In this document: one piece after another, positions 1 to 64,000 of the stretch | Layout: the number at the start of each line of letters is the position of its first letter | How positions within the stretch are numbered: the first letter of the stretch is position 1 | Origin: Dietzia timorensis | GTDB lineage: Bacteria; Actinomycetota; Actinomycetes; Mycobacteriales; Mycobacteriaceae | Assembly: GCF_001659785.1 (NCBI RefSeq) | Contig: NZ_CP015961.1 | Span: 2,976,001-3,040,000 of the forward strand | DNA: 64,000 bases | Direction of reading: 5' to 3' | Made by a program: the position numbers and the translations under genes | Notes under the pieces: model-generated | Seen by the model: only the letters and a program-made list of their open reading frames with translations | The model's database searches: none | What the model was told of the DNA's origin: nothing

Positions 1-47
1 CGCATGCGCACCGAAAACCACACCGGTGCCGAAAAGCGGCAGGCGAC

Positions 48-704
48 CTAGCTTGTCCGCCTAGCTACGGACGCGAAGCCGAGCCACGTGTGCCGGTTGC
101 CGGCCCAGCACCAGCCGACCTTCGGGGCGCCCTTACGCTCGGCGCCGTCCTGTCCGGTACCGCCGCTGATCCACAGCGCCGGCGTCCGCGCGTCGAGGGC
201 AACGCCCTTTTGCGATTTCGGTTGCCGGGCCTTGGGTTTGCGCGAGGCGATGGTCATGAAGCAGTGGTTGGGCTCCAATTGAGCCGGTTCGGCGAGCAGC
301 CAACAGATCCCCTCGGAGACCGTGAGCGGCGTGCGCCCGCGAGCGGTGATTTCCGGCAACGCCTCGTCCGGACTCCAATTGCGCATGTCGTCGCCGCGCT
401 GCGGCTCTGCGAGAACGTATAACGGCGCGTCCGGAATTTCGACGCCGGCGATCGGCGCGAATTCGGCGAGGTCGGTCATGTCCTCGACAACGAACCCCGG
501 CCGGCCAGCGCGCTCGAGCAGCGGAGCTAGCGACGCGGCGGGCACGAGCGAGGGATGGACGGCGACGATCCCTCCACGCGCATTACCCAGCCCGGAGGCG
601 AGTTTGCGAAACTCGTCTTCCCCCATGGAGGCCAGCGCGGGCAGTCCCTTCCGGACCAGAGCATCGACCTGTTCGACGATGGTGGGCAGCGTTTGTCCGT
701 TCAT
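48..704 (-). CDS. DUF5701 family protein (218 aa)
   Basis: Cytoplasmic protein of unknown function. The sequence fits the actinobacterial DUF5701 family as I remember it: an N-terminal stretch on the pattern Q-x-D-x-L-V-x-x-G-x-P-A-L, a middle block with PGFVVEDMTD and NWSPDEALP, and a very conserved C-terminal end with ALWISGGTG and GWCWAGNRHTWLGFAS. No signal peptide or membrane segment is visible. I chose the ATG at 704 because an AAGGAG-type ribosome site lies just upstream; the open frame continues further upstream but that part is antisense to the neighbouring hydrolase gene. It diverges from that gene. Family assignment is by recollection of the C-terminal motif; the function is unknown. 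Confidence 0.75.
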   Translation of the reverse strand: MNGQTLPTIVEQVDALVRKGLPALASMGEDEFRKLASGLGNARGGIVAVHPSLVPAASLAPLLERAGRPGFVVEDMTDLAEFAPIAGVEIPDAPLYVLAEPQRGDDMRNWSPDEALPEITARGRTPLTVSEGICWLLAEPAQLEPNHCFMTIASRKPKARQPKSQKGVALDARTPALWISGGTGQDGAERKGAPKVGWCWAGNRHTWLGFASVARRTS

Positions 705-759
705 GCGCACTCCTTCGATCCCTCTTCCCCGCAGCCGTACGCGCTCGTAGCCTCGAGAC

Positions 760-1248
760 ATGCGCACACTGTTCATCCACGGCGCGGGCGGCTTCGACGA
801 GGACCGCCCGCTCGCCGCCGCGTTCGGGGCGCACGCGAGTATGCCACGAATGTCGGACGAGGATATGTCGTACGAGTCCTGGGCCGGGACGTTGCGACCG
901 GCGCTCGCCGAGCTGGACGATGGTGACCTCGTGATAGCCCACTCCTTCGGCGGGTCCATCCTCCTGCTCATACTCGCCGAGGAGGCGTGGCCGCGGTTCG
1001 ACGTGCACATGCTCGCGATGCCGAATTGGGGACCGAAGGGTTGGGCGATCGCCGACTACGAATTCGCCGCGCCCGTGCCGCCACAGTCCATCACGCTGCA
1101 CCATTGCGCCGATGACGACGTGGTGCCGCATTCTCACCTCGGCCTCAACTCCGCGCTCCTTCCCCGTGCGCCGGTGGCGTCCTACTCGAGCGGCGGCCAC
1201 CAGTTCGACGGCCGCCACGACGAGCTGCGCGCGGCGTTCACTCATTGA
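760..1248 (+). CDS. Small serine hydrolase (alpha/beta hydrolase, RBBP9/YdeN-like)
   Basis: Compact 162-residue alpha/beta hydrolase without a lid domain. The N-terminal FIHGAGG strand-turn, the nucleophile elbow HSFGG (Ser62), an Asp in ADDDVVP (118-120) and a His in SGGHQF (His147) form a plausible Ser-Asp-His triad in the right order. This short layout matches the RBBP9/YdeN serine hydrolases. The substrate is unknown. The ATG follows a -10-like TAGCCT (748-753) after six bases, so the transcript may be leaderless; I see no Shine-Dalgarno sequence. Divergent from the DUF5701 gene. Confidence 0.75.
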   Translation: MRTLFIHGAGGFDEDRPLAAAFGAHASMPRMSDEDMSYESWAGTLRPALAELDDGDLVIAHSFGGSILLLILAEEAWPRFDVHMLAMPNWGPKGWAIADYEFAAPVPPQSITLHHCADDDVVPHSHLGLNSALLPRAPVASYSSGGHQFDGRHDELRAAFTH

Positions 1249-1339
1249 CGTAGCCAGGTTCCTCGAAGACGCACAAGCACGTCGCTCAAATGAATGTCCG
1301 CCCGTTGGGGCTCAGCATGCGCCCCTTCTCATCTGATGC

Positions 1340-2479
1340 GTGCGGACGACCGTACATCCCGGTTCACCCATCAAAGTCACTTTGAAACTATGGTTGCACC
1401 AGGAATATCCGTGTCCCGCGCCAAAGCGCGTGGCTCTGGATCCGATCGCCACAAGCTCGGGGGATGAGTTGTTACCTCAATCGGCGCACGCACGAGAATT
1501 CGCTTCAATGTTGGCGGCGAGGCAGCGCCACTTCGGGTTGTCCAACGTCGACAAGGACACCGGCGAGGTGAACCCGCGCAAGATCATTCTCTCGTGGTTC
1601 GGGGTAAGCGGTTTCGCGATGGCTTTCCGCGGAACTGTCGTCCTGCTCGACGCGTGGGTGCCGCGCGGAATGATTTCCGGGTACGTTCCCACCTCGCCCG
1701 GCGAACTGGCCCAGTTACGACCGGAGGCGATTTTTATCGGCCACGGCCATTTCGACCACGCCGGCGATGCCGCCGAGATCGCGGCGGCGTCTGGGGCCGT
1801 CGTCGTGGGCACGGAGCAACAGTGCGAACAGATCCAGGGCCAAGCTCGGCATGGACAATATGTCCGCACGCGACCAGTCGGAGATGCGGCAGATGCCCCC
1901 GGCACTCGAAATGACGTGAACATCGCCGGAATCGACCTCAGCGTGATGGCGCACATTCACAGTGCACCCAAGCGCCCCGACCGCGAGGATCCGGCCAAGC
2001 CGCTCGTGACCTTGCCAGGTGCGCGCTCCCTGATCCGGTTTCGCCCCTCGATGAAGGACGTGCGGCATCTCTGTTCGCACTTGCGCGATCCCGCAGGCGG
2101 CACATTGCTTTACCAGTTTCGTGGCGGCGATACGTCCATCACGTGGCACGATAGCTCGGGCCCCATTCCCGAAAATGCCCCGCAGTTGGCTGATGACCTT
2201 AGGACGCTGCCGGACACGACGGTGGAAATCGGGGCTGTGCAAGGATTCAATCAGTACGCCAATGGTCTGCGTGACCCGCGCCTCTACATGGAAGCGCTAC
2301 GTCCCCGCGTGTTCGTGCCGACCCACCACGACAATTGGCTGCCGACAATCACCACGCGTGGATCCGCCTACCGGAGACCGTTGACAAGAGAGATCGAGAA
2401 TCTCGGTCCTGATGCGCCCCGCTTGCGGTTCCTCAGTGACCCCGAGGACTACGTGAAACCCGAACTTCTGACATTCTGA
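1340..2479 (+). CDS. MBL-fold metallo-hydrolase
   Basis: Metallo-beta-lactamase-fold hydrolase of 379 residues if the GTG at 1340 is used. The metal motif HGHFDH sits at about residues 135-140 (HxHxDH), and a later THHDNW supplies another likely metal-ligand His near the C-terminus. An alternative ATG at 1508 gives 323 residues and loses an N-terminal part that looks poorly conserved, so the start is uncertain. No signal peptide is seen. The substrate cannot be named: the superfamily covers lactonases, esterases and phosphodiesterases. The gene stands alone between the hydrolase and the convergent lipase gene. Confidence 0.75.
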   Translation: MRTTVHPGSPIKVTLKLWLHQEYPCPAPKRVALDPIATSSGDELLPQSAHAREFASMLAARQRHFGLSNVDKDTGEVNPRKIILSWFGVSGFAMAFRGTVVLLDAWVPRGMISGYVPTSPGELAQLRPEAIFIGHGHFDHAGDAAEIAAASGAVVVGTEQQCEQIQGQARHGQYVRTRPVGDAADAPGTRNDVNIAGIDLSVMAHIHSAPKRPDREDPAKPLVTLPGARSLIRFRPSMKDVRHLCSHLRDPAGGTLLYQFRGGDTSITWHDSSGPIPENAPQLADDLRTLPDTTVEIGAVQGFNQYANGLRDPRLYMEALRPRVFVPTHHDNWLPTITTRGSAYRRPLTREIENLGPDAPRLRFLSDPEDYVKPELLTF

Positions 2480-2514
2480 GCCGACGCGAACGCGCTACTC
2501 CCGTCTGGGCCACG

Positions 2515-3504
2515 TCAGCCGGCGGCGTATGCAGGCAGTGCAGGCTCGGCACCGATGAATGGCTCTCCGATGATGCCCAGGTATTTGCCGGCACCTTCGA
2601 TACCGGACTTGGCGAATCCAAGGGCGTCGAATTCCGGCAGGATCGGGTTGCCGCACAAGTCCGGCACCCGCGCTGGGTCTGCTGGACCGGGGTGGTTCAA
2701 TGCATCCAGCGCAAGCTTGTAGCCGGCCCCGTCGTAGAGCATCCCGACGTGCCCGACCAGCCAGGGCCGGCAGTGGTCCTGGATGGCGATGTTGGTGCCG
2801 CCGTCGTAACTGCTTACCTCACGCGCCGGTTGGATGCCTTCGTCGGTGAGGCTGAAGAGCGAGGTGACGTCGATATCGGGGTTAACCCTTTGGTCGTTGA
2901 GCGCGTTGACGAAATTGGAGTCGCGGGAGAGCTGCCACGCGAGCGCAGGGCACTTGTCCACCACGCAGACGGCATCGGCAAAGATGGTGCCCTTGATCGC
3001 TCCGGCAAGCCCGATCATGTCGTCGACCGACTCGGCCACATCGGGCCAGTACTTCATCGCCCACAGCGCGAGCGGAGGTCCGGCGCTGTGCCCGATGACG
3101 GAGATGTTCTGCCCTGCCCGCTCCCGAGCTTCGCGGATGGCGTTGACCACGTACTCGGCACCCTGGGCGGCCTCACCTCGTCCGAAATTGCCTACCTGTA
3201 CGGTGCAGACCGCGAACCCGTCTTTGGTGAGAGCTCGCTGGTAGCCCCAGCTCCATGAGTCCCTTGCGTCGAAGCCGACGCCGTGGACAAGCAGGACCGT
3301 CTTCTTGCCCGAGGTCGGGTTCACGTTGCCGTCGCACCACACCGAATTGTCCAAGGCCTCCTGAGGCACGCTCAGAGGCGGCCCGGAAGCTGCGGCTGCA
3401 GCGCCCGTGCTCGGTACCAGGCTCATAAGAAAGCCAACACATACGGTCAGCGCGCCCAGCGCCAATCCTCGCCGCCGGCCCTGTCGTGTTCGAGGTGTCT
3501 TCAT
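2515..3504 (-). CDS. Secreted lipase of the Candida antarctica lipase B-like type
   Basis: Exported alpha/beta hydrolase, 329 residues, with an arginine-rich N-terminus, hydrophobic core and AAAAAS cleavage region (about residues 1-40). The nucleophile elbow is GHSAG (Ser140). The flanking segments resemble CalB: a VNAI helix, KGT, a DSNFVNALN stretch, SLFSLTDEGIQP (Asp221, where CalB has its catalytic Asp in a very similar TDE-VQP motif) and GHVGML (His252, matching the catalytic His region). Cysteines at 57, 100, 180, 185 and later suggest disulphides, fitting secretion. The ATG is preceded by AAGGAGAG. The resemblance is from memory of CalB; substrate range is unknown. Confidence 0.8.
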   Translation of the reverse strand: MKTPRTRQGRRRGLALGALTVCVGFLMSLVPSTGAAAAASGPPLSVPQEALDNSVWCDGNVNPTSGKKTVLLVHGVGFDARDSWSWGYQRALTKDGFAVCTVQVGNFGRGEAAQGAEYVVNAIREARERAGQNISVIGHSAGPPLALWAMKYWPDVAESVDDMIGLAGAIKGTIFADAVCVVDKCPALAWQLSRDSNFVNALNDQRVNPDIDVTSLFSLTDEGIQPAREVSSYDGGTNIAIQDHCRPWLVGHVGMLYDGAGYKLALDALNHPGPADPARVPDLCGNPILPEFDALGFAKSGIEGAGKYLGIIGEPFIGAEPALPAYAAG

Positions 3505-3797
3505 GGGGTTCTCTCCTTGTCGCCGTGCATGATGAGGCGTAGAGCGAGAGACGCTTCGCGGGACACGGTGGGCACACGTTGCCGCGTTGCCGTGTGACGG
3601 GGCGAGATCGACTTGAGAATGCGTTTCACGTTGGCCTCCGATGCCCCCAACCTATCTGAAGGGACGAAAGGACCGGACGCTTTTGGCCAAGTTGGATCGC
3701 GCGATTTAACAGAATCCGTGACATTCCGGTTTTCCCGGCCCAAGCGGTCGCGCTGGCAGTCGAGAACGGGGCATCGTCCCCGCGCTCGCTCGCCGAA

Positions 3798-4682
3798 TCA
3801 CACGCGCACGTGCGCGAGCTTCTCCGGGTTGCGGACCATGTCCACCCTGGTGACCCTGTCGCCATCGATCTCGAACCACACGACCGTGTCGACCGCACCG
3901 CCGAGATGCCCGACAAGGGCCGGGGCACCGTTGACCTCGGCAATCTGCCATTCAAGCGCCTGCGTGTCCGGCTTGGAGAGGATCCCGGCGGTAAAGCGAA
4001 CCACCTTCGATGCACCGGAAATCGGTCGTCGCGCGGCAGAGGCGTGGCCTCCGGCGTCAGTCGTGAGAACAATGTCCGGGGACAGCGCTCCCAACAATTC
4101 GTCGACCGCGACCGTGCCCCTCGCGACCTCGAGGAACATCTCGGCGACGCGAAACTGCGCGTCGGGATCGACGGGATACCTGGGAGCGCGTTCCCGCACG
4201 TGAGAGCGAGCACGGTGTACCAGCTGCCGCACCGACGCCTCGGATTTGTCCAGGGCGCAAGCGATGTCCGCGTACGACGAATCGAACACCTCGCGCAGCA
4301 CGAACACGGCCCGCTCGAGCGGGGACAACGACTCGAGCACAACCAGCATCGCCAGCGAAACGTCCTCGGCCACTTCGACACTGTGCGGAGGGTCCGCGCC
4401 TTCTCCGGTCGACATCGGCTCGGGTAGCCACGGACCGACGTACGACTCGCGCCGACGCTCGGCCGAGCGCACGATATTCAGCGCGGTCCGCGTCACTGCG
4501 GTGAGCAGGTACGATCGCGGCCGCTCGATCGCATCGAGCTCCTTCTCCCGCCAGCGCAGCCACGTCTCCTGTACGGCGTCCTCGCTGTCGGCGACCGAAC
4601 CGAGGATCCCGTAAGCGGCGCGAAAGAGCGCCGCGCGATGCTCACCGAACACCTGCGCGTGGCCGTCATCGTCCATGCTCAC
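3798..4682 (-). CDS. sigJ: ECF41-type sigma factor with C-terminal SnoaL-like domain (SigJ-like)
   Basis: Extracytoplasmic-function sigma factor of about 294 residues: sigma2 at roughly 10-75, sigma4 with a helix-turn-helix at 113-163, and a C-terminal SnoaL-like domain from about 175. A WLPEP motif (85-89) in the linker and DAGGH (209-213, a variant of the usual DGGGR) are hallmarks of group ECF41, in which the C-terminal domain replaces an anti-sigma factor. I prefer the GTG at 4682, seven bases after GAGGG; an in-frame ATG at 4676 is possible. It follows a carboxymuconolactone-decarboxylase-like gene by about 10 bases, the partner expected for ECF41. Confidence 0.88.
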   Translation of the reverse strand: MSMDDDGHAQVFGEHRAALFRAAYGILGSVADSEDAVQETWLRWREKELDAIERPRSYLLTAVTRTALNIVRSAERRRESYVGPWLPEPMSTGEGADPPHSVEVAEDVSLAMLVVLESLSPLERAVFVLREVFDSSYADIACALDKSEASVRQLVHRARSHVRERAPRYPVDPDAQFRVAEMFLEVARGTVAVDELLGALSPDIVLTTDAGGHASAARRPISGASKVVRFTAGILSKPDTQALEWQIAEVNGAPALVGHLGGAVDTVVWFEIDGDRVTRVDMVRNPEKLAHVRV

Positions 4683-4692
4683 ACCGCATCCC

Positions 4693-5271
4693 TCATCCGA
4701 TCTCGCAGGTGTCCTTGAAGCCCTGACTCGACAGCCCGAGTCCCGCGTTTGTCCTGCTACGGTAATTCTCCAGCGAAACAAGCGCAGCAAGTTCCACGAT
4801 CTGCCGGTCGGTCAACTCCTCCCGAAGTTCGTCGACCATCTCGCGTGTGACGGCGGAGGGCGTCGCCGTCGCGGCGACCGCGTATGCGATCACCTTTCGC
4901 TCGAGCGGCGTATAGACGGCACTTGCCTCCCATTCCGCGATGCCGCGGATCTTCTCTGCCGGCACTCCCCTGTGGTTGGCCTCCCAGTAGCCGAAGTCCA
5001 TGCACCACGAGCAGCCGATCTCCCGACTCACCGCGAGTATCGCCAGCGTGCTCATCGTCGTCGGCAGCGCCTTCCACCGCGAGGCGGTCGCCTCCAACGC
5101 GAGTGAACTCGCCAGCGCGCCCTTGTGGTGGAAGGACACCGCCAGCGGGTCGAGCACCTTGCCGTAGATCTTTGTCGACGCCCACTCCGCACATCTCTCG
5201 AGCAGGCTGCTCGCGCCCAGCGGGATCCACGCACGATCAGTGCTGCCGCTTACCGCCTGCACCTTGTCCAT
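4693..5271 (-). CDS. Carboxymuconolactone decarboxylase / AhpD-like protein, ECF41 partner
   Basis: Protein of 192 residues in the AhpD/carboxymuconolactone decarboxylase superfamily, with a redox-type CxxC (Cys87-Ser-Trp-Cys90) in a helix followed by a second half typical of the fold. The His usually found a few residues after the CxxC is not obvious here. Members either decarboxylate lactones or act as peroxidase/thiol oxidoreductases; the context favours the redox role. The ATG has a strong AAGGAGAC site. It lies first in a two-gene unit with the sigma factor, behind a promoter of ECF41 type, so it is probably the main target of that sigma factor. Confidence 0.82.
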   Translation of the reverse strand: MDKVQAVSGSTDRAWIPLGASSLLERCAEWASTKIYGKVLDPLAVSFHHKGALASSLALEATASRWKALPTTMSTLAILAVSREIGCSWCMDFGYWEANHRGVPAEKIRGIAEWEASAVYTPLERKVIAYAVAATATPSAVTREMVDELREELTDRQIVELAALVSLENYRSRTNAGLGLSSQGFKDTCEIG

Positions 5272-5322
5272 TCCCGTCTCCTTGCCTTGTCGGGGCCCGC
5301 TTGTCGAAGCCCACACACCAGG

Positions 5323-5349
5323 GACACCGCCGATTGCAGTCCTGTGACA
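5323..5349 (-). promoter_or_regulatory. Candidate ECF41 promoter
   Basis: On the minus strand TGTCACA (5349-5343) is followed by exactly 16 bases and then TGTC (5326-5323). The ECF41 target motif, as I recall it, is TGTCACA-N16-CGTC, so this is one mismatch away. It lies about 50 bases upstream of the carboxymuconolactone-decarboxylase-like gene, at a suitable distance for its mRNA start. Confidence 0.7.
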
Positions 5350-5395
5350 TCGAGACCGTCGCGGATACCGCTTCGCCGTTGCCTGAGGCCGGTGC

Positions 5396-6052
5396 TCAGC
5401 CGAGCGGGATGTCGCGGGTCGCGAGTGCTTTGACGTCGGTGGGGTCGTGGGTGACGAGGATCGTGGGCGCGTCCGAGTCCGCGAGGTGGCGGGCGAGGAC
5501 GTCACGCAGCGGGCCGCGGCTGGGTGCATCGATGGCCGCGAGCGGCTCGTCGAGTAGACGCAGGCGCGGGGATTGCGCGGCGAGGGCTCGGGCGATGGCC
5601 ACCCGTCCGCGTTGCCCGCCGGACAGCTTCGTCGGTTTGAGTGTGTGTTTGTTCGGCGGAAGGCCGAGTTCGTCGAGGAGCTCGGCGGCCCGTCGGTGTG
5701 CGTCGGCGCGGGGAATGCCGGAGAGTGTGGCGGCAAAGGAGACATTGGTCTCCGCCGTCATATGTGGAACGAGCCGAGGCTCTTGGAAGACGACGGCCAG
5801 GCGGCGATGCTCTGGCGGCAGGTGGGTCATGTCCTCGCCGCCGAGGGTGTAGGTGCCGTCGGGGTCGAGGGTGCCGCCGAGGCCGGCGAGGAAGCGCAGG
5901 ACTGTCGTTTTTCCGACGCCGTTAGGTCCGGACAGCGCGACGATTTCGCCGGGTTCGACGGAGATGTCGACGGCGAGGGTGAACTCTCCACGGGTGATGG
6001 TGCCGGCGAGGCGGAGGGCGCCGCCGCGAGCGTGCAACGAGGGTTCGTTCAT
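5396..6052 (-). CDS. modC: Molybdate ABC transporter ATPase ModC, lacking the C-terminal TOBE domain
   Basis: ATP-binding subunit of the molybdate importer, 218 residues. It has Walker A GPNGVGKTT, signature LSGGQRGR, Walker B LRLLDEP and a switch His in LVTHD. Classical ModC proteins are around 350 residues and carry a molybdate-binding TOBE/Mop domain; this one ends right after the nucleotide-binding domain, so it is a minimal version. Its ATG overlaps the modB stop (ATGA), indicating translational coupling. It is the last gene of moaA-moaD-modA-modB-modC. Confidence 0.88.
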   Translation of the reverse strand: MNEPSLHARGGALRLAGTITRGEFTLAVDISVEPGEIVALSGPNGVGKTTVLRFLAGLGGTLDPDGTYTLGGEDMTHLPPEHRRLAVVFQEPRLVPHMTAETNVSFAATLSGIPRADAHRRAAELLDELGLPPNKHTLKPTKLSGGQRGRVAIARALAAQSPRLRLLDEPLAAIDAPSRGPLRDVLARHLADSDAPTILVTHDPTDVKALATRDIPLG

Positions 6053-6849
6053 GACACCCCCACCCTGTCCGCCCAGCGGCCGCGCAGCACGATGAGCACG
6101 GCGAGCGAGACGACGATGAGGAAGATCGACAGGATGTTCGCGCGATCGGGATCGGTCTGGAGCGCGAGGTAGATCTCCGAGGGCATCGTGCGGGTGACTC
6201 CCTGGAGATTGCCGGCGAACGTGACGGTCGCGCCGAATTCGCCGAGAGCGCGGGCGGCGGCGAGGACCGCGCCTGCGCCGATGCCCGGGAACACTGCGGG
6301 GAGCGTGACCTTGCGGAATACGGTTGCCGGGTCGGCGCCGAAGGCGGAGACGGCCTCTTCGACATCGCGGTCGCGGGACAGCAGCGCGCCCTCGACGCTC
6401 ATGACGAAGAACGGGAGCGCGACGTAGGCCTGCGCGATCACCACCGCCGCCGTCGTGAAGGGAATGGAGAAACCGAACGCGTCGAACAGCGGCTCGCCGG
6501 CCACGCCGCGCCGACCGAGCAGAGCAAGCAATGCGGCGCCGCCGACGACAGGGGGCATGAGCATCGGCACCGTGACCAGCGCGCGGACTACACGTTTGCC
6601 TCGGAAATCGGGGCCGGCGAGCAGTGCCGCAATGGGAGTACCTATGACGGCGCACGCCGCCGTCGCGCAGACGGCGCACAGGAGCGAGAGCCTGATCGCG
6701 TCCCACACCGCGCCGTCGGAGGTGAGCTCGGACAGGCGACCGAGCGGGGTGAGGATGACGAGCGCGAGCAGCGGGGCGACGAGTATGGCGACGCCGATCC
6801 AGCCGGCGATGCGCAGCGCTGCCCCGCCCGCTCGTGCGCGAGAGCGCAC
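6049..6849 (-). CDS. modB: Molybdate ABC transporter permease ModB
   Basis: Membrane permease of the molybdate importer, 266 residues with about five or six hydrophobic segments. The EAA-type coupling loop reads AVSAFGADPATVFRKVTLP, and ARALGEFGATVTFAGN is typical of ModB. I place the start at a GTG at 6849, just after the modA stop; ribosome-site support is weak, but this start gives a normal N-terminal membrane helix. It partners with ModA (substrate binding) and ModC (ATPase), and its 3' end overlaps modC. Confidence 0.88.
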   Translation of the reverse strand: MRSRARAGGAALRIAGWIGVAILVAPLLALVILTPLGRLSELTSDGAVWDAIRLSLLCAVCATAACAVIGTPIAALLAGPDFRGKRVVRALVTVPMLMPPVVGGAALLALLGRRGVAGEPLFDAFGFSIPFTTAAVVIAQAYVALPFFVMSVEGALLSRDRDVEEAVSAFGADPATVFRKVTLPAVFPGIGAGAVLAAARALGEFGATVTFAGNLQGVTRTMPSEIYLALQTDPDRANILSIFLIVVSLAVLIVLRGRWADRVGVS

Positions 6850-6851
6850 CC

Positions 6852-7685
6852 CTAGTTGCCCTCGGGCGCGAGGAATCCGGCCTGGGCGAGAATGCTCTGT
6901 GCCTCGGGTGTGAGGAGGAAGTCCTGGAACTTTCCGGCGGCCGAGTCGGCTGCCTCGTCGCCGTCGTCGGCGGTCGACTGGGCGACGGGGTAGCTCGTGG
7001 TCGCGGCCTCGGCGTCGGGCACGTCGATGCCCTCCACTTCGCCGCGCGCGGAGGCGACGTCGGTGCGGTAGACGATGCCCGCGTCGACCTCGCCGGTGCG
7101 CACGCGGGTGAGCACCGCGGTGACATCGTTCTCGCGGGTGACGGGCTCGAACTGGACCCCGTCCGCGTCGATGACCTTCTTCGCTGCCGCGCCGCACGGC
7201 ACCTCGACCTCGCACAACGCGACGCGGACGTCTTCGCCCGCGAAGTCGTCGAGCCCGTCGATGTGCGCCGGGTTGTCGGCGGGCACCGCGATCTGCGGGA
7301 CGTTGCGGGCGAATATCGCTTCGCCTGTGACGACGCCGGCTTTGGTCGCCGGTTCCAGCGAGGCCTCGCTCGCGAGCATGACGAGGTTGTACGGGGCGCC
7401 GCCGATGAGCTGGGACACGAGCGTCGGCGAACCGGCGGGCTCGAACTCGACCTGCACATCGGGGTTGGTCTCGTTGAATTTCTCGATGAGCTGCGGGAGA
7501 ACATCGGAGAGCGAGGCCGCGGCGCCGATTCGGATGGTGACCTGTGACTGCTCCGAGTCCGCACCGGAACCGGAATCGGAATCGGTCGAGCATCCGGCGG
7601 CGAGAACCGCGGTGGCGGCGAGGGCTGCGCCTGCGCGGCGGAAGGTCGCCGCACGGGTGGAGGAACGGATGAGCGAGCTGGTCAC
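6852..7685 (-). CDS. modA: Molybdate-binding lipoprotein ModA
   Basis: Extracytoplasmic substrate-binding protein, 277 residues, with a lipobox LAAGC (lipidated Cys32). The mature part shows the ModA hallmarks AAASLSDVLPQLIEKF, PTLVSQLIGGAPYNLVMLAS and a conserved segment around VDAGIVYRTDV. The start is a GTG at 7685, placed six bases after a GGAGG embedded in the end of moaD, so translation is coupled. It delivers molybdate to ModBC for the cofactor genes in the same operon. Confidence 0.9.
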   Translation of the reverse strand: MTSSLIRSSTRAATFRRAGAALAATAVLAAGCSTDSDSGSGADSEQSQVTIRIGAAASLSDVLPQLIEKFNETNPDVQVEFEPAGSPTLVSQLIGGAPYNLVMLASEASLEPATKAGVVTGEAIFARNVPQIAVPADNPAHIDGLDDFAGEDVRVALCEVEVPCGAAAKKVIDADGVQFEPVTRENDVTAVLTRVRTGEVDAGIVYRTDVASARGEVEGIDVPDAEAATTSYPVAQSTADDGDEAADSAAGKFQDFLLTPEAQSILAQAGFLAPEGN

Positions 7686-7687
7686 GG

Positions 7688-7948
7688 TTAGCCTCCGGTG
7701 AAGGGCGGGAGCACGTCGACCTTGCGGCCGTGCGGGCGGGAGAGGTCGCGGGTGAGGACCTCGTCGACGAAGAAGCGGCACGCGTCGAGGAGTTCGACGG
7801 CCTTCTCGCCGTGGGTGCTCACGATGGCCTCGCGGACTCCAGCCAGCGTACCCCCGGCGACCTGCAGCGTCTCGCTTTCGGTGCCGACCGTGTCGGCGGC
7901 CCAGGCGAAATATTCGACCTCGACGGCCTGCGTGACGAGCTCAGCCAC
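7688..7948 (-). CDS. moaD: Molybdopterin synthase small subunit MoaD
   Basis: Ubiquitin-like sulphur carrier of 86 residues ending in the expected Gly-Gly (PPFTGG), the site of thiocarboxylation. It partners with MoaE to convert precursor Z (cPMP) into molybdopterin. The GTG start at 7948 lies inside the end of moaA, with GGGAGG shortly upstream. The overlap with moaA and the ribosome site for modA embedded at its end show tight coupling in one operon. Confidence 0.88.
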
Positions 7949-8924
7949 CGATCCCTCCCATCGTCCGCTTGGCGCGGGGGCGGTCGTCGGTGAGCCCGCC
8001 GTGTCCGGCCCACTTGCCCCACATCGCCTGTTTCCAGAGCTCGCCAATCTCCTCGTCGCTCGCGCCGGCGCGCAGTGGCGTGAGCAAGTCGGTTTCGTCG
8101 TCCCCGAACAGGCACGGCCGAACGGTCCCCTCCGCCGTGACGCGTGTGCGGTCACAAGCGGCGCAGAACTGCCGGGTGACCGACGCGATGATACCGACGG
8201 TGTGGGCGCCGCCATCGACCTGCCAACGCTCCGCGGGCGCCGCAGGATCGTCGCGCCCGACAGGGGTGAGCTCGAAGTGTTCGGACAGGACCGCGAGCAG
8301 CTCGTCCGCGGTGACCATCGCGCCGCGCTGCCACGTCTGCTCCGCCTCGAGCGGCATCTGCTCGATAAAACGCAGCTCGGCGCCCTCGTCCATGCAGAAT
8401 TGCAGCAGCTCCGGCGCACCGGCGAGAGTCTCGCGCATCGCCACCGCGTTGACCTTGACCGGGCCTAGCCCGGCGGCCTTCGCCGCGCGCACCCCGGCGA
8501 TCGAGGCATCGACGCGGTCGCGGCGGGTGACGCGCTCGAAGGTCGCCCGGTCCACGGTGTCGAGGGAGATGTTGACCCGCGTGAGCCCCGCGGCGGCGAG
8601 CGCGTCCGCGCGCTTGGCCAGGCCGAGCGCGTTGGTCGTGATCGCGAGCGGGACCGCCGGGTGCAGCTCGTGGCACCTCGCGACGATGTGTTCGAGGTCG
8701 CGGCGCAGCAGCGGCTCGCCACCGGTGAAGCGCACCTCGGCGATGCCGAGATCGCGGATAGCGAGGTCGACGAGGCGGATGACTTCCTCCGACGTCATAA
8801 GCCGGTCCGCGGGGACCAGCGGCAAACCTTCGGCAGGCATGCAATACGTGCAGCGTAGGTTGCATTTTTCGGTCAGCGAGACGCGAAGGTCGCGCGCCAC
8901 GCGTCCGAACGTGTCGAGGAGCAT
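7941..8924 (-). CDS. moaA: GTP 3',8-cyclase MoaA (radical SAM)
   Basis: First enzyme of molybdenum-cofactor synthesis: a radical-SAM enzyme turning GTP into the cyclic intermediate processed by MoaC. The 327-residue protein has the SAM cluster motif CNLRCTYC (Cys21, 25, 28), FTGGEPLLR, a second cluster region FCAACDRTR with a further Cys in RPCLFGDDE, and the C-terminal double glycine needed for activity. A GGAGG lies six bases before the ATG. It heads the moaA-moaD-modABC operon and diverges from moaCB. Confidence 0.93.
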
Positions 8925-9000
8925 CGCATTCCTCCTTCCCGCCGGCTCGGCTCAAATCCGAGGCTACGCGCGGGGCGGGCGGTCGCGAAACGCGCGGCGC

Positions 9001-9013
9001 TAGGATTGAGGGC
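9001..9013 (+). promoter_or_regulatory. -10 box giving a probable leaderless moaCB mRNA
   Basis: TAGGAT at 9001-9006 is followed by seven bases and then the moaCB ATG, so the transcript would start at or next to the start codon. The intervening TGAGGG could also act as a weak ribosome site. Confidence 0.5.
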
Positions 9014-10150
9014 ATGGCCAAGCACTCCAAGCCCGAGCCCCAGGACACACCCGAGGACGCAGTGGAAAACGCAGGATCCGCCGCGGGCCTGACGCACACC
9101 GATGCCGCCGGCGCGGTGCGGATGGTCGACATCGACGATAAAGCCGTGACAAGTCGAACTGCCACCGCCACTGGCGTTTTCGTAACCACGGCCGAGGTTA
9201 TCGAGCTCGTGGCGAGCGACGGAATGCCCAAGGGCGACGTCCTCGCCACCGCGAGGCTCGCGGGGATCAACGCGGCGAAGCACACGTGGGAACTCGTTCC
9301 GCTGTGCCACCAGATTCCGCTCACCGGCGTCAAGGTGGAGCTCACCCCGCGCGGGGATCGGATCGAGATCTCCGCGACGGCGAAGACCACGGGAAAGACG
9401 GGCGTGGAGATGGAGGCGCTCACGGCGGTGCACGTCGCCGCGTTGACGCTGCACGACATGGTCAAGGCTGTTGACCCGGCGGCGCGCGCGGAGGACATCA
9501 AGCTCGCCGCGAAGACGGGAGGCCGCTCCGGGCAGTGGTCGCGCGGCGCCGATTCGGGGCCTGCGAGCGCCGCACTCTCGAAGGCGGTCGGGGCGCTGCG
9601 CGAGTTCGCCGCCCGCGAGCCGGGCGAGGCGCGCACTGCGGTCGTGCTCACGTCCTCCACCCGAGGGGCGCTCGGCGAGCGCAAGGACAAAACGGGGCCG
9701 AAGATCGCGGACTGGCTGCGCGGCAAGGGGTATGACGTCGCAGGTCCCCTTCTCGTGGCCGACGCGGATGTCTCCGTCGCGCTGCGGGAGGCGCTCGCCG
9801 CGAATCCCTCTGTCGTGCTCACCACCGGCGGCACCGGTGTCGCGAAGGACGACCGGACGCCGGAGGCCGTAGCGGAGCTCCTCACTCGCGAGGTGCCGGG
9901 CGTCGGAGAGGCGATGCGCGCGCACGGGCGGGCGAACACCCCGCTTGCCGATGTATCCCGTTCGGTCACCGGTTTCGCCGGTTCTACTTTTGTCGCGACG
10001 CTCCCGGGTTCGCGCGGCGGGGTGGCCGATGGGCTCGCTGTGCTCGACACCGTGCTCGAGCATCTGCTCATGGTGTCCGAGGCCGTCGGGGATGCCTCCG
10101 GTGCGCACGAGGAGTCCACGCCGTCCTCGCGGGGTAAGCATGGGAAATAG
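9014..10150 (+). CDS. moaCB: Bifunctional MoaC-MogA/MoaB fusion
   Basis: A 378-residue fusion of two cofactor enzymes. Residues about 25-180 are MoaC (cPMP synthase; GAVRMVDIDDKAVTSRTA, PLCHQIPL, KTGVEMEALTAVHVAALTLHDM). Residues about 205-365 are a MogA/MoaB molybdopterin adenylyltransferase domain (VVLTSSTRGALGERKDKTG, VVLTTGGTGVAKDDRTPEA, LPGSRGGVADGL). Both domains look complete. Fusions of this kind occur in actinobacteria. The gene diverges from moaA and overlaps moaE, so all early pathway enzymes sit together. Confidence 0.92.
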   Translation: MAKHSKPEPQDTPEDAVENAGSAAGLTHTDAAGAVRMVDIDDKAVTSRTATATGVFVTTAEVIELVASDGMPKGDVLATARLAGINAAKHTWELVPLCHQIPLTGVKVELTPRGDRIEISATAKTTGKTGVEMEALTAVHVAALTLHDMVKAVDPAARAEDIKLAAKTGGRSGQWSRGADSGPASAALSKAVGALREFAAREPGEARTAVVLTSSTRGALGERKDKTGPKIADWLRGKGYDVAGPLLVADADVSVALREALAANPSVVLTTGGTGVAKDDRTPEAVAELLTREVPGVGEAMRAHGRANTPLADVSRSVTGFAGSTFVATLPGSRGGVADGLAVLDTVLEHLLMVSEAVGDASGAHEESTPSSRGKHGK

Positions 10151-10580
10151 CGTCCTGCTTGCGGAGATCCGCGACGAGGCGATTGTCCCGGCGGAGGTCG
10201 AGGCGCTCGTGCGTGCCGAATCCGTGGGCGCGACAGTGTGTTTCACCGGGCTCGTGCGTGACCACGATCGCGACCTACCCGGCGAGACCGTGACCTCGCT
10301 GGAGTACTCCTGCCACCCGTCGGCACCGGAGTTCATGGCGCAGGTGTGCGGCGAGATCGCCGAGAAGTTCGGGGTTCGCGTGGCCGCGGCACATCGCGTC
10401 GGCACCCTCGCGGTCGGTGATGTCGCCGTCGCCGCCGCCGTGTCGAGCGCGCACCGGGGCGATTCCTTCGAGGCGTGCCGCGAGCTCATCGACCGCATCA
10501 AGTCCGAGGTGCCGATCTGGAAGCGGCAGTACGGCGCGGCCGGCTCGGCAGAATGGGTCCGCGGCACCTGCACGCACTGA
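10140..10580 (+). CDS. moaE: Molybdopterin synthase large subunit MoaE
   Basis: Catalytic subunit of molybdopterin synthase, 146 residues, which takes sulphur from MoaD. Diagnostic segments are ATVCFTGLVRDHD, LEYSCHPSAPEFM, AAHRVGTLAVGDVAVAAAVSSAHRG and the C-terminal IKSEVPIWKRQY with active-site lysines. The ATG lies within the last codons of moaCB (11-base overlap), so translation is probably coupled. It converges with the nitrate-reductase flavoprotein gene. Confidence 0.92.
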   Translation: MGNSVLLAEIRDEAIVPAEVEALVRAESVGATVCFTGLVRDHDRDLPGETVTSLEYSCHPSAPEFMAQVCGEIAEKFGVRVAAAHRVGTLAVGDVAVAAAVSSAHRGDSFEACRELIDRIKSEVPIWKRQYGAAGSAEWVRGTCTH

Positions 10581-10598
10581 GCGGCGAGGCGCGCCATC

Positions 10599-12104
10599 TC
10601 ACACCGTGGCGGGTTCGCGTGCGTGCGCGTCCTGCGCGTCCAGCCAGCCGAGGATCTTTTCCACTTTCCCCGCGCACGTGCCGCAGCCCGTCGTCGCGCG
10701 GGTGCACTCGGCGATGGCGGCGACGTCGCACGCGCCTTCGCCGTGGGCGCGGACCAGGGCGTCCTTACTCACCGCGTTGCACTGGCACACCGTGTGTTCG
10801 CCGGGCATGTCCGCGGGTTCGGGCTCGCCGCCGCCGGCGCCCGCCGACTCGGTGCCGGTGAGCATCGCGAGCCTGTCGAGCGGCGCCATCGCGCCGGAGT
10901 CGAACATCTGCGTCACGGCGCCGACGACGTCGTCCATCCCCACGAGCACGCCGCCGACGATCCTTCCGGACTCGACGACAAGCTTGCCGTAGCGTCCTGC
11001 CGCGGGGTCGGAGAGCACGGTGACGTCCGGCCCACCCGGTTCCCAGTCGAAGGGCTCGACGCACCAGCGCCCGAAGGAGGCGACGTCGAGCGCGTCGATC
11101 TTCAGGCGCACCGCCTCCCGCCGGTGGGCGACGGTGCGCGGCTCCTGCGCGCCGCCGAACTGCGCGCAGATGTTGTGGGCGACGACCTCCGCCTGTTCCC
11201 AGCCCGGCCGCAAGGTTCCCGTGGGCACCCCGTCGAATTCGGCGCAGTCCCCCGCTGCCCACAGCCCATCCGCGCTGGTGGAGCAGCGCTCGTCGATGAC
11301 GATGCCGCGCCGCACGTCTACACCCGCATTCTCGGCGAGCGCGGTATTCGCCCGCACGCCCGCGGACACCACGACGAGATCGGCGGGCACGAACTGGCCG
11401 TCGCCGAGGCGCAGCCCTCCTTCCTCGACGCCGGCGGCGCGGGCGCCGAGCATCAGGTCGACGCCCTGTTCGCGCACGCACCGGGCGAGGATCGCCCCCG
11501 GTGTTGCGCCGAGCTGCTTGTCCATCGGCGCGTCGCCGGGATGCAGCAGCGACACCCGCGCGCCGCGGCCCGCGACGTCCGGATTGCGCGCGAGCGCGTC
11601 CGCTATCTCCACGCCGAGCACTCCCCCGCCGATGACGGCGATGTTCCGGGCGCCCCGCGCCGCCGCAAGCACCCGTTCGCAGTCCGCGCGTCCGCGTAGG
11701 CCGAGGATTTCGGGATGTCCGACGTCATGGGCGGTGGTGAGGGTCGGCGGAAGGAAGGAGCGCGCGCCGGTGGCGAGGACGAGGTGGTCGAACGGCAGCT
11801 GCTCGGGCCCGGCCGGGCCGTCGACGAGAACGGTGCGCGCGGCGGCTTCCACGGCCTGCACGGATGTAGAGGTGCGGAAGTCGATGTCGCGCTCGCGCCA
11901 CCACCGCGCAGAGTGGAGCTCAGTCTCGGACGGGGCCAGGGAGCCGGCGAGCGCGGTGGAGAGCAGGACGCGGTTATAGGCGAGGTGCTCCTCGTCGCCG
12001 AGAACGATGATCTCGAGTGAGCGGCTGCGGGAGCGGAGTTCCTCGGCGCAGCGGGCGCCGACCATTCCGCCGCCGACGATGATGACCCGCGGTCGGTGGG
12101 ACAT
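10599..12104 (-). CDS. FAD/NAD(P)-dependent electron-transfer subunit of assimilatory nitrate reductase
   Basis: A 501-residue pyridine-nucleotide-disulphide-type flavoprotein: N-terminal FAD site GGGMVGARCAEEL, a second Rossmann site AVIGGGVLGVEIADAL, and ADGLWAAGDCAEFDG. The last 60-70 residues form a BFD-type [2Fe-2S] domain with CQC and CGTC cysteine pairs. It resembles the N-terminal half of nitrite reductase NirB but lacks the sirohaem part, so I read it as the NAD(P)H-dependent electron donor of the nitrate reductase encoded immediately upstream; the stop and start codons abut (TGAATG). Confidence 0.82.
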   Translation of the reverse strand: MSHRPRVIIVGGGMVGARCAEELRSRSRSLEIIVLGDEEHLAYNRVLLSTALAGSLAPSETELHSARWWRERDIDFRTSTSVQAVEAAARTVLVDGPAGPEQLPFDHLVLATGARSFLPPTLTTAHDVGHPEILGLRGRADCERVLAAARGARNIAVIGGGVLGVEIADALARNPDVAGRGARVSLLHPGDAPMDKQLGATPGAILARCVREQGVDLMLGARAAGVEEGGLRLGDGQFVPADLVVVSAGVRANTALAENAGVDVRRGIVIDERCSTSADGLWAAGDCAEFDGVPTGTLRPGWEQAEVVAHNICAQFGGAQEPRTVAHRREAVRLKIDALDVASFGRWCVEPFDWEPGGPDVTVLSDPAAGRYGKLVVESGRIVGGVLVGMDDVVGAVTQMFDSGAMAPLDRLAMLTGTESAGAGGGEPEPADMPGEHTVCQCNAVSKDALVRAHGEGACDVAAIAECTRATTGCGTCAGKVEKILGWLDAQDAHAREPATV

Positions 12105-14249
12105 TCAGATCGCCTCCATCGTGACGTTGTTGACCTTGAAATCGGGCATCCGGCTGTGGGGGTCGAGACTCGCCTCGGTGGCGAGGTTCGCGCGCCCGGC
12201 GCCGGGAAAGTGGAAGGGCACGAACACGGTGTCGCGGCGCGAGGTGGGATCGAGGAGGACGCGCGCCTCGATCGATCCGGCGCGCCCGCGGATCCGCACC
12301 ATCACCCCGTCGGCGAGGTCGAAGCTGGTGGCGGTGTCCGGGTGCATCGTCGCGGTGGCCTCGGGGTCGGTGCGGTGGAGTTCGGGAACGCGGCGGGTCT
12401 GCGCGCCGGACTGGTAATGCCCGAGCAGCCGCCCGGTGGTGAGCACGACCTGGCGCTCGGCGACGCGGGTGTCGAACGTGTCGGGCGCGCCCACGTCCAG
12501 AGAGAACACCGCGCGCCCGTCGGCGGTGGCGAAGGAGCCGAGGAACAGCCGCGGGGTCCCGCCGGGCGAATCGGCCCCGCACGGCCAGTGCAGCGCCTCG
12601 CCGGCATCGAGCCGGGCGTGCGAGATCGCCGAGTAGTCCGCGGCGCCGCCGGCGGAGGCCCGGGCGAGCTCGTCGAACACCTCCGCGGGGTCGGTGGGAA
12701 ACCAGTGCGCCGGCCTGCCGAGGCGCTCGGCCAGCGCGCGGAGGATCTCGAGTTCGTCGCGGGTGCCGGCGGGCGGCTCGGCGGCGCGGCGCCGGCGCAG
12801 CACGCGCCCCTCGAGGTTGGTCACGGTGCCTTCCTCCTCGGCCCACTGGCGCACGGGCAGCACGACGTCGGCGAGCTGCGCGGTCTCCGAGGGCACGAAG
12901 TCGGCGACGACGAGCGTGTCGAGCGTGTCGAGCCGTTCGGCGACGCGGGCGGCGTCCGGCGCCGAGACGACCGGGTTCGAAGCGTGCACGAAGAGCATCT
13001 GAACGCCGGGGCGCCCGTCGGCGGCGACATCGCGGCCGCAGGCGTCGAGCAGCTCGAACGCGCTGCGCCCCGGCCCGGGAATGGCGTCCGGGTCCACTCC
13101 CCATACCGCGGCGACGTGGGCGCGTGCTGCGGGGTCGGTGATCTTGCGGTACCCGGGGAGCTGATCGCATTTCTGCCCGTGCTCGCGTCCGCCCTGGCCG
13201 TTGCCCTGTCCGGTGATGGTGCCCCAGCCCGAGCGCTTGCGGCCCGGCAGCCCGAGGGCGAGTGCCAGCGCGATCCACGTGGCTACCGTGTCGGTGCCGC
13301 GGGAGGACTGCTCCGCGCCGCGGGCGGTGAGGATGTACGCCCCGCGCCCGGCCCGCGCGGCCGTGGCGAGCCGCTCCACCGCGGCGCGCAGCGCAGGCAC
13401 GCCGACGCCGGTCACGGCCTCGGTGCGCTCGGGCAGCCACTGCGAGGCCACGGCCCACGCATCGTCGAAACCGCTGGTGCGGTCTCGGATGTAGTCGCGG
13501 TCGGCCCATCCGCGGGTGACGGCGATGTGCAGCAGCCCCGCGGCGAGCGCGGCGTCGGTTCCGGGACGATTTTGCAGGTGCACCCCTCCGGCCTCGTCCG
13601 CGAGGCGCGCGGTCGCGCTGCGGCGGGGATCGACGACCATGAGCCCGCCGGACTCTCGCGCGGTATCCAGGTGCGTGACCATCGGCGGCATCGTTTCCGC
13701 CGGGTTCGCGCCGACGAGAAGAATGGCCTCGGCATCGTCGAGATCGGCGAGCGGGAACGGCATGCCGCGGTCGAGGCCGAAACACCGCGCCGCGCCCGCG
13801 GCCGCCGAGGACATGCACCAGCGGCCGTTGTAATCGATCTGCGAGGTGCCCAGCCCGAGGCGGGCGAATTTGCCCAGCATGTACGCCTTCTCGTTGGTCA
13901 GCCCGCCGCCCCCGAACACGCCGACCCGGTCGGGTTCGCGGCCGCCGGCGCTCGCCCGGTGCACCGCCTCGGCGATGACGTCGAAGGCCTCACCCCACGT
14001 GGCGGGCGCGAGCTCGCCTGACTTTCCGCCGCGCCGGAGCAGCGGGGTCGTCAGGCGATCGCCGACGCCCAGGACCTGGGCGGACGACCAGCCCTTGCGG
14101 CACAGCCGGCCGCGATTGGTGGGAAAGTCGAGCGGGGTGACCTCGAGCGGGACGCGGCGTCCGACGTCATCCTGCGATGGGGTTGTGGGAGACAGCGCCA
14201 TCCCGCATTGCAGCGCACAGTAGGGACAGTGGGTGTCGGTGCGGGTCAT
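12105..14249 (-). CDS. nasA: Assimilatory nitrate reductase, molybdopterin catalytic subunit
   Basis: Cytoplasmic molybdopterin oxidoreductase of 714 residues reducing nitrate to nitrite. It carries an N-terminal [4Fe-4S] motif (Cys8, 11, 15 and Cys50), no Tat signal, a likely molybdenum-ligand region around NGRWCMSSAAAGAARCFG, and the C-terminal molydopterin-dinucleotide domain (TTGRLLGHYQSGAQTRR). Size and absence of export signal fit assimilatory NasA/NarB rather than periplasmic Nap. The start overlaps the narK stop (ATGA). No nitrite reductase lies in the window, so that step must be elsewhere. Confidence 0.88.
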   Translation of the reverse strand: MTRTDTHCPYCALQCGMALSPTTPSQDDVGRRVPLEVTPLDFPTNRGRLCRKGWSSAQVLGVGDRLTTPLLRRGGKSGELAPATWGEAFDVIAEAVHRASAGGREPDRVGVFGGGGLTNEKAYMLGKFARLGLGTSQIDYNGRWCMSSAAAGAARCFGLDRGMPFPLADLDDAEAILLVGANPAETMPPMVTHLDTARESGGLMVVDPRRSATARLADEAGGVHLQNRPGTDAALAAGLLHIAVTRGWADRDYIRDRTSGFDDAWAVASQWLPERTEAVTGVGVPALRAAVERLATAARAGRGAYILTARGAEQSSRGTDTVATWIALALALGLPGRKRSGWGTITGQGNGQGGREHGQKCDQLPGYRKITDPAARAHVAAVWGVDPDAIPGPGRSAFELLDACGRDVAADGRPGVQMLFVHASNPVVSAPDAARVAERLDTLDTLVVADFVPSETAQLADVVLPVRQWAEEEGTVTNLEGRVLRRRRAAEPPAGTRDELEILRALAERLGRPAHWFPTDPAEVFDELARASAGGAADYSAISHARLDAGEALHWPCGADSPGGTPRLFLGSFATADGRAVFSLDVGAPDTFDTRVAERQVVLTTGRLLGHYQSGAQTRRVPELHRTDPEATATMHPDTATSFDLADGVMVRIRGRAGSIEARVLLDPTSRRDTVFVPFHFPGAGRANLATEASLDPHSRMPDFKVNNVTMEAI

Positions 14250-15658
14250 TTCTGGCGCACCAGGGCGGGATCGGCAGCATTCGCGGCCCGTTCGCCGTAG
14301 GTGAGCGCGTCGCAGGCCTGCGTGGTGCTCGTGCGGCGGCGCACCTTCGTGAAGAACGACAGGGTGATCACCGCGGCCACGACGTAGTACATCGCGAAGA
14401 ACGCGAACGCCGAGGAGGCGTCGCCGGTGTCCAGGTAGGACTGGCGCAGCACCATGTTGATGCCGACGCCGCCCAGTCCGCCGATCGCCCCGGCGACGCC
14501 GATGAGCGCACCCGAAGAGACCTGCGAGAATTCTCGGCGGCGGCCCGGTTCGAGGCTCTGGTCGTGGACCTTCTTCCACGACACCGCCTCGAAGCTGTCC
14601 GGGATGAGCTTGTACACCGAACCGTTGCCGACACCCGAGGCGATGAACAAGACGATGAACAGCGCGACGACCACCGGCAACGAGTCGACGGCGGCGAGCG
14701 CGACGGAGCAGGCGAGCATGACGACGAACGCCGCGGCGGTGACGAGCCCACCGCCGATCCGGTCCGCCCACTTGCCGCCGTACACGCGGGCAATGGAGCC
14801 TAGGAGCGGGCCGAGGAACGCGATCTGCGCGGCGTGCAGCGTCGCCTGCGCGGGGCTGTCGCCGCCGGCGAGATAGTGCTGCTGGAGTACCTGGCCGAAG
14901 GCGAAGGAGAAGCCGATAAAGGAGCCGAAGGTGCCGATGTAGAGCAGCGAGATGAGCCAGGAGTCGCGGTAGGCCATCACCGCGCCGAGGGATTTGAGAT
15001 CCGCGGTGCGGCCGTCGATGTTGTCCATGTACAGCGCGGCGCCGATGCCCGCGACCGCTAGGAGTACGAGGTACACCGCGCACACGATCTCCGGCCGCGT
15101 ATTGCCCACGGTGGCGATGACGAGCAGGCCGAGCAGCTGCACGACGGGCACGCCGAGGTTGCCGCCGCCGGCGTTGAGGCCGAGCGCCCAGCCCTTGAGG
15201 CGCTGCGGGAAGAAGGCGTTGATGTTGGTCATCGACGACGCGAAGTTCCCGCCGCCGAAGCCCGAGAGCGCGGCGACGAGCAGGTACGCCCACAGCGCGT
15301 GGCCCGGGTCGAGCACGAGCAGCAACGCGCCGCCGGTGGGGATGAGAAGGACGACGGCGGAGAACACGGTCCAGTTACGGCCGCCGAACTTCGCCGTGGC
15401 GAGGCTGTAGGGCAGGCGGAGCACCGCGCCGGTCGCGGTCGCGGCGGCGGCGATGAGGAATTTATCGGCCGCGCCGAGCCCGTAGACATCCTCGGGCATG
15501 AACAGCACGAGCACCGACCACAAACTCCACACCGAGAACCCGACGTGCTCGGCGACCACCGACCACAGCAGGTTCCGTTTGGCGATCTTCTCGCCGCCCG
15601 CCTCCCAGGCCGTCGTGTCCTCGGGATTCCAGTTCTCGATCACGTGTGAGCGCGCCAT
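14246..15658 (-). CDS. narK: Nitrate/nitrite transporter NarK (MFS)
   Basis: A 470-residue major-facilitator transporter with about twelve hydrophobic segments. The NNP-family signatures are visible: NINAFFPQRLKGWALGLNAG with the glycine-rich GGGNLG that follows, and an Asn/Gly-rich motif in the second half. It probably imports nitrate for the reductase encoded downstream. GGAAAGG precedes the ATG. First gene of the three-gene unit narK-nasA-flavoprotein, each joined by overlap or abutting codons. Confidence 0.9.
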   Translation of the reverse strand: MARSHVIENWNPEDTTAWEAGGEKIAKRNLLWSVVAEHVGFSVWSLWSVLVLFMPEDVYGLGAADKFLIAAAATATGAVLRLPYSLATAKFGGRNWTVFSAVVLLIPTGGALLLVLDPGHALWAYLLVAALSGFGGGNFASSMTNINAFFPQRLKGWALGLNAGGGNLGVPVVQLLGLLVIATVGNTRPEIVCAVYLVLLAVAGIGAALYMDNIDGRTADLKSLGAVMAYRDSWLISLLYIGTFGSFIGFSFAFGQVLQQHYLAGGDSPAQATLHAAQIAFLGPLLGSIARVYGGKWADRIGGGLVTAAAFVVMLACSVALAAVDSLPVVVALFIVLFIASGVGNGSVYKLIPDSFEAVSWKKVHDQSLEPGRRREFSQVSSGALIGVAGAIGGLGGVGINMVLRQSYLDTGDASSAFAFFAMYYVVAAVITLSFFTKVRRRTSTTQACDALTYGERAANAADPALVRQK

Positions 15659-15739
15659 CGCGACACATCCTTTCCGCAGTGGATGCGTCCGACGCTATGC
15701 ACGCAGCATTTCGGCGAGGTTTACTCGCGTGAACGCCGT

Positions 15740-15755
15740 GAAACGACTGTGTTTC
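15740..15755. promoter_or_regulatory. Palindromic candidate operator upstream of narK
   Basis: GAAAC-GACTGT-GTTTC is a perfect 5-bp inverted repeat with a six-base spacer, about 85 bases upstream of narK. Half-site and spacing recall GlnR-type nitrogen boxes, but the orientation of the halves is not the textbook one. A second palindrome, AACAATTGTT, lies at 15775-15784. Confidence 0.35.
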
Positions 15756-15834
15756 GTGCCCGCGCTCGGCCCGTAACAATTGTTCGTGGCGCGGATCCAC
15801 GCGGGCCCCGCGAGAGTTGTGTTTAATGGGCGCC

Positions 15835-16734
15835 ATGGCAACTCAACGCTGGACCGAAGCCGACATCGTCGCCCAGACCGGCCGCACCTTCGTCGTCACG
15901 GGCGCGAATTCGGGCCTGGGCCTGCACAGCACCAAGGCGCTCACTGGCGCGGGCGCGCGCGTCATCATGGCGTGCCGCAACACCGAGAAGGCCGAGGCGG
16001 CGCGCGAGGAGCTGCCCGCGGACTCGCGCAAGCTCGCCGAGGTCCACGAGCTCGACCTCGGCGATCTACGCTCGGTCGATTCGTTCGTGTCGGGCATCGA
16101 GGACCGCGGCGTCGACGTGCTCATCAACAACGCCGGCGTCATGGACATCCCGCTCGGGCGCACCGCGCAGGGCTTCGAGGAGCAGTTCGGCGTCAACGTG
16201 CTCGGCCATTTCGCGCTCACCTCGCAGCTCGAGCACAAGATCACCGACCGCGTCGTGTGGCTCGGCTCGCTCATGCACCAGCTCGGTTGGATCAACCTCG
16301 ACGACCTCAATTACGAGCGGCGCTCCTACAATTCGTGGCTCGCCTACGGGCAGTCGAAGCTCGCGTGCGTCATGCTCGCCTACGAACAGCAGCGCCGTTT
16401 CGTGCGCGAGGGGTCAACGCTGCGCGCTGTCGTCGCGCACCCGGGTTATTCGGCGACCAACCTGCAGTCGCACAGCAGCAACGCGGTGGTGCGCCAGATC
16501 ATGAAGCTCGGCAACTCGTTGCCGCTCCTCGCGCAGCCGCCTCACCGCGGCGCGCTGCCCGAGCTCTACGCGGCCACGGTCCCGGATCTGCCCGGCGGCT
16601 GGTACATCGGCCCCGACGGCCCGGGCGAGGTTCAGGGCTTCCCGCGCCCTGTCGCCTCGAATAAGCGCAGCTATGACGTCGGAGTTGCCGAAAAACTCTG
16701 GGACGCCTGCGCCGAGCTCGTCGAGCGGCGCTAG
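15835..16734 (+). CDS. Short-chain dehydrogenase/reductase
   Basis: A 299-residue SDR oxidoreductase resembling retinol-dehydrogenase-type actinobacterial members. It has the cofactor motif TGANSGLG (about 23-30), an NADP-type Arg in ACRNTEKAEAAREEL, structural NNAG, a catalytic Ser in WLGSLMHQ and YGQSK (Tyr171, Lys175). The ATG at 15835 is taken; an in-frame ATG nine bases earlier is possible. It diverges from narK. The substrate cannot be deduced. Confidence 0.85.
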   Translation: MATQRWTEADIVAQTGRTFVVTGANSGLGLHSTKALTGAGARVIMACRNTEKAEAAREELPADSRKLAEVHELDLGDLRSVDSFVSGIEDRGVDVLINNAGVMDIPLGRTAQGFEEQFGVNVLGHFALTSQLEHKITDRVVWLGSLMHQLGWINLDDLNYERRSYNSWLAYGQSKLACVMLAYEQQRRFVREGSTLRAVVAHPGYSATNLQSHSSNAVVRQIMKLGNSLPLLAQPPHRGALPELYAATVPDLPGGWYIGPDGPGEVQGFPRPVASNKRSYDVGVAEKLWDACAELVERR

Positions 16735-16773
16735 CCCCCGAGCGCCGGCTTTCGCCTAAGACGTGCCGAGCGC

Positions 16774-17361
16774 TCAGACCGTGCTGTGCGCCGGCGTGAC
16801 CAGCGGAAGCACGAGGGTGTCGACGATTTCCTCGAGCGTGTTCTGCGGCACCCTGTCGCGGGTGCTCATGATCTCGCTGCGGAGCACCGCGAACGGCGCC
16901 TTGCGCACCATCCGGGTCGCCTTCTCCGGGTCCACTTCCCCGCGCTCGATGGCTCGTTGGTACACCACCTCAAGCACGTCTGGCCCGTCGCCGAGCACAT
17001 GCTTACGCAATTCGGCCGGGCTCTGACCCGTGGCCTCGTAGTACCCACTCAAATGCACGCGGATTCCGGTGAGCATGTGCTCCCGCGTCGCGTTCGACTG
17101 CTCGAGCAACGCGATGAGGTCCCCGCGAAAAGTACCGGTGTCGGGCACGTTGTGTGCGAAGAGCTTGAAGTGGTGGGCGATCGTGTCCCGCACGAGCTCG
17201 CCCTTGTCCGCCCAGCGCCTGTAGAGGACGGCACGCGAAGTCTGTGCTCTCGAGGCCACCGCCTCGAACGTGATCCCCGAGTAACCTGACTCACTCAGCT
17301 CCTGCCACGCGGCCTTGAACAGCGCATTCTCGAGGTCTTCCCCTCTCCGGCGAGTGGACAT
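16774..17361 (-). CDS. TetR-family repressor of the adjacent efflux pump
   Basis: A 195-residue TetR regulator: N-terminal helix-turn-helix (GITFEAVASRAQTSRAVLYRRWADKGELV) and an all-alpha ligand domain. AGGAG lies five bases before the ATG at 17361; a GTG directly upstream is too close to that site. Divergently transcribed from a DHA2 efflux gene, with two inverted-repeat operators between them, so it most likely represses both itself and the pump until an inducing drug binds. Confidence 0.88.
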   Translation of the reverse strand: MSTRRRGEDLENALFKAAWQELSESGYSGITFEAVASRAQTSRAVLYRRWADKGELVRDTIAHHFKLFAHNVPDTGTFRGDLIALLEQSNATREHMLTGIRVHLSGYYEATGQSPAELRKHVLGDGPDVLEVVYQRAIERGEVDPEKATRMVRKAPFAVLRSEIMSTRDRVPQNTLEEIVDTLVLPLVTPAHSTV

Positions 17362-17374
17362 CACAGCTCCTTTA

Positions 17375-17390
17375 GGTACGTTTGCGTATC
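17375..17390. promoter_or_regulatory. TetR operator copy 1
   Basis: GGTAC-GTTTGC-GTATC, an inverted repeat with one mismatch and a six-base spacer. It abuts the TetR start region, so binding would block the repressor's own transcription or translation initiation. Confidence 0.65.
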
Positions 17391-17419
17391 CAATTGAATG
17401 CGCCTAGTATCGGATTGTC

Positions 17420-17439
17420 AAGATACACAGTCGTATCTT
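17420..17439. promoter_or_regulatory. TetR operator copy 2 within divergent promoters
   Basis: AAGATAC-ACAGTC-GTATCTT is a perfect 7-bp inverted repeat with a six-base spacer, the same layout as copy 1 and 47 bases away centre to centre. It lies in the spacer of a TTGTCA (17415-17420)/TTAAAT (17438-17443) promoter for the pump; on the other strand a consensus TTGACA overlaps at 17421-17416. Confidence 0.75.
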
Positions 17440-17501
17440 AAATTTCACCTTAGAATTTTGCCGCCCGATCGGCGGCACACGATAAACGCACGAGGTAAAT
17501 C

Positions 17502-19091
17502 ATGTCTTCCACTCCGCCTGATGACGGCGTGCTCCTGGAGGAGGCCCCCGGCGATCCCGGCGCCGACTCCACCCCGCACGTCAACGTAGCCGCCGTATTC
17601 ATCGGCCTCATGGCCACGATGCTGCTGGCCTCCCTCAACCAGACGATTCTCGCTACCGCCCTGCCCACCATCGTCGGCGAGCTCCACGGCGTCGATCAGA
17701 TGACGTGGGTCATCACCGGCTTTATTCTCGCCTCCACCGTCGTCATGCCGATGTATGGCCGGTTGTCCGACCTCTTCGGTCGCCGTCCGGTGATCCTCAC
17801 CGCGATCGGGCTGTTCATGGTGGGCTCCGTGGTCGGCGCGCTCGCCAATTCGATCGAGATCCTCATCGTCTCTCGCGTCATCCAGGGCCTCGGTGGCGGC
17901 GGTCTGATGATTCTGTCGCAGGCCGCGATCGCCGACGTCGTCCCCGCCCGCCAGCGCGGCAAATACATGGGCGCCATGGGCGCGGTATTCGCCGTGTCCT
18001 CGGTCGCCGGCCCGCTGCTCGGCGGCTGGTTCACGGAGGGCCCGGGCTGGCGCTGGGCCATGTGGTTCAACATCCCGATCGGCGTGCTCGCCATCGTGCT
18101 GGTGTCGATCTTCCTCAACATCCCGCACGTCAAGTCGAAGAACATGCCAAAACTCGACTACCTCGGCATGGCACTCGTCGCCGGCGCGACCACGACCCTC
18201 GTGCTCGTGTGCACGTGGGGCGGCACCCGGTACGACTGGACGTCGCCGACCATCATCGGCCTCATCATCGCCACCATCGTGCTCGCGGTCGCGTTCGTCC
18301 GCGCCGAGTCCCGCGCCGAGAGCCCGGTCATCCCGCTCGGCCTGTTCTCCGAGCGCAACTTCGTGCTGTGCGTGCTCGCCGCGATCTGCGTGGGCATGGT
18401 GATGTTCGGTTCGCTCGGCTACATGCCGACCTACATCCAGATGGTCACCGGCGTCTCGGCGACGATGGCCGGCCTGCTCATGACCCCGATGATGGGCAGC
18501 ATGCTCATCTTCTCGATCGGCTCGGGCATCATCGTCTCCCGCACCGGACGCTACAAGTTCTTCCCGGTCGTGGGCACCGTGATCATGGCGCTCGGCATGT
18601 TCCTGCTGTCGAACCTCCACCCGGAGTCCCCGCGCTGGGAGCTCCTCGGCGGGCTCGCCGTGCTGGGCATGGGCGTCGGTCTCTCGATGCAGATCCTCAC
18701 GCTCGTCGTGCAGAACACCTTCCCGGGCGCGATCGTCGGCACGGCCACGGCCTCGGTCAACTACTTCCGTCAGGTCGGCGCCACGGTGGGCTCCGCGCTC
18801 GTCGGCGCTGTGTTCGCATCGCGTCTGACGTCGCTGCTCGCAGATGCCATGGGCGGCCAGGCGCCCGCCGGTGGCGGCGACTCGCATTCGCTGACCCCCG
18901 AGATGGTCAACGGCCTTCCGGCCGGGGCCCGCGAGGCGATCGTCACCGCATACAACGACGCCCTGTTGCCGATCTTCCTGTGGATGGCACCGCTGGGCAT
19001 CATCGCGGCGATCATCATGTCCTTCGTCAAGGAGCATGCGCTCAAGGAGACGGTGGAGAAGACCGTCGAGCCGGTGGGCGCGGACGCCTAG
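17502..19091 (+). CDS. DHA2-family multidrug efflux transporter
   Basis: A 529-residue major-facilitator drug/H+ antiporter with about fourteen hydrophobic segments, as in EmrB/QacA relatives. Seen are LNQTILATALPTIVGEL (motif D1), GRLSDLFGRRPVIL (motif A) and RVIQGLGGGGLMILSQA. It probably exports an amphiphilic toxic compound. GAGG precedes the ATG. Expression is likely controlled by the divergent TetR through the two operators in between. The last codon overlaps the stop of the convergent amine-oxidase-like gene. Confidence 0.87.
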   Translation: MSSTPPDDGVLLEEAPGDPGADSTPHVNVAAVFIGLMATMLLASLNQTILATALPTIVGELHGVDQMTWVITGFILASTVVMPMYGRLSDLFGRRPVILTAIGLFMVGSVVGALANSIEILIVSRVIQGLGGGGLMILSQAAIADVVPARQRGKYMGAMGAVFAVSSVAGPLLGGWFTEGPGWRWAMWFNIPIGVLAIVLVSIFLNIPHVKSKNMPKLDYLGMALVAGATTTLVLVCTWGGTRYDWTSPTIIGLIIATIVLAVAFVRAESRAESPVIPLGLFSERNFVLCVLAAICVGMVMFGSLGYMPTYIQMVTGVSATMAGLLMTPMMGSMLIFSIGSGIIVSRTGRYKFFPVVGTVIMALGMFLLSNLHPESPRWELLGGLAVLGMGVGLSMQILTLVVQNTFPGAIVGTATASVNYFRQVGATVGSALVGAVFASRLTSLLADAMGGQAPAGGGDSHSLTPEMVNGLPAGAREAIVTAYNDALLPIFLWMAPLGIIAAIIMSFVKEHALKETVEKTVEPVGADA

Positions 19092-20503
19092 GAGCGCGCC
19101 GCCTCCCCGCCATCGACACCGCCGCCGGGGCGAATGATTTCCCCGGCGGCCCGCGCCCCGGATTCCAGCGCACCTTCGAAATAGCCCGTGAACTCACGGG
19201 CTATTTCCGTACCGGCCCAGTGCACGCGGCCGTGGGGCTCGGCGAACGAGGCATCGTGCGTGGTGATCGCGCCGGGCACGAGGTGCGCCGCATACCCGCC
19301 GCGCGCCCACTCTTCCTCGCGCCACACGCATTCGGTGTAATCGACGGGTTCGGCTGCGGCCTCACCGAAGATCGCCACGAGGTCGCCGATGACCTCCTCG
19401 CGCCGGTCCTGTGTGGACATTTCCGCCAGCCGCGTGGCGTGCTCGGCCTCGATGAGCGCGACGAGCACGCCCGCCCCCGCGTGGTCGCCGGCGCCCTCGC
19501 CGGCATCGAAGACGACTCCGATGGCGAGGTCCAGGCCGAGCGCGGAACCACTGAGACCGCCGCCACGCCAGAACGGCGCCTCGTACGCCACGTGCACCTT
19601 GATCACCTCGCCCATCATCTGCCGCCGCAGCAGATTCTGCCGCCGCGCCGGCAGTGCCGGCGAGAAGTCGATCTCGGCCACCAGCGGAGGCGGGACGGCG
19701 ACGATCGCCCTGCGCGCGCGGAATTCGTCGGCACCCGCACCTCCGGCGCCGGTAAATACGGAGACCCCGGCGTCATCCTGGGTGATTCTGCGCACCGGCT
19801 GCCCGAGGCGCAGCGCGCCGGCAAGCTCCTCGCCGAGCGCCTCGGGCAGGCTCCACGCGCCACCGACGACGACATCCTGCTGGGCGCCGCCGGCGACGGC
19901 GACCATCGATTCGAGACCACCGCCCTGCCGCACGATTTCGAGAAAGTGCAGGTAGGACACTTCCGCTAATGGCGCGCACACGATCGCCGCGATCGCCACG
20001 CGCAGCAGCTCGCGTGCGGGAACCGAGCGCACGTGCCGCCGCAGCCAGCCTTCGACGGTGAGCGCGTCGAGTATCGCCGACCGCGTCGCCATGTGCGGCA
20101 GCGCCCCTTCGGGAAGGTTCTTGACGTCGGCGGCAATGCGCCTCTGCGCCAATGCGACCTCGGCGAGCGCCACCTTCGGCAGCGGCGGGAGCGCGCCCGC
20201 GTAGGACTTCGCCCGCCCGCCGCGGTGCAGCATCGCGTCCCCCTCGTCGAATTGCGGGGCGAGCTCGATGCCGCGTTCCTTGGCGGCGGCGCGGTAACGG
20301 TGGTGCTCGGCACCGATCCACTGACCGCCGTGGTCGATCCGCCGACCGACGATCTCGCCGGGCTTGCAGCGGCCGCCGACGCGGTCGCTCGCCTCGAGGA
20401 CGAGGACCGTCTTGCCGGCGCGGCGCAGCTGGGTGGCGGCGCTCAGCCCCGCCAAGCCTGCGCCGACAACAATGACGTCTACATCTTTACCCTCAGAGCC
20501 CAC
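19088..20503 (-). CDS. FAD-dependent amine oxidase-like protein
   Basis: A 471-residue flavin amine oxidase. The N-terminal FAD site is VVGAGLAGLSAATQLRRAG with a downstream Glu in LVLEASDRVGGR, followed by HGGQWIG; the C-terminal FAD segment contains GRVHWAGTEIAREFTGYFEGAL, typical of monoamine/polyamine oxidases. No covalent-flavin Cys is evident. The GTG at 20503 has GGAGG nine bases upstream and overlaps the end of the L7/L12-like gene. It probably oxidises an amine or polyamine, but the substrate is unknown. Confidence 0.82.
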   Translation of the reverse strand: MGSEGKDVDVIVVGAGLAGLSAATQLRRAGKTVLVLEASDRVGGRCKPGEIVGRRIDHGGQWIGAEHHRYRAAAKERGIELAPQFDEGDAMLHRGGRAKSYAGALPPLPKVALAEVALAQRRIAADVKNLPEGALPHMATRSAILDALTVEGWLRRHVRSVPARELLRVAIAAIVCAPLAEVSYLHFLEIVRQGGGLESMVAVAGGAQQDVVVGGAWSLPEALGEELAGALRLGQPVRRITQDDAGVSVFTGAGGAGADEFRARRAIVAVPPPLVAEIDFSPALPARRQNLLRRQMMGEVIKVHVAYEAPFWRGGGLSGSALGLDLAIGVVFDAGEGAGDHAGAGVLVALIEAEHATRLAEMSTQDRREEVIGDLVAIFGEAAAEPVDYTECVWREEEWARGGYAAHLVPGAITTHDASFAEPHGRVHWAGTEIAREFTGYFEGALESGARAAGEIIRPGGGVDGGEAARS

Positions 20504-20765
20504 CTTCGACCGCCTCCTTCGCGTCCACGAGGTTCGCACCCGTGCGCTCGCGGTACGCCTTGATCGCGCCTATCTTCTTCCCCTCGCCGAGCAGTCGCTT
20601 CTCCTCGTCGGCCAGCGGCGCACCCGTCGCGACGATCGTCGGGGCCGACGAACGCGTGGGCTCGATACCGAGCTTCTCGCACAACTGCGCGATCGTCTGC
20701 TCGTGCGCGGCCACCTGGGCCTCGAGTCGGTGAATCCTGCGTGCGCTGTCGTTGAAGCCGAACAT
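20493..20765 (-). CDS. Small protein with ribosomal L7/L12 C-terminal-like motif
   Basis: A 90-residue protein: an N-terminal helix with heptad-like spacing (RIHRLEAQVAAHEQTIAQL), then IGAIKAYRERTGANLVDAKEAVE, which resembles the C-terminal factor-binding helices of ribosomal L7/L12. Such stand-alone proteins are common in actinobacteria; they are not the ribosomal stalk itself. Function is unknown. Translation is likely coupled to the amine-oxidase gene, which it overlaps by 11 bases. The ATG at 20765 was chosen over a GTG three codons earlier because GGTGAG fits it. Confidence 0.65.
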   Translation of the reverse strand: MFGFNDSARRIHRLEAQVAAHEQTIAQLCEKLGIEPTRSSAPTIVATGAPLADEEKRLLGEGKKIGAIKAYRERTGANLVDAKEAVEGGL

Positions 20766-20844
20766 GGTTCTCACCCTACGGAGAATTCGTCACCCCAGCC
20801 CGGCCCCGAGCGGCCCACCCCGCCGCTCCATTACGCTGAAACGT

Positions 20845-23166
20845 GTGACTGACTCCGCCGAGCTGACCCTGACCCTGCGCGTGCTCGCGTCGGCCTCCGA
20901 CGCGCGGCGCGGCATCGTCCGCCTCCACCCCGAAGTCCTCACCGCCCTGGGGATGCGCCAGTGGGACGCGCTCGAGCTCGTCGGCGCACGCACCACCGCC
21001 GCTGTCGCCGCGGCCTCGCCGATGGATACCTCGCAGGCCCTGTGCATCGTCGACGAGGTCGTCGCCGCGAACTGCGGGCTCACCGACGACAGCCGCGTCG
21101 TGGTGCGTCCCGCCGAGGTCATCGGCGCCACCGAGGTCATCGTCGACGGCCCGCGCCTGGCCCAGGCCACGGTCACCGAGCGCGTGCTGCGCTCGGCGCT
21201 GCTCGGCAAGGTTGCCCGCGTCGGCGACTCGCTCACCCTCATGCCGCGCGACCTCGGCCCCTCCTTCCCCACAGGCGACACCACGCGCACCCTGTCGAAC
21301 TACCTCGGCGCCGCGTGGTCCTCGCAGCTCATCACCGTCACCGCCACCGAGCCGGCCGGTTCCGTGTCCATCCGCCCATCGACCGCCGTGCGCTGGGTCT
21401 CCGATGCCGCGGCGCCGGCGGCGTCCCCGTCCCCCGCCGGTTCGAGCACGTCGCCCATGACGTCGGACGCCACATCCACCGGCCCCCGGTCCTCCCGGAC
21501 CTCGTCGACGGGAAGCGCCACGCGGTCGCGGTCCGCGGCGGCCGCCTCTCCGTCCGCCTCGTCCACTGCGTCCTCCTCGATCGCGGACCTCGCGCGCACC
21601 GAGATCGAGCGCGTCGACCGCGACCGCCTCGTCGGGGTCGCCGAGCAGGCCGAGACGCTCGAGGGATGGCTACGCCTCGCCCTCGACAGGCCCGAACTCT
21701 TGCAGACTCTCGGGGCGGCGGCGCACCTCGGCGTCATGGTGACCGGTCCGGCGGGTGTCGGAAAGGCGACAGTCGTGCGAAGCGTCTGCGGAGACCGTCC
21801 GTGCGTGGCGCTCGACGGGCCGCTCACCGGTTCGCTGTCGGCCGAACAACGGCTCGAGGCCGTGCAGGCGCTAGCCGCGGAGGTGCGCTCCGGCGGCGGC
21901 GTACTGCTCATCAACGACGTGGACGCGTTGCTGCCGGCCACTCCGGAGCCCGTGGCCACGCTCATCCTCTCCGAGTTGCGCGATGTCGCCGCGGCCCCGG
22001 GCGCCGCTCTCGTGGTCACGGCCGTGACCGCCGAGTCCGCCGACTCCCGCCTGCGCGCGCCCGATCTCTGCGACCGCGTTCTCGACCTGCCGCTCCCCGA
22101 CGCCTCCGCGCGCGAGGGCATCCTCGAATCGCTGCTCGCGGACGTCCCGCAGGGCGAGCTGGATTTCGAATCCATCGCCGCGCGCACCCCGGGCTACGTC
22201 GCCGGGGACCTGCGAGCGCTGTGCCGCGAGGCCGGGATGCGGGCCGCGGGCCGCGCCGGCGAAGACACCGACCCGCGCATCGAACAGGACGATCTCGACG
22301 GCGCGCTGCGCGTTATCCGACCGATGTCGCGGTCGGGCATGGAGGAGGTCTCGCTCGGCTCGATCACCCTCGACGACGTCGGCGATATGGTCGAGACCCG
22401 CCAGGCGCTCACAGAGTCCGTGCTGTGGCCGCTCCAGCACCCCGAGTCCTTCCAGCGCCTCGGCATCGAGCCGCCACGCGGGGTGCTGCTCTACGGTCCG
22501 CCGGGCTGCGGCAAGACCTTCCTCGTCCGCGCCCTCGCCGCGTCCGGGCAGCTCACGGCGCATATCGTCAAGGGCGCCGAGCTCATGGACAAGTGGGTCG
22601 GCTCCTCGGAGAAAGCGGTGCGCGAGCTGTTCCAGCGCGCCCGCGATTCGGCGCCGTCGCTCATCTTCCTCGACGAGGTCGACGCCCTCGCCCCGCGCCG
22701 CGGGCAGTCCTCGGACTCCGGTGTTGGCGACCGTGTCGTCGCGTCGCTGCTCACCGAACTCGACGGCGCAGAGCCGCTCACCAACGTCGCGGTACTCGGC
22801 GCCACCAACCGTCCCGAGCTCATCGACCCGGCGCTGCTGCGCCCCGGCCGCCTCGAGCGCCTGGTGTTCGTTCCGCCGCCGGACGCAGACGCGCGCGGGG
22901 ACATCCTGCGCACCGCCGGACGCGACGTGCCGCTCGCCGAATCCGTCGACCTCGACGCGCTCGCCGCGGATCTCGACGGCTACTCGGCCGCCGATTGCGC
23001 CGCACTGCTGCGCGAGGCGGCGATGACGGCGATGCGCCGCGATCTCGACGCCGCCGAGGTCACCGGCTCCGACATCACCGCCGCACGCTCGTCGGTCCGC
23101 CCGTCGCTCGATCCCGCGCAGGTCGAGTCCCTGCGTACCTACGCCGATTCCCGGTCCGGGGACTAG
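20845..23166 (+). CDS. Cdc48/p97-like AAA ATPase with degenerate first ATPase domain
   Basis: A 773-residue tandem AAA protein: an N-terminal double-psi-barrel-like domain (to about 185), a Ser/Thr/Ala/Pro-rich linker (about 189-249), D1 and D2. D2 is complete: Walker A GPPGCGKT (from 551), Walker B IFLDEVDAL (Asp610), GATNRPE and an arginine-finger region RPGRLERLVFVP. D1 is degenerate: GPAGVGKA ends in Ala instead of Ser/Thr, and Walker B reads LLINDVDAL with Asn357 at the Asp position. D2 is therefore probably the motor. The GTG at 20845 follows TACGCT by seven bases, so a leaderless mRNA is likely. Related to M. tuberculosis Rv0435c by memory. Confidence 0.88.
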   Translation: MTDSAELTLTLRVLASASDARRGIVRLHPEVLTALGMRQWDALELVGARTTAAVAAASPMDTSQALCIVDEVVAANCGLTDDSRVVVRPAEVIGATEVIVDGPRLAQATVTERVLRSALLGKVARVGDSLTLMPRDLGPSFPTGDTTRTLSNYLGAAWSSQLITVTATEPAGSVSIRPSTAVRWVSDAAAPAASPSPAGSSTSPMTSDATSTGPRSSRTSSTGSATRSRSAAAASPSASSTASSSIADLARTEIERVDRDRLVGVAEQAETLEGWLRLALDRPELLQTLGAAAHLGVMVTGPAGVGKATVVRSVCGDRPCVALDGPLTGSLSAEQRLEAVQALAAEVRSGGGVLLINDVDALLPATPEPVATLILSELRDVAAAPGAALVVTAVTAESADSRLRAPDLCDRVLDLPLPDASAREGILESLLADVPQGELDFESIAARTPGYVAGDLRALCREAGMRAAGRAGEDTDPRIEQDDLDGALRVIRPMSRSGMEEVSLGSITLDDVGDMVETRQALTESVLWPLQHPESFQRLGIEPPRGVLLYGPPGCGKTFLVRALAASGQLTAHIVKGAELMDKWVGSSEKAVRELFQRARDSAPSLIFLDEVDALAPRRGQSSDSGVGDRVVASLLTELDGAEPLTNVAVLGATNRPELIDPALLRPGRLERLVFVPPPDADARGDILRTAGRDVPLAESVDLDALAADLDGYSAADCAALLREAAMTAMRRDLDAAEVTGSDITAARSSVRPSLDPAQVESLRTYADSRSGD

Positions 23167-23229
23167 CCGGACGACCGACTCCCCGGACCCTCACAGATCC
23201 CACAATGCGGAATGCCGCGTCCGAAAGTA

Positions 23230-23258
23230 TTGCCTTCCATCCACACGAGGGCTAGTTT
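23230..23258 (+). promoter_or_regulatory. Promoter of the leucine leader transcript
   Basis: TTGCCT (23230-23235) and TAGTTT (23253-23258) are 17 bases apart. Transcription would start about six or seven bases later, at the ATG of the leader peptide, so that peptide would be translated from a leaderless RNA. Confidence 0.5.
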
Positions 23259-23264
23259 CGAACC

Positions 23265-23315
23265 ATGCGCTTTTCCATCCTCCTCGTAGGCAGACGCAGC
23301 GAGGTCCAGCACTAG
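23265..23315 (+). CDS. Leucine-type leader peptide (16 aa)
   Basis: A short reading frame encoding MRFSILLVGRRSEVQH, with consecutive Ile-Leu-Leu-Val codons. Branched-chain residues in a row are the signature of attenuator leader peptides. The codons from AGA to the stop lie in the 5' arm of a strong RNA helix (see the RNA feature), so ribosome position during Leu/Ile/Val shortage would alter folding. It lies 84 bases upstream of a LeuA-domain gene. No Shine-Dalgarno is needed if the RNA is leaderless. Confidence 0.65.
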   Translation: MRFSILLVGRRSEVQH

Positions 23316-23398
23316 GACCGACACCTCGCTCGCGTCTCCTCGTCGTATGTCGGTCGAAGCCCCAAAGGCTCCCGCTCCACGAGGAAGACTTCAGATCG
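23292..23398 (+). ncRNA. Leader RNA with helix, pseudoknot and sequestered ribosome site (LEU-element-like)
   Basis: Pairings read from the sequence: helix A joins 23292-23305 with 23323-23337 (AGACGC/GCGTCT and AGCGAGGT/ACCTCGCT, one bulged C at 23331). The loop of helix A contains GACCGAC (23316-23322), exactly complementary to GTCGGTC (23349-23355): a 7-bp pseudoknot. Helix B joins TCCTCGT (23337-23343) with ACGAGGA (23379-23385), covering the GAGG upstream of the next gene's ATG. A leader peptide running into such a pseudoknot resembles the LEU elements predicted upstream of actinobacterial leuA. Likely action: translation control of the downstream gene by leucine supply. Confidence 0.6.
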
Positions 23399-23929
23399 AT
23401 GGAACAGTTCACCCGCACTTTCACCGCCGCCCAGGCGGAATCGCATTCCCCGGCGTCATCGCGCACCACCACCGAACGTCGCATACACCCCTACACCAGG
23501 CGTTTCGAGCGCCCGCTGCCGCCGGCATTTGCCGCGGAATCGGCGGGCATGACCTGGCGCACCTTCTGCTCCACCTACGCCCCGGAGAACGGTCCGCTGC
23601 GGCTGCGCGACTGGAACGACCGCGCGCTCGGCCGCGGCGAGCACCACTTCGAGGCGATCTTCAGCACCACCTGCTCCGACGCTTCCGCGGTCCGTGCGCA
23701 GGCCACCGCCTCCGGCGCGATCGCCGCATGCAGCGAAATGCTGCACGGCCTGGGCTACGGCATCGAGATCGAGCGTTTCCACCAGCACCACCGCGGATCC
23801 ACGTGGGCGACGATGCTCTATTGCACCACCGGCGGCAACCCCGAGGGTGCTTGGGCGATCGGCCTCGGCGAAAACAGTGCCGAAGCGTCCGTGAAGGCGA
23901 TGCTGTCGGCGGTCGCGCGGCTGTACTGA
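23399..23929 (+). CDS. Stand-alone 2-isopropylmalate synthase (LeuA) regulatory-domain protein
   Basis: A 176-residue protein without the TIM-barrel catalytic part of LeuA. Residues about 80-175 resemble the C-terminal leucine-binding dimerisation domain: repeated beta-alpha units, EMLHGLGYGIEIERFHQH, then GAWAIGLGENSAEASVKAMLSAVARL, which parallels the WGVGI-x-TAS-LKA-SAVNR stretch of mycobacterial LeuA. It may sense leucine or form mixed dimers with LeuA. The leucine leader upstream supports a link to leucine synthesis. The N-terminal 60 residues are basic and unassigned. Confidence 0.65.
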   Translation: MEQFTRTFTAAQAESHSPASSRTTTERRIHPYTRRFERPLPPAFAAESAGMTWRTFCSTYAPENGPLRLRDWNDRALGRGEHHFEAIFSTTCSDASAVRAQATASGAIAACSEMLHGLGYGIEIERFHQHHRGSTWATMLYCTTGGNPEGAWAIGLGENSAEASVKAMLSAVARLY

Positions 23930-23942
23930 ACGCGCACGGGAA

Positions 23943-23964
23943 CCATGCAGGGAACCGTGCATGG
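23943..23964 (+). terminator. Short hairpin after the LeuA-domain gene
   Basis: CCATGCA-N8-TGCATGG, a perfect 7-bp inverted repeat 13 bases after the stop codon. There is no clear T-run, so termination is only a possibility. Confidence 0.3.
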
Positions 23965-24060
23965 AGCAAAACTCCTAGTCAGTTTTATTTAGCGTGCTCA
24001 GGCTAAGTTTTCGGGTTGATTATCGCACCTTCCGGGCGCAGGCGGATAACGTCGTTTCGC

Positions 24061-24066
24061 TATACT
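24061..24066 (+). promoter_or_regulatory. -10 box of the mrp operon
   Basis: TATACT, near the consensus, lies about 50 bases upstream of the mrpA GTG. No good -35 is visible. The surrounding 23965-24070 is richer in A+T than its flanks. Confidence 0.4.
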
Positions 24067-24117
24067 GACGGAGGTTTCATTTCGTCAGCAATCGAAACTT
24101 CGTTCGGAGGGCAGAAG

Positions 24118-27100
24118 GTGCTTTATGTTCTTGGGTCCCTCTTCATTGCTTCGTTTCTAGCGGTTCCGCTCACGCGCTTTCTGGGCCGCAAAGCGTTTCC
24201 GATCATCGCGCTCGTGCCCGCGGCCGGCGCGGTCTGGGTGCTCACGCAATGGGGAACAGAACCCGAGGTGAGCTACAACTGGGTCGAATCCCTGTCGCTC
24301 ACACTCACGCTGCGCATGGATGCCCTGTCGATGCTCATGGCGCTCATCGCGCTCGGTGTCGGCGCGCTCGTGTTGTTCTACTGCACCTTCTATTTTTCCG
24401 ACGACGAACCGCGCCTGCACCTCTTCGCCGGCCAGCTCACGGCGTTCGCGTTCGTCATGTTCGGCCTCGTCGTGTCCGACGACATGCTGGTCATGTACAT
24501 CTTCTGGGAACTGACCTCGGTCCTGTCGTTCCTGCTCGTCGGCCACTACGCCGAGCGCGCGACCTCCCGCCGCGCCGCGACGCAGGCACTGCTCGTCACC
24601 ACGCTCGGCGGTTTGGCCATGCTGGTCGGCGTCGTCATCCTCGGCGAAACGGTCGGCTCATATCTCCTCAGTGACGTCGTGGCAGCCGAACCCTCCGGGA
24701 CGGCCGTGCGCGTCGCGCTCCTTCTCGTCATCCTCGGCGCGGTCACCAAATCGGCCATCGCACCCTTCCACTTCTGGCTTCCCGGCGCCATGGCCGCACC
24801 CACGCCGGTCTCCGCCTACCTGCATTCGGCGGCGATGGTCAAGGCGGGCATCTTCCTCGTCGCGCGCCTGTCGCCTGGGCTCTCGGGGTCGCCGACGTGG
24901 CAGATCGTCCTCATCGGCCTCGGCACCGTCACCCTGCTCATGGCGGGCTGGCGCAGCCTGCGCGAGTACGACCTCAAGCTGATCCTCGCGTTCGGCACCG
25001 TCTCCCAGCTCGGTTTCCTCATGATTCTCGTGGGCATCGGCTCCCGCGACACCATGCTCGCCGGCCTCACGATGCTCGTCGCGCATTCGCTGTTCAAGTC
25101 GGCGCTATTCATGTCGGTCGGCATCATCGACCACGAGACCGGCACCCGCGACATCCGCCACCTGTCCGGTCTCGGCCGCCGTTGGCCCGCGTTCTCGACC
25201 TTCTTCGTGCTCGCCGCCGCCTCGATGGCGGGCCTGCCGCCGTTCGTCGGCTTCGTCGGCAAGGAGGCCGCGTTCGCCACGGTGCTCTCCGACCCCCGCC
25301 TGCACGGCATGCCGGGACCGGTCATCACCGGTGTCCTCGTCATCGGCTCCGTGCTCACCTTCGCCTACTCGGCTCGCCTGGTCATGGGCGCGCTGCGCAG
25401 CAAGGCAAACCACAGCTTCGGCCGCTCCCCTGCGGTGTCCTCGGCGCACACACCGTCGCTCGGATTCCTCTCGGTGCCGGCGATCCTCGCGCTCGGCGGG
25501 CTCGCCTTCGGCCTGTACTCGGCGCCGCTGGAGGCGCTGTTCGAGCAGTTCGTCGACGTCGCATTCCCGCCCGGCTCGCAGTGGACCTCGGACCACCCGT
25601 ACCACCTCGGGCTGTGGCACGGGTTCACCCTCCCGCTGCTCTTCACCGCCGTGGTGTACCTGCTCGGCGTTGTTCTCTACGTCACCCAGCGGACCGTCGA
25701 GCGCCTCCAGTTCAACAAGCCGGCGCTCGGTAACGCCGACCGCATCTACGACGAGGTCCTCCGCCTCGGCGACAAGGCCTCGCTGCGGCTCACCGCGTTC
25801 ATCCAGCGCGGTTCGCTGCCGCTCAACATCATCATCATCATGACGACGTTCGTCGTGTTCCCCATGCTGGCGCTGCTCATCGGCACCCGCGAGGGGCTGA
25901 GGGTCGAGCTCGCTGCGGCGCCGGTGATCTACGCGCTCATCATCCCCGTCACGATCGCCGTGCTCGCCGCATGCGTGCTGCACAACCGCCTCGCCGCGGT
26001 CGTGTGCGTTTCCGTCACCGGCTTCGCGGTCGGCGCGATCTTCGCCTTCCACGGCGCCCCGGACCTCGCCGTCACGCAGGTGCTCGTCGAGACGCTCATG
26101 ATGGTCGTGTTCGTGCTCGTGCTGCGCACGCTCCCGCCGAACATGGCGAAGATGAGCGGATTCATCCGCACCCGCGCCTGGGTCGCGATCGGCGTCGGCG
26201 TCACGGTCATGATCATCGGTGCATACGCCTCCAACGCGCGCGTGGCTGACCCGATCGGGCTACGCTTCCCGGAGATCGCCTACCTCCTCGGAGACGGTAA
26301 GAACGCGGTCAACGTCACCCTCGTCGACATCCGCGCGTGGGACACGCTCGGCGAGATCACGGTGCTCATCGTCGCCGCGACCGGCGTCGCCTCGCTCGTG
26401 TTCCGTATCGGCCGCTACGGCTCGGGCCCACGCCTCGCGGACGCCGCGAAGACCCGGTCCGGGCGCCGCGCGCTCGGCGCCGCCCGCAAGCACGGCACCG
26501 ACCACCTCGGCGGCTTCCTTCGCGGGGCGTCGGTGCGCGATCCGGAGGCGCGCTCGCTCGTGCTCGAGGCCACCACCCGCGTGGTGTTCCCGACGATGAT
26601 GGTGCTCTCACTGTTCTTCTTCTTCGCTGGACACAACAACCCCGGCGGCGGCTTCGCCGGTGGCCTCGTCGCCGGCCTCGCGCTGCTGCTGCGCTACCTC
26701 GCCGGCGGCCGCTACGAGCTCGGCGAGACGATCCCGTTCGACGCGGGCCGGCTCCTCGGAGCGGGGCTGATGATCTCGGCGGGCGCCGCAGCCGTGTCGA
26801 TCTTCTTCGGCGCGCCGCCGCTGAGTTCGGCCGTGTTCGAGACGACGCTGCCGGTGTTCGGGGACGTGAAGTTCCACAGCGCGCTCATCTTCGACGTGGG
26901 CATCTACCTCGTGGTCGTCGGGCTCGTGCTCGACATCCTGCGCTCGCTCGGTGCTCGCCTCGAACTCGATGCCCGGGACGTCACCGAGCTGCGCGAGCGC
27001 CTGTCCCGGCGCCGCATGTCGAAGTCCGGTTCGCTGCCGCTCGGCCGCTTCTCGCTGCTCGACGACGACAAGAACGCCGTCTCCCAGAAGGCGCCGCCTG

Positions 27101-27204
27101 TCCACCTGCACGAAATGCCGGTCGCCGCGGAGAACCCGTCGGGTCCGACGTCATCGGGCAACGAAACGACCGGCAACGACGCAGGACAGAAGGGAGACCG
27201 GTAG
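24118..27204 (+). CDS. mrpA: Mrp Na+/H+ antiporter subunit A with fused MrpB domain
   Basis: A 1028-residue polytopic protein of the multi-subunit cation/proton antiporter. The first two thirds are the complex-I-like MrpA/NuoL part ([69 protein letters not shown]). The C-terminal part from about residue 800 is an MrpB domain ([21 protein letters not shown]). A cytoplasmic hydrophilic tail follows. The GTG at 24118 has GGAGG at the right spacing; the open frame upstream is not membrane-like. First gene of mrpACDEFG; its stop abuts mrpC. The complex exports Na+ and supports pH homeostasis. Confidence 0.92.
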   Translation: [1028 protein letters not shown]

Positions 27205-27741
27205 ATGACTGCAGATTTCGGCATTCTCCTACTGTGCGGCGTGTTGTCCGCCGGAGGCGTCTTCCTTATCCTCGACCGCACGCTGCTGCGCGTGATTCTC
27301 GGGTTGATGTTGCTGAGCAACGGCATCAACCTGCTACTCATCGCGATGGGCGGACCTCCCGGCAATCCGCCGATCCTCGGTCGCGGCAACATCGAGGGGG
27401 CCGGCGACGTCGACACGGTCGTGCAAGCGCTGATCCTCACGGCGATCGTGATCACCGCCGGAGTCGTCGCGTTCCTGCTCACGCTGATGTACCGCTCGTA
27501 CCAGTTCACCACCGACGACGAGGTCGAGGACGACCCCGAGGACACCAAGGTCGCCTCGCGCTCGCCGAAGGACATGTCCTCGGCGCCCGACCGCGACCGC
27601 TCGGACGACCCGCTCACCGGTGAACCGACCGAACTTGGCGATCAGCTCGAGTACTCCGACTCGATCGACGACTTCGACGCGCAGGCCAAACGCGAGGCGA
27701 AGGAAGCCGAAGAGGACAAGAACGAGGGAGGCACGAAGTAG
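27205..27741 (+). CDS. mrpC: Mrp antiporter subunit C
   Basis: A 178-residue NuoK-like subunit with three membrane helices; GLMLLSNGINLLLI and DVDTVVQALILTAIVITAGVVAFLL are the diagnostic stretches, the latter with the conserved QALILTAIVI. Unlike the usual length of about 110-125 residues, it has a highly charged cytoplasmic tail of some 65 residues rich in Asp/Glu/Lys. It begins directly after the mrpA stop codon and abuts mrpD. Confidence 0.9.
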   Translation: MTADFGILLLCGVLSAGGVFLILDRTLLRVILGLMLLSNGINLLLIAMGGPPGNPPILGRGNIEGAGDVDTVVQALILTAIVITAGVVAFLLTLMYRSYQFTTDDEVEDDPEDTKVASRSPKDMSSAPDRDRSDDPLTGEPTELGDQLEYSDSIDDFDAQAKREAKEAEEDKNEGGTK

Positions 27742-29406
27742 ATGACGCTCTCCCCCGATCTCTTCCCGATCCTGATCCCGGCGATGTTCCTCGCGCCGCT
27801 TCTCGCGGCGGCACTGTGCCTCATCGTCTCGCGGCGCAGCACGCTGCAGAACACGATCACGCTGCTCACGCTGACGCTCACGACGGTGATGGCGTTCGGC
27901 CTGCTCATGCTCGCCGACACCTACGACGTCGGCGTCGTACAGGTCGGAGGCTGGGAATCGCCGTTCGGCATCTCGCTGGTGGTCGACAGGCTGTCGGCAT
28001 TCATGCTGCTCGTCTCGCAGCTCGTGCTGCTGTCGGTGATCATCTATGCCGTCGGCCAGGGCATCCGCGACGGCAGCAAGGAACAGCCGGTCTCGATCTT
28101 CCTGCCGACCTATCTGGTGCTCGCGGCGGGCCTCAACAACGCCTTCATCGCCGGCGACATCTTCAACCTGTACGTCGGCTTCGAGATCCTGCTGGCCGCC
28201 TCGTACGTGCTGCTCACGCTCGGCGCGTCCCAGGCGCGCGTGCGCGCCGGCGTCTCGTACACGGTCGTGTCGATGGTGTCGTCGATGATCTTCCTCGTCG
28301 CCATCGCACTCACCTACGCCGCGGTCGGCACGCTCAACATCGCCGATATCGGCATGCGCATGGGCGATGTGGGTGACGGCGTGCGCAACGCGATCTTCGC
28401 CGTGTTCCTCGTCGCGTTCGGCATCAAGGCCGCGATCTTCCCTCTGTCCTCGTGGCTGCCGGACTCCTACCCCACCGCGCCCGCGCCCGTCACCGCGGTG
28501 TTCGCCGGCCTGCTCACCAAGGTCGGCGTGTACGCGATCATCCGCATCCACTCGGTCGTCTTCCCAGGCGGCACGATGGACGCCGTGCTCATGGTCGCCT
28601 CGCTGCTCACGATGCTCGTGGGCATTCTCGGCGCCATCGCCCAGTCGGACATCAAACGTATTTTGTCGTTCACGCTGGTCAGCCACATCGGTTACATGAC
28701 GTTCGGCGTGGCACTGTCCTCGGAGCTGGGACTGTCGGCGGCAATCTACTACGTCGCGCACCACATTCTCGTGCAGACCTCGATGTTCCTCATCGTCGGG
28801 CTCATCGAGCGGCAGGCGGGCAGCTCGTCCCTGCGCACCCTCGGGTCACTGGCCATGGCCAGCCCCTTCCTCGCGGTGATGTTCCTCGTGCCCGCGCTGA
28901 ACCTCGGCGGAATTCCGCCGTTCACCGGGTTCATCGGCAAGCTCGCCGTCATCCAGGCAGGGGCGCAGGATGGTTCCGTGCTCGCCTGGACGCTTATCGC
29001 CGGCTCGGTGATCACCTCGCTGCTCACGCTCTATGTCATGGTGCGCGTGTGGTCCAAGGCGTTCTGGCGGCCCAGCGCCGATTCGCCCGAAGGCGCGGTC
29101 GACGCGTTCCCGGTATCGCTGCTTCCGGCGAAGGACCGTGTCGAGCAGGAAGAGCGCGAATCGCCCGGCCGCATGCCGTTCACGATGGTCGCGCCGACCA
29201 TCGGGCTCATCGGCGTCTCGCTGGTGATGACGTTCGCCGCCGGACCGCTGCTCGACGTCACCGACCGCGCGGCGCAGAGCCTTCGCAGCACCGACTACGT
29301 CGACGCCGTCGGCCCCGATGCCTCCGAGGCCGGGCGCGACACCACGCGCGGCAGCAATGCCGTCGACGCCGAACGTCCCGCCGACAGGGCCGAGGCAGGC
29401 CGGTAA
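27742..29406 (+). CDS. mrpD: Mrp antiporter subunit D
   Basis: A 554-residue complex-I-like (NuoM/N) proton-translocating subunit with about fourteen membrane helices. Conserved stretches include FNLYVGFEILLAASYVLL (Glu in the fifth helix), AIFPLSSWLPDSYPTAPAPVTAVFAGLLTKVGVYAI and QSDIKRILSFTLVSHIGY. A hydrophilic C-terminal tail follows. The stop overlaps the mrpE start (TAATG). It belongs to the seven-subunit-equivalent Mrp complex in the cytoplasmic membrane. Confidence 0.92.
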   Translation: MTLSPDLFPILIPAMFLAPLLAAALCLIVSRRSTLQNTITLLTLTLTTVMAFGLLMLADTYDVGVVQVGGWESPFGISLVVDRLSAFMLLVSQLVLLSVIIYAVGQGIRDGSKEQPVSIFLPTYLVLAAGLNNAFIAGDIFNLYVGFEILLAASYVLLTLGASQARVRAGVSYTVVSMVSSMIFLVAIALTYAAVGTLNIADIGMRMGDVGDGVRNAIFAVFLVAFGIKAAIFPLSSWLPDSYPTAPAPVTAVFAGLLTKVGVYAIIRIHSVVFPGGTMDAVLMVASLLTMLVGILGAIAQSDIKRILSFTLVSHIGYMTFGVALSSELGLSAAIYYVAHHILVQTSMFLIVGLIERQAGSSSLRTLGSLAMASPFLAVMFLVPALNLGGIPPFTGFIGKLAVIQAGAQDGSVLAWTLIAGSVITSLLTLYVMVRVWSKAFWRPSADSPEGAVDAFPVSLLPAKDRVEQEERESPGRMPFTMVAPTIGLIGVSLVMTFAAGPLLDVTDRAAQSLRSTDYVDAVGPDASEAGRDTTRGSNAVDAERPADRAEAGR

Positions 29407-30026
29407 TGCGCGACTTCAAAGGACTCGGACTACGCGTGGCGACAGGCTGCTGGCTGGCGTTCGCGTGGGTACTGCTGTGGGGCGACCCGACGAGCCTCGG
29501 CACATGGGTCGCCGGGTTCGGTATCGCACTTATCGTGATGGTCGTGTTCCCGCTTCCCCGGCGCAAGGTGATCGGCACGCTTCACCTGTTCGACGCCATC
29601 CGGCTGGTGCTCTACGTGCTCGGCCAGGTGACGATCTCCTCGGTCGAGGTGGCGTGGGTGTCGCTGAGCCCATGGCGCAAGCCCACCGCCGCGCTTCTCG
29701 TCGCGCCGATGCGCCTCGAATCGGACTTCGTTCTCTCGCTCGCGGTCAATACGCTCAACATCATCCCCGGCGGCATCGTCGTGCGCATCGACGAGCGAAA
29801 CCGGCAGGTCATCATGCACGTCTTCGAGGCCGGTTCGCAGAAAGACGTCGAGAAGTTCTACAAGTCGATTGCCGCGATCGAGTGGCGGTACGTACGCGCC
29901 TTCGAGCCGCGCGAGAACCTACAGCACCTCGAACAGGCCCGGCGGACGACTCCCGTGGCCCCGGCGATCAAGGACGAGTGGCTCGTGGACGGTGCCGAAT
30001 TCGAAACCAACTCGGAGGTGCGGTAG
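29406..30026 (+). CDS. mrpE: Mrp antiporter subunit E
   Basis: A 206-residue subunit with two or three N-terminal helices and the characteristic cytoplasmic domain: NTLNIIPGGIVVRIDERNRQVIMHVFEAG, in which the usual motif is NxxxxxPGTxxxD. The C-terminal extension (about 50 residues) is charged. The ATG overlaps the mrpD stop by one base. Role in the complex is structural or assembly-related in characterised systems. Confidence 0.9.
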   Translation: MRDFKGLGLRVATGCWLAFAWVLLWGDPTSLGTWVAGFGIALIVMVVFPLPRRKVIGTLHLFDAIRLVLYVLGQVTISSVEVAWVSLSPWRKPTAALLVAPMRLESDFVLSLAVNTLNIIPGGIVVRIDERNRQVIMHVFEAGSQKDVEKFYKSIAAIEWRYVRAFEPRENLQHLEQARRTTPVAPAIKDEWLVDGAEFETNSEVR

Positions 30027-30031
30027 CGACC

Positions 30032-30415
30032 ATGGAAACGTTCGAACTGGTAGTGCTCTACATTTGCGCCGGCGTGCTCAGTGTGTCGCTGTTGCTCACC
30101 ATGTTCCGCATGGCGATCGGCCCGAACAGTATCGACAGGGTGATGAGTCTCGACACGATCTCGGCGACCGCGCAGTGCGGCGTCGCTCTGTACATCGCGT
30201 GGACCCTCGACACCACGCCGATCCCGGTGGTGCTCGTACTCGCGCTCATCGGCTTCCTCGGCTCGGTATCCGTCGCGCGTTTCCGGGTTCCGGACAGCAA
30301 CGTCGTGCCCGTCGGTCACAGCGCCGTCGAGACCGGCTCGGCCGCGGGGCAGGCCGCCGCCCACTCCATGCCGAGCGCGACGAAGAAGTCAGAGGGGGAA
30401 AAGAATGGTCAGTGA
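30032..30415 (+). CDS. mrpF: Mrp antiporter subunit F
   Basis: A 127-residue subunit with three membrane helices; FRMAIGPNSIDRVMSLDTIS is the diagnostic R-GP-DR motif. GGAGG lies upstream, in the end of mrpE. The C-terminal 40 residues are hydrophilic and not usual for the family. Its 3' end overlaps mrpG by 11 bases. Confidence 0.9.
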   Translation: METFELVVLYICAGVLSVSLLLTMFRMAIGPNSIDRVMSLDTISATAQCGVALYIAWTLDTTPIPVVLVLALIGFLGSVSVARFRVPDSNVVPVGHSAVETGSAAGQAAAHSMPSATKKSEGEKNGQ

Positions 30416-30734
30416 CATTTTCTCGGTCATCGGCGTGCTGCTGATCCTCTTCGGCTGCATCCTCACCCTCGCCGCCGGCGTCGGGCTCGTCCGGTTCAAG
30501 GACTCGCTCACGCGCATGCACCCGGCGGCGAAGCCGCAGGTGCTCGGCCTCGTCGCCGTGCTCGCGGGCGCCGCGCTGCGCCTGCAGAAGCCGCTGGAGG
30601 TGGGTGTGTTCCTACTCGCGGGGCTCTTCGCGATCATCACCGCACCGGTCGTGGCCAACCGCGTCTCCAACGTCGCCTACCACGAATCAGGACAGGTACG
30701 CCGGGATAAGTCCGATCCCCTCGAGGACGCCTGA
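30405..30734 (+). CDS. mrpG: Mrp antiporter subunit G
   Basis: A 109-residue subunit with three helices and the MrpG signature VGLVRFKDSLTRMHPAAKPQVLGL (a D-x-x-x-R-x-H-x-x-x-K pattern). A purine-rich AGAGGGGGAAAA ribosome site overlaps the end of mrpF. Last gene of the operon; a strong hairpin follows about 40 bases later. Confidence 0.9.
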   Translation: MVSDIFSVIGVLLILFGCILTLAAGVGLVRFKDSLTRMHPAAKPQVLGLVAVLAGAALRLQKPLEVGVFLLAGLFAIITAPVVANRVSNVAYHESGQVRRDKSDPLEDA

Positions 30735-30773
30735 GCCTGAGCGCTGCGCTCCAGGACGCTCTCGGCCACGAAA

Positions 30774-30816
30774 AAGCCGGGGAGCCTGCGAGAATTTCTC
30801 GCGGACTCCCCGGCTT
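30774..30816. terminator. Bidirectional terminator between mrp operon and lipoprotein gene
   Basis: AAGCCGGGGAG (30774-30784) pairs with CTCCCCGGCTT (30806-30816); an inner GCGAGAA/TTCTCGC extends the hairpin. A-run on the left and T-rich bases on the right suit termination from both sides. Confidence 0.85.
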
Positions 30817-30825
30817 GTTGGTTCG

Positions 30826-31203
30826 CTACTGTGCGGCAGGAACCTGGGCCTGCTGCCCACCGGCCGCGCCGGGCACCGCGCCCTGCGCGCCTTCCTGCCC
30901 CGGCACCTGCTGCTGCATGCCGCCCATCGGCTGCTCGGCTCCCTCTGCCCCGGCGCCCTCGGCGCCCGGCTGCTCGGTGACCGTGACGGTAACCGGGGAC
31001 TCGTCCGACTCCGCCTCGCCGTGGCCTTCCTCGCCATGGGCGTCCTCGGCCGGAGCGGGCTCCGAGTACGACGGCAACGTGTACTCGCCCGTGTTCTCGG
31101 ACGGCTTCTCGTTCGGTGGGTGGCAGGCGGCCAGGGCCGCGGCCAGCACGAGTGCGGGCGCGGCGATTGCCACGCGGGTGGAAGTCGAAAAACGCGAAGC
31201 CAT
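30826..31203 (-). CDS. Small proline/glutamine-rich lipoprotein
   Basis: A 125-residue secreted lipoprotein: signal peptide with lipobox ALAAC (lipidated Cys27), then a low-complexity mature region with an acidic His-containing patch (AHGEEGHGEAESDE) and a Gly/Gln/Pro-rich tail. AGGAGCG precedes the ATG. No enzymatic domain is visible. In M. tuberculosis a lipoprotein superoxide dismutase gene follows the LytR_C gene at the matching place, but this protein is not a dismutase. The His/Glu patch might bind metal; this is inference. Confidence 0.6.
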   Translation of the reverse strand: MASRFSTSTRVAIAAPALVLAAALAACHPPNEKPSENTGEYTLPSYSEPAPAEDAHGEEGHGEAESDESPVTVTVTEQPGAEGAGAEGAEQPMGGMQQQVPGQEGAQGAVPGAAGGQQAQVPAAQ

Positions 31204-31319
31204 GAGGCGCTCCTGGTAGGTCTCTTACAGTGGGCTTACGGCCATCTTATCGGCCGAGCCCCCGCGGCACGGAACTGGGCACAGTAGCGCCCCCTGCGGA
31301 TCGGGGTGGCCGGAGGAGC

Positions 31320-32204
31320 CTAGCGGCCCTGCATGTCCTGGGTGACGATGACGATGATGCCCGGAGTCGCCCCGCCGAGCCCCTCGAAGCGCGGCCGCGC
31401 CTCGATACCGAGCTCGCCGGCGATCCGCTCGGCCTCGGCCCGTTCGCCTTCGCCCTCGCCGTAATACACTCCCGAGGTCGGAACGTTGCCCTCGGAGTAG
31501 TTGCCGACCTCCTGCACGTCGGCACCGCTACCGCGCAGGGTGCCGGCGACGTCGTCGGCGAGACCGGAGATCGTCGAGTTGTTGTAGACGCGGACCGGGA
31601 CCTCGCCGGCGCCGGCGCTGTTACCGTCGGCGGAGTCCGCGCCGTTCTCGCCCGCCGCGGCACCGTCCTGCCCATTCTGAGCCCCGTCCGCAGGCGCCTC
31701 GGCGCCTGCGCCGCCTTGCTGGCCGGACCCGCCGGGCTGCTGTCCGTCGCTGCCGCCGGGCGCGGACCCCTCGGCGGAATCGGCACCTCCGGCGTCAGAC
31801 GGCGATTCGACCACGGATTGGGTGGCGGGTTCGGCCGCCTCGTCGTCGTCCGAGCCGGTGAAGAGCTGGACGAGGCCGATCGCGATGGCGATGACCACGA
31901 GGGTGAGCAGCACCATCGCTATCGCCCGGTAGGGGACGCCGCTGGCGAGCTCGTCGGCGTCCTCCGACGGCTCGACCGAGGGATCGCCGGCGGGAGTGTC
32001 CCAGCCGGCCGCGTCCTCGGGGCCGTAGGTGCCCTCGGTGGGGCGATTGGGCTGGTAGCCGTCGTAGGCGTCGTATCCCGGGCCCTCGCTGCGCGCGTGG
32101 TGGCCGGCGTACTCGTTCGGGTCGCCGTAGTTGTTCGGGTCGCCGTACTCGTTCGGGTCATGGCCCCGCGGATCGAACTCGCCTGGGTAACGAGGGTCGC
32201 TCAT
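31320..32204 (-). CDS. Membrane protein with C-terminal LytR_C domain
   Basis: A 294-residue envelope protein. The N-terminal cytoplasmic part is Asp/Tyr/Gly-rich with an in-gene repeat (NEYGDP-NNYGDP-NEY, period 18 bases, near 32106-32160). One membrane helix follows (AIAMVLLTLVVIAIAIGLVQLF), then a Gly/Ser/Gln/Asp-rich linker and a C-terminal LytR_C domain (EVPVRVYNNSTISGLADDVAGTLRGSGADV). LytR_C domains often accompany cell-wall ligases, but here it stands alone, as in Rv0431. It lies downstream of DUF3263. GAGAGGA precedes the ATG at 32204. Confidence 0.82.
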   Translation of the reverse strand: MSDPRYPGEFDPRGHDPNEYGDPNNYGDPNEYAGHHARSEGPGYDAYDGYQPNRPTEGTYGPEDAAGWDTPAGDPSVEPSEDADELASGVPYRAIAMVLLTLVVIAIAIGLVQLFTGSDDDEAAEPATQSVVESPSDAGGADSAEGSAPGGSDGQQPGGSGQQGGAGAEAPADGAQNGQDGAAAGENGADSADGNSAGAGEVPVRVYNNSTISGLADDVAGTLRGSGADVQEVGNYSEGNVPTSGVYYGEGEGERAEAERIAGELGIEARPRFEGLGGATPGIIVIVTQDMQGR

Positions 32205-32327
32205 CGTGTCCTCTCTCGTTCCTTCGCACATGGTGGTCGGCCATGTGGCAGCTGGCCGATAGATACGCCACGGACGGAACGGCGCGGGGGCGGCGAGCTG
32301 ACTTCAAACACCTACCCGAACACTAAG

Positions 32328-32621
32328 CTAATCGAACCGCATTCCGGTGGAGCGTCCCGCGCGTGCCTTCTGCCTCGAGTCCCTGAGCCTGCGCAAACGC
32401 TTGACGAGCAGCGGATCGTGTTCCAGCGCCGCCGAAGAATCGAGGAGGGTGTTGAGGAGCTGGAAGTAGCGCGTGGCGTTCATATCGAACTTCGCGCGGA
32501 TCGCCTCGTCCTTCGACCCGGCGAAGCGCCACCACTGTCGCTCGAAGTCGAGCATCGCGATGTCCCGCTCGGACAACTCCGCCGCGCCCTGCTCTGCGCG
32601 CTGCTGTGTGGGTGCGCTCAT
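32328..32621 (-). CDS. DUF3263 protein
   Basis: A 97-residue protein matching DUF3263 (Rv0430-like): LSERDIAMLDFERQWWRFAGSKDEAIRAKF, then MNATRYFQLLNTLLDSSAALEHDPLLVKRLRRLRDSR. The helical, basic C-terminal half resembles a DNA-binding or sigma-like helix-turn-helix, but function is unknown. AGGAGGC precedes the ATG. Divergent from def and just upstream of the LytR_C gene, the same order as in mycobacteria. Confidence 0.85.
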   Translation of the reverse strand: MSAPTQQRAEQGAAELSERDIAMLDFERQWWRFAGSKDEAIRAKFDMNATRYFQLLNTLLDSSAALEHDPLLVKRLRRLRDSRQKARAGRSTGMRFD

Positions 32622-32665
32622 CGAGCCTCCTAAGCCATCGAAGCGACATCTGATATCCCACCAAG

Positions 32666-32679
32666 TTACACGCTTGTAA
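32666..32679. promoter_or_regulatory. Palindrome in the def/DUF3263 intergenic region
   Basis: TTACA-CGCT-TGTAA, a perfect 5-bp inverted repeat about 45 bases upstream of the DUF3263 start. Could be an operator; nothing else supports it. Confidence 0.3.
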
Positions 32680-32760
32680 GTACCCGGGGAAAGTCCTCAG
32701 CGTGCCCGAATGCGGGTTTGCGGTCGGTGCTCGGGTGGCATGAACCCCGGGCGGGCGGGG

Positions 32761-32773
32761 TAAAGTTTCGCCC
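32761..32773 (+). promoter_or_regulatory. -10 box giving a probable leaderless def mRNA
   Basis: TAAAGT (32761-32766) lies seven bases before the def ATG and no Shine-Dalgarno is present. Confidence 0.5.
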
Positions 32774-33397
32774 ATGTCGATACGCCCGATCGTGATTGCC
32801 GGTGAGCCCGTTCTCCACTCGCCCATCCCGCCGACCACCGCGTCGGTGGCGGACCTGGCCGAGCTGCTCACGGACATGTTCGACACGCTCGCCGCCTCCA
32901 ACGGGGTGGGCCTGGCCGCGAACCAGATCGGCGTCGCCCAGCGCGTCTTCGTCTACGACTGCCCCGACATGGACACCGCCGACGGTTCGGTGCTGTCCAA
33001 GGCGGAGCTCGACGCGCGCGGCTTCATCAACCGGTCCGGCGCCGTCATCAATCCGGTGCTGGAAACCTCCGAGATCCCGGAGACCATGCCGGACCCGGAT
33101 AACGATTACGAGGGCTGCCTGTCGGTGCCGGGCGAGAATTTCCCGACCGGGCGCGCGTGGTGGGCGCGGGTCACGGGGATCGACGAGAACGGCGAGGAGG
33201 TCTCGGTCGAGGGGTACGGCTTTTTCGCGCGCTGCCTGCAGCACGAGGTCGGCCACCTCGACGGCTTGCTGTACACGGACGTGCTCGTCGGGCGCCACAA
33301 GAAGGCCGCCAAGCGCGCGATTCGCGACAATGGTTGGGGCGTACCCGGCCTGAGCTGGGACCCGGCGACCGACCCCGACCCGTTCGCGAATGACTGA
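32774..33397 (+). CDS. def: Peptide deformylase
   Basis: Removes the N-formyl group from nascent proteins; a ferrous-type metallohydrolase of 207 residues. All three motifs are present: [10 protein letters not shown] (from residue 44), EGCLSVP (Cys115 metal ligand) and QHEVGHLDG (His157 and His161 with the catalytic Glu between). A 20-residue insertion after the first motif ([16 protein letters not shown]) is usual for mycobacterial-type enzymes. Overlaps the next gene by eight bases. Confidence 0.95.
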
Positions 33398-34445
33398 GCA
33401 CTCCCGCTGGAATGCCGGGCGCGAGCTGCGCGTCGGCGCGCGCGTGATGGTCCGCCGGCACCTTCAGGGCGGCGAGACCTCCCACCTGTACACCGATGTG
33501 CTCGGCGAGGTCGTGGGGCTCGAACCGCTGCGGGTGCAACCCAAGTCGGGGTCCGGCGCCGAGGTGACGATCGCATCCGAGGACATCGCGGTGCTCAAGG
33601 TTCTTCCGCCGCGACCGGTACTCGTGCGCGATATCCGGGCGCTGACCTGGGCTGCCGCCCGCGGCTGGCCGGGCACGGAGACCGAGATCGTCGGCGGCTG
33701 GATGTGCCGCGCCGGGGACTCGTGGTCCTACCGCCACGGCGCCGCGGTGCCCGTGCAACCGTGGGCCGTCGACACCGACCTCCGCGAGGTCGCCGCGTGG
33801 TACGCCGCGCGCGAACTGCCCGCGTGGGTCGAGCTGCCGCGCCGCCTCGTGGCCGCGGATCAGCTGCTCGTGGACGGTTCGCGTCTGACGTCGGACGCCG
33901 CCTCCGCGATGGAGGCCGCCGGATCCGGCGAACTCGAGGTGCGCACGGCGGCGCTCGATGCGCTCGTGCCGGCGGAGGCTGCTGCGGGCGGTGGCTCCTC
34001 TGCTACTACGGGCGCTCTCCCGCCGGGCGCGAGGATCGAGCTCACCGATTCCCCATCCGACGGATTCCTCGCCGCCTATCACGGCACGGCGATGCACAGT
34101 CGCGAACGTGTGGCGCCGACGCTCGCCGCGCACACCGACGGCGTGCGCTTCGCGCACCTACTCATCGACGGCGAGCTCGCCGCGATCGCGCGCGGCAGCC
34201 TGTCCGCAGCGGACTCCGGACCGGCCACGCTCGGGATTTCTTGTGTGGAGACTACGCCGGCTTTCCGCCGCCGCGGGCTGGCGAAGGATGTCGTCATCGC
34301 GCTCGCCGAATGGGCGCGGGGCCAGGGCGCCTTGTCTGCGCACCTGCACGTGTTCCGCCGCAACTCCGCCGGACTCGCGCTCTGGTCCGAGCTCGGTTTC
34401 GCCCCGCACCACCGCACGTTGCACGCGCCGATACCGCCGGGCTGA
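33390..34445 (+). CDS. GNAT acetyltransferase with N-terminal SH3-like domain (Rv0428c-like)
   Basis: A 351-residue protein. The N-terminal 70 residues are beta-rich ([23 protein letters not shown]), suggesting an SH3-like barrel. A middle region has an Ala/Gly-rich linker, and the C-terminal 100 residues form a GNAT domain ([30 protein letters not shown], acetyl-CoA-binding R-x-x-G-x-A; [18 protein letters not shown]). Translation is coupled to def (ATGACTGA overlap), the conserved mycobacterial order. The acceptor substrate is unknown. Confidence 0.82.
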
Positions 34446-34554
34446 GGTTCTTCGCGTTGTCGCTGTGCCGTGGGTGCGCCGCGACCATTGACATCGGGGC
34501 TACGCTTTAACCATCAGCGCAGGTCGAGCTGAACGAACACAGCGGAGGCGAATC

Positions 34555-34698
34555 ATGACCGCCGGAGAAAAAGACCACGTACCCACACCGGACCCAGACG
34601 ACGAGGCCGCGGTCAAGGTCAAACACGATCACGATGACGACATGGCCGATGAGTGGGGCCGGGAATCCTTCCCCGCCTCGGACCCGCCGGAGTACTGA
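34555..34698 (+). CDS. 47-residue conserved small acidic protein (ESFPASDPPEY motif)
   Basis: A short gene with a strong GGAGG seven bases before ATG. The product is highly charged (DPDDEAAVKVKHDHDDDM) and ends in WGRESFPASDPPEY. This C-terminal motif, with SFPASDPP, recurs in small actinobacterial proteins of unknown role. No membrane segment. Its third codon positions are G/C-rich, supporting real coding. A terminator follows about 50 bases later. Confidence 0.7.
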   Translation: MTAGEKDHVPTPDPDDEAAVKVKHDHDDDMADEWGRESFPASDPPEY

Positions 34699-34750
34699 GC
34701 GCTCGCCGCCATCGCGGTGACGGCGGCGTCCACGCTTCTCGAAACGACGA

Positions 34751-34792
34751 AACCCCTGCCGGGGCAGAATTTACTGCACCCGGCAGGGGGTT
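34751..34792. terminator. Rho-independent-like hairpin
   Basis: AACCCCTGCCGGG (34751-34763) pairs with CCCGGCAGGGGGTT (34779-34792) around an AT-rich loop; probably ends the transcript of the small-protein gene. Confidence 0.7.
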
Positions 34793-34833
34793 CGTTGCGC
34801 AAAGGTTCGCCCGTTTTCGGAGCCCGTACACGT

Positions 34834-34911
34834 CTGGACGCCAGTTCGTACCGATAGACGCCCGTACACGCCCGAAAAAACTGGCGTCTATCGGTCGAAA
34901 GTGGCGTCCAG
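34834..34911. repeat. Long imperfect intergenic palindrome
   Basis: Two nested inverted repeats: CTGGACGCCA (34834-34843) with TGGCGTCCAG (34902-34911), and ACCGATAGACGCC (34850-34862) with GGCGTCTATCGGT (34883-34895), with TTCG/CGAA pairing between them. The whole folds into a stem of about 27 bp with a 20-base loop containing AAAAAA. The heptamer TGGCGTC recurs in either orientation. It lies between the small-protein terminator and the 3' end of fadE; no ORF uses it. Confidence 0.7.
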
Positions 34912-34979
34912 TCGACGACACTGTCGAGAGATCGCTCCCGACTTGGCGGCCGGCAGCGTGGCCGCCGCACCAAATTCCG

Positions 34980-36755
34980 CTAGTACGCGATCGCGGCGTC
35001 GTCCATCAGGATGTCGGTCGAGGCCAGCGCGAAGTCGAAGTTCGGCTCCGCCTGCGGAAGCAGCCACTCGAAGAAGAACTTAGCGAGCGAGACGTGCTTG
35101 GCTGCGACCTCGGCGTCGGCGTCCGAGGACTCCAGGCCAGCCTTCGCGGCGAGCAACCAGAAGTGCGCGAACGACAGGTACCCGAGAGCGCGGAGGACCG
35201 GGGTCGCTGCGGCGAGAACGCGAACGTCATTCTCTCCGGCCTGCGAGAAGGACTCCATCACGGACTTTTCGAGACGATCGGCGTAGCCGACCAGGGTCTC
35301 GCCGTAGGAGGTGAAGCCCTCGGGAGCGGAGGAACCGTTGTCCCGGACCAGCGCGAGGAACGACTTGAGGCGCTCGCCGCCGTCCCCGGCGATCTTGCGG
35401 CCGATGAGGTCGAGCGCCTGCACGCCGTTGGTGCCCTCGTAGATCGGCAGGATGCGGGCATCGCGCAGGTAGAGCTCCGCACCCGTCTCGTGGATGTAGC
35501 CCATGCCGCCGTGGATCTGGACGCCCAGGGAAGCGACGTCAACGGCGACGTCAGTACCAAAGCCCTTACCGATCGGAGTGAGGAGCTCGACGAAGCCCTC
35601 GGCCTTCGCGCGGTCCTCCTCGGAGGTGTTGGGGCCGTGCGCGATGTCGTACTGGAGGGTGATCCAGTGCATGAGCATGCGGTAGCCGCCGACCCACGCC
35701 TTCTGCTCGAGGAGCATGCGGCGCACATCCGGCTGCAGGATGATCGGATCCGAGCCCTTCGGGCGGTCGCCGCGCACGGACTTCGGCGCCTTGGACTGGA
35801 TGCGCTCGCGGGAGTAGTCGAGCGCGAGCTGGGAGGACGCATCCGCGATGGACAGGCCCTGCATGGCGGTGCCGATGCGGGCGTGGTTCATCATCACGAA
35901 CATCGCGGGCAGGCCGCGGTTCTCCTCGCCGACGAGCCAGCCGCGGGCGTTCTCGAAACGGATCTGGCAGGTCGGCGAGCCGTGGATACCCATCTTGTGC
36001 TCGATGCCATCGCAGTGGACGCCGTTGTTCTCGCCGACGGAGCCGTCGTCCGCGACCTCGTTACGAGGAACGACGAACAGCGAGATGCCGCGCGTGCCCT
36101 CGGGAGCGCCCGGGGTGCGGGCGAGCACGAGGTGGATGATGTTGTCCGTGAAATCGTGCTGTCCGGCGGAGATGAAGATCTTGTTGCCCGAGATGGAGTA
36201 CGAGCCGTCGTCGTTCGGCTGAGCCTTCGTGGTGAGCAGGCCGAGGTCGGTGCCGGCCTGCGGCTCGGTGAGGCACATCGTGCCCGTCCACTCGCCCGAG
36301 ACCATCTTCGGAACGAACTTCTCCTTGAGCTCGTCCGAGCCGACGCTGGAAAGCGCCTTGATCGCGCCGTTGGTCAGGCCCGAGTACATCGACCACGCGG
36401 ACGAGGCGGCGGCGCTCGCCTCGTTGGCGGCGTTCGACAGCGTGTAGGGCATACCGCCGCCACCGAACTCCTCATCGTGGCCGATGGTGTTCCAACCGGC
36501 CTCGGTGAACTCTTCCCACGCCTTCTTGTAACCGGCGGGCGTGGTGACCTCGCCGTCCGCCCACTTCGCACCTTCGAGGTCGGCCTCGAGGTTGATCGGT
36601 GCGACGGCCTGTTCCATGAACTCGCCGTAACCCTGCAGCACGGAATCGAACGTATCCTGATCGATCTCGACGCCGGCTGCCTGCAGTTGGTTCACGGCAT
36701 CGAGGACGTTGTGGACGGAGAATTTGATGTCTTTGAAGGGAACCTTGTAGCTCAT
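34980..36755 (-). CDS. fadE5: Acyl-CoA dehydrogenase, FadE5-like
   Basis: Flavoprotein of 591 residues, longer than the usual 380-400 and matching the long FadE5/AidB-like class with an extra C-terminal helical domain. Seen: CLTEPQAGTDLGLL and FISAGQHD in the middle domain, HKMGIHGSPTCQI, QIHGGMGYIHETGAE, and the catalytic Glu in ILPIYEGTNGVQALDLIGRK. It introduces the alpha-beta double bond in fatty acyl-CoA during beta-oxidation. TACACT on the minus strand (36768-36763) is seven bases from the ATG at 36755, so the mRNA is probably leaderless. Divergent from xthA. Confidence 0.88.
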   Translation of the reverse strand: MSYKVPFKDIKFSVHNVLDAVNQLQAAGVEIDQDTFDSVLQGYGEFMEQAVAPINLEADLEGAKWADGEVTTPAGYKKAWEEFTEAGWNTIGHDEEFGGGGMPYTLSNAANEASAAASSAWSMYSGLTNGAIKALSSVGSDELKEKFVPKMVSGEWTGTMCLTEPQAGTDLGLLTTKAQPNDDGSYSISGNKIFISAGQHDFTDNIIHLVLARTPGAPEGTRGISLFVVPRNEVADDGSVGENNGVHCDGIEHKMGIHGSPTCQIRFENARGWLVGEENRGLPAMFVMMNHARIGTAMQGLSIADASSQLALDYSRERIQSKAPKSVRGDRPKGSDPIILQPDVRRMLLEQKAWVGGYRMLMHWITLQYDIAHGPNTSEEDRAKAEGFVELLTPIGKGFGTDVAVDVASLGVQIHGGMGYIHETGAELYLRDARILPIYEGTNGVQALDLIGRKIAGDGGERLKSFLALVRDNGSSAPEGFTSYGETLVGYADRLEKSVMESFSQAGENDVRVLAAATPVLRALGYLSFAHFWLLAAKAGLESSDADAEVAAKHVSLAKFFFEWLLPQAEPNFDFALASTDILMDDAAIAY

Positions 36756-36762
36756 ACCGTCG

Positions 36763-36768
36763 AGTGTA
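36763..36768 (-). promoter_or_regulatory. -10 box of fadE (leaderless)
   Basis: TACACT on the minus strand, seven bases from the start codon; no Shine-Dalgarno is visible. Confidence 0.5.
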
Positions 36769-36834
36769 TCCCCATTCGCGGCGCACGAAGCGAACACCTT
36801 ACCGGCGAGTACACCCGACATTACCTGCAGTTAT

Positions 36835-36851
36835 TTAATGTTCGACATTAA
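36835..36851. promoter_or_regulatory. Perfect palindrome in the fadE/xthA intergenic region
   Basis: TTAATGT-TCG-ACATTAA, a perfect 7-bp inverted repeat with a three-base centre in a locally AT-rich stretch. It overlaps the expected -35 position of the xthA promoter (-10 TACACT at 36867-36872) and lies about 85 bases upstream of fadE. Probably a repressor operator. Confidence 0.55.
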
Positions 36852-36866
36852 TCTTCGGCGCGGCGA

Positions 36867-36872
36867 TACACT
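36867..36872 (+). promoter_or_regulatory. -10 box of xthA (leaderless)
   Basis: TACACT six bases before the xthA ATG, the same hexamer as in the divergent fadE promoter. Confidence 0.5.
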
Positions 36873-36878
36873 TCCGAC

Positions 36879-37724
36879 ATGTCTTCTCACAGCTCGCAGG
36901 CCCAGGACGCTCCCCGCTCCCCGCTCACTCTCGCGACGTGGAACGTCAATTCGATTCGCGCTCGCGCCGACCGGGTCATCGACTGGATCGGTCGCTCGGA
37001 TGTGGACGTGCTCGCGATGCAGGAAACCAAGTGCAAGGACTCGCAGTTCCCGTACGAGCGGTTCGCCGAGATCGGCTACGAGGTCGCCCATTTCGGCCTC
37101 TCGCAGTGGAACGGCGTCGCCATTGCCTCACGCGTCGGTCTCGAGGATGTACAGACGGGTTTCCCCGGCATGCCGGGCTTTGCGAAGGATCCCGAGGCCG
37201 AGCAGGCAGGCGAGGCGCGCGCGATCTCGGCGCTCGCCGGCGGGATACGCGTGTGGAGCCTGTACGTGCCCAATGGCCGCGAGCTCACCGACCGCCACTA
37301 CGGCTATAAGCTCGACTGGCTCGCTGCCCTGCGCACCTATGCCGAAAAGCAGGTCACCGATGACGCCGGAGCGCAGATCGCGCTGGTCGGCGACTGGAAT
37401 GTGGCTCCCTTGGACGAAGATGTCTGGGACATGGAGTTCTTCGAGGGGAAGACGCATGTCTCGCAGCCCGAACGCGATGCCTTCACCGCGTTCGCGGACG
37501 CCGGTTACAAAGAAATCACCCGGGGTTTCACTCCCGGTCCCGGGGTGTACACCTACTGGGACTACACACAACTGAGGTTCCCGAAAAAGCAGGGCATGCG
37601 CATCGATTTCCAGGTGTGCTCTCCCGCCCTGGCGGATCGGGCTACCGAGGCCTCCATCGACAGGGAGGAACGAAAGGGCAAGGGCGCGTCCGATCATGCG
37701 CCGGTTATCGCCCGTTTCGCCTAG
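36879..37724 (+). CDS. xthA: Exodeoxyribonuclease III / AP endonuclease XthA
   Basis: DNA-repair nuclease of 281 residues acting on abasic sites. Motifs of the exonuclease III family are complete: ATWNVNSIRAR, MQETKC (metal-binding Glu), LYVPNG, ALVGDWNVAPLDEDVW (catalytic Asp-Asn pair) and KGASDHAPVI (catalytic Asp-His). The enzyme is cytoplasmic. The first 14 residues are poorly conserved, but the promoter position supports this ATG. Confidence 0.93.
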   Translation: MSSHSSQAQDAPRSPLTLATWNVNSIRARADRVIDWIGRSDVDVLAMQETKCKDSQFPYERFAEIGYEVAHFGLSQWNGVAIASRVGLEDVQTGFPGMPGFAKDPEAEQAGEARAISALAGGIRVWSLYVPNGRELTDRHYGYKLDWLAALRTYAEKQVTDDAGAQIALVGDWNVAPLDEDVWDMEFFEGKTHVSQPERDAFTAFADAGYKEITRGFTPGPGVYTYWDYTQLRFPKKQGMRIDFQVCSPALADRATEASIDREERKGKGASDHAPVIARFA

Positions 37725-37806
37725 CGCGGAGGGCGGCGTCGCCGTTGGGGGAAAGAAGGTCCGGCGTCATACACGGGTGTGCGCCGGAAGGTGCGAAAGG
37801 GATGTC

Positions 37807-38700
37807 ATGAGTAATTTCGAGCTTCGCCACTACATCGACCGGCTGCGCGCCGAGGGGTACACGGTGCGCGACGACCACGGCGAGGACCCGGACCTCATCG
37901 ATATCAACGGCAAGGCCGTGGACACGTGGCGCGAGAACTATCCGTACGACCACCGCCTCGACCGCGCGCAGTACGACGTCGAGAAGTACCTGCTGCAGAT
38001 CGAGCTGCTCAAGTTCCAGAACTGGACGGCGGAGACCAACCGGCGCCACGTCATCGTGTTCGAGGGGCGCGACGCCGCTGGCAAGGGCGGCACGATCAAG
38101 CGGTTCAACGAGTTCATCAACGTGCGGATGGCGCGGACGGTGGCGCTGGTCAAGCCGACAGAGACCGAGCAACACCAGTGGTATTTCCAGCGCTACATCG
38201 CGCACCTGCCCACCAAGGGCGAGATCGTGATGTTCGACCGCTCCTGGTACAACCGGGCCGGGGTCGAGCGGGTCATGGGTTTTTGTAGCGATGATCAGTA
38301 CGAGTCGTTCATGCGGCAGGCGCCGGAGTTCGAGCGGATGCTGGTCAACGACGGGATTTCGCTCACGAAGTTCTGGTTCTCGGTGACCAGGCAGGAGCAG
38401 CGCACCCGCTTCGCGATCCGGCAGCTCGATCCGGTGCGGCGGTGGAAGCTGTCGCCGATGGACCTCGAATCGCTGGACAAGTGGGAGCTGTACACGAACG
38501 CGAAGGAGGAGATGTTCCGGCGCACCGACACCGAGTGGGCGCCGTGGACGACGATCAAGTCGAACGACAAGAAGCGGGCGCGCATCAACGCGCTGCGGTT
38601 CTTCCTCAACCAATTCGACTACCCGGACAAGGACACCCAAGTCGTGTTCCCCGCGGATCCGAAGATCGTGCAGCGCGGCAAGGATGCCGTCGGCGACTAG
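37807..38700 (+). CDS. ppk2: Polyphosphate kinase 2
   Basis: PPK2-family kinase of 297 residues that transfers phosphate between polyphosphate and nucleotides. Walker A reads EGRDAAGKGG (about 86-95), the lid/Walker B region MFDRSWYNRAGVERVMGF follows near 155, and KFWFSVTRQEQRTRFAIR and KLSPMDLESLDKW complete the family signature. A one-domain class I/III-type enzyme. The ATG at 37807 follows AAAGGGATGTC. It probably works in energy or nucleotide buffering; no partner gene is adjacent. Confidence 0.92.
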   Translation: MSNFELRHYIDRLRAEGYTVRDDHGEDPDLIDINGKAVDTWRENYPYDHRLDRAQYDVEKYLLQIELLKFQNWTAETNRRHVIVFEGRDAAGKGGTIKRFNEFINVRMARTVALVKPTETEQHQWYFQRYIAHLPTKGEIVMFDRSWYNRAGVERVMGFCSDDQYESFMRQAPEFERMLVNDGISLTKFWFSVTRQEQRTRFAIRQLDPVRRWKLSPMDLESLDKWELYTNAKEEMFRRTDTEWAPWTTIKSNDKKRARINALRFFLNQFDYPDKDTQVVFPADPKIVQRGKDAVGD

Positions 38701-38702
38701 CT

Positions 38703-38732
38703 GCGCGGGCAGGCGCGGGCAGGCGCGGGCAG
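38703..38732. repeat. Three tandem copies of a 10-mer
   Basis: GCGCGGGCAG repeated exactly three times just after the ppk2 stop codon. The rest of 38733-38920 shows no gene. Confidence 0.8.
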
Positions 38733-38920
38733 ATCCGCCTGTGGGATCAGTCACCGCCGGCGCGGCCGCGCGTCCTGTGGACCTGGAGTAACCGGCGTAG
38801 CGGCGCACGCAGAAAGCCCGGCGTCATGGGCGCCCCCTATAGCATGGCTGGGGTTCGGCGCGCCCGTGCCCTGCTCCGCGCCCGCGCGGGGCGAAGGCGA
38901 CCCCACCGGAAGGATCCCCT

Positions 38921-40978
38921 GTGACTCGGCCAGAGCCAGATTCCCCCCACGACCCGATCGGCGACCCGCGCGATAAGCCGCCGGCCGATCCGCGGGTCAC
39001 GCCCGAGCAGGTCGGCGCGCACGCCGGCGCCGGAACCCCCGGCCCCCGCCGCCCGGGGGCGGTGTCGCGGTTCTTCGCGCGCCGCTCGCTGCTTTCCCTC
39101 GGGGCGGCCGGGCTCGCGCTCATCGTCGTGGCTTCGGTCGTGACGGCGATCGTCGTCAATCACAAGCCGGGCGAGTTGCCGGCCCCGCAGGTCATGGCCT
39201 CGCCGGGCGCGGTCGCCGAGACCTCCGACTGCGCCCCGACGGCCGAGGGCGCTGCGGCGAGCGGCGATTCGGGTCCGCGCGAGGGCATGGAAGCCGCGAG
39301 CGCGCAGAACTTCGCGGTCTCCACGGCCAACCCGCTCGCCTCGGAGGCGGCCTGCCGCGTACTCGCATCGGGCGGCACCGCCGCGGACGGGCTCATCGCG
39401 GCCCAGGCCGTGCTCGGTTTGGTGGAGCCGCAGTCCTCAGGGCTCGGCGGCGGCGGTTTCGCGATGTATCACGATGCCGACGATGACAAGACCACGACGT
39501 ACGACGGCATGGAGGCCGCGCCAGGCGCCGCCGAGCCGACGGACCTCGCGCAGGTCTCCTCCGACGACGACGGTGCCCCGCAGCCCAGCGTCCGCGCGAG
39601 CGGCCGCTCGATCGGCGTGCCCGGCATTCCCGCGCTTCTCGGCGCGCTCCACGACGACCACGGCGATAAATCGTGGGAGGAGTCCTTCGCGCCGGCCACG
39701 ACGCTGGCGGACGACGGTTTCGAGGTGAGCCAGCGCCTCGAGGACGCCGTCCGCGGCGCGAAGGACGATCTCAAGGAGGTCGACGCCGCGCGGGACTACC
39801 TCATGCCCGACGGGCGCCGCGTGCGCGCCGGCGACACCCTGCGCAACCCCGAGTACTCGGCAACTCTGGCCGCGCTCGCCGACGGACCCGACGCCTTCTA
39901 CTCCGGCGAGGTCGGCGACGCCGTGCTCGACTCCGCGCGCAGCGAGGAAGGCGGCCGCACCCCGAGCCGCATGGAGAAATCCGACCTCGAAGACTACGAG
40001 GTCCGCACCGGCGATCCGCTGTGCATCCGCTACCGCGACGCGCAGCTCGTGTGCGCCCCGGACGCGCCCGAATCCGGCGGCACCGCCGTGCTCTCCGCGC
40101 TCGGCATGCTGCAGAACGTCGAGCTCCCCGCCCCGGAAACCCCTTCCGATGACGGCGGAGACCCTGCGCCCGAATCCGCCCACCTCATCTCCGAGGCGGA
40201 GCGTCTCGCGCTCGCCGACCGCAGCGCCTACTCGGCCGACCCCACTTTCGTAGAACCACCCGAGGGCGAAACGTTCTCCCTGCTCGACCCGGGGTACCTC
40301 GCCCAGCGCGCCGCGCTTCTCGACCCCGAGGAGTCGATGGATTCCGCCGAGCCCGGCAAGGAGCCGGCGACCACCGACGACAAGAAGGAGGAAGGCACCT
40401 CGCACATCTCGATCGTCGACGGCGACGGCAACATGGCGTCGATGACGACCTCGCTACAGTCGAACTTCGGCTCGTTCCACATGGCAGGCGGCTTCTTCCT
40501 CAACAACCACTTGGAGAACTTCGCCACCGAGCCCGAGAAGGACGGGGAGCCGGTGGCCAACGCGCTCGCCGGTGGCAAGCGTCCTCGCACCGCGATGGCG
40601 CCGACGATGGTGTTCTCGGCGCGCGAGGACGGCTCGATCGGCACTCCGTTCCTCGCCACCGGTTCGCCCGGAGGCTCGGAGATCACCTCGTACGTCGTCA
40701 AGAATCTCGTCGCGATGCTCGACTGGGGCATGGACCCGCAGTCGGCCGCGGACCTGCGCAACTTCGGCGCGGTCTCGCGCTCGGAGGCGATCGTCGAGTC
40801 GGGCTGGGGAGCGACGGACGGTTCCGATGGGGACGACCTCGTCGACGCGCTGGACGGGCCGGGCCCCGATCCGAAGGAGTCCTCGATGCCTAGTGGCACG
40901 GCGACGATCCTGCGCCACGACGGCGCACTCATCGGCGGCGCCGATCCGCGCCGCGAGGGCGAGGTTCGCGGGGGTTAG
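38921..40978 (+). CDS. ggt: Membrane-anchored gamma-glutamyltransferase
   Basis: A 685-residue GGT of the Ntn-hydrolase fold: Pro-rich cytoplasmic N-terminus, one membrane helix (about 56-79), then the large subunit and, after autocleavage at Thr493 (GTSHISIVDGDGNMASMT), the small subunit with LNNHLENFA and ATGSPGGSE. In E. coli GGT the substrate Arg lies in D-x-R-E-x-A-P; here the segment is DGMEAAP with Met197 in that place, so gamma-glutamate binding may differ. The GTG start follows GGAAGGA. Nearby pgsB/pgsC homologues suggest it may act on poly-gamma-glutamate, like CapD; this is inference. Confidence 0.85.
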   Translation: MTRPEPDSPHDPIGDPRDKPPADPRVTPEQVGAHAGAGTPGPRRPGAVSRFFARRSLLSLGAAGLALIVVASVVTAIVVNHKPGELPAPQVMASPGAVAETSDCAPTAEGAAASGDSGPREGMEAASAQNFAVSTANPLASEAACRVLASGGTAADGLIAAQAVLGLVEPQSSGLGGGGFAMYHDADDDKTTTYDGMEAAPGAAEPTDLAQVSSDDDGAPQPSVRASGRSIGVPGIPALLGALHDDHGDKSWEESFAPATTLADDGFEVSQRLEDAVRGAKDDLKEVDAARDYLMPDGRRVRAGDTLRNPEYSATLAALADGPDAFYSGEVGDAVLDSARSEEGGRTPSRMEKSDLEDYEVRTGDPLCIRYRDAQLVCAPDAPESGGTAVLSALGMLQNVELPAPETPSDDGGDPAPESAHLISEAERLALADRSAYSADPTFVEPPEGETFSLLDPGYLAQRAALLDPEESMDSAEPGKEPATTDDKKEEGTSHISIVDGDGNMASMTTSLQSNFGSFHMAGGFFLNNHLENFATEPEKDGEPVANALAGGKRPRTAMAPTMVFSAREDGSIGTPFLATGSPGGSEITSYVVKNLVAMLDWGMDPQSAADLRNFGAVSRSEAIVESGWGATDGSDGDDLVDALDGPGPDPKESSMPSGTATILRHDGALIGGADPRREGEVRGG

Positions 40979-41108
40979 CTCCGACTCGATTGAGGGTTAG
41001 CGGGCGCCTGCGGGGGTCCTGCTCCCCTACCCCCTGGGAACTGTCGGGCCGGCGCTATAAAGTTCCTTTCATTCACGCTCCGAGTGGCGGGGCGCAGGGG
41101 AAAGGCAA

Positions 41109-41687
41109 GTGCCGGTCATGGCAATTCTGGTGAGGTGCGTCGCGGCGGTGTCCGCGCTGTTTCTTTTGGCCGCGTGTTCGTCCTCGGGCGGCGAACAGGG
41201 CACTGCGGTGACGACGGTGGTCAGCACCGTCACGTCGACGTCGGCGAAGCCCGCGGCCGCGAAGTCGAGTACCTCCGCGGGACCACAACCAGCTGCTCCC
41301 GCTGCCGTTTCGGAGGGAAGCGGCGAGGGCAAGGAGTTCGTCGAGTGCATCTACGGCGGCGGAAACTGGACCGGAATGGCCTGGTTTGCGGATGGATCGT
41401 ATGGGACTTATCCCGAGTGCGAGGAGCTGCGCAGGGAAGTGCTTCGCGAGAACCCGTATCGCTGCCCGCGAACGGACCACCAGGTGCCGGATCCGTCCTT
41501 CTGCCAGAGTCAGAACCGGCCATCGCGTAGTTCGACCCCAGCTCCGGCCCCGTCGCAGCCCGCCGCACCCGTCACGTCGTACGAGCCGGTTCCCACCGCG
41601 ACGGCGGCCCCTGCACCCGCTCCCGAGCCGGAACCGGAGCCGAGCGCCGCCACCGGCCCACTACCCGCGACCGACGCGGGCTATTAG
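41109..41687 (+). CDS. Proline/alanine/threonine-rich lipoprotein
   Basis: A 192-residue lipoprotein: lipobox LLAAC with Cys at about position 23, a Ser/Thr/Val-rich stretch, a small conserved-looking core (EFVECIYGGGNWTGMAWFADGS, then four cysteines in PECEELRRE, RCPRTD and SFCQSQ) and a Pro/Ala/Glu-rich tail. The start is either the GTG at 41109 or the ATG at 41118. No known domain. It lies between the glutamyltransferase and the convergent pgsC, three bases from the pgsC stop; an envelope role is likely. Confidence 0.65.
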   Translation: MPVMAILVRCVAAVSALFLLAACSSSGGEQGTAVTTVVSTVTSTSAKPAAAKSSTSAGPQPAAPAAVSEGSGEGKEFVECIYGGGNWTGMAWFADGSYGTYPECEELRREVLRENPYRCPRTDHQVPDPSFCQSQNRPSRSSTPAPAPSQPAAPVTSYEPVPTATAAPAPAPEPEPEPSAATGPLPATDAGY

Positions 41688-41689
41688 CG

Positions 41690-42676
41690 CTACCCCGCGA
41701 GCGCCAGGGCGCCCGCGACCGCGGCGCCGGTCGTGGCCATGCCGAGCCCGGTGCGCCACACGCCGACGCGGATCACGTCATTCGCGATCAGCGCGGGCAG
41801 CACGAGCGCGACCACGACGAACCCCGTGAACACGGCCTGCCCCGTCTGCTCAAGAACGATCATCTGCGCGGCCATCGTCACGATTCCCGAGATAAGGATC
41901 CCGAGCGTGAGCCGCTGCTTTCCGAATACCGGCAGGTAGTGGCACGCGAGGGTAACGAATCCGTAGGTCACGGCGACCGCTCCGAGAAGCACGAGCGCCG
42001 GAACCCAGCCCGAGATCGTGAGCACCAGGATCGCCGCCGTCACGTATCCACCCGACAGCAGTCCGAGGTAGTCCGAAAGCAGCGCCGCGACGATCACCGA
42101 TACAAACACGGCGATCGCAATACGGTTGAAATCGATCTGCTCCGTCCCCGACAGCGCGTCCATCGACAGGGCCTCGGCCCCGAGCAGCGCCTTCGACGCA
42201 AGTGTGACGCCGAGCGCGAGAGCCCCCACGCCTGCGACGATCGCGACGAGCGGCACCAGCGTCCGCATGACTCCCTGGCGCTTGAATTCGTGCGCGATGA
42301 GTCCGGGAACCATGAACCCGACGATCGTCATCGTGCCCCACTCGAATCCGCGCTCGAACAGGTACTGCGAGACGACGACCTCATACAACAGGCCGAGCAC
42401 CATGCCCATGAGCACGCCGAGCTCGAACGCGCGCCGCGAGGACAACACGAAGAAGCGCAATACGAGGTTGTAGAGCAGCCAATAGCTCACCAGCGACAGC
42501 ACGATCGTGGCGATCACGTTGAGCGGCTGGACGAGTGCGCCGGCAAGGTAGCCGACGGAGATCAGCCCACCGAGGGAGATAAAGGTGAGCCGGTGGAAGG
42601 CGTACGAGGCGACGACGCCGATAAAGAACGCCACGGCCAGGTAGTACTCTGCGACGTCACCGACAAGGCTTTCCAT
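41690..42676 (-). CDS. pgsC: PgsC/CapC-like poly-gamma-glutamate synthase membrane subunit, double length
   Basis: A 328-residue integral membrane protein. The N-terminal half (about 1-150) resembles Bacillus PgsC/CapC: repeated hydrophobic helices, SLGGLISVGYLAGALVQPLNVIATIVLSLVSYWLLYNL, then VVSQYLFERGFEWGTMTIVGFMVPGLIAHEFKRQG. The second half repeats a similar layout (LGLLSGGYVTAAILVLTISGW), so it looks like an internal duplication of a protein normally about 150 residues long. Its ATG overlaps the pgsB stop (TGATG). With PgsB it would form the ligase/transport core. Confidence 0.75.
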   Translation of the reverse strand: MESLVGDVAEYYLAVAFFIGVVASYAFHRLTFISLGGLISVGYLAGALVQPLNVIATIVLSLVSYWLLYNLVLRFFVLSSRRAFELGVLMGMVLGLLYEVVVSQYLFERGFEWGTMTIVGFMVPGLIAHEFKRQGVMRTLVPLVAIVAGVGALALGVTLASKALLGAEALSMDALSGTEQIDFNRIAIAVFVSVIVAALLSDYLGLLSGGYVTAAILVLTISGWVPALVLLGAVAVTYGFVTLACHYLPVFGKQRLTLGILISGIVTMAAQMIVLEQTGQAVFTGFVVVALVLPALIANDVIRVGVWRTGLGMATTGAAVAGALALAG

Positions 42677-44124
42677 CAGTTCTGCCCCGCCTTCACCTTC
42701 TGCCGCCGGGCGAGCACCTTGAGCGCTGCCTCGAACTTGATGAACTCGGTCTTCGGGGCGGGCGTGGTGATGCCGAGCGCCGCCATGTCGTCCTCGTCGT
42801 GCACGTCGACGCCGTACTCGGCGAACTCGTGCTCGTATTCGGAGAGGAGCTCGCGGTCGAGCTTGGCCTGGATGAGCTGCTCGTCGGGGCCCTCGGGTTG
42901 GCGACCGGCGCTCTCGAACGGCACCTTCTCCGCATTCTCGAAGTACTCGATGAGCATCTCGGCCTGCGCGGAGTGGATGTTGACCATGCCGACGATCGCA
43001 ACGTCGTCGCCGGGAACGGAGTGGACGAGGGAATCGAGAAGCTCGGCGCGGCTCGGGTTGGTCGCGGCGCCGAGGCGCAGCACGTCCTCGTCTTCCCAGC
43101 CGTTGCCGACGATCTTCTCGGCAACGGGCCGCTCGAGATCGCCGAGCAGCGCGAGCTTGGCGAAGTGGTGGTCGACGTCCTCGCACACGATCTCGGCGAA
43201 GAGCTCGGCGCGCGTGCCGCGGTCACTACGATTGTTGAGGAGCCCGATCTTTGGGCAGCCCTCGGGCAACATGTTGTCGACCTCGTCCAACACGGAGATC
43301 GTCGATTCCTTGTCATTGACCGCGAACGCCGGCACCCAGTGGACGCGCTTACCGTCGATGGGAATCGTGTCGACGGTGACCATGCCCGGATCCGGCTCGG
43401 CCGCAAGCATCCCGCGCAGCGCGGTCTCGGTGTCGATGTCGAGGAGCTTGCAGATCTCCAACCCGACCGCGACGTTCTCCTTGAACTGCAGGTAGCGGTA
43501 CGCGCCGACGTGCTCATCGCTTACCTGATCGGTGTCGGCGACGATGAGTCGCGTGTTCGCCTTCTCGCACTCGGCGCGCATCACCTCGAGCACGTCGGGG
43601 TTGTGCTCGCCGGTGACGACGACGCCGCCGCGCGGCATGGTCGAGCACAGCGACTTGGCGATCTCCTCGAGGGTCTCGCCCATTTCCTCGGTGTGGTCGA
43701 TGCGCACGTTGGTGATCACCACAATGTCCGCCCGGACGATCTTGTCCTGGCAGAACTTCTGGTACTCGGGCCGGACGGCCATGCACTCGACGACCATCGC
43801 GTTGACGGACTTGTTGATCCACTTACCGAAGATCGAGAACTGCTCGAGGATGTTCGGCGCGTATCGACGCATGATCGGGTGCTCGCTCTTGTCGGGGGCG
43901 AGTACGCAGGCGTAAGTGCCGGTGGTTTTCGCGACGGTCGTGCGACCGGATTCGTGGAGGGCGCCGTGAATGAGCCTGGTCACCGTGGACTTTCCGCGGA
44001 TCCCGTTGACGTGAACGATTGTTTCCAGGTCGCGGAGCCGTGCGCGATGGCTCCGGAAGTGCAGCGCGGTGGTACATAGAACGCCGGTGAGGAAGACGGC
44101 GGCTATTACCAGGAGGATGACCAC
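42676..44124 (-). CDS. pgsB: PgsB/CapB-like poly-gamma-glutamate synthase (ATP-dependent amide ligase)
   Basis: A 482-residue Mur-ligase-like enzyme with an N-terminal membrane helix. HVNGIRGKSTVTRLIHG (P-loop about 41-47) and TVAKTTGTYACVL, VVECMAVRPEYQKF, ADIVVITNVRIDHTEEMG, AAEPDPGMVTVDTI, AFAVNDKESTISVLD and LLNNRSDRGTRAELFA follow Bacillus PgsB in order. Bacillus PgsB is about 390 residues; this one has an extra C-terminal tail of about 90 acidic residues. I chose the GTG at 44124, six bases after AAAGG; the frame is open further upstream. No pgsA/capA homologue is seen. Confidence 0.82.
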   Translation of the reverse strand: MVILLVIAAVFLTGVLCTTALHFRSHRARLRDLETIVHVNGIRGKSTVTRLIHGALHESGRTTVAKTTGTYACVLAPDKSEHPIMRRYAPNILEQFSIFGKWINKSVNAMVVECMAVRPEYQKFCQDKIVRADIVVITNVRIDHTEEMGETLEEIAKSLCSTMPRGGVVVTGEHNPDVLEVMRAECEKANTRLIVADTDQVSDEHVGAYRYLQFKENVAVGLEICKLLDIDTETALRGMLAAEPDPGMVTVDTIPIDGKRVHWVPAFAVNDKESTISVLDEVDNMLPEGCPKIGLLNNRSDRGTRAELFAEIVCEDVDHHFAKLALLGDLERPVAEKIVGNGWEDEDVLRLGAATNPSRAELLDSLVHSVPGDDVAIVGMVNIHSAQAEMLIEYFENAEKVPFESAGRQPEGPDEQLIQAKLDRELLSEYEHEFAEYGVDVHDEDDMAALGITTPAPKTEFIKFEAALKVLARRQKVKAGQN

Positions 44125-44468
44125 GAGGGACCTTTCGATCGAATGCGAAGGGCCAAGGGGAAGGCCCGGTTGCGTGACGACCGACAGAAACACCCGGGGA
44201 GAACGTGCGAACGAGGGAGCACGCTTCCGGCGTCAATTGCGAGTGCGCGGCGGCCGCGTCACGACGCCAACGGACACTACCGAGCGCACCGCAGGGCACA
44301 AGAGCCGCCGAATGAACGGAGAGCGAACGCCCGGAAAGTAAAGGCTTCCCTTATTTATTCGAACTAGGTCCGCGATCCCTATAACTGCGAAAGGAACAAA
44401 TGTAGAGGACTGTGTACTTTTAATCGAAATGTAACCGTGATCTTCGGCACAAGCATCGACGCAGTGGG
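44125..44468 (-). other. pgsB upstream region
   Basis: No gene is recognised in these 344 bases. The part 44338-44440 is clearly AT-richer than its surroundings and contains TTATTTATTCG and TACTTTTAATCG; it is the likely site of the pgsB promoter, but I cannot point to a convincing -35/-10 pair. Confidence 0.5.
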
Positions 44469-44786
44469 CTAGCGTCCGCGCGCGACGAGTGGCTTGTACT
44501 CGGGAAAGCGGCCGAGGTAGCGCTGCACATAGCTGCAGACGGGGGCGATCTGTGCGCCGTCGAAGCGCAACCGCGTAAGCACCATCGTCACGAGTAACCG
44601 CGCAATGCCCTGGCGACCGAAGTTCACCTCGACAACGGTGTGCATCAGCCTGTAGATGGTCGGCCCAGACAAGCTCGACGGTTCGATCTCGTAGCCGACG
44701 AGACCGAGCATCGTGCCGCCATCCCACAGTTCGAAGCGGGCCTTGTCGGTGTTGTCGACAAGCGTCAGCGAAGCAGTGCCGCTCAT
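44469..44786 (-). CDS. Small GNAT-type N-acetyltransferase (YjdJ-like)
   Basis: A 105-residue single-domain protein of the short acetyltransferase group: a beta-rich start (LVDNTDKARFELWDGGTMLGLVGYEI), a TVVEVNFGRQGIARLLVTMVL stretch matching the R/Q-x-x-G-x-A acetyl-CoA loop, and an end typical of the family, PVCSYVQRYLGRFPEYKPLVA. The ATG has GGAGG five bases upstream. Acceptor unknown. It lies downstream of the alpha/beta hydrolase gene on the same strand. Confidence 0.8.
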   Translation of the reverse strand: MSGTASLTLVDNTDKARFELWDGGTMLGLVGYEIEPSSLSGPTIYRLMHTVVEVNFGRQGIARLLVTMVLTRLRFDGAQIAPVCSYVQRYLGRFPEYKPLVARGR

Positions 44787-44833
44787 GGTGCCTCCCGGAG
44801 ATAGCGACGTTTCCGGTATCGTACCCACGCCCG

Positions 44834-45637
44834 TTACGCCCGGGGAGCGCTCGCGATAAATTCGGCTATCGTCGCTGGCCACGCGTTTACCTCTGCGGGG
44901 GTGGAGGCCACCTCGAGCGCAGCCGACGAGAGGACGCGGCGCAGCGCGCGGGCGGAGGACTCCGGGTGCGCGGGGTCGTCGATCCACGAGAGAAGCAGGG
45001 CCGGCATCGTCAGCTGCGCGACGTCATCGGCCGGGGGCAGGTCGGTGGCCGCGGCGCCGCGAAACGCAGAGGGAAGCCATTCGTCGCGCACATCGGGCAG
45101 CACGAAGGGCCGGTTCGGGTCCACCGCGGGCGGCTGCGGCGCGCCGCGTTCCCTCTCGCCGAAGGCCTCGCGTCCGAGCCGCTCAACGAAGTCCGCAGCC
45201 TCTCGGTAGTTTTCCGACTGCGCCGCGCGCGTGTCCCAGATCGTCGGTGGGATACCGAGGGTGAGCGAGGCAAAGCGTGCAGGGTCCATCGTCGCCGCGG
45301 TAATTAGCGTCGCGGTGCCCATCGATTGGCCTATACCGTGCACGCGCTCGCCGGGAAACACCTCGTCGAGCAGGGCGAACAGGTCCTCGGCCAGCGCATT
45401 CCACGTGTAGTCGCACGGCTCGCGAGTGCCTGTCGAGGCGCCGTGCCCGCGGGCATCGAAGCGCAGTACCCGCGCGCCGGTCAGCGCCGAACCGAGGTCG
45501 AGCGCGAATGCCCGGTCCCGCGCACGGGAGGAGGTGAGCCCGTGCAACTGCACGACCGCAGGCCCACCCGCGGGCCCGCGCAGATCGTAGGCGATCTCGA
45601 CTCCGGAGCCGGGCAACCGAATTTTCTTGTCCGTCAT
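44834..45637 (-). CDS. Alpha/beta hydrolase
   Basis: A 267-residue hydrolase of 3-oxoadipate enol-lactonase-like shape: HGLTSSR oxyanion region, RFDARGHGAST, nucleophile elbow GIGQSMGTA (Ser105), LLSWIDDPAHP with an acid residue. The His expected near the C-terminus is not in the usual G-H context (SARALRRVLSSAALEVASTPAEVNAWPATIAEF has none), so the triad may be incomplete or use another residue. Substrate unknown. Divergent from the condensation-domain gene. Confidence 0.72.
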   Translation of the reverse strand: MTDKKIRLPGSGVEIAYDLRGPAGGPAVVQLHGLTSSRARDRAFALDLGSALTGARVLRFDARGHGASTGTREPCDYTWNALAEDLFALLDEVFPGERVHGIGQSMGTATLITAATMDPARFASLTLGIPPTIWDTRAAQSENYREAADFVERLGREAFGERERGAPQPPAVDPNRPFVLPDVRDEWLPSAFRGAAATDLPPADDVAQLTMPALLLSWIDDPAHPESSARALRRVLSSAALEVASTPAEVNAWPATIAEFIASAPRA

Positions 45638-45669
45638 ATTCGGGGACCCCTGCCGTAACTATGCTCCCC

Positions 45670-45682
45670 TAGATTTCGGGGA
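45670..45682 (+). promoter_or_regulatory. -10 box of the condensation-domain gene (leaderless)
   Basis: TAGATT (45670-45675) lies seven bases before the ATG at 45683. Confidence 0.45.
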
Positions 45683-47077
45683 ATGAGGCTTACCACCATA
45701 GCGCGCATGGACCTCGCCGCCGGAACTGTGCACCGCTATTCGGTGCAGGTCCGGCCGATTCCGGGCACCGAGGTCCCGGTGTCGTTCGACCAGGAACGCC
45801 ACGTCGCGCTCGGCTCACGCCCGGGGTCCTGGATCGCTGCCGCCTTCCGACCGACGATCCCCGCGAGACGCGACGAGCTCGCGCGGGCGTGGCATGCGGT
45901 CATCGCCCGCCACGGAACTCTCACCACCGTGTTCTCCCCCGCCCTGGACACTTCCGCCCATGACGGCGGACGCCCCACCTTGACAACTGTAGAGGTGCAC
46001 CCTGGAGCGTGGGTCACACCGCAGGCGGGGCCGGGCGAGGATCCCCGCGCGGTGCTGCGCCGGGAGTTCGACCGCGAGTGCGATCCCTTCGCCGCGCCGT
46101 CCTACGCGCTGTGCCTCGTCGAGCACGACCACTGCGCCGCAGGCGCGGATCGGCCCGGGGATTCGCGACCGACCGTCGTCATCGGCTTCGACCATGCCCA
46201 CGTCGATGCGTGGTCCCTCCTCGTCGTGGCCCGGGACTTCGCCGCGTGCCTCGCCGATGTCGCGCGCGGCGCCGCCTGCCCTGGCTCGGAGCTCCCGCCG
46301 GCGCCGGCGTTCGCCCGGCACACCGCGGAGCTCGCGGCCCAGCGGGTCGCTCCGGAGTCCGTGCGGCGCAGGTGGGAGGAGATCATGGCCGCGGGCGGCG
46401 GGGAGATGCCGGTGTTTCCGCTGCCGCTCGGGGACATCTCGGTCCCGCGGGACGAGGTAGTCGAAGTCCACCACGTGCTCGATGCCGCCGGGGTGGAGCG
46501 ACTTGCCGCGCACGCGCGCTCGGCCGGCACGCGAATGCTCGCGCTCGCCGTTGCCGAGATGACCCTGGCGCTGCACGAGCGCGGGGCCGCAGGCCTGCGC
46601 GCGGTGTTCCCCGTCCACTCCCGAACCGGCGACACCTGGCACGATTCGGTCGGATGGTTCATCACGAACTCCGTTCTCGAGTGCATCTCCGACGACCCGC
46701 TGGAGTGTGGACGGCGCATCACGGAGGCCATCGCGCTCGGCAACCATCCGCTCGAGCCGATTCTTCGGCCCTGGGGCGGGATGCCGCACACACCGGGCAT
46801 GTTCGCGCTGTCGTGGCTCGACCATCGGCGGCTGCCCGTGGACATCGACCCGGCACTCGAACCGCAGCACGTCTCGGCGCGAATCCGCACGACCGGCGTC
46901 ATGGTGTGGTTCGTCGTCAACGACACCGGGCTGCACATGCGCTGCCGTTACCCGGACACGCCGCAGGCCAGGGCCGGTGTCGGCGGGTGGCTGCGAGCGG
47001 TGGGCGCGGGCCTGGATCGCCGCGCGGACGCGTTGCTGGAAGCTTCGCCGAAGCTACACCCGGAGCTGCACGAATAG
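45683..47077 (+). CDS. Stand-alone condensation-domain / PapA-like acyltransferase
   Basis: A 464-residue member of the condensation-domain acyltransferase superfamily. The active-site motif reads FDHAHVDAWS: His171-x3-Asp175 keeps the H-x-x-x-D core, while the first His of HHxxxDG is Asp and the Gly is Ala. A second superfamily motif, SVGWFITNSV, appears around residue 313 (normally DFGWG). PapA-type members esterify lipids in mycolic-acid bacteria; others condense amino acids. There are no adenylation or carrier-protein genes nearby, so a lipid O-acyl transfer is the better guess. Confidence 0.75.
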   Translation: MRLTTIARMDLAAGTVHRYSVQVRPIPGTEVPVSFDQERHVALGSRPGSWIAAAFRPTIPARRDELARAWHAVIARHGTLTTVFSPALDTSAHDGGRPTLTTVEVHPGAWVTPQAGPGEDPRAVLRREFDRECDPFAAPSYALCLVEHDHCAAGADRPGDSRPTVVIGFDHAHVDAWSLLVVARDFAACLADVARGAACPGSELPPAPAFARHTAELAAQRVAPESVRRRWEEIMAAGGGEMPVFPLPLGDISVPRDEVVEVHHVLDAAGVERLAAHARSAGTRMLALAVAEMTLALHERGAAGLRAVFPVHSRTGDTWHDSVGWFITNSVLECISDDPLECGRRITEAIALGNHPLEPILRPWGGMPHTPGMFALSWLDHRRLPVDIDPALEPQHVSARIRTTGVMVWFVVNDTGLHMRCRYPDTPQARAGVGGWLRAVGAGLDRRADALLEASPKLHPELHE

Positions 47078-47201
47078 CCCCCGAAGCGGCGATAATCGCC
47101 CGCAACGCCGAAATTCCTTCGAAATCCTGGGCCGAGCGGTTAACTTGAATGAGACGTTGCTTGTTGTGCGTCCCGTTGACGTTCGAGGTTTCGGAGAGGT
47201 C

Positions 47202-47654
47202 GTGCGTAGTTCACCGAAGGCCATCATCGCCATCTCCGTCATTCTCGGAGCGGCGCTGGCGGTTCCCGTGTGCGTGTCGATTCTGTTGTGGGACGAGCTC
47301 CCCGAGTTCATCGCCACACTGTCCGATGTGGACGGCAACGCCACGAGCTGGATGGCCAAGGGTCCCGCGGTGCTCACGCTGTGCGGCGGGATCTTCGTGT
47401 GCGGACTCATCGCGTGGGCGTTCGCCTACACCGAGAACGACGGCCACCACCTCTTCCCCGCGGTGAGCGCGGTCGATGTGTTCTTCGCGGTCCTCATGTC
47501 CGGGTTGGGCACCGAGATCCTTCGCGTGCAGGCGACCTCGGAGTTCTATGCGCCCACGACGATGGGGATCGTGCTCAGCGTGCTCAGTGCCGCCGTGCTC
47601 GGCATTCTCGTATTTTATCTCCTTGTCACGAGGCCGGCGCGAACGAGCGCGTAG
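47202..47654 (+). CDS. Four-helix membrane protein of unknown function
   Basis: A 150-residue protein with four hydrophobic segments (AIIAISVILGAALAVPVCVS, AVLTLCGGIFVCGLIAWAF, VDVFFAVLMSGLGTEIL, IVLSVLSAAVLGILVFYLLV) and short loops. The GTG at 47202 is preceded by GGAGAGG; the frame is open upstream without further support. It lies just before the thiamine riboswitch but is not obviously part of that transcript. No known family recognised. Confidence 0.6.
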   Translation: MRSSPKAIIAISVILGAALAVPVCVSILLWDELPEFIATLSDVDGNATSWMAKGPAVLTLCGGIFVCGLIAWAFAYTENDGHHLFPAVSAVDVFFAVLMSGLGTEILRVQATSEFYAPTTMGIVLSVLSAAVLGILVFYLLVTRPARTSA

Positions 47655-47709
47655 TATCGGCGACGACAGTCACTCCGACGTCATAACTGAATATGGAATC
47701 TTTTATCGC

Positions 47710-49558
<1,849 letters not shown>

Positions 49559-49565
49559 CAGCTCG

Positions 49566-49600
49566 GGCGCGGGCGCCTTCGGTTAGGCGGCGCCCGCGCC
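49566..49600. terminator. Hairpin between thiC and the convergent small gene
   Basis: GGCGCGGGCGCC (49566-49577) pairs perfectly with GGCGCCCGCGCC (49589-49600). There is no T-run. The stop codon of the convergent gene lies in the loop. Confidence 0.65.
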
Positions 49601-49861
49601 GGCGACATCTTCGGGTCGGCCGTCACGTTCCACGTCTGGGCGGTTCCGCAGCCACCCGACGGCGAGGACAAGCGTCGTCAGCGCGGCGAGGCCGGTGAGC
49701 ACCCAGAGCAACGCGCCCTTCCGCCAAGGTGCCTTCACAGAAACTTCCACATCCGCTTCGCCGTAGACCGCGGACGGCGATGAGAGCGCAGGCGGGCCCA
49801 ACTCTGATACCGCAAGCTCGAAGGGCGCAGGGGCCGAGGTGTAGAGCACGTCCGTCGTCAT
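49583..49861 (-). CDS. Small single-pass membrane protein
   Basis: A 92-residue protein with an N-terminal soluble part and one C-terminal membrane helix (GALLWVLTGLAALTTLVLAVGWL) followed by a short charged tail, so likely tail-anchored. No family recognised and no good ribosome site. Coding evidence is modest: G/C-rich third positions and a convincing membrane segment. Confidence 0.45.
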   Translation of the reverse strand: MTTDVLYTSAPAPFELAVSELGPPALSSPSAVYGEADVEVSVKAPWRKGALLWVLTGLAALTTLVLAVGWLRNRPDVERDGRPEDVAGAGAA

Positions 49862-49988
49862 GGCGGATGGGTGGCGCTGGGTGGCGATCGATCAGCGGAC
49901 GGGGCATATCGTCTACGTGCTGTAGCCGGCTGGGCCGGGCGGGACGGGATCGAGTCGGGCTTGGGTGGCTGGGGGTGGCCGGGGCTGT

Positions 49989-50522
49989 TTACCGCTGGTT
50001 CTTGAGCTTCTCGACGACCCCGATGAGCTCGGCAATCTGGCGCTGCGGCTCGTCGCCCTGCGCGCCGAGGCTCGCGTTGTAATACAGCCCGTCGCCCATG
50101 AGCAGGATCGCGCGCGCAATCGCCGGGTCCTCGACCTCCGCGGTGATGAGCTCGAGCCAGCGCTCCTGCGTCTGCGCGAACGCCTCGCGGCGCCGCTCGG
50201 CGGGAAGCGAATCGAGGCGTGTCGCCGCGATAATCGCGTGGTCGAGCGGCGAATCCTCGAACACCGACGTGCGCAGATAGTACGCAGACGGCCCGTCCGG
50301 CGCCGCCGCCATCTCCTCCGCGTCCTGCTCCGATAGCGCGACGAGGCGCTCGAGCAGGCCCTCGGCCAGCGCCGCCTTATCGCGGAAGTGGTAGAGCAGC
50401 CCGCCCTTGGACACCCCGGCGCCGGCGGCAACCTGCTCGAGCGTGGCCGCCTTCTCGCCGTGATCGATGAGGATCCGCTCGTACGAATCCAGGACCTTCT
50501 CGCGCGCCGACTCTGCTGCCAT
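49989..50522 (-). CDS. TetR-family repressor of the second DHA2 pump
   Basis: A 177-residue TetR regulator: helix-turn-helix ATLEQVAAGAGVSKGGLLYHFRDKAALAEGLLERL, followed by a C-terminal ligand domain. ATG at 50522; TATCGT on the minus strand (50536-50531) is seven bases upstream, giving a probable leaderless mRNA. It diverges from a DHA2 efflux gene, with two operator copies in between, the first overlapping its own -35 region. Confidence 0.88.
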   Translation of the reverse strand: MAAESAREKVLDSYERILIDHGEKAATLEQVAAGAGVSKGGLLYHFRDKAALAEGLLERLVALSEQDAEEMAAAPDGPSAYYLRTSVFEDSPLDHAIIAATRLDSLPAERRREAFAQTQERWLELITAEVEDPAIARAILLMGDGLYYNASLGAQGDEPQRQIAELIGVVEKLKNQR

Positions 50523-50551
50523 GTGAGTCACGATACAAGCCCTTGCGCAAT

Positions 50552-50565
50552 ACCATCCAGCCGGT
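50552..50565. promoter_or_regulatory. TetR operator copy 1 (second pump)
   Basis: ACCATC-CA-GCCGGT, an imperfect inverted repeat, followed by ACAGT. Same layout as copy 2; 35 bases apart start to start. Confidence 0.65.
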
Positions 50566-50586
50566 ACAGTTGACCCGAAAAGCAAA

Positions 50587-50600
50587 ACCGTCCAGACGGT
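50587..50600. promoter_or_regulatory. TetR operator copy 2 (second pump)
   Basis: ACCGTC-CA-GACGGT, a perfect 6-bp inverted repeat, followed by ACAGT as in copy 1. TACAGT at 50600-50605 may be the -10 of the pump gene, so binding would occlude it. Confidence 0.75.
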
Positions 50601-50647
50601 ACAGTAGTCGTGACGGGCCCAGCGCCCCGTCGAAAGTTGCAGGAACC

Positions 50648-52285
50648 ATGTTTACCACCGCCCGCATCACCGCATCCCGCGAGACCGCGAATCGCGCCGG
50701 CGCCACGCGCCGTTGGCTCGCGCTCACCGTGCTCATGCTCCCGGTGCTCCTCGTCGCGGTCGACAACACCGTGCTCGCGTTCGCGGTGCCCCAGATCACC
50801 GAGCAGCTCGGCGCCTCGGGCACGCAGATTCTCTGGATCGTCGATGCCTACCCGCTGGTGCTCGCCAGCCTGCTCGTGCCCATGGGCTCGTTCGCCGACC
50901 GCTTTGGCCGGCGCCGCATGTTGCTCATCGGTTCGGCAGGGTTCACCGCGGTATCGGTGCTCGCGGCGTTCACGCCGTCGGCAGCGTGGCTCATCGCAGC
51001 CCGCGCGGGCATGGCGGTGTTCGGCGCGGCGCTCATGCCGGCCACGTTGTCGCTGATCCGCAACATCTTCACCGACGCCACCGAGCGGCGCACGGCCATC
51101 GCGATCTGGGCGGCGGCCTTCGCCGGCGGCGCGGCCCTCGGCCCGATCGTCGGCGGGTTCCTCCTCGAGCACTTCTACTGGGGCTCGGTGTTCCTCATGG
51201 CGCTGCCCGTGATGGCGCCGCTCCTCCTCGCCGGCCCCGCGCTCATCCCCGAATCCCGCGACCCCCATCCGGGCCCCGTGGACGCGGTGTCCATCGCGCT
51301 CTCGCTCGCGACGATGACCCCGCTCGTCTTCGGTATCAAGACCTTCGCCTCGGGCGGCTCCCCGGTGATCGCCACGTCCGCCGTCATCCTTGCCGTGGTT
51401 GCGGGTACGACGTTCGTGCGGCGCCAACTGGGGCGCGCCAACCCGATGCTCGACGTGCGGTTGTTCGCGCGGCCGGCCTTTACCGGAGCCGTGCTCGCCA
51501 ATCTGCTCGCCATCTTCTCGATGGTCGGCTTCTTGTTCTTCGTCTCGCAGCACCTGCAGCTCGTCAGCGGCCTCTCCCCCATGGCGGCCGGCGTCATGCT
51601 GCTCCCGGGACTGGGCGCGTCGGTCGTTACGGGTCTGCTGGCCGTGCGCTTGGTTCGGTTTATGACGCCGGGCGCGCTCATCACGCTCGGCCTGCTGCTC
51701 AACGCGGCGGCCTACGTGGTGGTGGCGGCCGCGGCCTACATGGCCAGCGACATCGGGCTGATGCTCGCCTTCGCGATCCTCGGCGCGGGCATCGGCGTCG
51801 CCGAAACCCTTTCGAACGACGTGATCTTGTCGTCGGTACCCTCGCACAAGGCGGGCGCGGCCTCGGCGATCTCGGAGACCGCGTACGAGACGGGGTCCGT
51901 GCTCGGCACGGCAGTGCTCGGGTCGATCCTCGGCTTCGTCTACAGCTCGGTGGTCTCGGTGCCCGCTGTTGCGGGGGACGCCGCATCGGCCGCACGCGAG
52001 ACACTCGCCGGCGGGCTCGGGGTGGCCTCGTCACTCGGCGGGCCCGAGGGCGCGGCGCTCGCGGATTCCGCGCGCCACGCATTCGACATGGGCTCGATCG
52101 CTACATCCGCGCTCGCGTTCGTGCTGATGCTCGGCGCGGCGTTCCTCGTGCACAAGACGATCCGCCCCAGCGAGACCGGTGAAGCCAGCGCCACCGTCTC
52201 CACCTGCGACGGCGACGCGGCAGCCGAGGCGGCAGCCACCGACGCGACTACATCCGAGGACGCCGCCGCGGGCTCGCGGATCTAG
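50648..52285 (+). CDS. DHA2-family drug efflux transporter
   Basis: A 545-residue MFS antiporter with about fourteen hydrophobic segments. VDNTVLAFAVPQITEQLG (motif D1), GSFADRFGRRRMLLIGSAGF (motif A) and GAALGPIVGGFLLEHFYWGSVFLMALP (motif C) resemble QacA/SmvA-type pumps for quaternary and dye-like compounds. A hydrophilic Ala/Thr-rich tail of about 30 residues ends the protein. Regulated by the divergent TetR protein. An excellent terminator follows about 95 bases later. Confidence 0.87.
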   Translation: MFTTARITASRETANRAGATRRWLALTVLMLPVLLVAVDNTVLAFAVPQITEQLGASGTQILWIVDAYPLVLASLLVPMGSFADRFGRRRMLLIGSAGFTAVSVLAAFTPSAAWLIAARAGMAVFGAALMPATLSLIRNIFTDATERRTAIAIWAAAFAGGAALGPIVGGFLLEHFYWGSVFLMALPVMAPLLLAGPALIPESRDPHPGPVDAVSIALSLATMTPLVFGIKTFASGGSPVIATSAVILAVVAGTTFVRRQLGRANPMLDVRLFARPAFTGAVLANLLAIFSMVGFLFFVSQHLQLVSGLSPMAAGVMLLPGLGASVVTGLLAVRLVRFMTPGALITLGLLLNAAAYVVVAAAAYMASDIGLMLAFAILGAGIGVAETLSNDVILSSVPSHKAGAASAISETAYETGSVLGTAVLGSILGFVYSSVVSVPAVAGDAASAARETLAGGLGVASSLGGPEGAALADSARHAFDMGSIATSALAFVLMLGAAFLVHKTIRPSETGEASATVSTCDGDAAAEAAATDATTSEDAAAGSRI

Positions 52286-52378
52286 CCTGAAAGACATCCT
52301 CATGCGTTTTTGAGTAGACACCGTCTACAGATTGCGGGGATAGAACCTCCTGCGATGAACCACGGCTGAGCGACGAAA

Positions 52379-52415
52379 GAGCGGCCGGGTGGAATTCCAC
52401 CCGGCCGCTCTTTTT
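52379..52415 (+). terminator. Strong rho-independent terminator
   Basis: A perfect 32-bp palindrome (GAGCGGCCGGGTGGAA and its complement, 52379-52410) followed by TTTTT. Clearly ends the efflux transcript; A residues upstream could also serve the opposite strand. Confidence 0.93.
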
Positions 52416-52425
52416 CCTCTGGGAC

Positions 52426-52458
52426 ACTTGGCCACTTGGCCGCTGGGCCGACTTGGCC
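52426..52458. repeat. Short tandem repeat of ACTTGGCC
   Basis: ACTTGGCC at 52426 and 52434, a variant GCTGGGCC at 52442, and another ACTTGGCC at 52451. Non-coding, directly after the terminator. Confidence 0.7.
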
Positions 52459-52581
52459 ACCTAGCCCGAAGACACACGCCCGGCCGAATTCACCACGGCC
52501 AGCCTATGTTTTTCCGCCCAGACGCGGTGTTTTCGGGCGCCGTGCGCACTACTCGCGGCAGTAAGTCGGCGCCGCCGCGAA

Positions 52582-53352
52582 TCAGGCGTCGCGCTTGTAC
52601 AGCGCGAACAGACCGCCCACCCACAGGAGCAGCGCGAACGCGAGGAACCACAGGATGTTCGCGGGATTGTCCAGCGACTTGGTGAACTCCGAGCCCGCCG
52701 AATCCATTGCCCAAGCCATGCCGTTCTGGAACGGCATCCAGGAACCGATGGCATCGCCGATGCGCGGCAGATTCGACAGCACACTTTCGATGATGAACAC
52801 CCAGCCGATGACCAGCGTGATAGTGCCGGCGACGTTGCGCAGCAGGAAGCTGATACCGACCATCGCGACCATCGCGATGGCCATGTAGGCGGTAAATCGC
52901 AGGTTCGCCAGCAACGCGTCCCCGCTCCACGGGGCAAGCGAATCCGAACCGGTGACGAGGTAGGTGAGGATGAGCGCGAGGAACGTGAACACGAACGAGA
53001 TAACCGCGCCCGCGACGATGAAGAAGCCGGTCTTGACCAGGTAGACGTCCCAACGCCGCGGCGCGACCGCGAAGACGTTCTTGATCGTTCCGCTGCGGTA
53101 CTCACCACAGATGAGCACGATCGCCACAACCCACACGAGCATCGACGGGAAACTGCCGAAGGTGGAGGCGACCATGTCACCGGCGGAGAATTCCATCTGG
53201 GCCGAATCGCCGTTGGCGTCCTCGATGTCGAGGGTCTGGAGGTAGCTCATCAACCCGGCCATGCCGAGCGTGATGACCAGCGCGATAGCCAGCAGCACCC
53301 ACGTGGACAGTACGGACTTGGATTTGATCCACTCTGCGCGAAGAAGATTCAT
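52582..53352 (-). CDS. ABC-2 type transporter permease
   Basis: A 256-residue permease with six hydrophobic segments: MNLLRAEWIKSKS at the start, then ICGEYRSGTIKNVFAVAPRRWDVYLVK, the E-Y-R-x-G-T motif of ABC-2 exporters. It pairs with the ATPase upstream; their reading frames overlap (ATGA). Substrate unknown; such pairs often export antibiotics, lipids or peptides. Confidence 0.85.
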   Translation of the reverse strand: MNLLRAEWIKSKSVLSTWVLLAIALVITLGMAGLMSYLQTLDIEDANGDSAQMEFSAGDMVASTFGSFPSMLVWVVAIVLICGEYRSGTIKNVFAVAPRRWDVYLVKTGFFIVAGAVISFVFTFLALILTYLVTGSDSLAPWSGDALLANLRFTAYMAIAMVAMVGISFLLRNVAGTITLVIGWVFIIESVLSNLPRIGDAIGSWMPFQNGMAWAMDSAGSEFTKSLDNPANILWFLAFALLLWVGGLFALYKRDA

Positions 53353-54386
53353 CGCCGGCCTCCTTGCTGGGGGAAGTTCTGCTGTCCGGGGGCGAACTGC
53401 TGCCCGGGATTCACGGGACCGCCAGCGCCCTGACCGGCGCCGGCCTGGCCGCCGCCGACCTGGCCGGCATCGTCGGCGATCGGCTCGCCCGTGCGGTACT
53501 CGACATCGTCCTGGGTCAGCGCCATGAACGCCTGCTCCAGGCTCGGCTGGTCGAGGTAGAGCTGGTGCAGCAGTACGTTGTTGTCGAATGCGAGCTGGCC
53601 GACCTGCTCGATGTTCTTGCCCTTGACGGCGATCTGCTGCGCCTCGCCCGTCGATTGCGGGTCGAAGCCGTTGTGGCGTAGGACCTCCGCGAACGCTGTC
53701 GCGTCCGGCGTGCGGACGAGGATCGTTGCCTCCTGGGTGGCGACGAGGTCGTGGACCGAGGTCTGCGCACGGAGCTTGCCCTTACCGATAACGATGAGGT
53801 CCTCCGCCGTCAGCGCCATCTCCGAGAGCAGGTGGCTGGAGACCAGCACGGTCCTGCCTTCCTTGGCGCGGGCCTTCATGAAGTTGCGGACCCACAGGAT
53901 GCCCTCGGGGTCGAGGCCATTGACGGGCTCGTCGAACATGAGGACCTTGGGGTCTCCGAGCATCGCGGAGGCGAGGCCGAGGCGCTGGCGCATGCCGAGC
54001 GAGAACCCGCCGACCTTCTTCTTCGCGACCTGCCGAAGGCCCACGAGGTCGAGCACCTCGTTGACCCGGGAGGCCGGGATGTTGCCGTACGCCGCCTGCG
54101 CCTCGAGGTGCGCGCGCGCCGGGCGACTCGGGTGCACCCACGTCGCATCGAGCAGCGCAGCGGCGACCCTGGACGGGTGCTGGTGATCCGCGAACGGCTT
54201 GCCGTCGACGAGCGCGTGGCCGGTAGTCGGGTTGTCGAGGCCGAGGATCATCCGCATCGTGGTCGACTTACCTGCGCCGTTCGGCCCGAGGAAGCCGGTC
54301 ACGCGGCCGGGCTTCACGCTGAACGTGAGGTCCTGCACGGCGGTTTTCTGGCCGTATCTCTTCGTTAGATTGCTAACTTCAATCAT
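53349..54386 (-). CDS. ABC transporter ATPase
   Basis: A 345-residue ATPase of the DrrA/CcmA class: Walker A GPNGAGKST (about 34-42), signature FSLGMRQRLGLA, Walker B VLMFDEPVNGLDPEG, switch His in VSSHLLSEM. After the nucleotide-binding domain comes an extra domain (about 215-300) and a low-complexity Gly/Gln/Pro-rich tail of about 40 residues (GQVGGGQAGAGQGAGG), which is unusual for the family. Operon with the permease. Confidence 0.88.
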   Translation of the reverse strand: MIEVSNLTKRYGQKTAVQDLTFSVKPGRVTGFLGPNGAGKSTTMRMILGLDNPTTGHALVDGKPFADHQHPSRVAAALLDATWVHPSRPARAHLEAQAAYGNIPASRVNEVLDLVGLRQVAKKKVGGFSLGMRQRLGLASAMLGDPKVLMFDEPVNGLDPEGILWVRNFMKARAKEGRTVLVSSHLLSEMALTAEDLIVIGKGKLRAQTSVHDLVATQEATILVRTPDATAFAEVLRHNGFDPQSTGEAQQIAVKGKNIEQVGQLAFDNNVLLHQLYLDQPSLEQAFMALTQDDVEYRTGEPIADDAGQVGGGQAGAGQGAGGPVNPGQQFAPGQQNFPQQGGRR

Positions 54387-54494
54387 GGTGACCAGTGTGC
54401 ACGACGGACCCGACCCCTGTCTGGCGGCGCGGCCCGGTGGTGACCGGGCTCACCCTGTAGGCCCACGCGCCAGGGCCTCTGCGGGAGTCGGCCG

Positions 54495-55241
54495 CTACGC
54501 CGGCAGGTGGCGGCCGAGAGCCTCTCGAAGCTCGGCGAACGCGCGCTCCGCCCCCTGCTCCTGATACATGACGGTGTCGGCCATCGTGTACCCGTGCGGC
54601 GCGTCCGGGTAGATCGCGCTCGAACTCTGGAGACCGGCGTCGCGGGCGGCTGCGTCCAAGGTGGCGGCGTTCTCCGGCGTCATACCCGGGTCGTTGTCCG
54701 CATGGCCGAAGAGCAGCGCGGCCCGGGCCGAGGCGATGGCGAGGTGCGGGCTGTCGGAGTCGCCCGTGACGAGCCCACCGCCGTGGAAGCCCGCGGCGAG
54801 CGCGACGGAGTCCGGGTGGCGGCCGGCCGTACGGAGCGCGAGGCGCGCACCCATGCAGAACCCGACGGTCGCGACCCGGCCATCGCGCACCTCGGCGAGC
54901 GAGCGCAGGCCGCGGACGTAGGCGTCGACGTCTCGCTCGGCGCGGTCGGTGTCGAGCCTTCCGATGCGCGGCTTCGCAGCGGCGATCACCTCGTCGCGCC
55001 CCTCGGGGGTGCGCATGTCGGCGCGCGGCGCGAGCTCGGCCACAGAGCCCTCGCGGTGGAAAACGTTCGGCGCGAGCACCGCGTAGCCCCACCCCGCGAT
55101 GCGCTCACACATCTCGGCGATCTGCGGGCGCAAGCCAAGCGCATCCATATAGAGGATGACGCCGGGCGCCGCCTCTTCCCTAGCGGACGCGAGATACGCC
55201 TCCGCAGGACCGTCGGCCGTCTCGACACTGATGTATCCCAT
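54495..55241 (-). CDS. Dienelactone hydrolase family protein
   Basis: A 248-residue alpha/beta hydrolase with the Cys-Asp-His triad of dienelactone hydrolases: GFCMGAR (Cys129), HADNDPGM (Asp181 or 183) and PHGYTM (His215). Dienelactone hydrolases open chlorocatechol-derived lactones, but many family members have other esterase roles. The ATG at 55241 gives MGYISVETADG, a usual N-terminus for the family. The gene stands alone; no catechol ortho-cleavage genes are adjacent. Confidence 0.82.
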   Translation of the reverse strand: MGYISVETADGPAEAYLASAREEAAPGVILYMDALGLRPQIAEMCERIAGWGYAVLAPNVFHREGSVAELAPRADMRTPEGRDEVIAAAKPRIGRLDTDRAERDVDAYVRGLRSLAEVRDGRVATVGFCMGARLALRTAGRHPDSVALAAGFHGGGLVTGDSDSPHLAIASARAALLFGHADNDPGMTPENAATLDAAARDAGLQSSSAIYPDAPHGYTMADTVMYQEQGAERAFAELREALGRHLPA

Positions 55242-55274
55242 GGGCGACACCGTACGCCGCGCGGCAACAAAAGA

Positions 55275-55312
55275 ACCGCCGGCCGCCACCCGAGTGGGCG
55301 GCAGCCGGCGGT
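55275..55312 (-). terminator. Terminator of the beta-propeller gene
   Basis: ACCGCCGGC (55275-55283) pairs with GCCGGCGGT (55304-55312), with GCC/GGC and CCC/GGG pairs inside. On the minus strand it is followed by TTCTTTTGTT. Confidence 0.8.
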
Positions 55313-55343
55313 GCATTGTCGACTGCGTTGGAGGCGAACCTAA

Positions 55344-56612
55344 TTACGCAGCCGGGGCGTCCTCGGCGGGAGCATCCTCGGCCGGAGCCTGCTCGCTGAT
55401 CCCCTCGAGCGAGCCGGTGAGCTCATCGAGCGAACCGGTCACGCTGCCGAGCGGGCCGCCATCCGGGGTGATGCGGCACAGCTGGTTCTTGCCGGCGCCC
55501 TCGCCCTCTTCCGGCGCGAACTTATTGACGGAGAAGGCATTGCCCTTGCCGTCGACGCTCACGTGGTTCGGGGTCTGGCCGAGCTCGGCGTTCGGGCCGG
55601 CCGGGAGGTCGCCGACCTGCTCGAAGGTCGTCGCGTCGTAGACGGTGATGTTGTTCGCGGTGCGGTTCGAGACGTAGACGAGGCCGCTTGCGTCGTCGTA
55701 CTTCGCGTTGAGGGCACCCTCGCCGGTCTCGAAGTTCTCGACGACCTCGCCGGACTCCTCGTTGACGACGACCGCGCTACCAGTGGTCTGATCGATGGCC
55801 CAGATGTTGCCGTTCTCGGTGTCGATCGTGACGCCGGAAGCGGCCTCGACCGAATCGCCGAGATTGTAGGTGGTGACCTCGTTGTCATTCCGAGTGTCGA
55901 CCTTCGCCGCGTGCGGCCCGCCGAGGTCGACGGTGTAGAGCGCGCCGGTGGCCGGGTCGAGGTCGAGCGAGACGGTGTTCGCCAGCTCGGGCAGCTCGAT
56001 CACGGTCGGCTCGGCGTCGAGGTCGGTGCCGTCGAACTCGTAGATGACGCCGGAGTCCGTCGTCGGTGCCGAGACGTACGCCTTCCCGGTCTCCGGGTCG
56101 ACGGCAACATCGCGGGCGTGGTCGACGAGGCCCGCGTCGAACTGCTTGACGAGGTCCAGGGTCTTCGCGTCGTACACGGCGACGGTGTTGTCGCGGGTGT
56201 TGGTCGTCCACACGAGACCGTTAGCGTCGTCCACTGCCACACCGTAGACGGCGGTGCGCGCGCCGCTCGCCTCATCGTTGACGGCGGGGTCGACCGAGTC
56301 GAGAACCTCGAGGGAGTCCGCGTCGACCTTGGTGAGAGTCGACTCGGTCACCGGAGGACGGCCGACCGAACGGGTGACGAACACGGCGTTCTCGGTCTCG
56401 CTGTATGCGGTTTGGTAGAGCCCGGCGTCGAGCGCCACGCACTCCTGCGCGAACTGGGTGGCACCGATCGAACCGGTTATCTGCCCCAGCGGGTTTTCCT
56501 GAGCGTTGGCCGCCGACATCGACAGGGCGGAGCCACCGCCGACGACCATGGCTGCGGCAAAGAGTCCGGCGAGCGCTCGGCGTCCGGCGATGCGAGATGG
56601 TGATGCGTACAT
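55344..56612 (-). CDS. Exported YncE-like beta-propeller protein
   Basis: A 422-residue secreted protein: Sec-type signal peptide (GLFAAAMVVGGGSALSMSAANA, about 1-37), then seven repeats of about 40 residues with the YVTN/NHL pattern (for example GVAVDDANGLVWTTNTRDNTVAVYDA and KYDDASGLVYVSNRTANNITVYDA), predicting a seven-bladed propeller. The C-terminal tail is Ala/Pro/Glu/Asp repeats (APAEDAPAEDAPAA). GAGG lies close to the ATG. The E. coli relative YncE is iron-regulated; here an iron-box-like site lies upstream. Binding partner unknown. Confidence 0.78.
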   Translation of the reverse strand: MYASPSRIAGRRALAGLFAAAMVVGGGSALSMSAANAQENPLGQITGSIGATQFAQECVALDAGLYQTAYSETENAVFVTRSVGRPPVTESTLTKVDADSLEVLDSVDPAVNDEASGARTAVYGVAVDDANGLVWTTNTRDNTVAVYDAKTLDLVKQFDAGLVDHARDVAVDPETGKAYVSAPTTDSGVIYEFDGTDLDAEPTVIELPELANTVSLDLDPATGALYTVDLGGPHAAKVDTRNDNEVTTYNLGDSVEAASGVTIDTENGNIWAIDQTTGSAVVVNEESGEVVENFETGEGALNAKYDDASGLVYVSNRTANNITVYDATTFEQVGDLPAGPNAELGQTPNHVSVDGKGNAFSVNKFAPEEGEGAGKNQLCRITPDGGPLGSVTGSLDELTGSLEGISEQAPAEDAPAEDAPAA

Positions 56613-57082
56613 ATGACCTCAACTCTTGGTGCGAAAGTGTGGTCTGCGGACTACCCGCAGATGAACGCCCCCTCGCTGACAAGACAACGGCTTCGCGAGC
56701 TCTGGCGGGCTTTTGCCCTCCAACATTGCTCTCGTCAACGAGTAGAGCGAACGCCCCTGACCGTAGGCGAGCCTTGCCTTAGTTTTCAACGAACGCTTGC
56801 TTTTTCCTCAGCTCGCATTGACCCAATTCGGACCGAGGCGGAATTGGCGCCACCACGGGCTCCGGACCGCAGTAATCGCCAACCCCCTGGAGAAACGCTT
56901 TTATTTCGAGCGCCAAACAACCCGCACGCACGCCAGATAATTGAGCAGGATTTTATCTGTGATCTGCGACACACATAAGTTTTCGCTCTGTCCGCACTTT
57001 CACTTCTCTCACTTGGGTGCCAACCTGCCCCTACTTTCCCCATGGCTCGAACGGCCGTTAGCCAGGGATTGTTCGGCTGGGA
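56613..57082. other. Gene-free upstream region of the beta-propeller gene
   Basis: These 470 bases are richer in A+T than the surrounding genes and hold no convincing ORF; the frames present have unusual composition and no ribosome sites. The only structured element I see is the iron-box-like palindrome at 56763-56781. Confidence 0.55.
56763..56781 (-). promoter_or_regulatory. DtxR/IdeR-type iron box candidate
   Basis: Minus-strand TAAGGCAAGGCTCGCCTAC matches 13 of 19 positions of the DtxR/IdeR consensus TTAGGTTAGGCTAACCTAA, including AGG-C-CCT core positions. It sits about 150 bases upstream of the beta-propeller start, rather far but in the only intergenic space for that gene. Confidence 0.5.
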
Positions 57083-58219
57083 TCAGCCGATCCGCGAAGC
57101 TAATCCCGGGAGCTCCCGGAGCTGGTTGTCGCGTTCCACCTCGAGCCGCCCTGCAATGTCGAATGTTTCCTGCAAGCGGGGCGCCGGGTCGCCGCTACCG
57201 CGGAACGTCAGCTGGCTGAATGGCCAGTCGGAGCCGAAGACGATGTGGGATGAGTCGGTCACCGATAGCGCACTTCCCATCGCCGACGGATGGGAGCTCA
57301 AAGCTGTGTCGTAGTAGAAGCGCGAGAGAAGTTCCTCGGTGTGGAGCAGCGACACCTTGGGCAGGGTGTCCGGCCATATCTCCCCGACCGGACTGGCCGA
57401 GACCACGCCGAGCCTGCCTGCAAGAAACGGCAGCGTCCCTCCCGCGTGAGAAAGCTGAAACCTGATGTCCGGGTAGCGATCGAGCACGCCCGTCGTCATC
57501 AAGAGTATTGCCGCGCGGGTGGTGTCGAAGGTGAACTCTGCGAGGAAATCGGGCAGTGGGAGTTCGGGTTTTGCATCGGCGGGAATGGACGCCGGGTGGA
57601 TAAACACGTACGCCTTTCGGCGATTGAGCTCGGCCATGAGGGGCTCGAAGCGCGGATCGCCGAGATAGATGCCGTCGTACGCGCTGAGCAGCGTGACGCC
57701 GTCGAGGCCTCGCACGTCGAGCGCGTGGTGGAGCTCGCTGATCGAGGCGGCGACATCGGGCATCGGCAGGGTCGCGAGAGCGCCGAAGCGATCGCCCTGG
57801 CGTGCGATGAGATCGGAGGCGTAGTCATTGCAGTACCGGGCGAGGTCGTGTGCCTCCGCGCCTCGCACGAACGCGACCGCCGGATCCGAGACCGACAGAA
57901 CCTGGGCCTGGATGCCCCAGTCGTCCATGAAGGACACCGCGGCCTCGGGTGACCACTCCGGGAGCGGATATCCGCCGATGAGAAAGTGACCGTGCGCCAG
58001 CAGGGATTCGCGGTATCGGGGAGGCAGGAAGTGGGCGTGCATGTCGATGCGGTAGCGCCCGGCCGGAGGATCCGCGGGGGCCGGGGTGTCGGCTCCGGCA
58101 GTGTCTGCGGCCGCGGTGGCGCCCGCGAACACCGTCTTGCCCGCGATCGCAGCGCCTGCGGTGACAGAAGCGGCACGGATCATGCTTCGCCTGGTGATGA
58201 TGTGATCGTCCTGGTTCAT
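57083..58219 (-). CDS. Tat-exported amidohydrolase (ACMSD / aromatic decarboxylase-like)
   Basis: A 378-residue amidohydrolase-2 family protein. The N-terminus carries a twin-arginine signal (TRRSMIRAASV, hydrophobic stretch to about residue 40). The mature enzyme begins with the metal motif DMHAHFLPPRY (His61, His63), and later has YVFIHPASIP, LSHAGG and FGSDWPF, as in aminocarboxymuconate-semialdehyde and hydroxybenzoate decarboxylases. AAGGGGATCTC precedes the ATG. Last gene of the meta-cleavage operon; export of such an enzyme is unexpected because its relatives act in the cytoplasm. Confidence 0.82.
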   Translation of the reverse strand: MNQDDHIITRRSMIRAASVTAGAAIAGKTVFAGATAAADTAGADTPAPADPPAGRYRIDMHAHFLPPRYRESLLAHGHFLIGGYPLPEWSPEAAVSFMDDWGIQAQVLSVSDPAVAFVRGAEAHDLARYCNDYASDLIARQGDRFGALATLPMPDVAASISELHHALDVRGLDGVTLLSAYDGIYLGDPRFEPLMAELNRRKAYVFIHPASIPADAKPELPLPDFLAEFTFDTTRAAILLMTTGVLDRYPDIRFQLSHAGGTLPFLAGRLGVVSASPVGEIWPDTLPKVSLLHTEELLSRFYYDTALSSHPSAMGSALSVTDSSHIVFGSDWPFSQLTFRGSGDPAPRLQETFDIAGRLEVERDNQLRELPGLASRIG

Positions 58220-58229
58220 GAGATCCCCT

Positions 58230-59948
58230 TTAGTGAGATTGCGCGGCGACCGCGCGCGGTGTGCGCGGGTGACTGCGCAAGCCGGGAGGGATGGTGGTGA
58301 GAAAATCGACGGTTCGGCGGAACGATTCGTCGTCGCCGGGAATAACGACTCCCCACACGAACCTGTCCGGGCGGAGCACGACGATGGAGCCGGCCATGAC
58401 TCCGTGTTTATCGAGCCAGCGGGATACCTCGGAGTCGGCGAGCTCCAGCGGAAGCACGCCGGGGCCGACCTCCGCAGACCTACCGGCCGGAAGAAGATCG
58501 ACCCACGTCGGCTCGGGCGTCGTAGAGTCCTGGCGCTCGGAGAGGCCGAGCAGGCGACGCGGGTCGACGTCAATCCCGATTACCGACCAGCCATGACCGA
58601 TGGCGTCGTCGAAGCGGACGGCGTGTCCGTGCGCGTCGCGCACGGGCGGCTGCGGGAACAGCTGTCCATCGAGGGCATGGACAGCGCGGGGAAGACCAAC
58701 GAAAGTGCCCCGCCGGAAACGGGGGCGCGGCTTCATCCGCGACTGGCGGAGCCACGTCGCCGCCCCCGGCGTTCGGCGCGCTACCGGGATGACCCGGTCG
58801 CGAAGCGTCGTGAGTACCGGGTTCCCCGTGCTCACGAGGACCTTGTTGAGCACCGAGAGGTTCATCATCGCCTTGGCGTGCGGACGGCGCTCGGACTCGT
58901 ACGAGTCGAGGATGACGGGATCCGCGTGGCCCCCGATGACCTCGGCGAGCTTCCACGAGAGATTGTCGGCGTCGCGGATCCCGGCGTTCATGCCCTGGCC
59001 GATGAACTGCGGGGTCATGTGCGCGGCGTCGCCGGCAAGGAACACGCGGCGGTCGCGCCAACGATCGGCGACGAGAGCCTTGAACGTGTACACGAGCTGC
59101 CGATCGAGAACGACGCTATCGGTGTCGACGAAATCGGCAAGAAGCTCCAACGCCTTGCCGGGTTGTTCGAAGTCCTCGGTGGCGTCGTGGTCGTGGAGCA
59201 TGAACTCGAAGCGGTGGCGATTGAACGGCTGCGGGCAGCTCACCACGGGCAGTTCGGGGTCGCAGTGGAAATCGAAGAACGGCAGGTGGGCGAACGGTTC
59301 GGCTCCCTCCTTGGCGCGCAGATCGATGACGAGCCAGCGCTGCGGAAACGCTTTACCCGACATCGAAATCTGCAGAAAGTCCTCGCGGACTGCCGACCGT
59401 CCGCCGTCACAGGCGACAAGGTATCTGGCGCGGAGCTCCTGCTGGGACCCCTCGGTGAGTCGAGGGGACGATTTTCCGTAATCCGTACCGGTGCATTCCT
59501 GGTGGCGGGCGGTGACGCCGTCCGCATCCTGCTCGAGGCCGACGAGCTCGCGCCCGCGGAGAACCTCGACCTGCGGGTAGCGGCCGAGCGCGTCCTCGAG
59601 CCTGCCCTCGAATGCCGGTTGGTAGAGGAAGTTGGCGGTGGGCCACCCGTAGGTGCGGCGCGGATCGTGGATGACGGCGAGCGTCGAATCCCTCTTGCGG
59701 AGCCAACGCACGGGCAGATCGGCGCGCATTTCGCGGTGGAGTTCGTCCACGAGGCCTGCTGTTTGCATGATCCGCAGGCACTGGTCATCGGTGTAGACCG
59801 CACGCGCCATCCCGTAGCGTTCGGGCTCTCGCTCGAGAACCGTGACTCGAAGGCCGCGAAGGGCCATGAGGTGAGCCATCATCAGCCCGGTCGGGCCGAG
59901 ACCGACGATGCAGACGTCGCAATCGGGGGTTTCGGGTTGTGCGCTCAT
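58230..59948 (-). CDS. FAD-dependent aromatic hydroxylase (MhpA-like)
   Basis: A 572-residue class A flavoprotein monooxygenase: GLGPTG (about 16-21), LEREPERYGMARAVYTDD, a DG-motif VACDGGRSAVRE and the FAD-ribityl motif FLAGDAAHMTPQFIGQGMNAGIRDADNLSWKL, close to 3-(3-hydroxyphenyl)propionate hydroxylase. It would hydroxylate a phenolic acid to a catechol. Its ATG overlaps the stop of the dioxygenase gene. Product presumably passes to the ring-cleavage enzyme of the same operon. Confidence 0.87.
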   Translation of the reverse strand: MSAQPETPDCDVCIVGLGPTGLMMAHLMALRGLRVTVLEREPERYGMARAVYTDDQCLRIMQTAGLVDELHREMRADLPVRWLRKRDSTLAVIHDPRRTYGWPTANFLYQPAFEGRLEDALGRYPQVEVLRGRELVGLEQDADGVTARHQECTGTDYGKSSPRLTEGSQQELRARYLVACDGGRSAVREDFLQISMSGKAFPQRWLVIDLRAKEGAEPFAHLPFFDFHCDPELPVVSCPQPFNRHRFEFMLHDHDATEDFEQPGKALELLADFVDTDSVVLDRQLVYTFKALVADRWRDRRVFLAGDAAHMTPQFIGQGMNAGIRDADNLSWKLAEVIGGHADPVILDSYESERRPHAKAMMNLSVLNKVLVSTGNPVLTTLRDRVIPVARRTPGAATWLRQSRMKPRPRFRRGTFVGLPRAVHALDGQLFPQPPVRDAHGHAVRFDDAIGHGWSVIGIDVDPRRLLGLSERQDSTTPEPTWVDLLPAGRSAEVGPGVLPLELADSEVSRWLDKHGVMAGSIVVLRPDRFVWGVVIPGDDESFRRTVDFLTTIPPGLRSHPRTPRAVAAQSH

Positions 59949-60988
59949 CGAGACTTACCTCCCTCTCCGAAAACGAGCGCTTCGTCGTCAACAAGAAGGG
60001 ATTTCGCCCCGAAACCCGCCTGCACGAGACGCTGCGCGATGACGCCACCGACCTGGGTGTGGCCCCAGATCGAGATCGAGTCATAGGTACGCGGCGCCCA
60101 CGTTTTCTCGAGTTCGGGCGTGAAGACAATGGGGTCCCAACCGAGCTCCCACTCGAAGCCCGACGGTGTGATCGCATAGAAGGACAATTCGCGATCGTTG
60201 GTGTGCTGACCGACGCTCCATTGCATCTTGAAGCCGTGCGCGATGACGCGCTCGTAGGCGGCGAGCATGTCGTCGAGGGACTCGACCTGCGTGTTGAAGT
60301 GCTGCACAGCCGTAGGGATCGGGTTGATTCGAAGGCGCTGGAGGCCGGCGATGGCGATGGAATGGTGCCGTTCGTTGACGCGCAGGAAGCGGATGCGCAT
60401 CATCAAGCCGGAGATATTCTCGTGGATCCAGTCCGAGAGCCGGGCGTTGAAGATGGCGTCGTAGTAGGCGCGGGTACGTTCCGGGTGGCGGGCGGTGAGA
60501 GCGATGTGCCCCATGCCCCCGTCGCCGGTGACAAACCCCTGTTGCAACATCCGTAGAGGCTCGGTGGTTTCGGCAGCGCGGACGAAGACCTCCGAGGCGA
60601 GGCCGTTGGGGCCGGGGAATCGATAAAGCCGATCGACGCCGCGGAGGGCGCATTCCTCGGCGGACGGTTCGGTGACGGGGAGCCCGGCGGCTCTGACGCG
60701 GGCGAGGATGGTGTCGAGAGTGTGGTGGTCGTCGGCCTGCCAACCGACGGCGACGACATCTTCACGAGTGCCACGACGAACGAGCACGCGACACGTGCGC
60801 TCGTCGAGACGGAAGCGCATGGTGTCGCGCGTGAGCTCGTCGACGTGCAACCCGATCGCGTCGGCACCGAATCGGCGCCAGTCCGCGAACTTCATGGTGT
60901 CGACAACCAGGTAGCCGAGCTTGACCGCGCCGAACAGGTCGGCATCGGGGGCCGGGTGCTCTTGGGTGGTTTCTGCGTCGATGCTCAT
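59945..60988 (-). CDS. Extradiol (meta-cleavage) dioxygenase, VOC superfamily
   Basis: A 347-residue two-domain type I extradiol dioxygenase: the N-terminal domain starts LGYLVVDTMKFADWRRFGADAIGL, and the active C-terminal domain has His161 (MGHIAL), His230 (VQHFN) and Glu281 (FEWELGWD) as Fe(II) ligands, plus NERHHS with the conserved acid-base His. It opens a catechol ring next to the hydroxyl groups. Longer than BphC (about 290) and closer to HsaC/IpbC-sized enzymes. Overlaps both neighbours by ATGA. Confidence 0.87.
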   Translation of the reverse strand: MSIDAETTQEHPAPDADLFGAVKLGYLVVDTMKFADWRRFGADAIGLHVDELTRDTMRFRLDERTCRVLVRRGTREDVVAVGWQADDHHTLDTILARVRAAGLPVTEPSAEECALRGVDRLYRFPGPNGLASEVFVRAAETTEPLRMLQQGFVTGDGGMGHIALTARHPERTRAYYDAIFNARLSDWIHENISGLMMRIRFLRVNERHHSIAIAGLQRLRINPIPTAVQHFNTQVESLDDMLAAYERVIAHGFKMQWSVGQHTNDRELSFYAITPSGFEWELGWDPIVFTPELEKTWAPRTYDSISIWGHTQVGGVIAQRLVQAGFGAKSLLVDDEALVFGEGGKSR

Positions 60989-61845
60989 CGGCCGGCCTCA
61001 CCGCGGAGGAAGTCAATGGCCATCGTGTTGAACAAATCCGGCGCTTCCCATTGGACCCAGTGTCCGATTCCCGAGGCCAGGTATAGATCGGCGTGGGGCA
61101 TGGTGTGCGCGAGGGCGGGTCCTCCGGATGGGCGATTGATCTTGTCCTCGGTTCCCCACATGACGAGGGTCGGGACCTCGCAGGACTTGAGGCGACGGTC
61201 GCGGGTGATATCCATACGCCACAGAGTGCGCAGCGCGTTCTTGCCGGAGGGGCGACGCAGAGGCGGGTTCTTGATGACCTCCGGGTCGAGGGAATCCTGG
61301 TAGCGCCCCTCGATGACGTCGTCGGTGACGCTCCCGGGGTCTGCGACGAGATACGTGCGGATGAAGTCGTCCATCTTCTTCCGGCTCGGGCCATCGCCGC
61401 CGTAATAGCCCAGCAGCGCGTTGAGCCCCTTGGTCGGCGGAGCCTTGGTGGTGCCTATTCCACCGGGTCCGTTGAGCACCATGCGGTTCACCCGATCCGG
61501 ACGATCGAGAGCCAGGCGGAGCGCCGCGGCGCCGCCGTACGAGTTGCCCACGAGGTGCGCTTTGTCGATATCGAGTTCGTCCAGCAGCCCTCGAATCGAG
61601 GCGGCGAGGTCACCGAAGGGATCGTCGTGCTCGATGTGCTTGGTCGACTTGCCGTAGCCGGGCATGTCCGGGATGTGGACGGTGAAGTGTTCGGCGAGCG
61701 CGTCGATGTTGCGGCTCCAATTCGCCACACCACTGGCGCCGGGGCCACCGCCGTGCAAGAGGACGACCGCCGGTCCACTCCCCGTGGAGCCGACGTGGAG
61801 GTCTCTCGCCCCTACTCGAATCGTGCGTTCGTTGAGTGCTGCCAT
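60985..61845 (-). CDS. C-C bond hydrolase of meta-cleavage products (MhpC/BphD/HsaD-like)
   Basis: A 286-residue alpha/beta hydrolase typical of 2-hydroxy-6-oxohexadienoate hydrolases: HGGGPGASG oxyanion loop, GNSYGGAA nucleophile (Ser102), MWGTEDKINR (Asp234) and SGIGHWVQWE (His262). It cleaves the ring-fission product to 2-hydroxypentadienoate and a carboxylate. First gene of the operon, with GGAGG six bases before the ATG and two operators upstream. The hydratase and aldolase of the lower pathway are not in the window. Confidence 0.9.
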   Translation of the reverse strand: MAALNERTIRVGARDLHVGSTGSGPAVVLLHGGGPGASGVANWSRNIDALAEHFTVHIPDMPGYGKSTKHIEHDDPFGDLAASIRGLLDELDIDKAHLVGNSYGGAAALRLALDRPDRVNRMVLNGPGGIGTTKAPPTKGLNALLGYYGGDGPSRKKMDDFIRTYLVADPGSVTDDVIEGRYQDSLDPEVIKNPPLRRPSGKNALRTLWRMDITRDRRLKSCEVPTLVMWGTEDKINRPSGGPALAHTMPHADLYLASGIGHWVQWEAPDLFNTMAIDFLRGEAGR

Positions 61846-61875
61846 GAGGTCCTCCGGGTGGCGCTCGATCCTTAG

Positions 61876-61891
61876 TTGATCGTTCGATCAC
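61876..61891. promoter_or_regulatory. Catabolic-operon operator copy 1
   Basis: TTGATC-GTTC-GATCAC, an inverted repeat about 30 bases upstream of the hydrolase ATG. Together with copy 2 it forms a larger palindrome bounded by TTAGTTGATC and GATCAACTAA (61872-61916). Confidence 0.75.
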
Positions 61892-61896
61892 TTTCT

Positions 61897-61912
61897 TTGA
61901 TCAAATGATCAA
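61897..61912. promoter_or_regulatory. Catabolic-operon operator copy 2
   Basis: TTGATC-AAAT-GATCAA, a perfect 6-bp inverted repeat. Its centre is 21 bases from that of copy 1, two helical turns, suggesting cooperative binding of two TetR dimers on one DNA face. Confidence 0.8.
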
Positions 61913-62029
61913 CTAATGTGTTGAGCGTGTCAAGGATGGAGTTCCGACGGCAGCCCCGACCGCGGGAATCGGCCGAATACACTTGCTGGAAGAAAGTGGC
62001 CCGGCGATACATGGAAGCGAGGAGGACGA

Positions 62030-62731
62030 ATGGCGCGTGAGGCTGGAGCGCAGAACTCCGCTCGAGTAGTTCCAGGTGCCGGGCACGAGAAGCGGCGCAC
62101 AAAGACGCGGTCAGCACTTATTTCCGCGGCGATGCGGTTGCTCGCCGAAGGACGACAAGGCGTTGGGATTCGGGAGATCACCGCCGAGGCCGGCGTCGGA
62201 TTCGGCTCATTCTTCAATCATTTCCCCGGAGGGAAGGACGAGCTGTATTCGACGGCGGTTCGCGAGATTCTCGACGCGTTCGCGCTTACCATCGCCGAGG
62301 CCACGTCCGATTGCTCCGACCCGGCCGAGGTATTTGCACGTTCATTTCGCCTGACCGGCAGGCTCGCTATCAATAACGCCGCGCTGATCACTCCCGTGCT
62401 CGCGAGCGGCACCGAGCTTCTCGTAGAAGACTTCCCGCTGCGAACCGCTGCTCTGAACGACATCGCAGAAGGCATCGAATCCGGCCGCTTCGCGCCGATG
62501 GACCCCGAGGTTCATCTCGCCTCCGTCGGCGGTGCACTGCTCGGGATGATTCGCCTCACCGCGCATCGTCTCGGCGCCGGTCGAACGCCGATCAGCGAGG
62601 ACGAAATCGATCTACAGGCCGAATCCGTCCTTAGGATGCTCGGCCTGAACGCGCAGGACGCCGCCGACGTCGTTTCCCGAGACTTGCCGGGCGAGGACGA
62701 GATCAATTGGGACGCACTGAGGCTTCCTTAG
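62030..62731 (+). CDS. TetR-family regulator of the aromatic catabolic operon
   Basis: A 233-residue TetR regulator with a basic N-terminal extension (about 20 residues), helix-turn-helix GIREITAEAGVGFGSFFNHFPGGKDELY and a C-terminal ligand domain. GAGGAGGA precedes the ATG. Divergent from the operon it probably controls; the paired TTGATC operators lie in the intergenic region. The inducer is presumably the aromatic substrate or its ring-cleavage product. Confidence 0.87.
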   Translation: MAREAGAQNSARVVPGAGHEKRRTKTRSALISAAMRLLAEGRQGVGIREITAEAGVGFGSFFNHFPGGKDELYSTAVREILDAFALTIAEATSDCSDPAEVFARSFRLTGRLAINNAALITPVLASGTELLVEDFPLRTAALNDIAEGIESGRFAPMDPEVHLASVGGALLGMIRLTAHRLGAGRTPISEDEIDLQAESVLRMLGLNAQDAADVVSRDLPGEDEINWDALRLP

Positions 62732-62759
62732 CCCAACTAAATCGGATAACAGTGGACAC

Positions 62760-63017
62760 ATGGAACCGCCGATTTTGGACATCTATTTCAGCATCGCCAC
62801 GCCGATCGCCATCGCGATCGTGCTCATCGCAGCATTGGCGCAATACCTCAACCATCCGAGAACTCGGATGGCGGCACTCGCCATCGCCGCGCTCGGCTTT
62901 GTGGCGGCATTCTTCGCACCCGCCGTGCTGATTCTGTTCGGCGCCGGCTACCTCGCCTGGGCGCTCTACGCGCAACGCGGCGGACGCCCGAAACTGTCGG
63001 GTTCCGGCGAGCAATAG
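62760..63017 (+). CDS. Small two-helix membrane protein
   Basis: An 85-residue protein with two hydrophobic segments (IYFSIATPIAIAIVLIAALAQYL and MAALAIAALGFVAAFFAPAVLILFGAGYLAWALYA, the latter possibly two short helices) and a short basic C-terminus. No family recognised. It follows the TetR gene by 28 bases, so it may be co-transcribed. Composition and membrane pattern support coding. Confidence 0.55.
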   Translation: MEPPILDIYFSIATPIAIAIVLIAALAQYLNHPRTRMAALAIAALGFVAAFFAPAVLILFGAGYLAWALYAQRGGRPKLSGSGEQ

Positions 63018-63042
63018 CGCCCTTCGCCCGCAAGCGCTCGCG

Positions 63043-64000
<958 letters not shown>

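Follow-up and report, generated by a model that had tools for sequence, protein, structure and literature searches.

The LEU element, an RNA structure known from the leaders of actinobacterial leuA genes, is found on a new target gene in Dietzia timorensis and related Mycobacteriaceae, and with a switch of its codons: the gene behind it encodes only the C-terminal part of LeuA, and in most of these genomes the leader peptide carries Val-Val at the place where leuA leaders carry Leu-Leu-Leu. We consider it probable that this locus is a paralogous LEU element that was re-tuned towards valine and works as a ribosome-read translational attenuator of the stand-alone LeuA regulatory protein. In the open-licence literature, we found no description of such a protein or of a LEU element preceding one. 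The locus was analysed in a window of 64,000 nucleotides from the D. timorensis genome (a single contig of 3.61 Mb), where the gene is flanked by genes for a CDC48-like AAA ATPase and for subunit A of a Na+/H+ antiporter; the same genome has one full-length leuA elsewhere with a leader of its own (MQRALLLRCRGGANF). The ATPase gene (20752-23166; CDC48 N-terminal domain and two AAA stretches) lies directly upstream on the same strand, and the minus strand at 20493-20774 encodes a 93-aa protein that shows, at its C-terminus, a weak similarity to the C-terminal domain of ribosomal protein L7/L12 (24.6 bits, below the Pfam cut-off of 25.9).

All elements that the initial annotation had proposed in front of this gene, namely a 16-codon frame, a 14-bp helix, a pseudoknot and a pairing of the ribosome-binding site, were found in the sequence and fold of the window where it had put them (Table 1). 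Hairpin P2 comprises 14 bp with one bulge, the A23292-T23337 pair included (pairing by eye), and the two strands of the 7-bp pseudoknot match exactly. The ribosome-binding-site region pairs with the leader codons TCCTCCTCGT (23278-23287) at 9 of 10 positions (by eye); the minimum-energy fold holds seven of these pairs and also joins TTCCATC (23273-23279) to GATGGAA (23398-23404) in the start-codon region, and a second CTCCTCGTCG at 23336 offers an alternative partner for the ribosome-binding-site pairing. This base stem between leader codons and Shine-Dalgarno box is present in both leaders examined for it, those of the window and of a Dietzia relative (L005). When 23345-23401 is folded alone, the strands of hairpin P3 are paired (-14.1 kcal/mol); tested against shuffled sequences, P3 of the window is not significant (p 0.48).

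Table 1. Features of the stand-alone LeuA regulatory domain locus (positions are those of the window).
Feature	Position	Strand	Basis or details
-10-like box TAGTTT	23253..23258	+	sequence; 6 nt 5' of the leader ATG
Leader peptide ORF, 16 codons, MRFSILLVGRRSEVQH + TAG	23265..23315	+	ATG at 23265, stop at 23313-23315
Leader segment complementary to the ribosome-binding site and start-codon region	23273..23287	+	fold, sequence
Putative regulatory codons Ile-Leu-Leu-Val (ATC CTC CTC GTA)	23277..23288	+	comparison with relatives
Hairpin P2, 5' arm	23292..23305	+	fold, covariation; GACGCAGCGAGGT at 23293-23305
Pseudoknot, loop strand GACCGAC	23316..23322	+	sequence, covariation
Hairpin P2, 3' arm, one bulged base	23323..23337	+	fold, covariation; ACCTCGCTCGCGTC at 23323-23336
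Pseudoknot, downstream strand GTCGGTC, also 5' strand of P3	23349..23355	+	sequence, covariation
Possible competing hairpin P3, closes start-codon region	23350..23399	+	TCGGTCGAAG (23350-23359) with CTTCAGATCGA (23389-23399)
Ribosome-binding site region ACGAGGAAGA	23379..23388	+	sequence; ATG 10 nt downstream
Stand-alone LeuA C-terminal part (linker remnant and regulatory domain), 176 aa	23399..23929	+	profile, structure model

Rfam detects no family at gathering score in the whole window, and consensus scans of 23150-23450 gave neither a sigma-70 promoter-like nor a terminator-like site, so that the terminator with U-tract of a classical attenuator was looked for in this stretch and not found. 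A TANNNT box is located 5 to 9 nt before the start of 77 of the 106 related leaders, compared with 1.2% of 4157 random upstream positions, and 19 of the 29 leaders without such a box are Nocardia-like sequences whose start is uncertain. The closeness of the window's own -10-like box to the leader ATG suggests a leaderless transcript that starts at the leader ATG itself; the negative sigma-70 scan speaks against it.

The protein is homologous to the regulatory domain of LeuA. NCBIfam NF002991 matches residues 51-174 (E 5.6e-7; 28.6 bits, compared with a cut-off of 455 that is set for whole proteins), and the Mycobacterium tuberculosis LeuA structures 1sr9 and 3fig are hit by a profile made from nine members of the family (E 1.3e-7); Pfam gives nothing for the window protein at 1e-3, PF08502 (LeuA_dimer) included, and a close-relative scan of genome_contigs with this protein returned no match. 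When an AlphaFold2 model based on a 43-sequence alignment (mean pLDDT 91) was compared with known structures by Foldseek, leucine-bound LeuA (3fig) came first (E 4.3e-9, 162 columns, TM 0.69 by query length). Membership in the LeuA regulatory domain is in this way supported by both fold and sequence homology (NCBIfam, profile, AlphaFold2/Foldseek).

The core common to 43 family members and 90 LeuA C-termini consists of P41, the GP-AA stretch, L115, G119, W152 and A167, and the stand-alone family also keeps an LP...W..F...Y stretch that is part of the linker in LeuA. Other residues are specific to the group (E123 and T138 in 43/43, H128 and Q129 in 42/43), and the GNGP and SEHA stretches of LeuA are altered in the same comparison of 43 with 90 sequences. 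Mapped by eye onto the leucine-contacting positions of M. tuberculosis LeuA that the available part of PMC2704214 gives, the pocket is partly kept in kind (L535 to I108, A536 to A109, V551 to I124) and partly altered (Y554 to F127, with differences at A558 and in the A565/A567 region). The designation as a leucine-binding domain in the initial annotation is unproven, given a partly altered pocket and new near-invariant residues. The group-specific residues and the altered GNGP and SEHA stretches would also suit a protein that has no LeuA partner and instead senses or buffers another ligand in a remodelled pocket, and the differing neighbourhoods of the gene point the same way (by eye, six loci show no conserved gene neighbourhood and differ between genera). 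We nonetheless think this unlikely, if the most credible of the alternatives, as the core fold, the linker remnant, the GP-AA motif and W152 are kept and control by a LEU element would tie the protein to the supply of branched-chain amino acids.

A protein search of 61 genomes gave matches in 47 of them, full-length LeuA counted too. Thirty loci were kept, the window among them; in 29 the short gene is preceded by a leader ORF, and the 30th is broken by a contig end; 22 of those 29 leaders come from Dietzia, and the counts are of sequences, not of independent events. At least 119 stretches in genome_contigs fit a DNA pattern that describes the leader, and the 80 named loci among them belong to Mycolicibacterium, Nocardia, Rhodococcus, Williamsia, Dietzia and others. 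The domain, searched with a profile made solely from the protein-search loci, follows at most 1 kb behind the leader in 117 of 119 pattern loci (78 of the 80 named ones). One miss is broken off 156 bases after the leader (L037), and the other, a Streptomyces locus with no domain in 2243 bases (L109), looks like a chance match and was rejected as a family member. Of the 80 named pattern loci (of at least 119), 18 have a gene of the isocitrate/isopropylmalate dehydrogenase family close to the stand-alone gene; all 18 are Nocardia-titled, out of 23 such loci (e.g., L064, L084, and L103). We build nothing on it as a functional link, since other genes intervene in the locus inspected.

A covariance model (R1) was trained on 55 stand-alone leaders, the window's among them, and on no leuA leaders. 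It finds the window at E 5.7e-9, with the next match in the same genome at E 5.8; because the window is a training sequence, independent support comes from the cross-detection of leuA leaders and from covariation. In 200 genomes of the order, R1 gave 124 matches in 92 genomes at E<=0.01, and of the 123 matches besides the window, 95 are followed by full-length leuA and 27 by the stand-alone domain, with one unplaced. That a model trained without leuA leaders finds 95 of them means that the element is homologous to the LEU element described before actinobacterial leuA (Seliverstov et al. 2005, PMC1262725), one model detecting both. The LEU-type architecture that had been proposed in front of a protein with the LeuA regulatory part is thereby borne out, although the element of the window lies upstream of the stand-alone domain and not of leuA. 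The leuA leader of the same genome was missed by the R1 genome scan and by a further search at E<=0.01, and is, at 18.3 bits with filters off, the best match in its 4-kb locus. Two leuA genes, every one with its own LEU-type leader, were seen in each of five genomes (G049, G062, G096, G122, and G194). Neither leuA nor the stand-alone domain lies within 2.3 kb of a further LEU-like leader (MRFVIILLCRGGT; L268 in G191, 151-283), and by eye a transporter-like ORF lies there on the opposite strand.

A protein profile was likewise run on 200 genomes of the order, identical with those scanned by R1 as far as the matches listed show. Among these top-scoring matches, the stand-alone gene, as a short frame above 90 bits, was found in 28 genomes, all of the window's family, and all 28 genes stand behind an R1 match. 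Left out of this count were two short frames at contig ends in other families (G213 and G116; 50-59 bits, LeuA-like scores). For G088 and G225, which belong to the same family and possess a leuA leader, the matches listed include no stand-alone gene. Given the homology of the leader, the homology of the C-terminus and the 28/28 pairing, the stand-alone gene looks like a copy of leuA that kept both ends and lost the middle. In G029 (C1:337683-338057 and 340815-341189), a second LeuA C-terminal domain lies in a 263-aa frame with scores equal to those of the nearby 619-aa leuA, possibly a recent partial duplication like that proposed for the stand-alone gene.

The compensatory base changes in homologous leaders that the initial annotation had named as a check were looked for and are present in P2 and the pseudoknot. 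Alignment A2 holds 55 of the 106 collected leaders (near-duplicates and the doubtful starts L055, L059, and L111 left out; L109 never included), many of them picked with a pattern in which some letters of the leader and of the 5' arm of P2 are prescribed. Its P2 cells are paired in 99.3% and its pseudoknot cells in 99.7%; two pairs in P2 and one in the pseudoknot are changed on both sides, and one pseudoknot pair occurs as AU in 26, GC in 17 and GU in 11 leaders. The covariation score of 0.223 compares with 0.176 for shuffled alignments (reached by 0/500), and neither the number of pairs with both-side changes (3 versus 1.7 shuffled, reached by 92/500) nor that of pair types (16 versus 14.5, 68/500) is significant. 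Alignment A4, for which 75 sources were chosen, has 74 matches: 67 leuA leaders, five stand-alone leaders, the window, and L268. It was fitted to a model with P2 and P3 but without the pseudoknot. It has 10 pairs changed on both sides, compared with 5.3 shuffled (0/500) and at most 4 in slid versions, and its paired cells amount to 99.6% for P2 and 94.4% for the pseudoknot. The pseudoknot of the LEU element is conserved in both alignments. An outer helix, P2a (GUAGU with GCUAC), is paired in 81% of A2 cells. P3 (GGUC with GACC beside the ribosome-binding site) is paired in 92.9% of cells, compared with 24-52% when slid, shows no covariation, and stands above shuffles at p<=0.05 in 13/53 stand-alone and 8/58 leuA leaders; its position supports a role as universal switch partner, but we rejected this role because P3 is weak against shuffles and weaker in leuA leaders.

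The fold of the window at 23260-23410 is only moderately above shuffles (z -2.3, with 4 of 200 shuffles equally stable) and weak by itself, and the case therefore rests on the comparison with relatives. Taken alone, a z-score of this size would leave room for chance hairpins beside a small ORF; that reading is refuted by the cross-detection, the covariation and the pairing of gene and element in 28 of 28 genomes among the matches listed, and we give it practically no credence.

The codons of the leader peptides follow the class of the downstream gene. The leuA leaders keep Leu-Leu-Leu (e.g., VQRVLLLGRRDGV and VARALLLRCRDGA), which a simple parser reads in 85 of 95 (the other 10 were not parsed as such, and the simple rules for calling leader peptides yielded none for 8 of 92 leuA leaders in one pass). 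At the corresponding place before the hairpin, stand-alone leaders have Val-Val (e.g., VPRRLVVATRSGV, MKRILVVHRRSGV, and MRKILVVTGRNGA). It is found in 50 of 56 leaders (26/29 in the protein-search set and 24/27 in the R1 set; L158, L176, and L185 were read by eye), and Leu-Leu-Leu occurs in one of the 56. GTA accounts for 53 of the 58 Val codons in 29 stand-alone leaders, compared with 2.6% of Val codons in seven genes of the window. The window is an exception with its Ile-Leu-Leu-Val and two Leu codons. The earlier description as a leucine leader peptide fits these codons but does not carry over to the family, where Val-Val prevails and Leu is dispensable while leuA leaders keep their Leu run; as the window is the outlier, it leaves room for a leucine reading in the window genome alone.

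Because GTAGT is also a strand of P2a, part of the conservation of the Val codons may be structural. The Val codons could even be a by-product of P2a altogether, given its 81% of paired cells, with leucine sensed through the Leu codon that 39 of 56 leaders have as Leu-Val-Val and the window has twice. We think this clearly improbable, since several leaders have Ala, Phe, Val, Gln, or Asp in place of the core Leu (AVV, FVV, VVV, QVVV, and DVV) whereas at least one Val stays in all 56.

In the valine-tuned attenuator that we favour, transcription would probably begin at the leader ATG, and a ribosome pausing at the branched-chain codons (Val-Val in most relatives, Ile-Leu-Leu-Val in the window) would leave P2 intact, so that the GACCG of its loop could capture GUCGGUC in the pseudoknot and the ribosome-binding site would be free. 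A ribosome that reaches the stop codon would break P2 and the pseudoknot, and the site would then be closed by the leader codons and/or P3. With the stop codon at the P2 loop and one pseudoknot strand shared with P3, pausing and finishing ribosomes would leave different structures, and the protein would be made when Val-tRNA (and Leu- or Ile-tRNA) is short. An occlusion calculation, entered by 61 of the 95 leuA leaders (one without detectable pseudoknot), predicted higher accessibility of the site in the "stalled + pseudoknot" than in the "ribosome at stop" state for 36/55 stand-alone and 41/60 leuA leaders, and accessibility lower by more than 0.1 for 7 and 9, respectively; the window shows the opposite of the proposed direction (0.45 versus 0.51). 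The calculation weakly supports the proposed direction of the switch and is suggestive, not proof.

Also counting against this explanation is the behaviour of leuA leader mutants in Streptomyces coelicolor, which had some effect but not the one predicted by classical attenuation (Craster 1999, as told in PMC1262725). From the published mutants, Seliverstov et al. 2005 argued for a protein factor at leuA (PMC1262725). By extension, LEU-type RNA could be read by a protein or ligand and not by a translating ribosome, with the codons mattering as RNA letters alone; these letters are constrained by base pairing, both to the ribosome-binding site and within P2a. This seems rather unlikely to us, as the codons change with the gene class while P2 and the pseudoknot stay unchanged, GTA is kept where P2a is altered (window, L180, L181, and L186; by eye), and 77/106 leaders have a -10-like box shortly before their start codon.

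Compared with the LEU element of leuA, the element described here precedes the C-terminal part of LeuA alone, and has Val-Val as core codons in most relatives (Ile-Leu-Leu-Val in the window) and no Leu run. Many relatives also have another GACC next to the ribosome-binding site (P3). The M. tuberculosis ilvB1 leader offers a close precedent: it is a branched-chain leader with LVVI regulatory codons, GUA among them, according to the available part of PMC13236596, which also describes translation attenuation for cysteine genes of M. smegmatis. The ilvB1 leader uses a terminator with U-tract, of which we found none at 23150-23450 of the window, and unlike for our element no pseudoknot is reported in that part of PMC13236596. 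In Corynebacterium glutamicum, the ilvBNC leader peptide is reported to form without a ribosome-binding site.

The protein shares fold and core motifs with the LeuA regulatory domain (PF08502; 1sr9 and 3fig) and differs from LeuA by lacking the catalytic part, by its partly altered pocket and by falling below Pfam detection at 1e-3. It would most likely act in trans on LeuA or compete with the LeuA regulatory domain. An analogy is HisZ, which regulates the biosynthetic enzyme ATP phosphoribosyltransferase as a protein of its own. The fold of HisZ is not known to be related to that of the stand-alone protein. In a more detailed scenario, which we hold to be fairly improbable as a whole, leuA was duplicated with its leader, the catalytic part was lost and Leu-Leu-Leu became Val-Val; the protein made at valine shortage would join LeuA or replace its regulatory domain, throttle the enzyme and thereby spare 2-ketoisovalerate, the shared precursor, for valine.

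The mechanism of the LEU element has been open since the puzzling Streptomyces leader mutants, for which a protein factor was proposed (PMC1262725). With the same RNA fold twice per genome and different codons (Leu-Leu-Leu at leuA, Val-Val at the stand-alone gene in most genomes seen), these bacteria provide a natural codon-swap experiment: two leaders answering to different amino acids, if so observed, would mean that the ribosome reads them. Our findings further point to a protein family of the Mycobacteriaceae (Dietzia, Rhodococcus, Nocardia, Williamsia, Mycolicibacterium, and others) as a part of branched-chain amino acid control. If the less probable scenario of duplication and valine sparing is true, the stand-alone protein would arbitrate in trans between the valine and leucine branches, as a device that arose when the codons of an attenuator were re-tuned.
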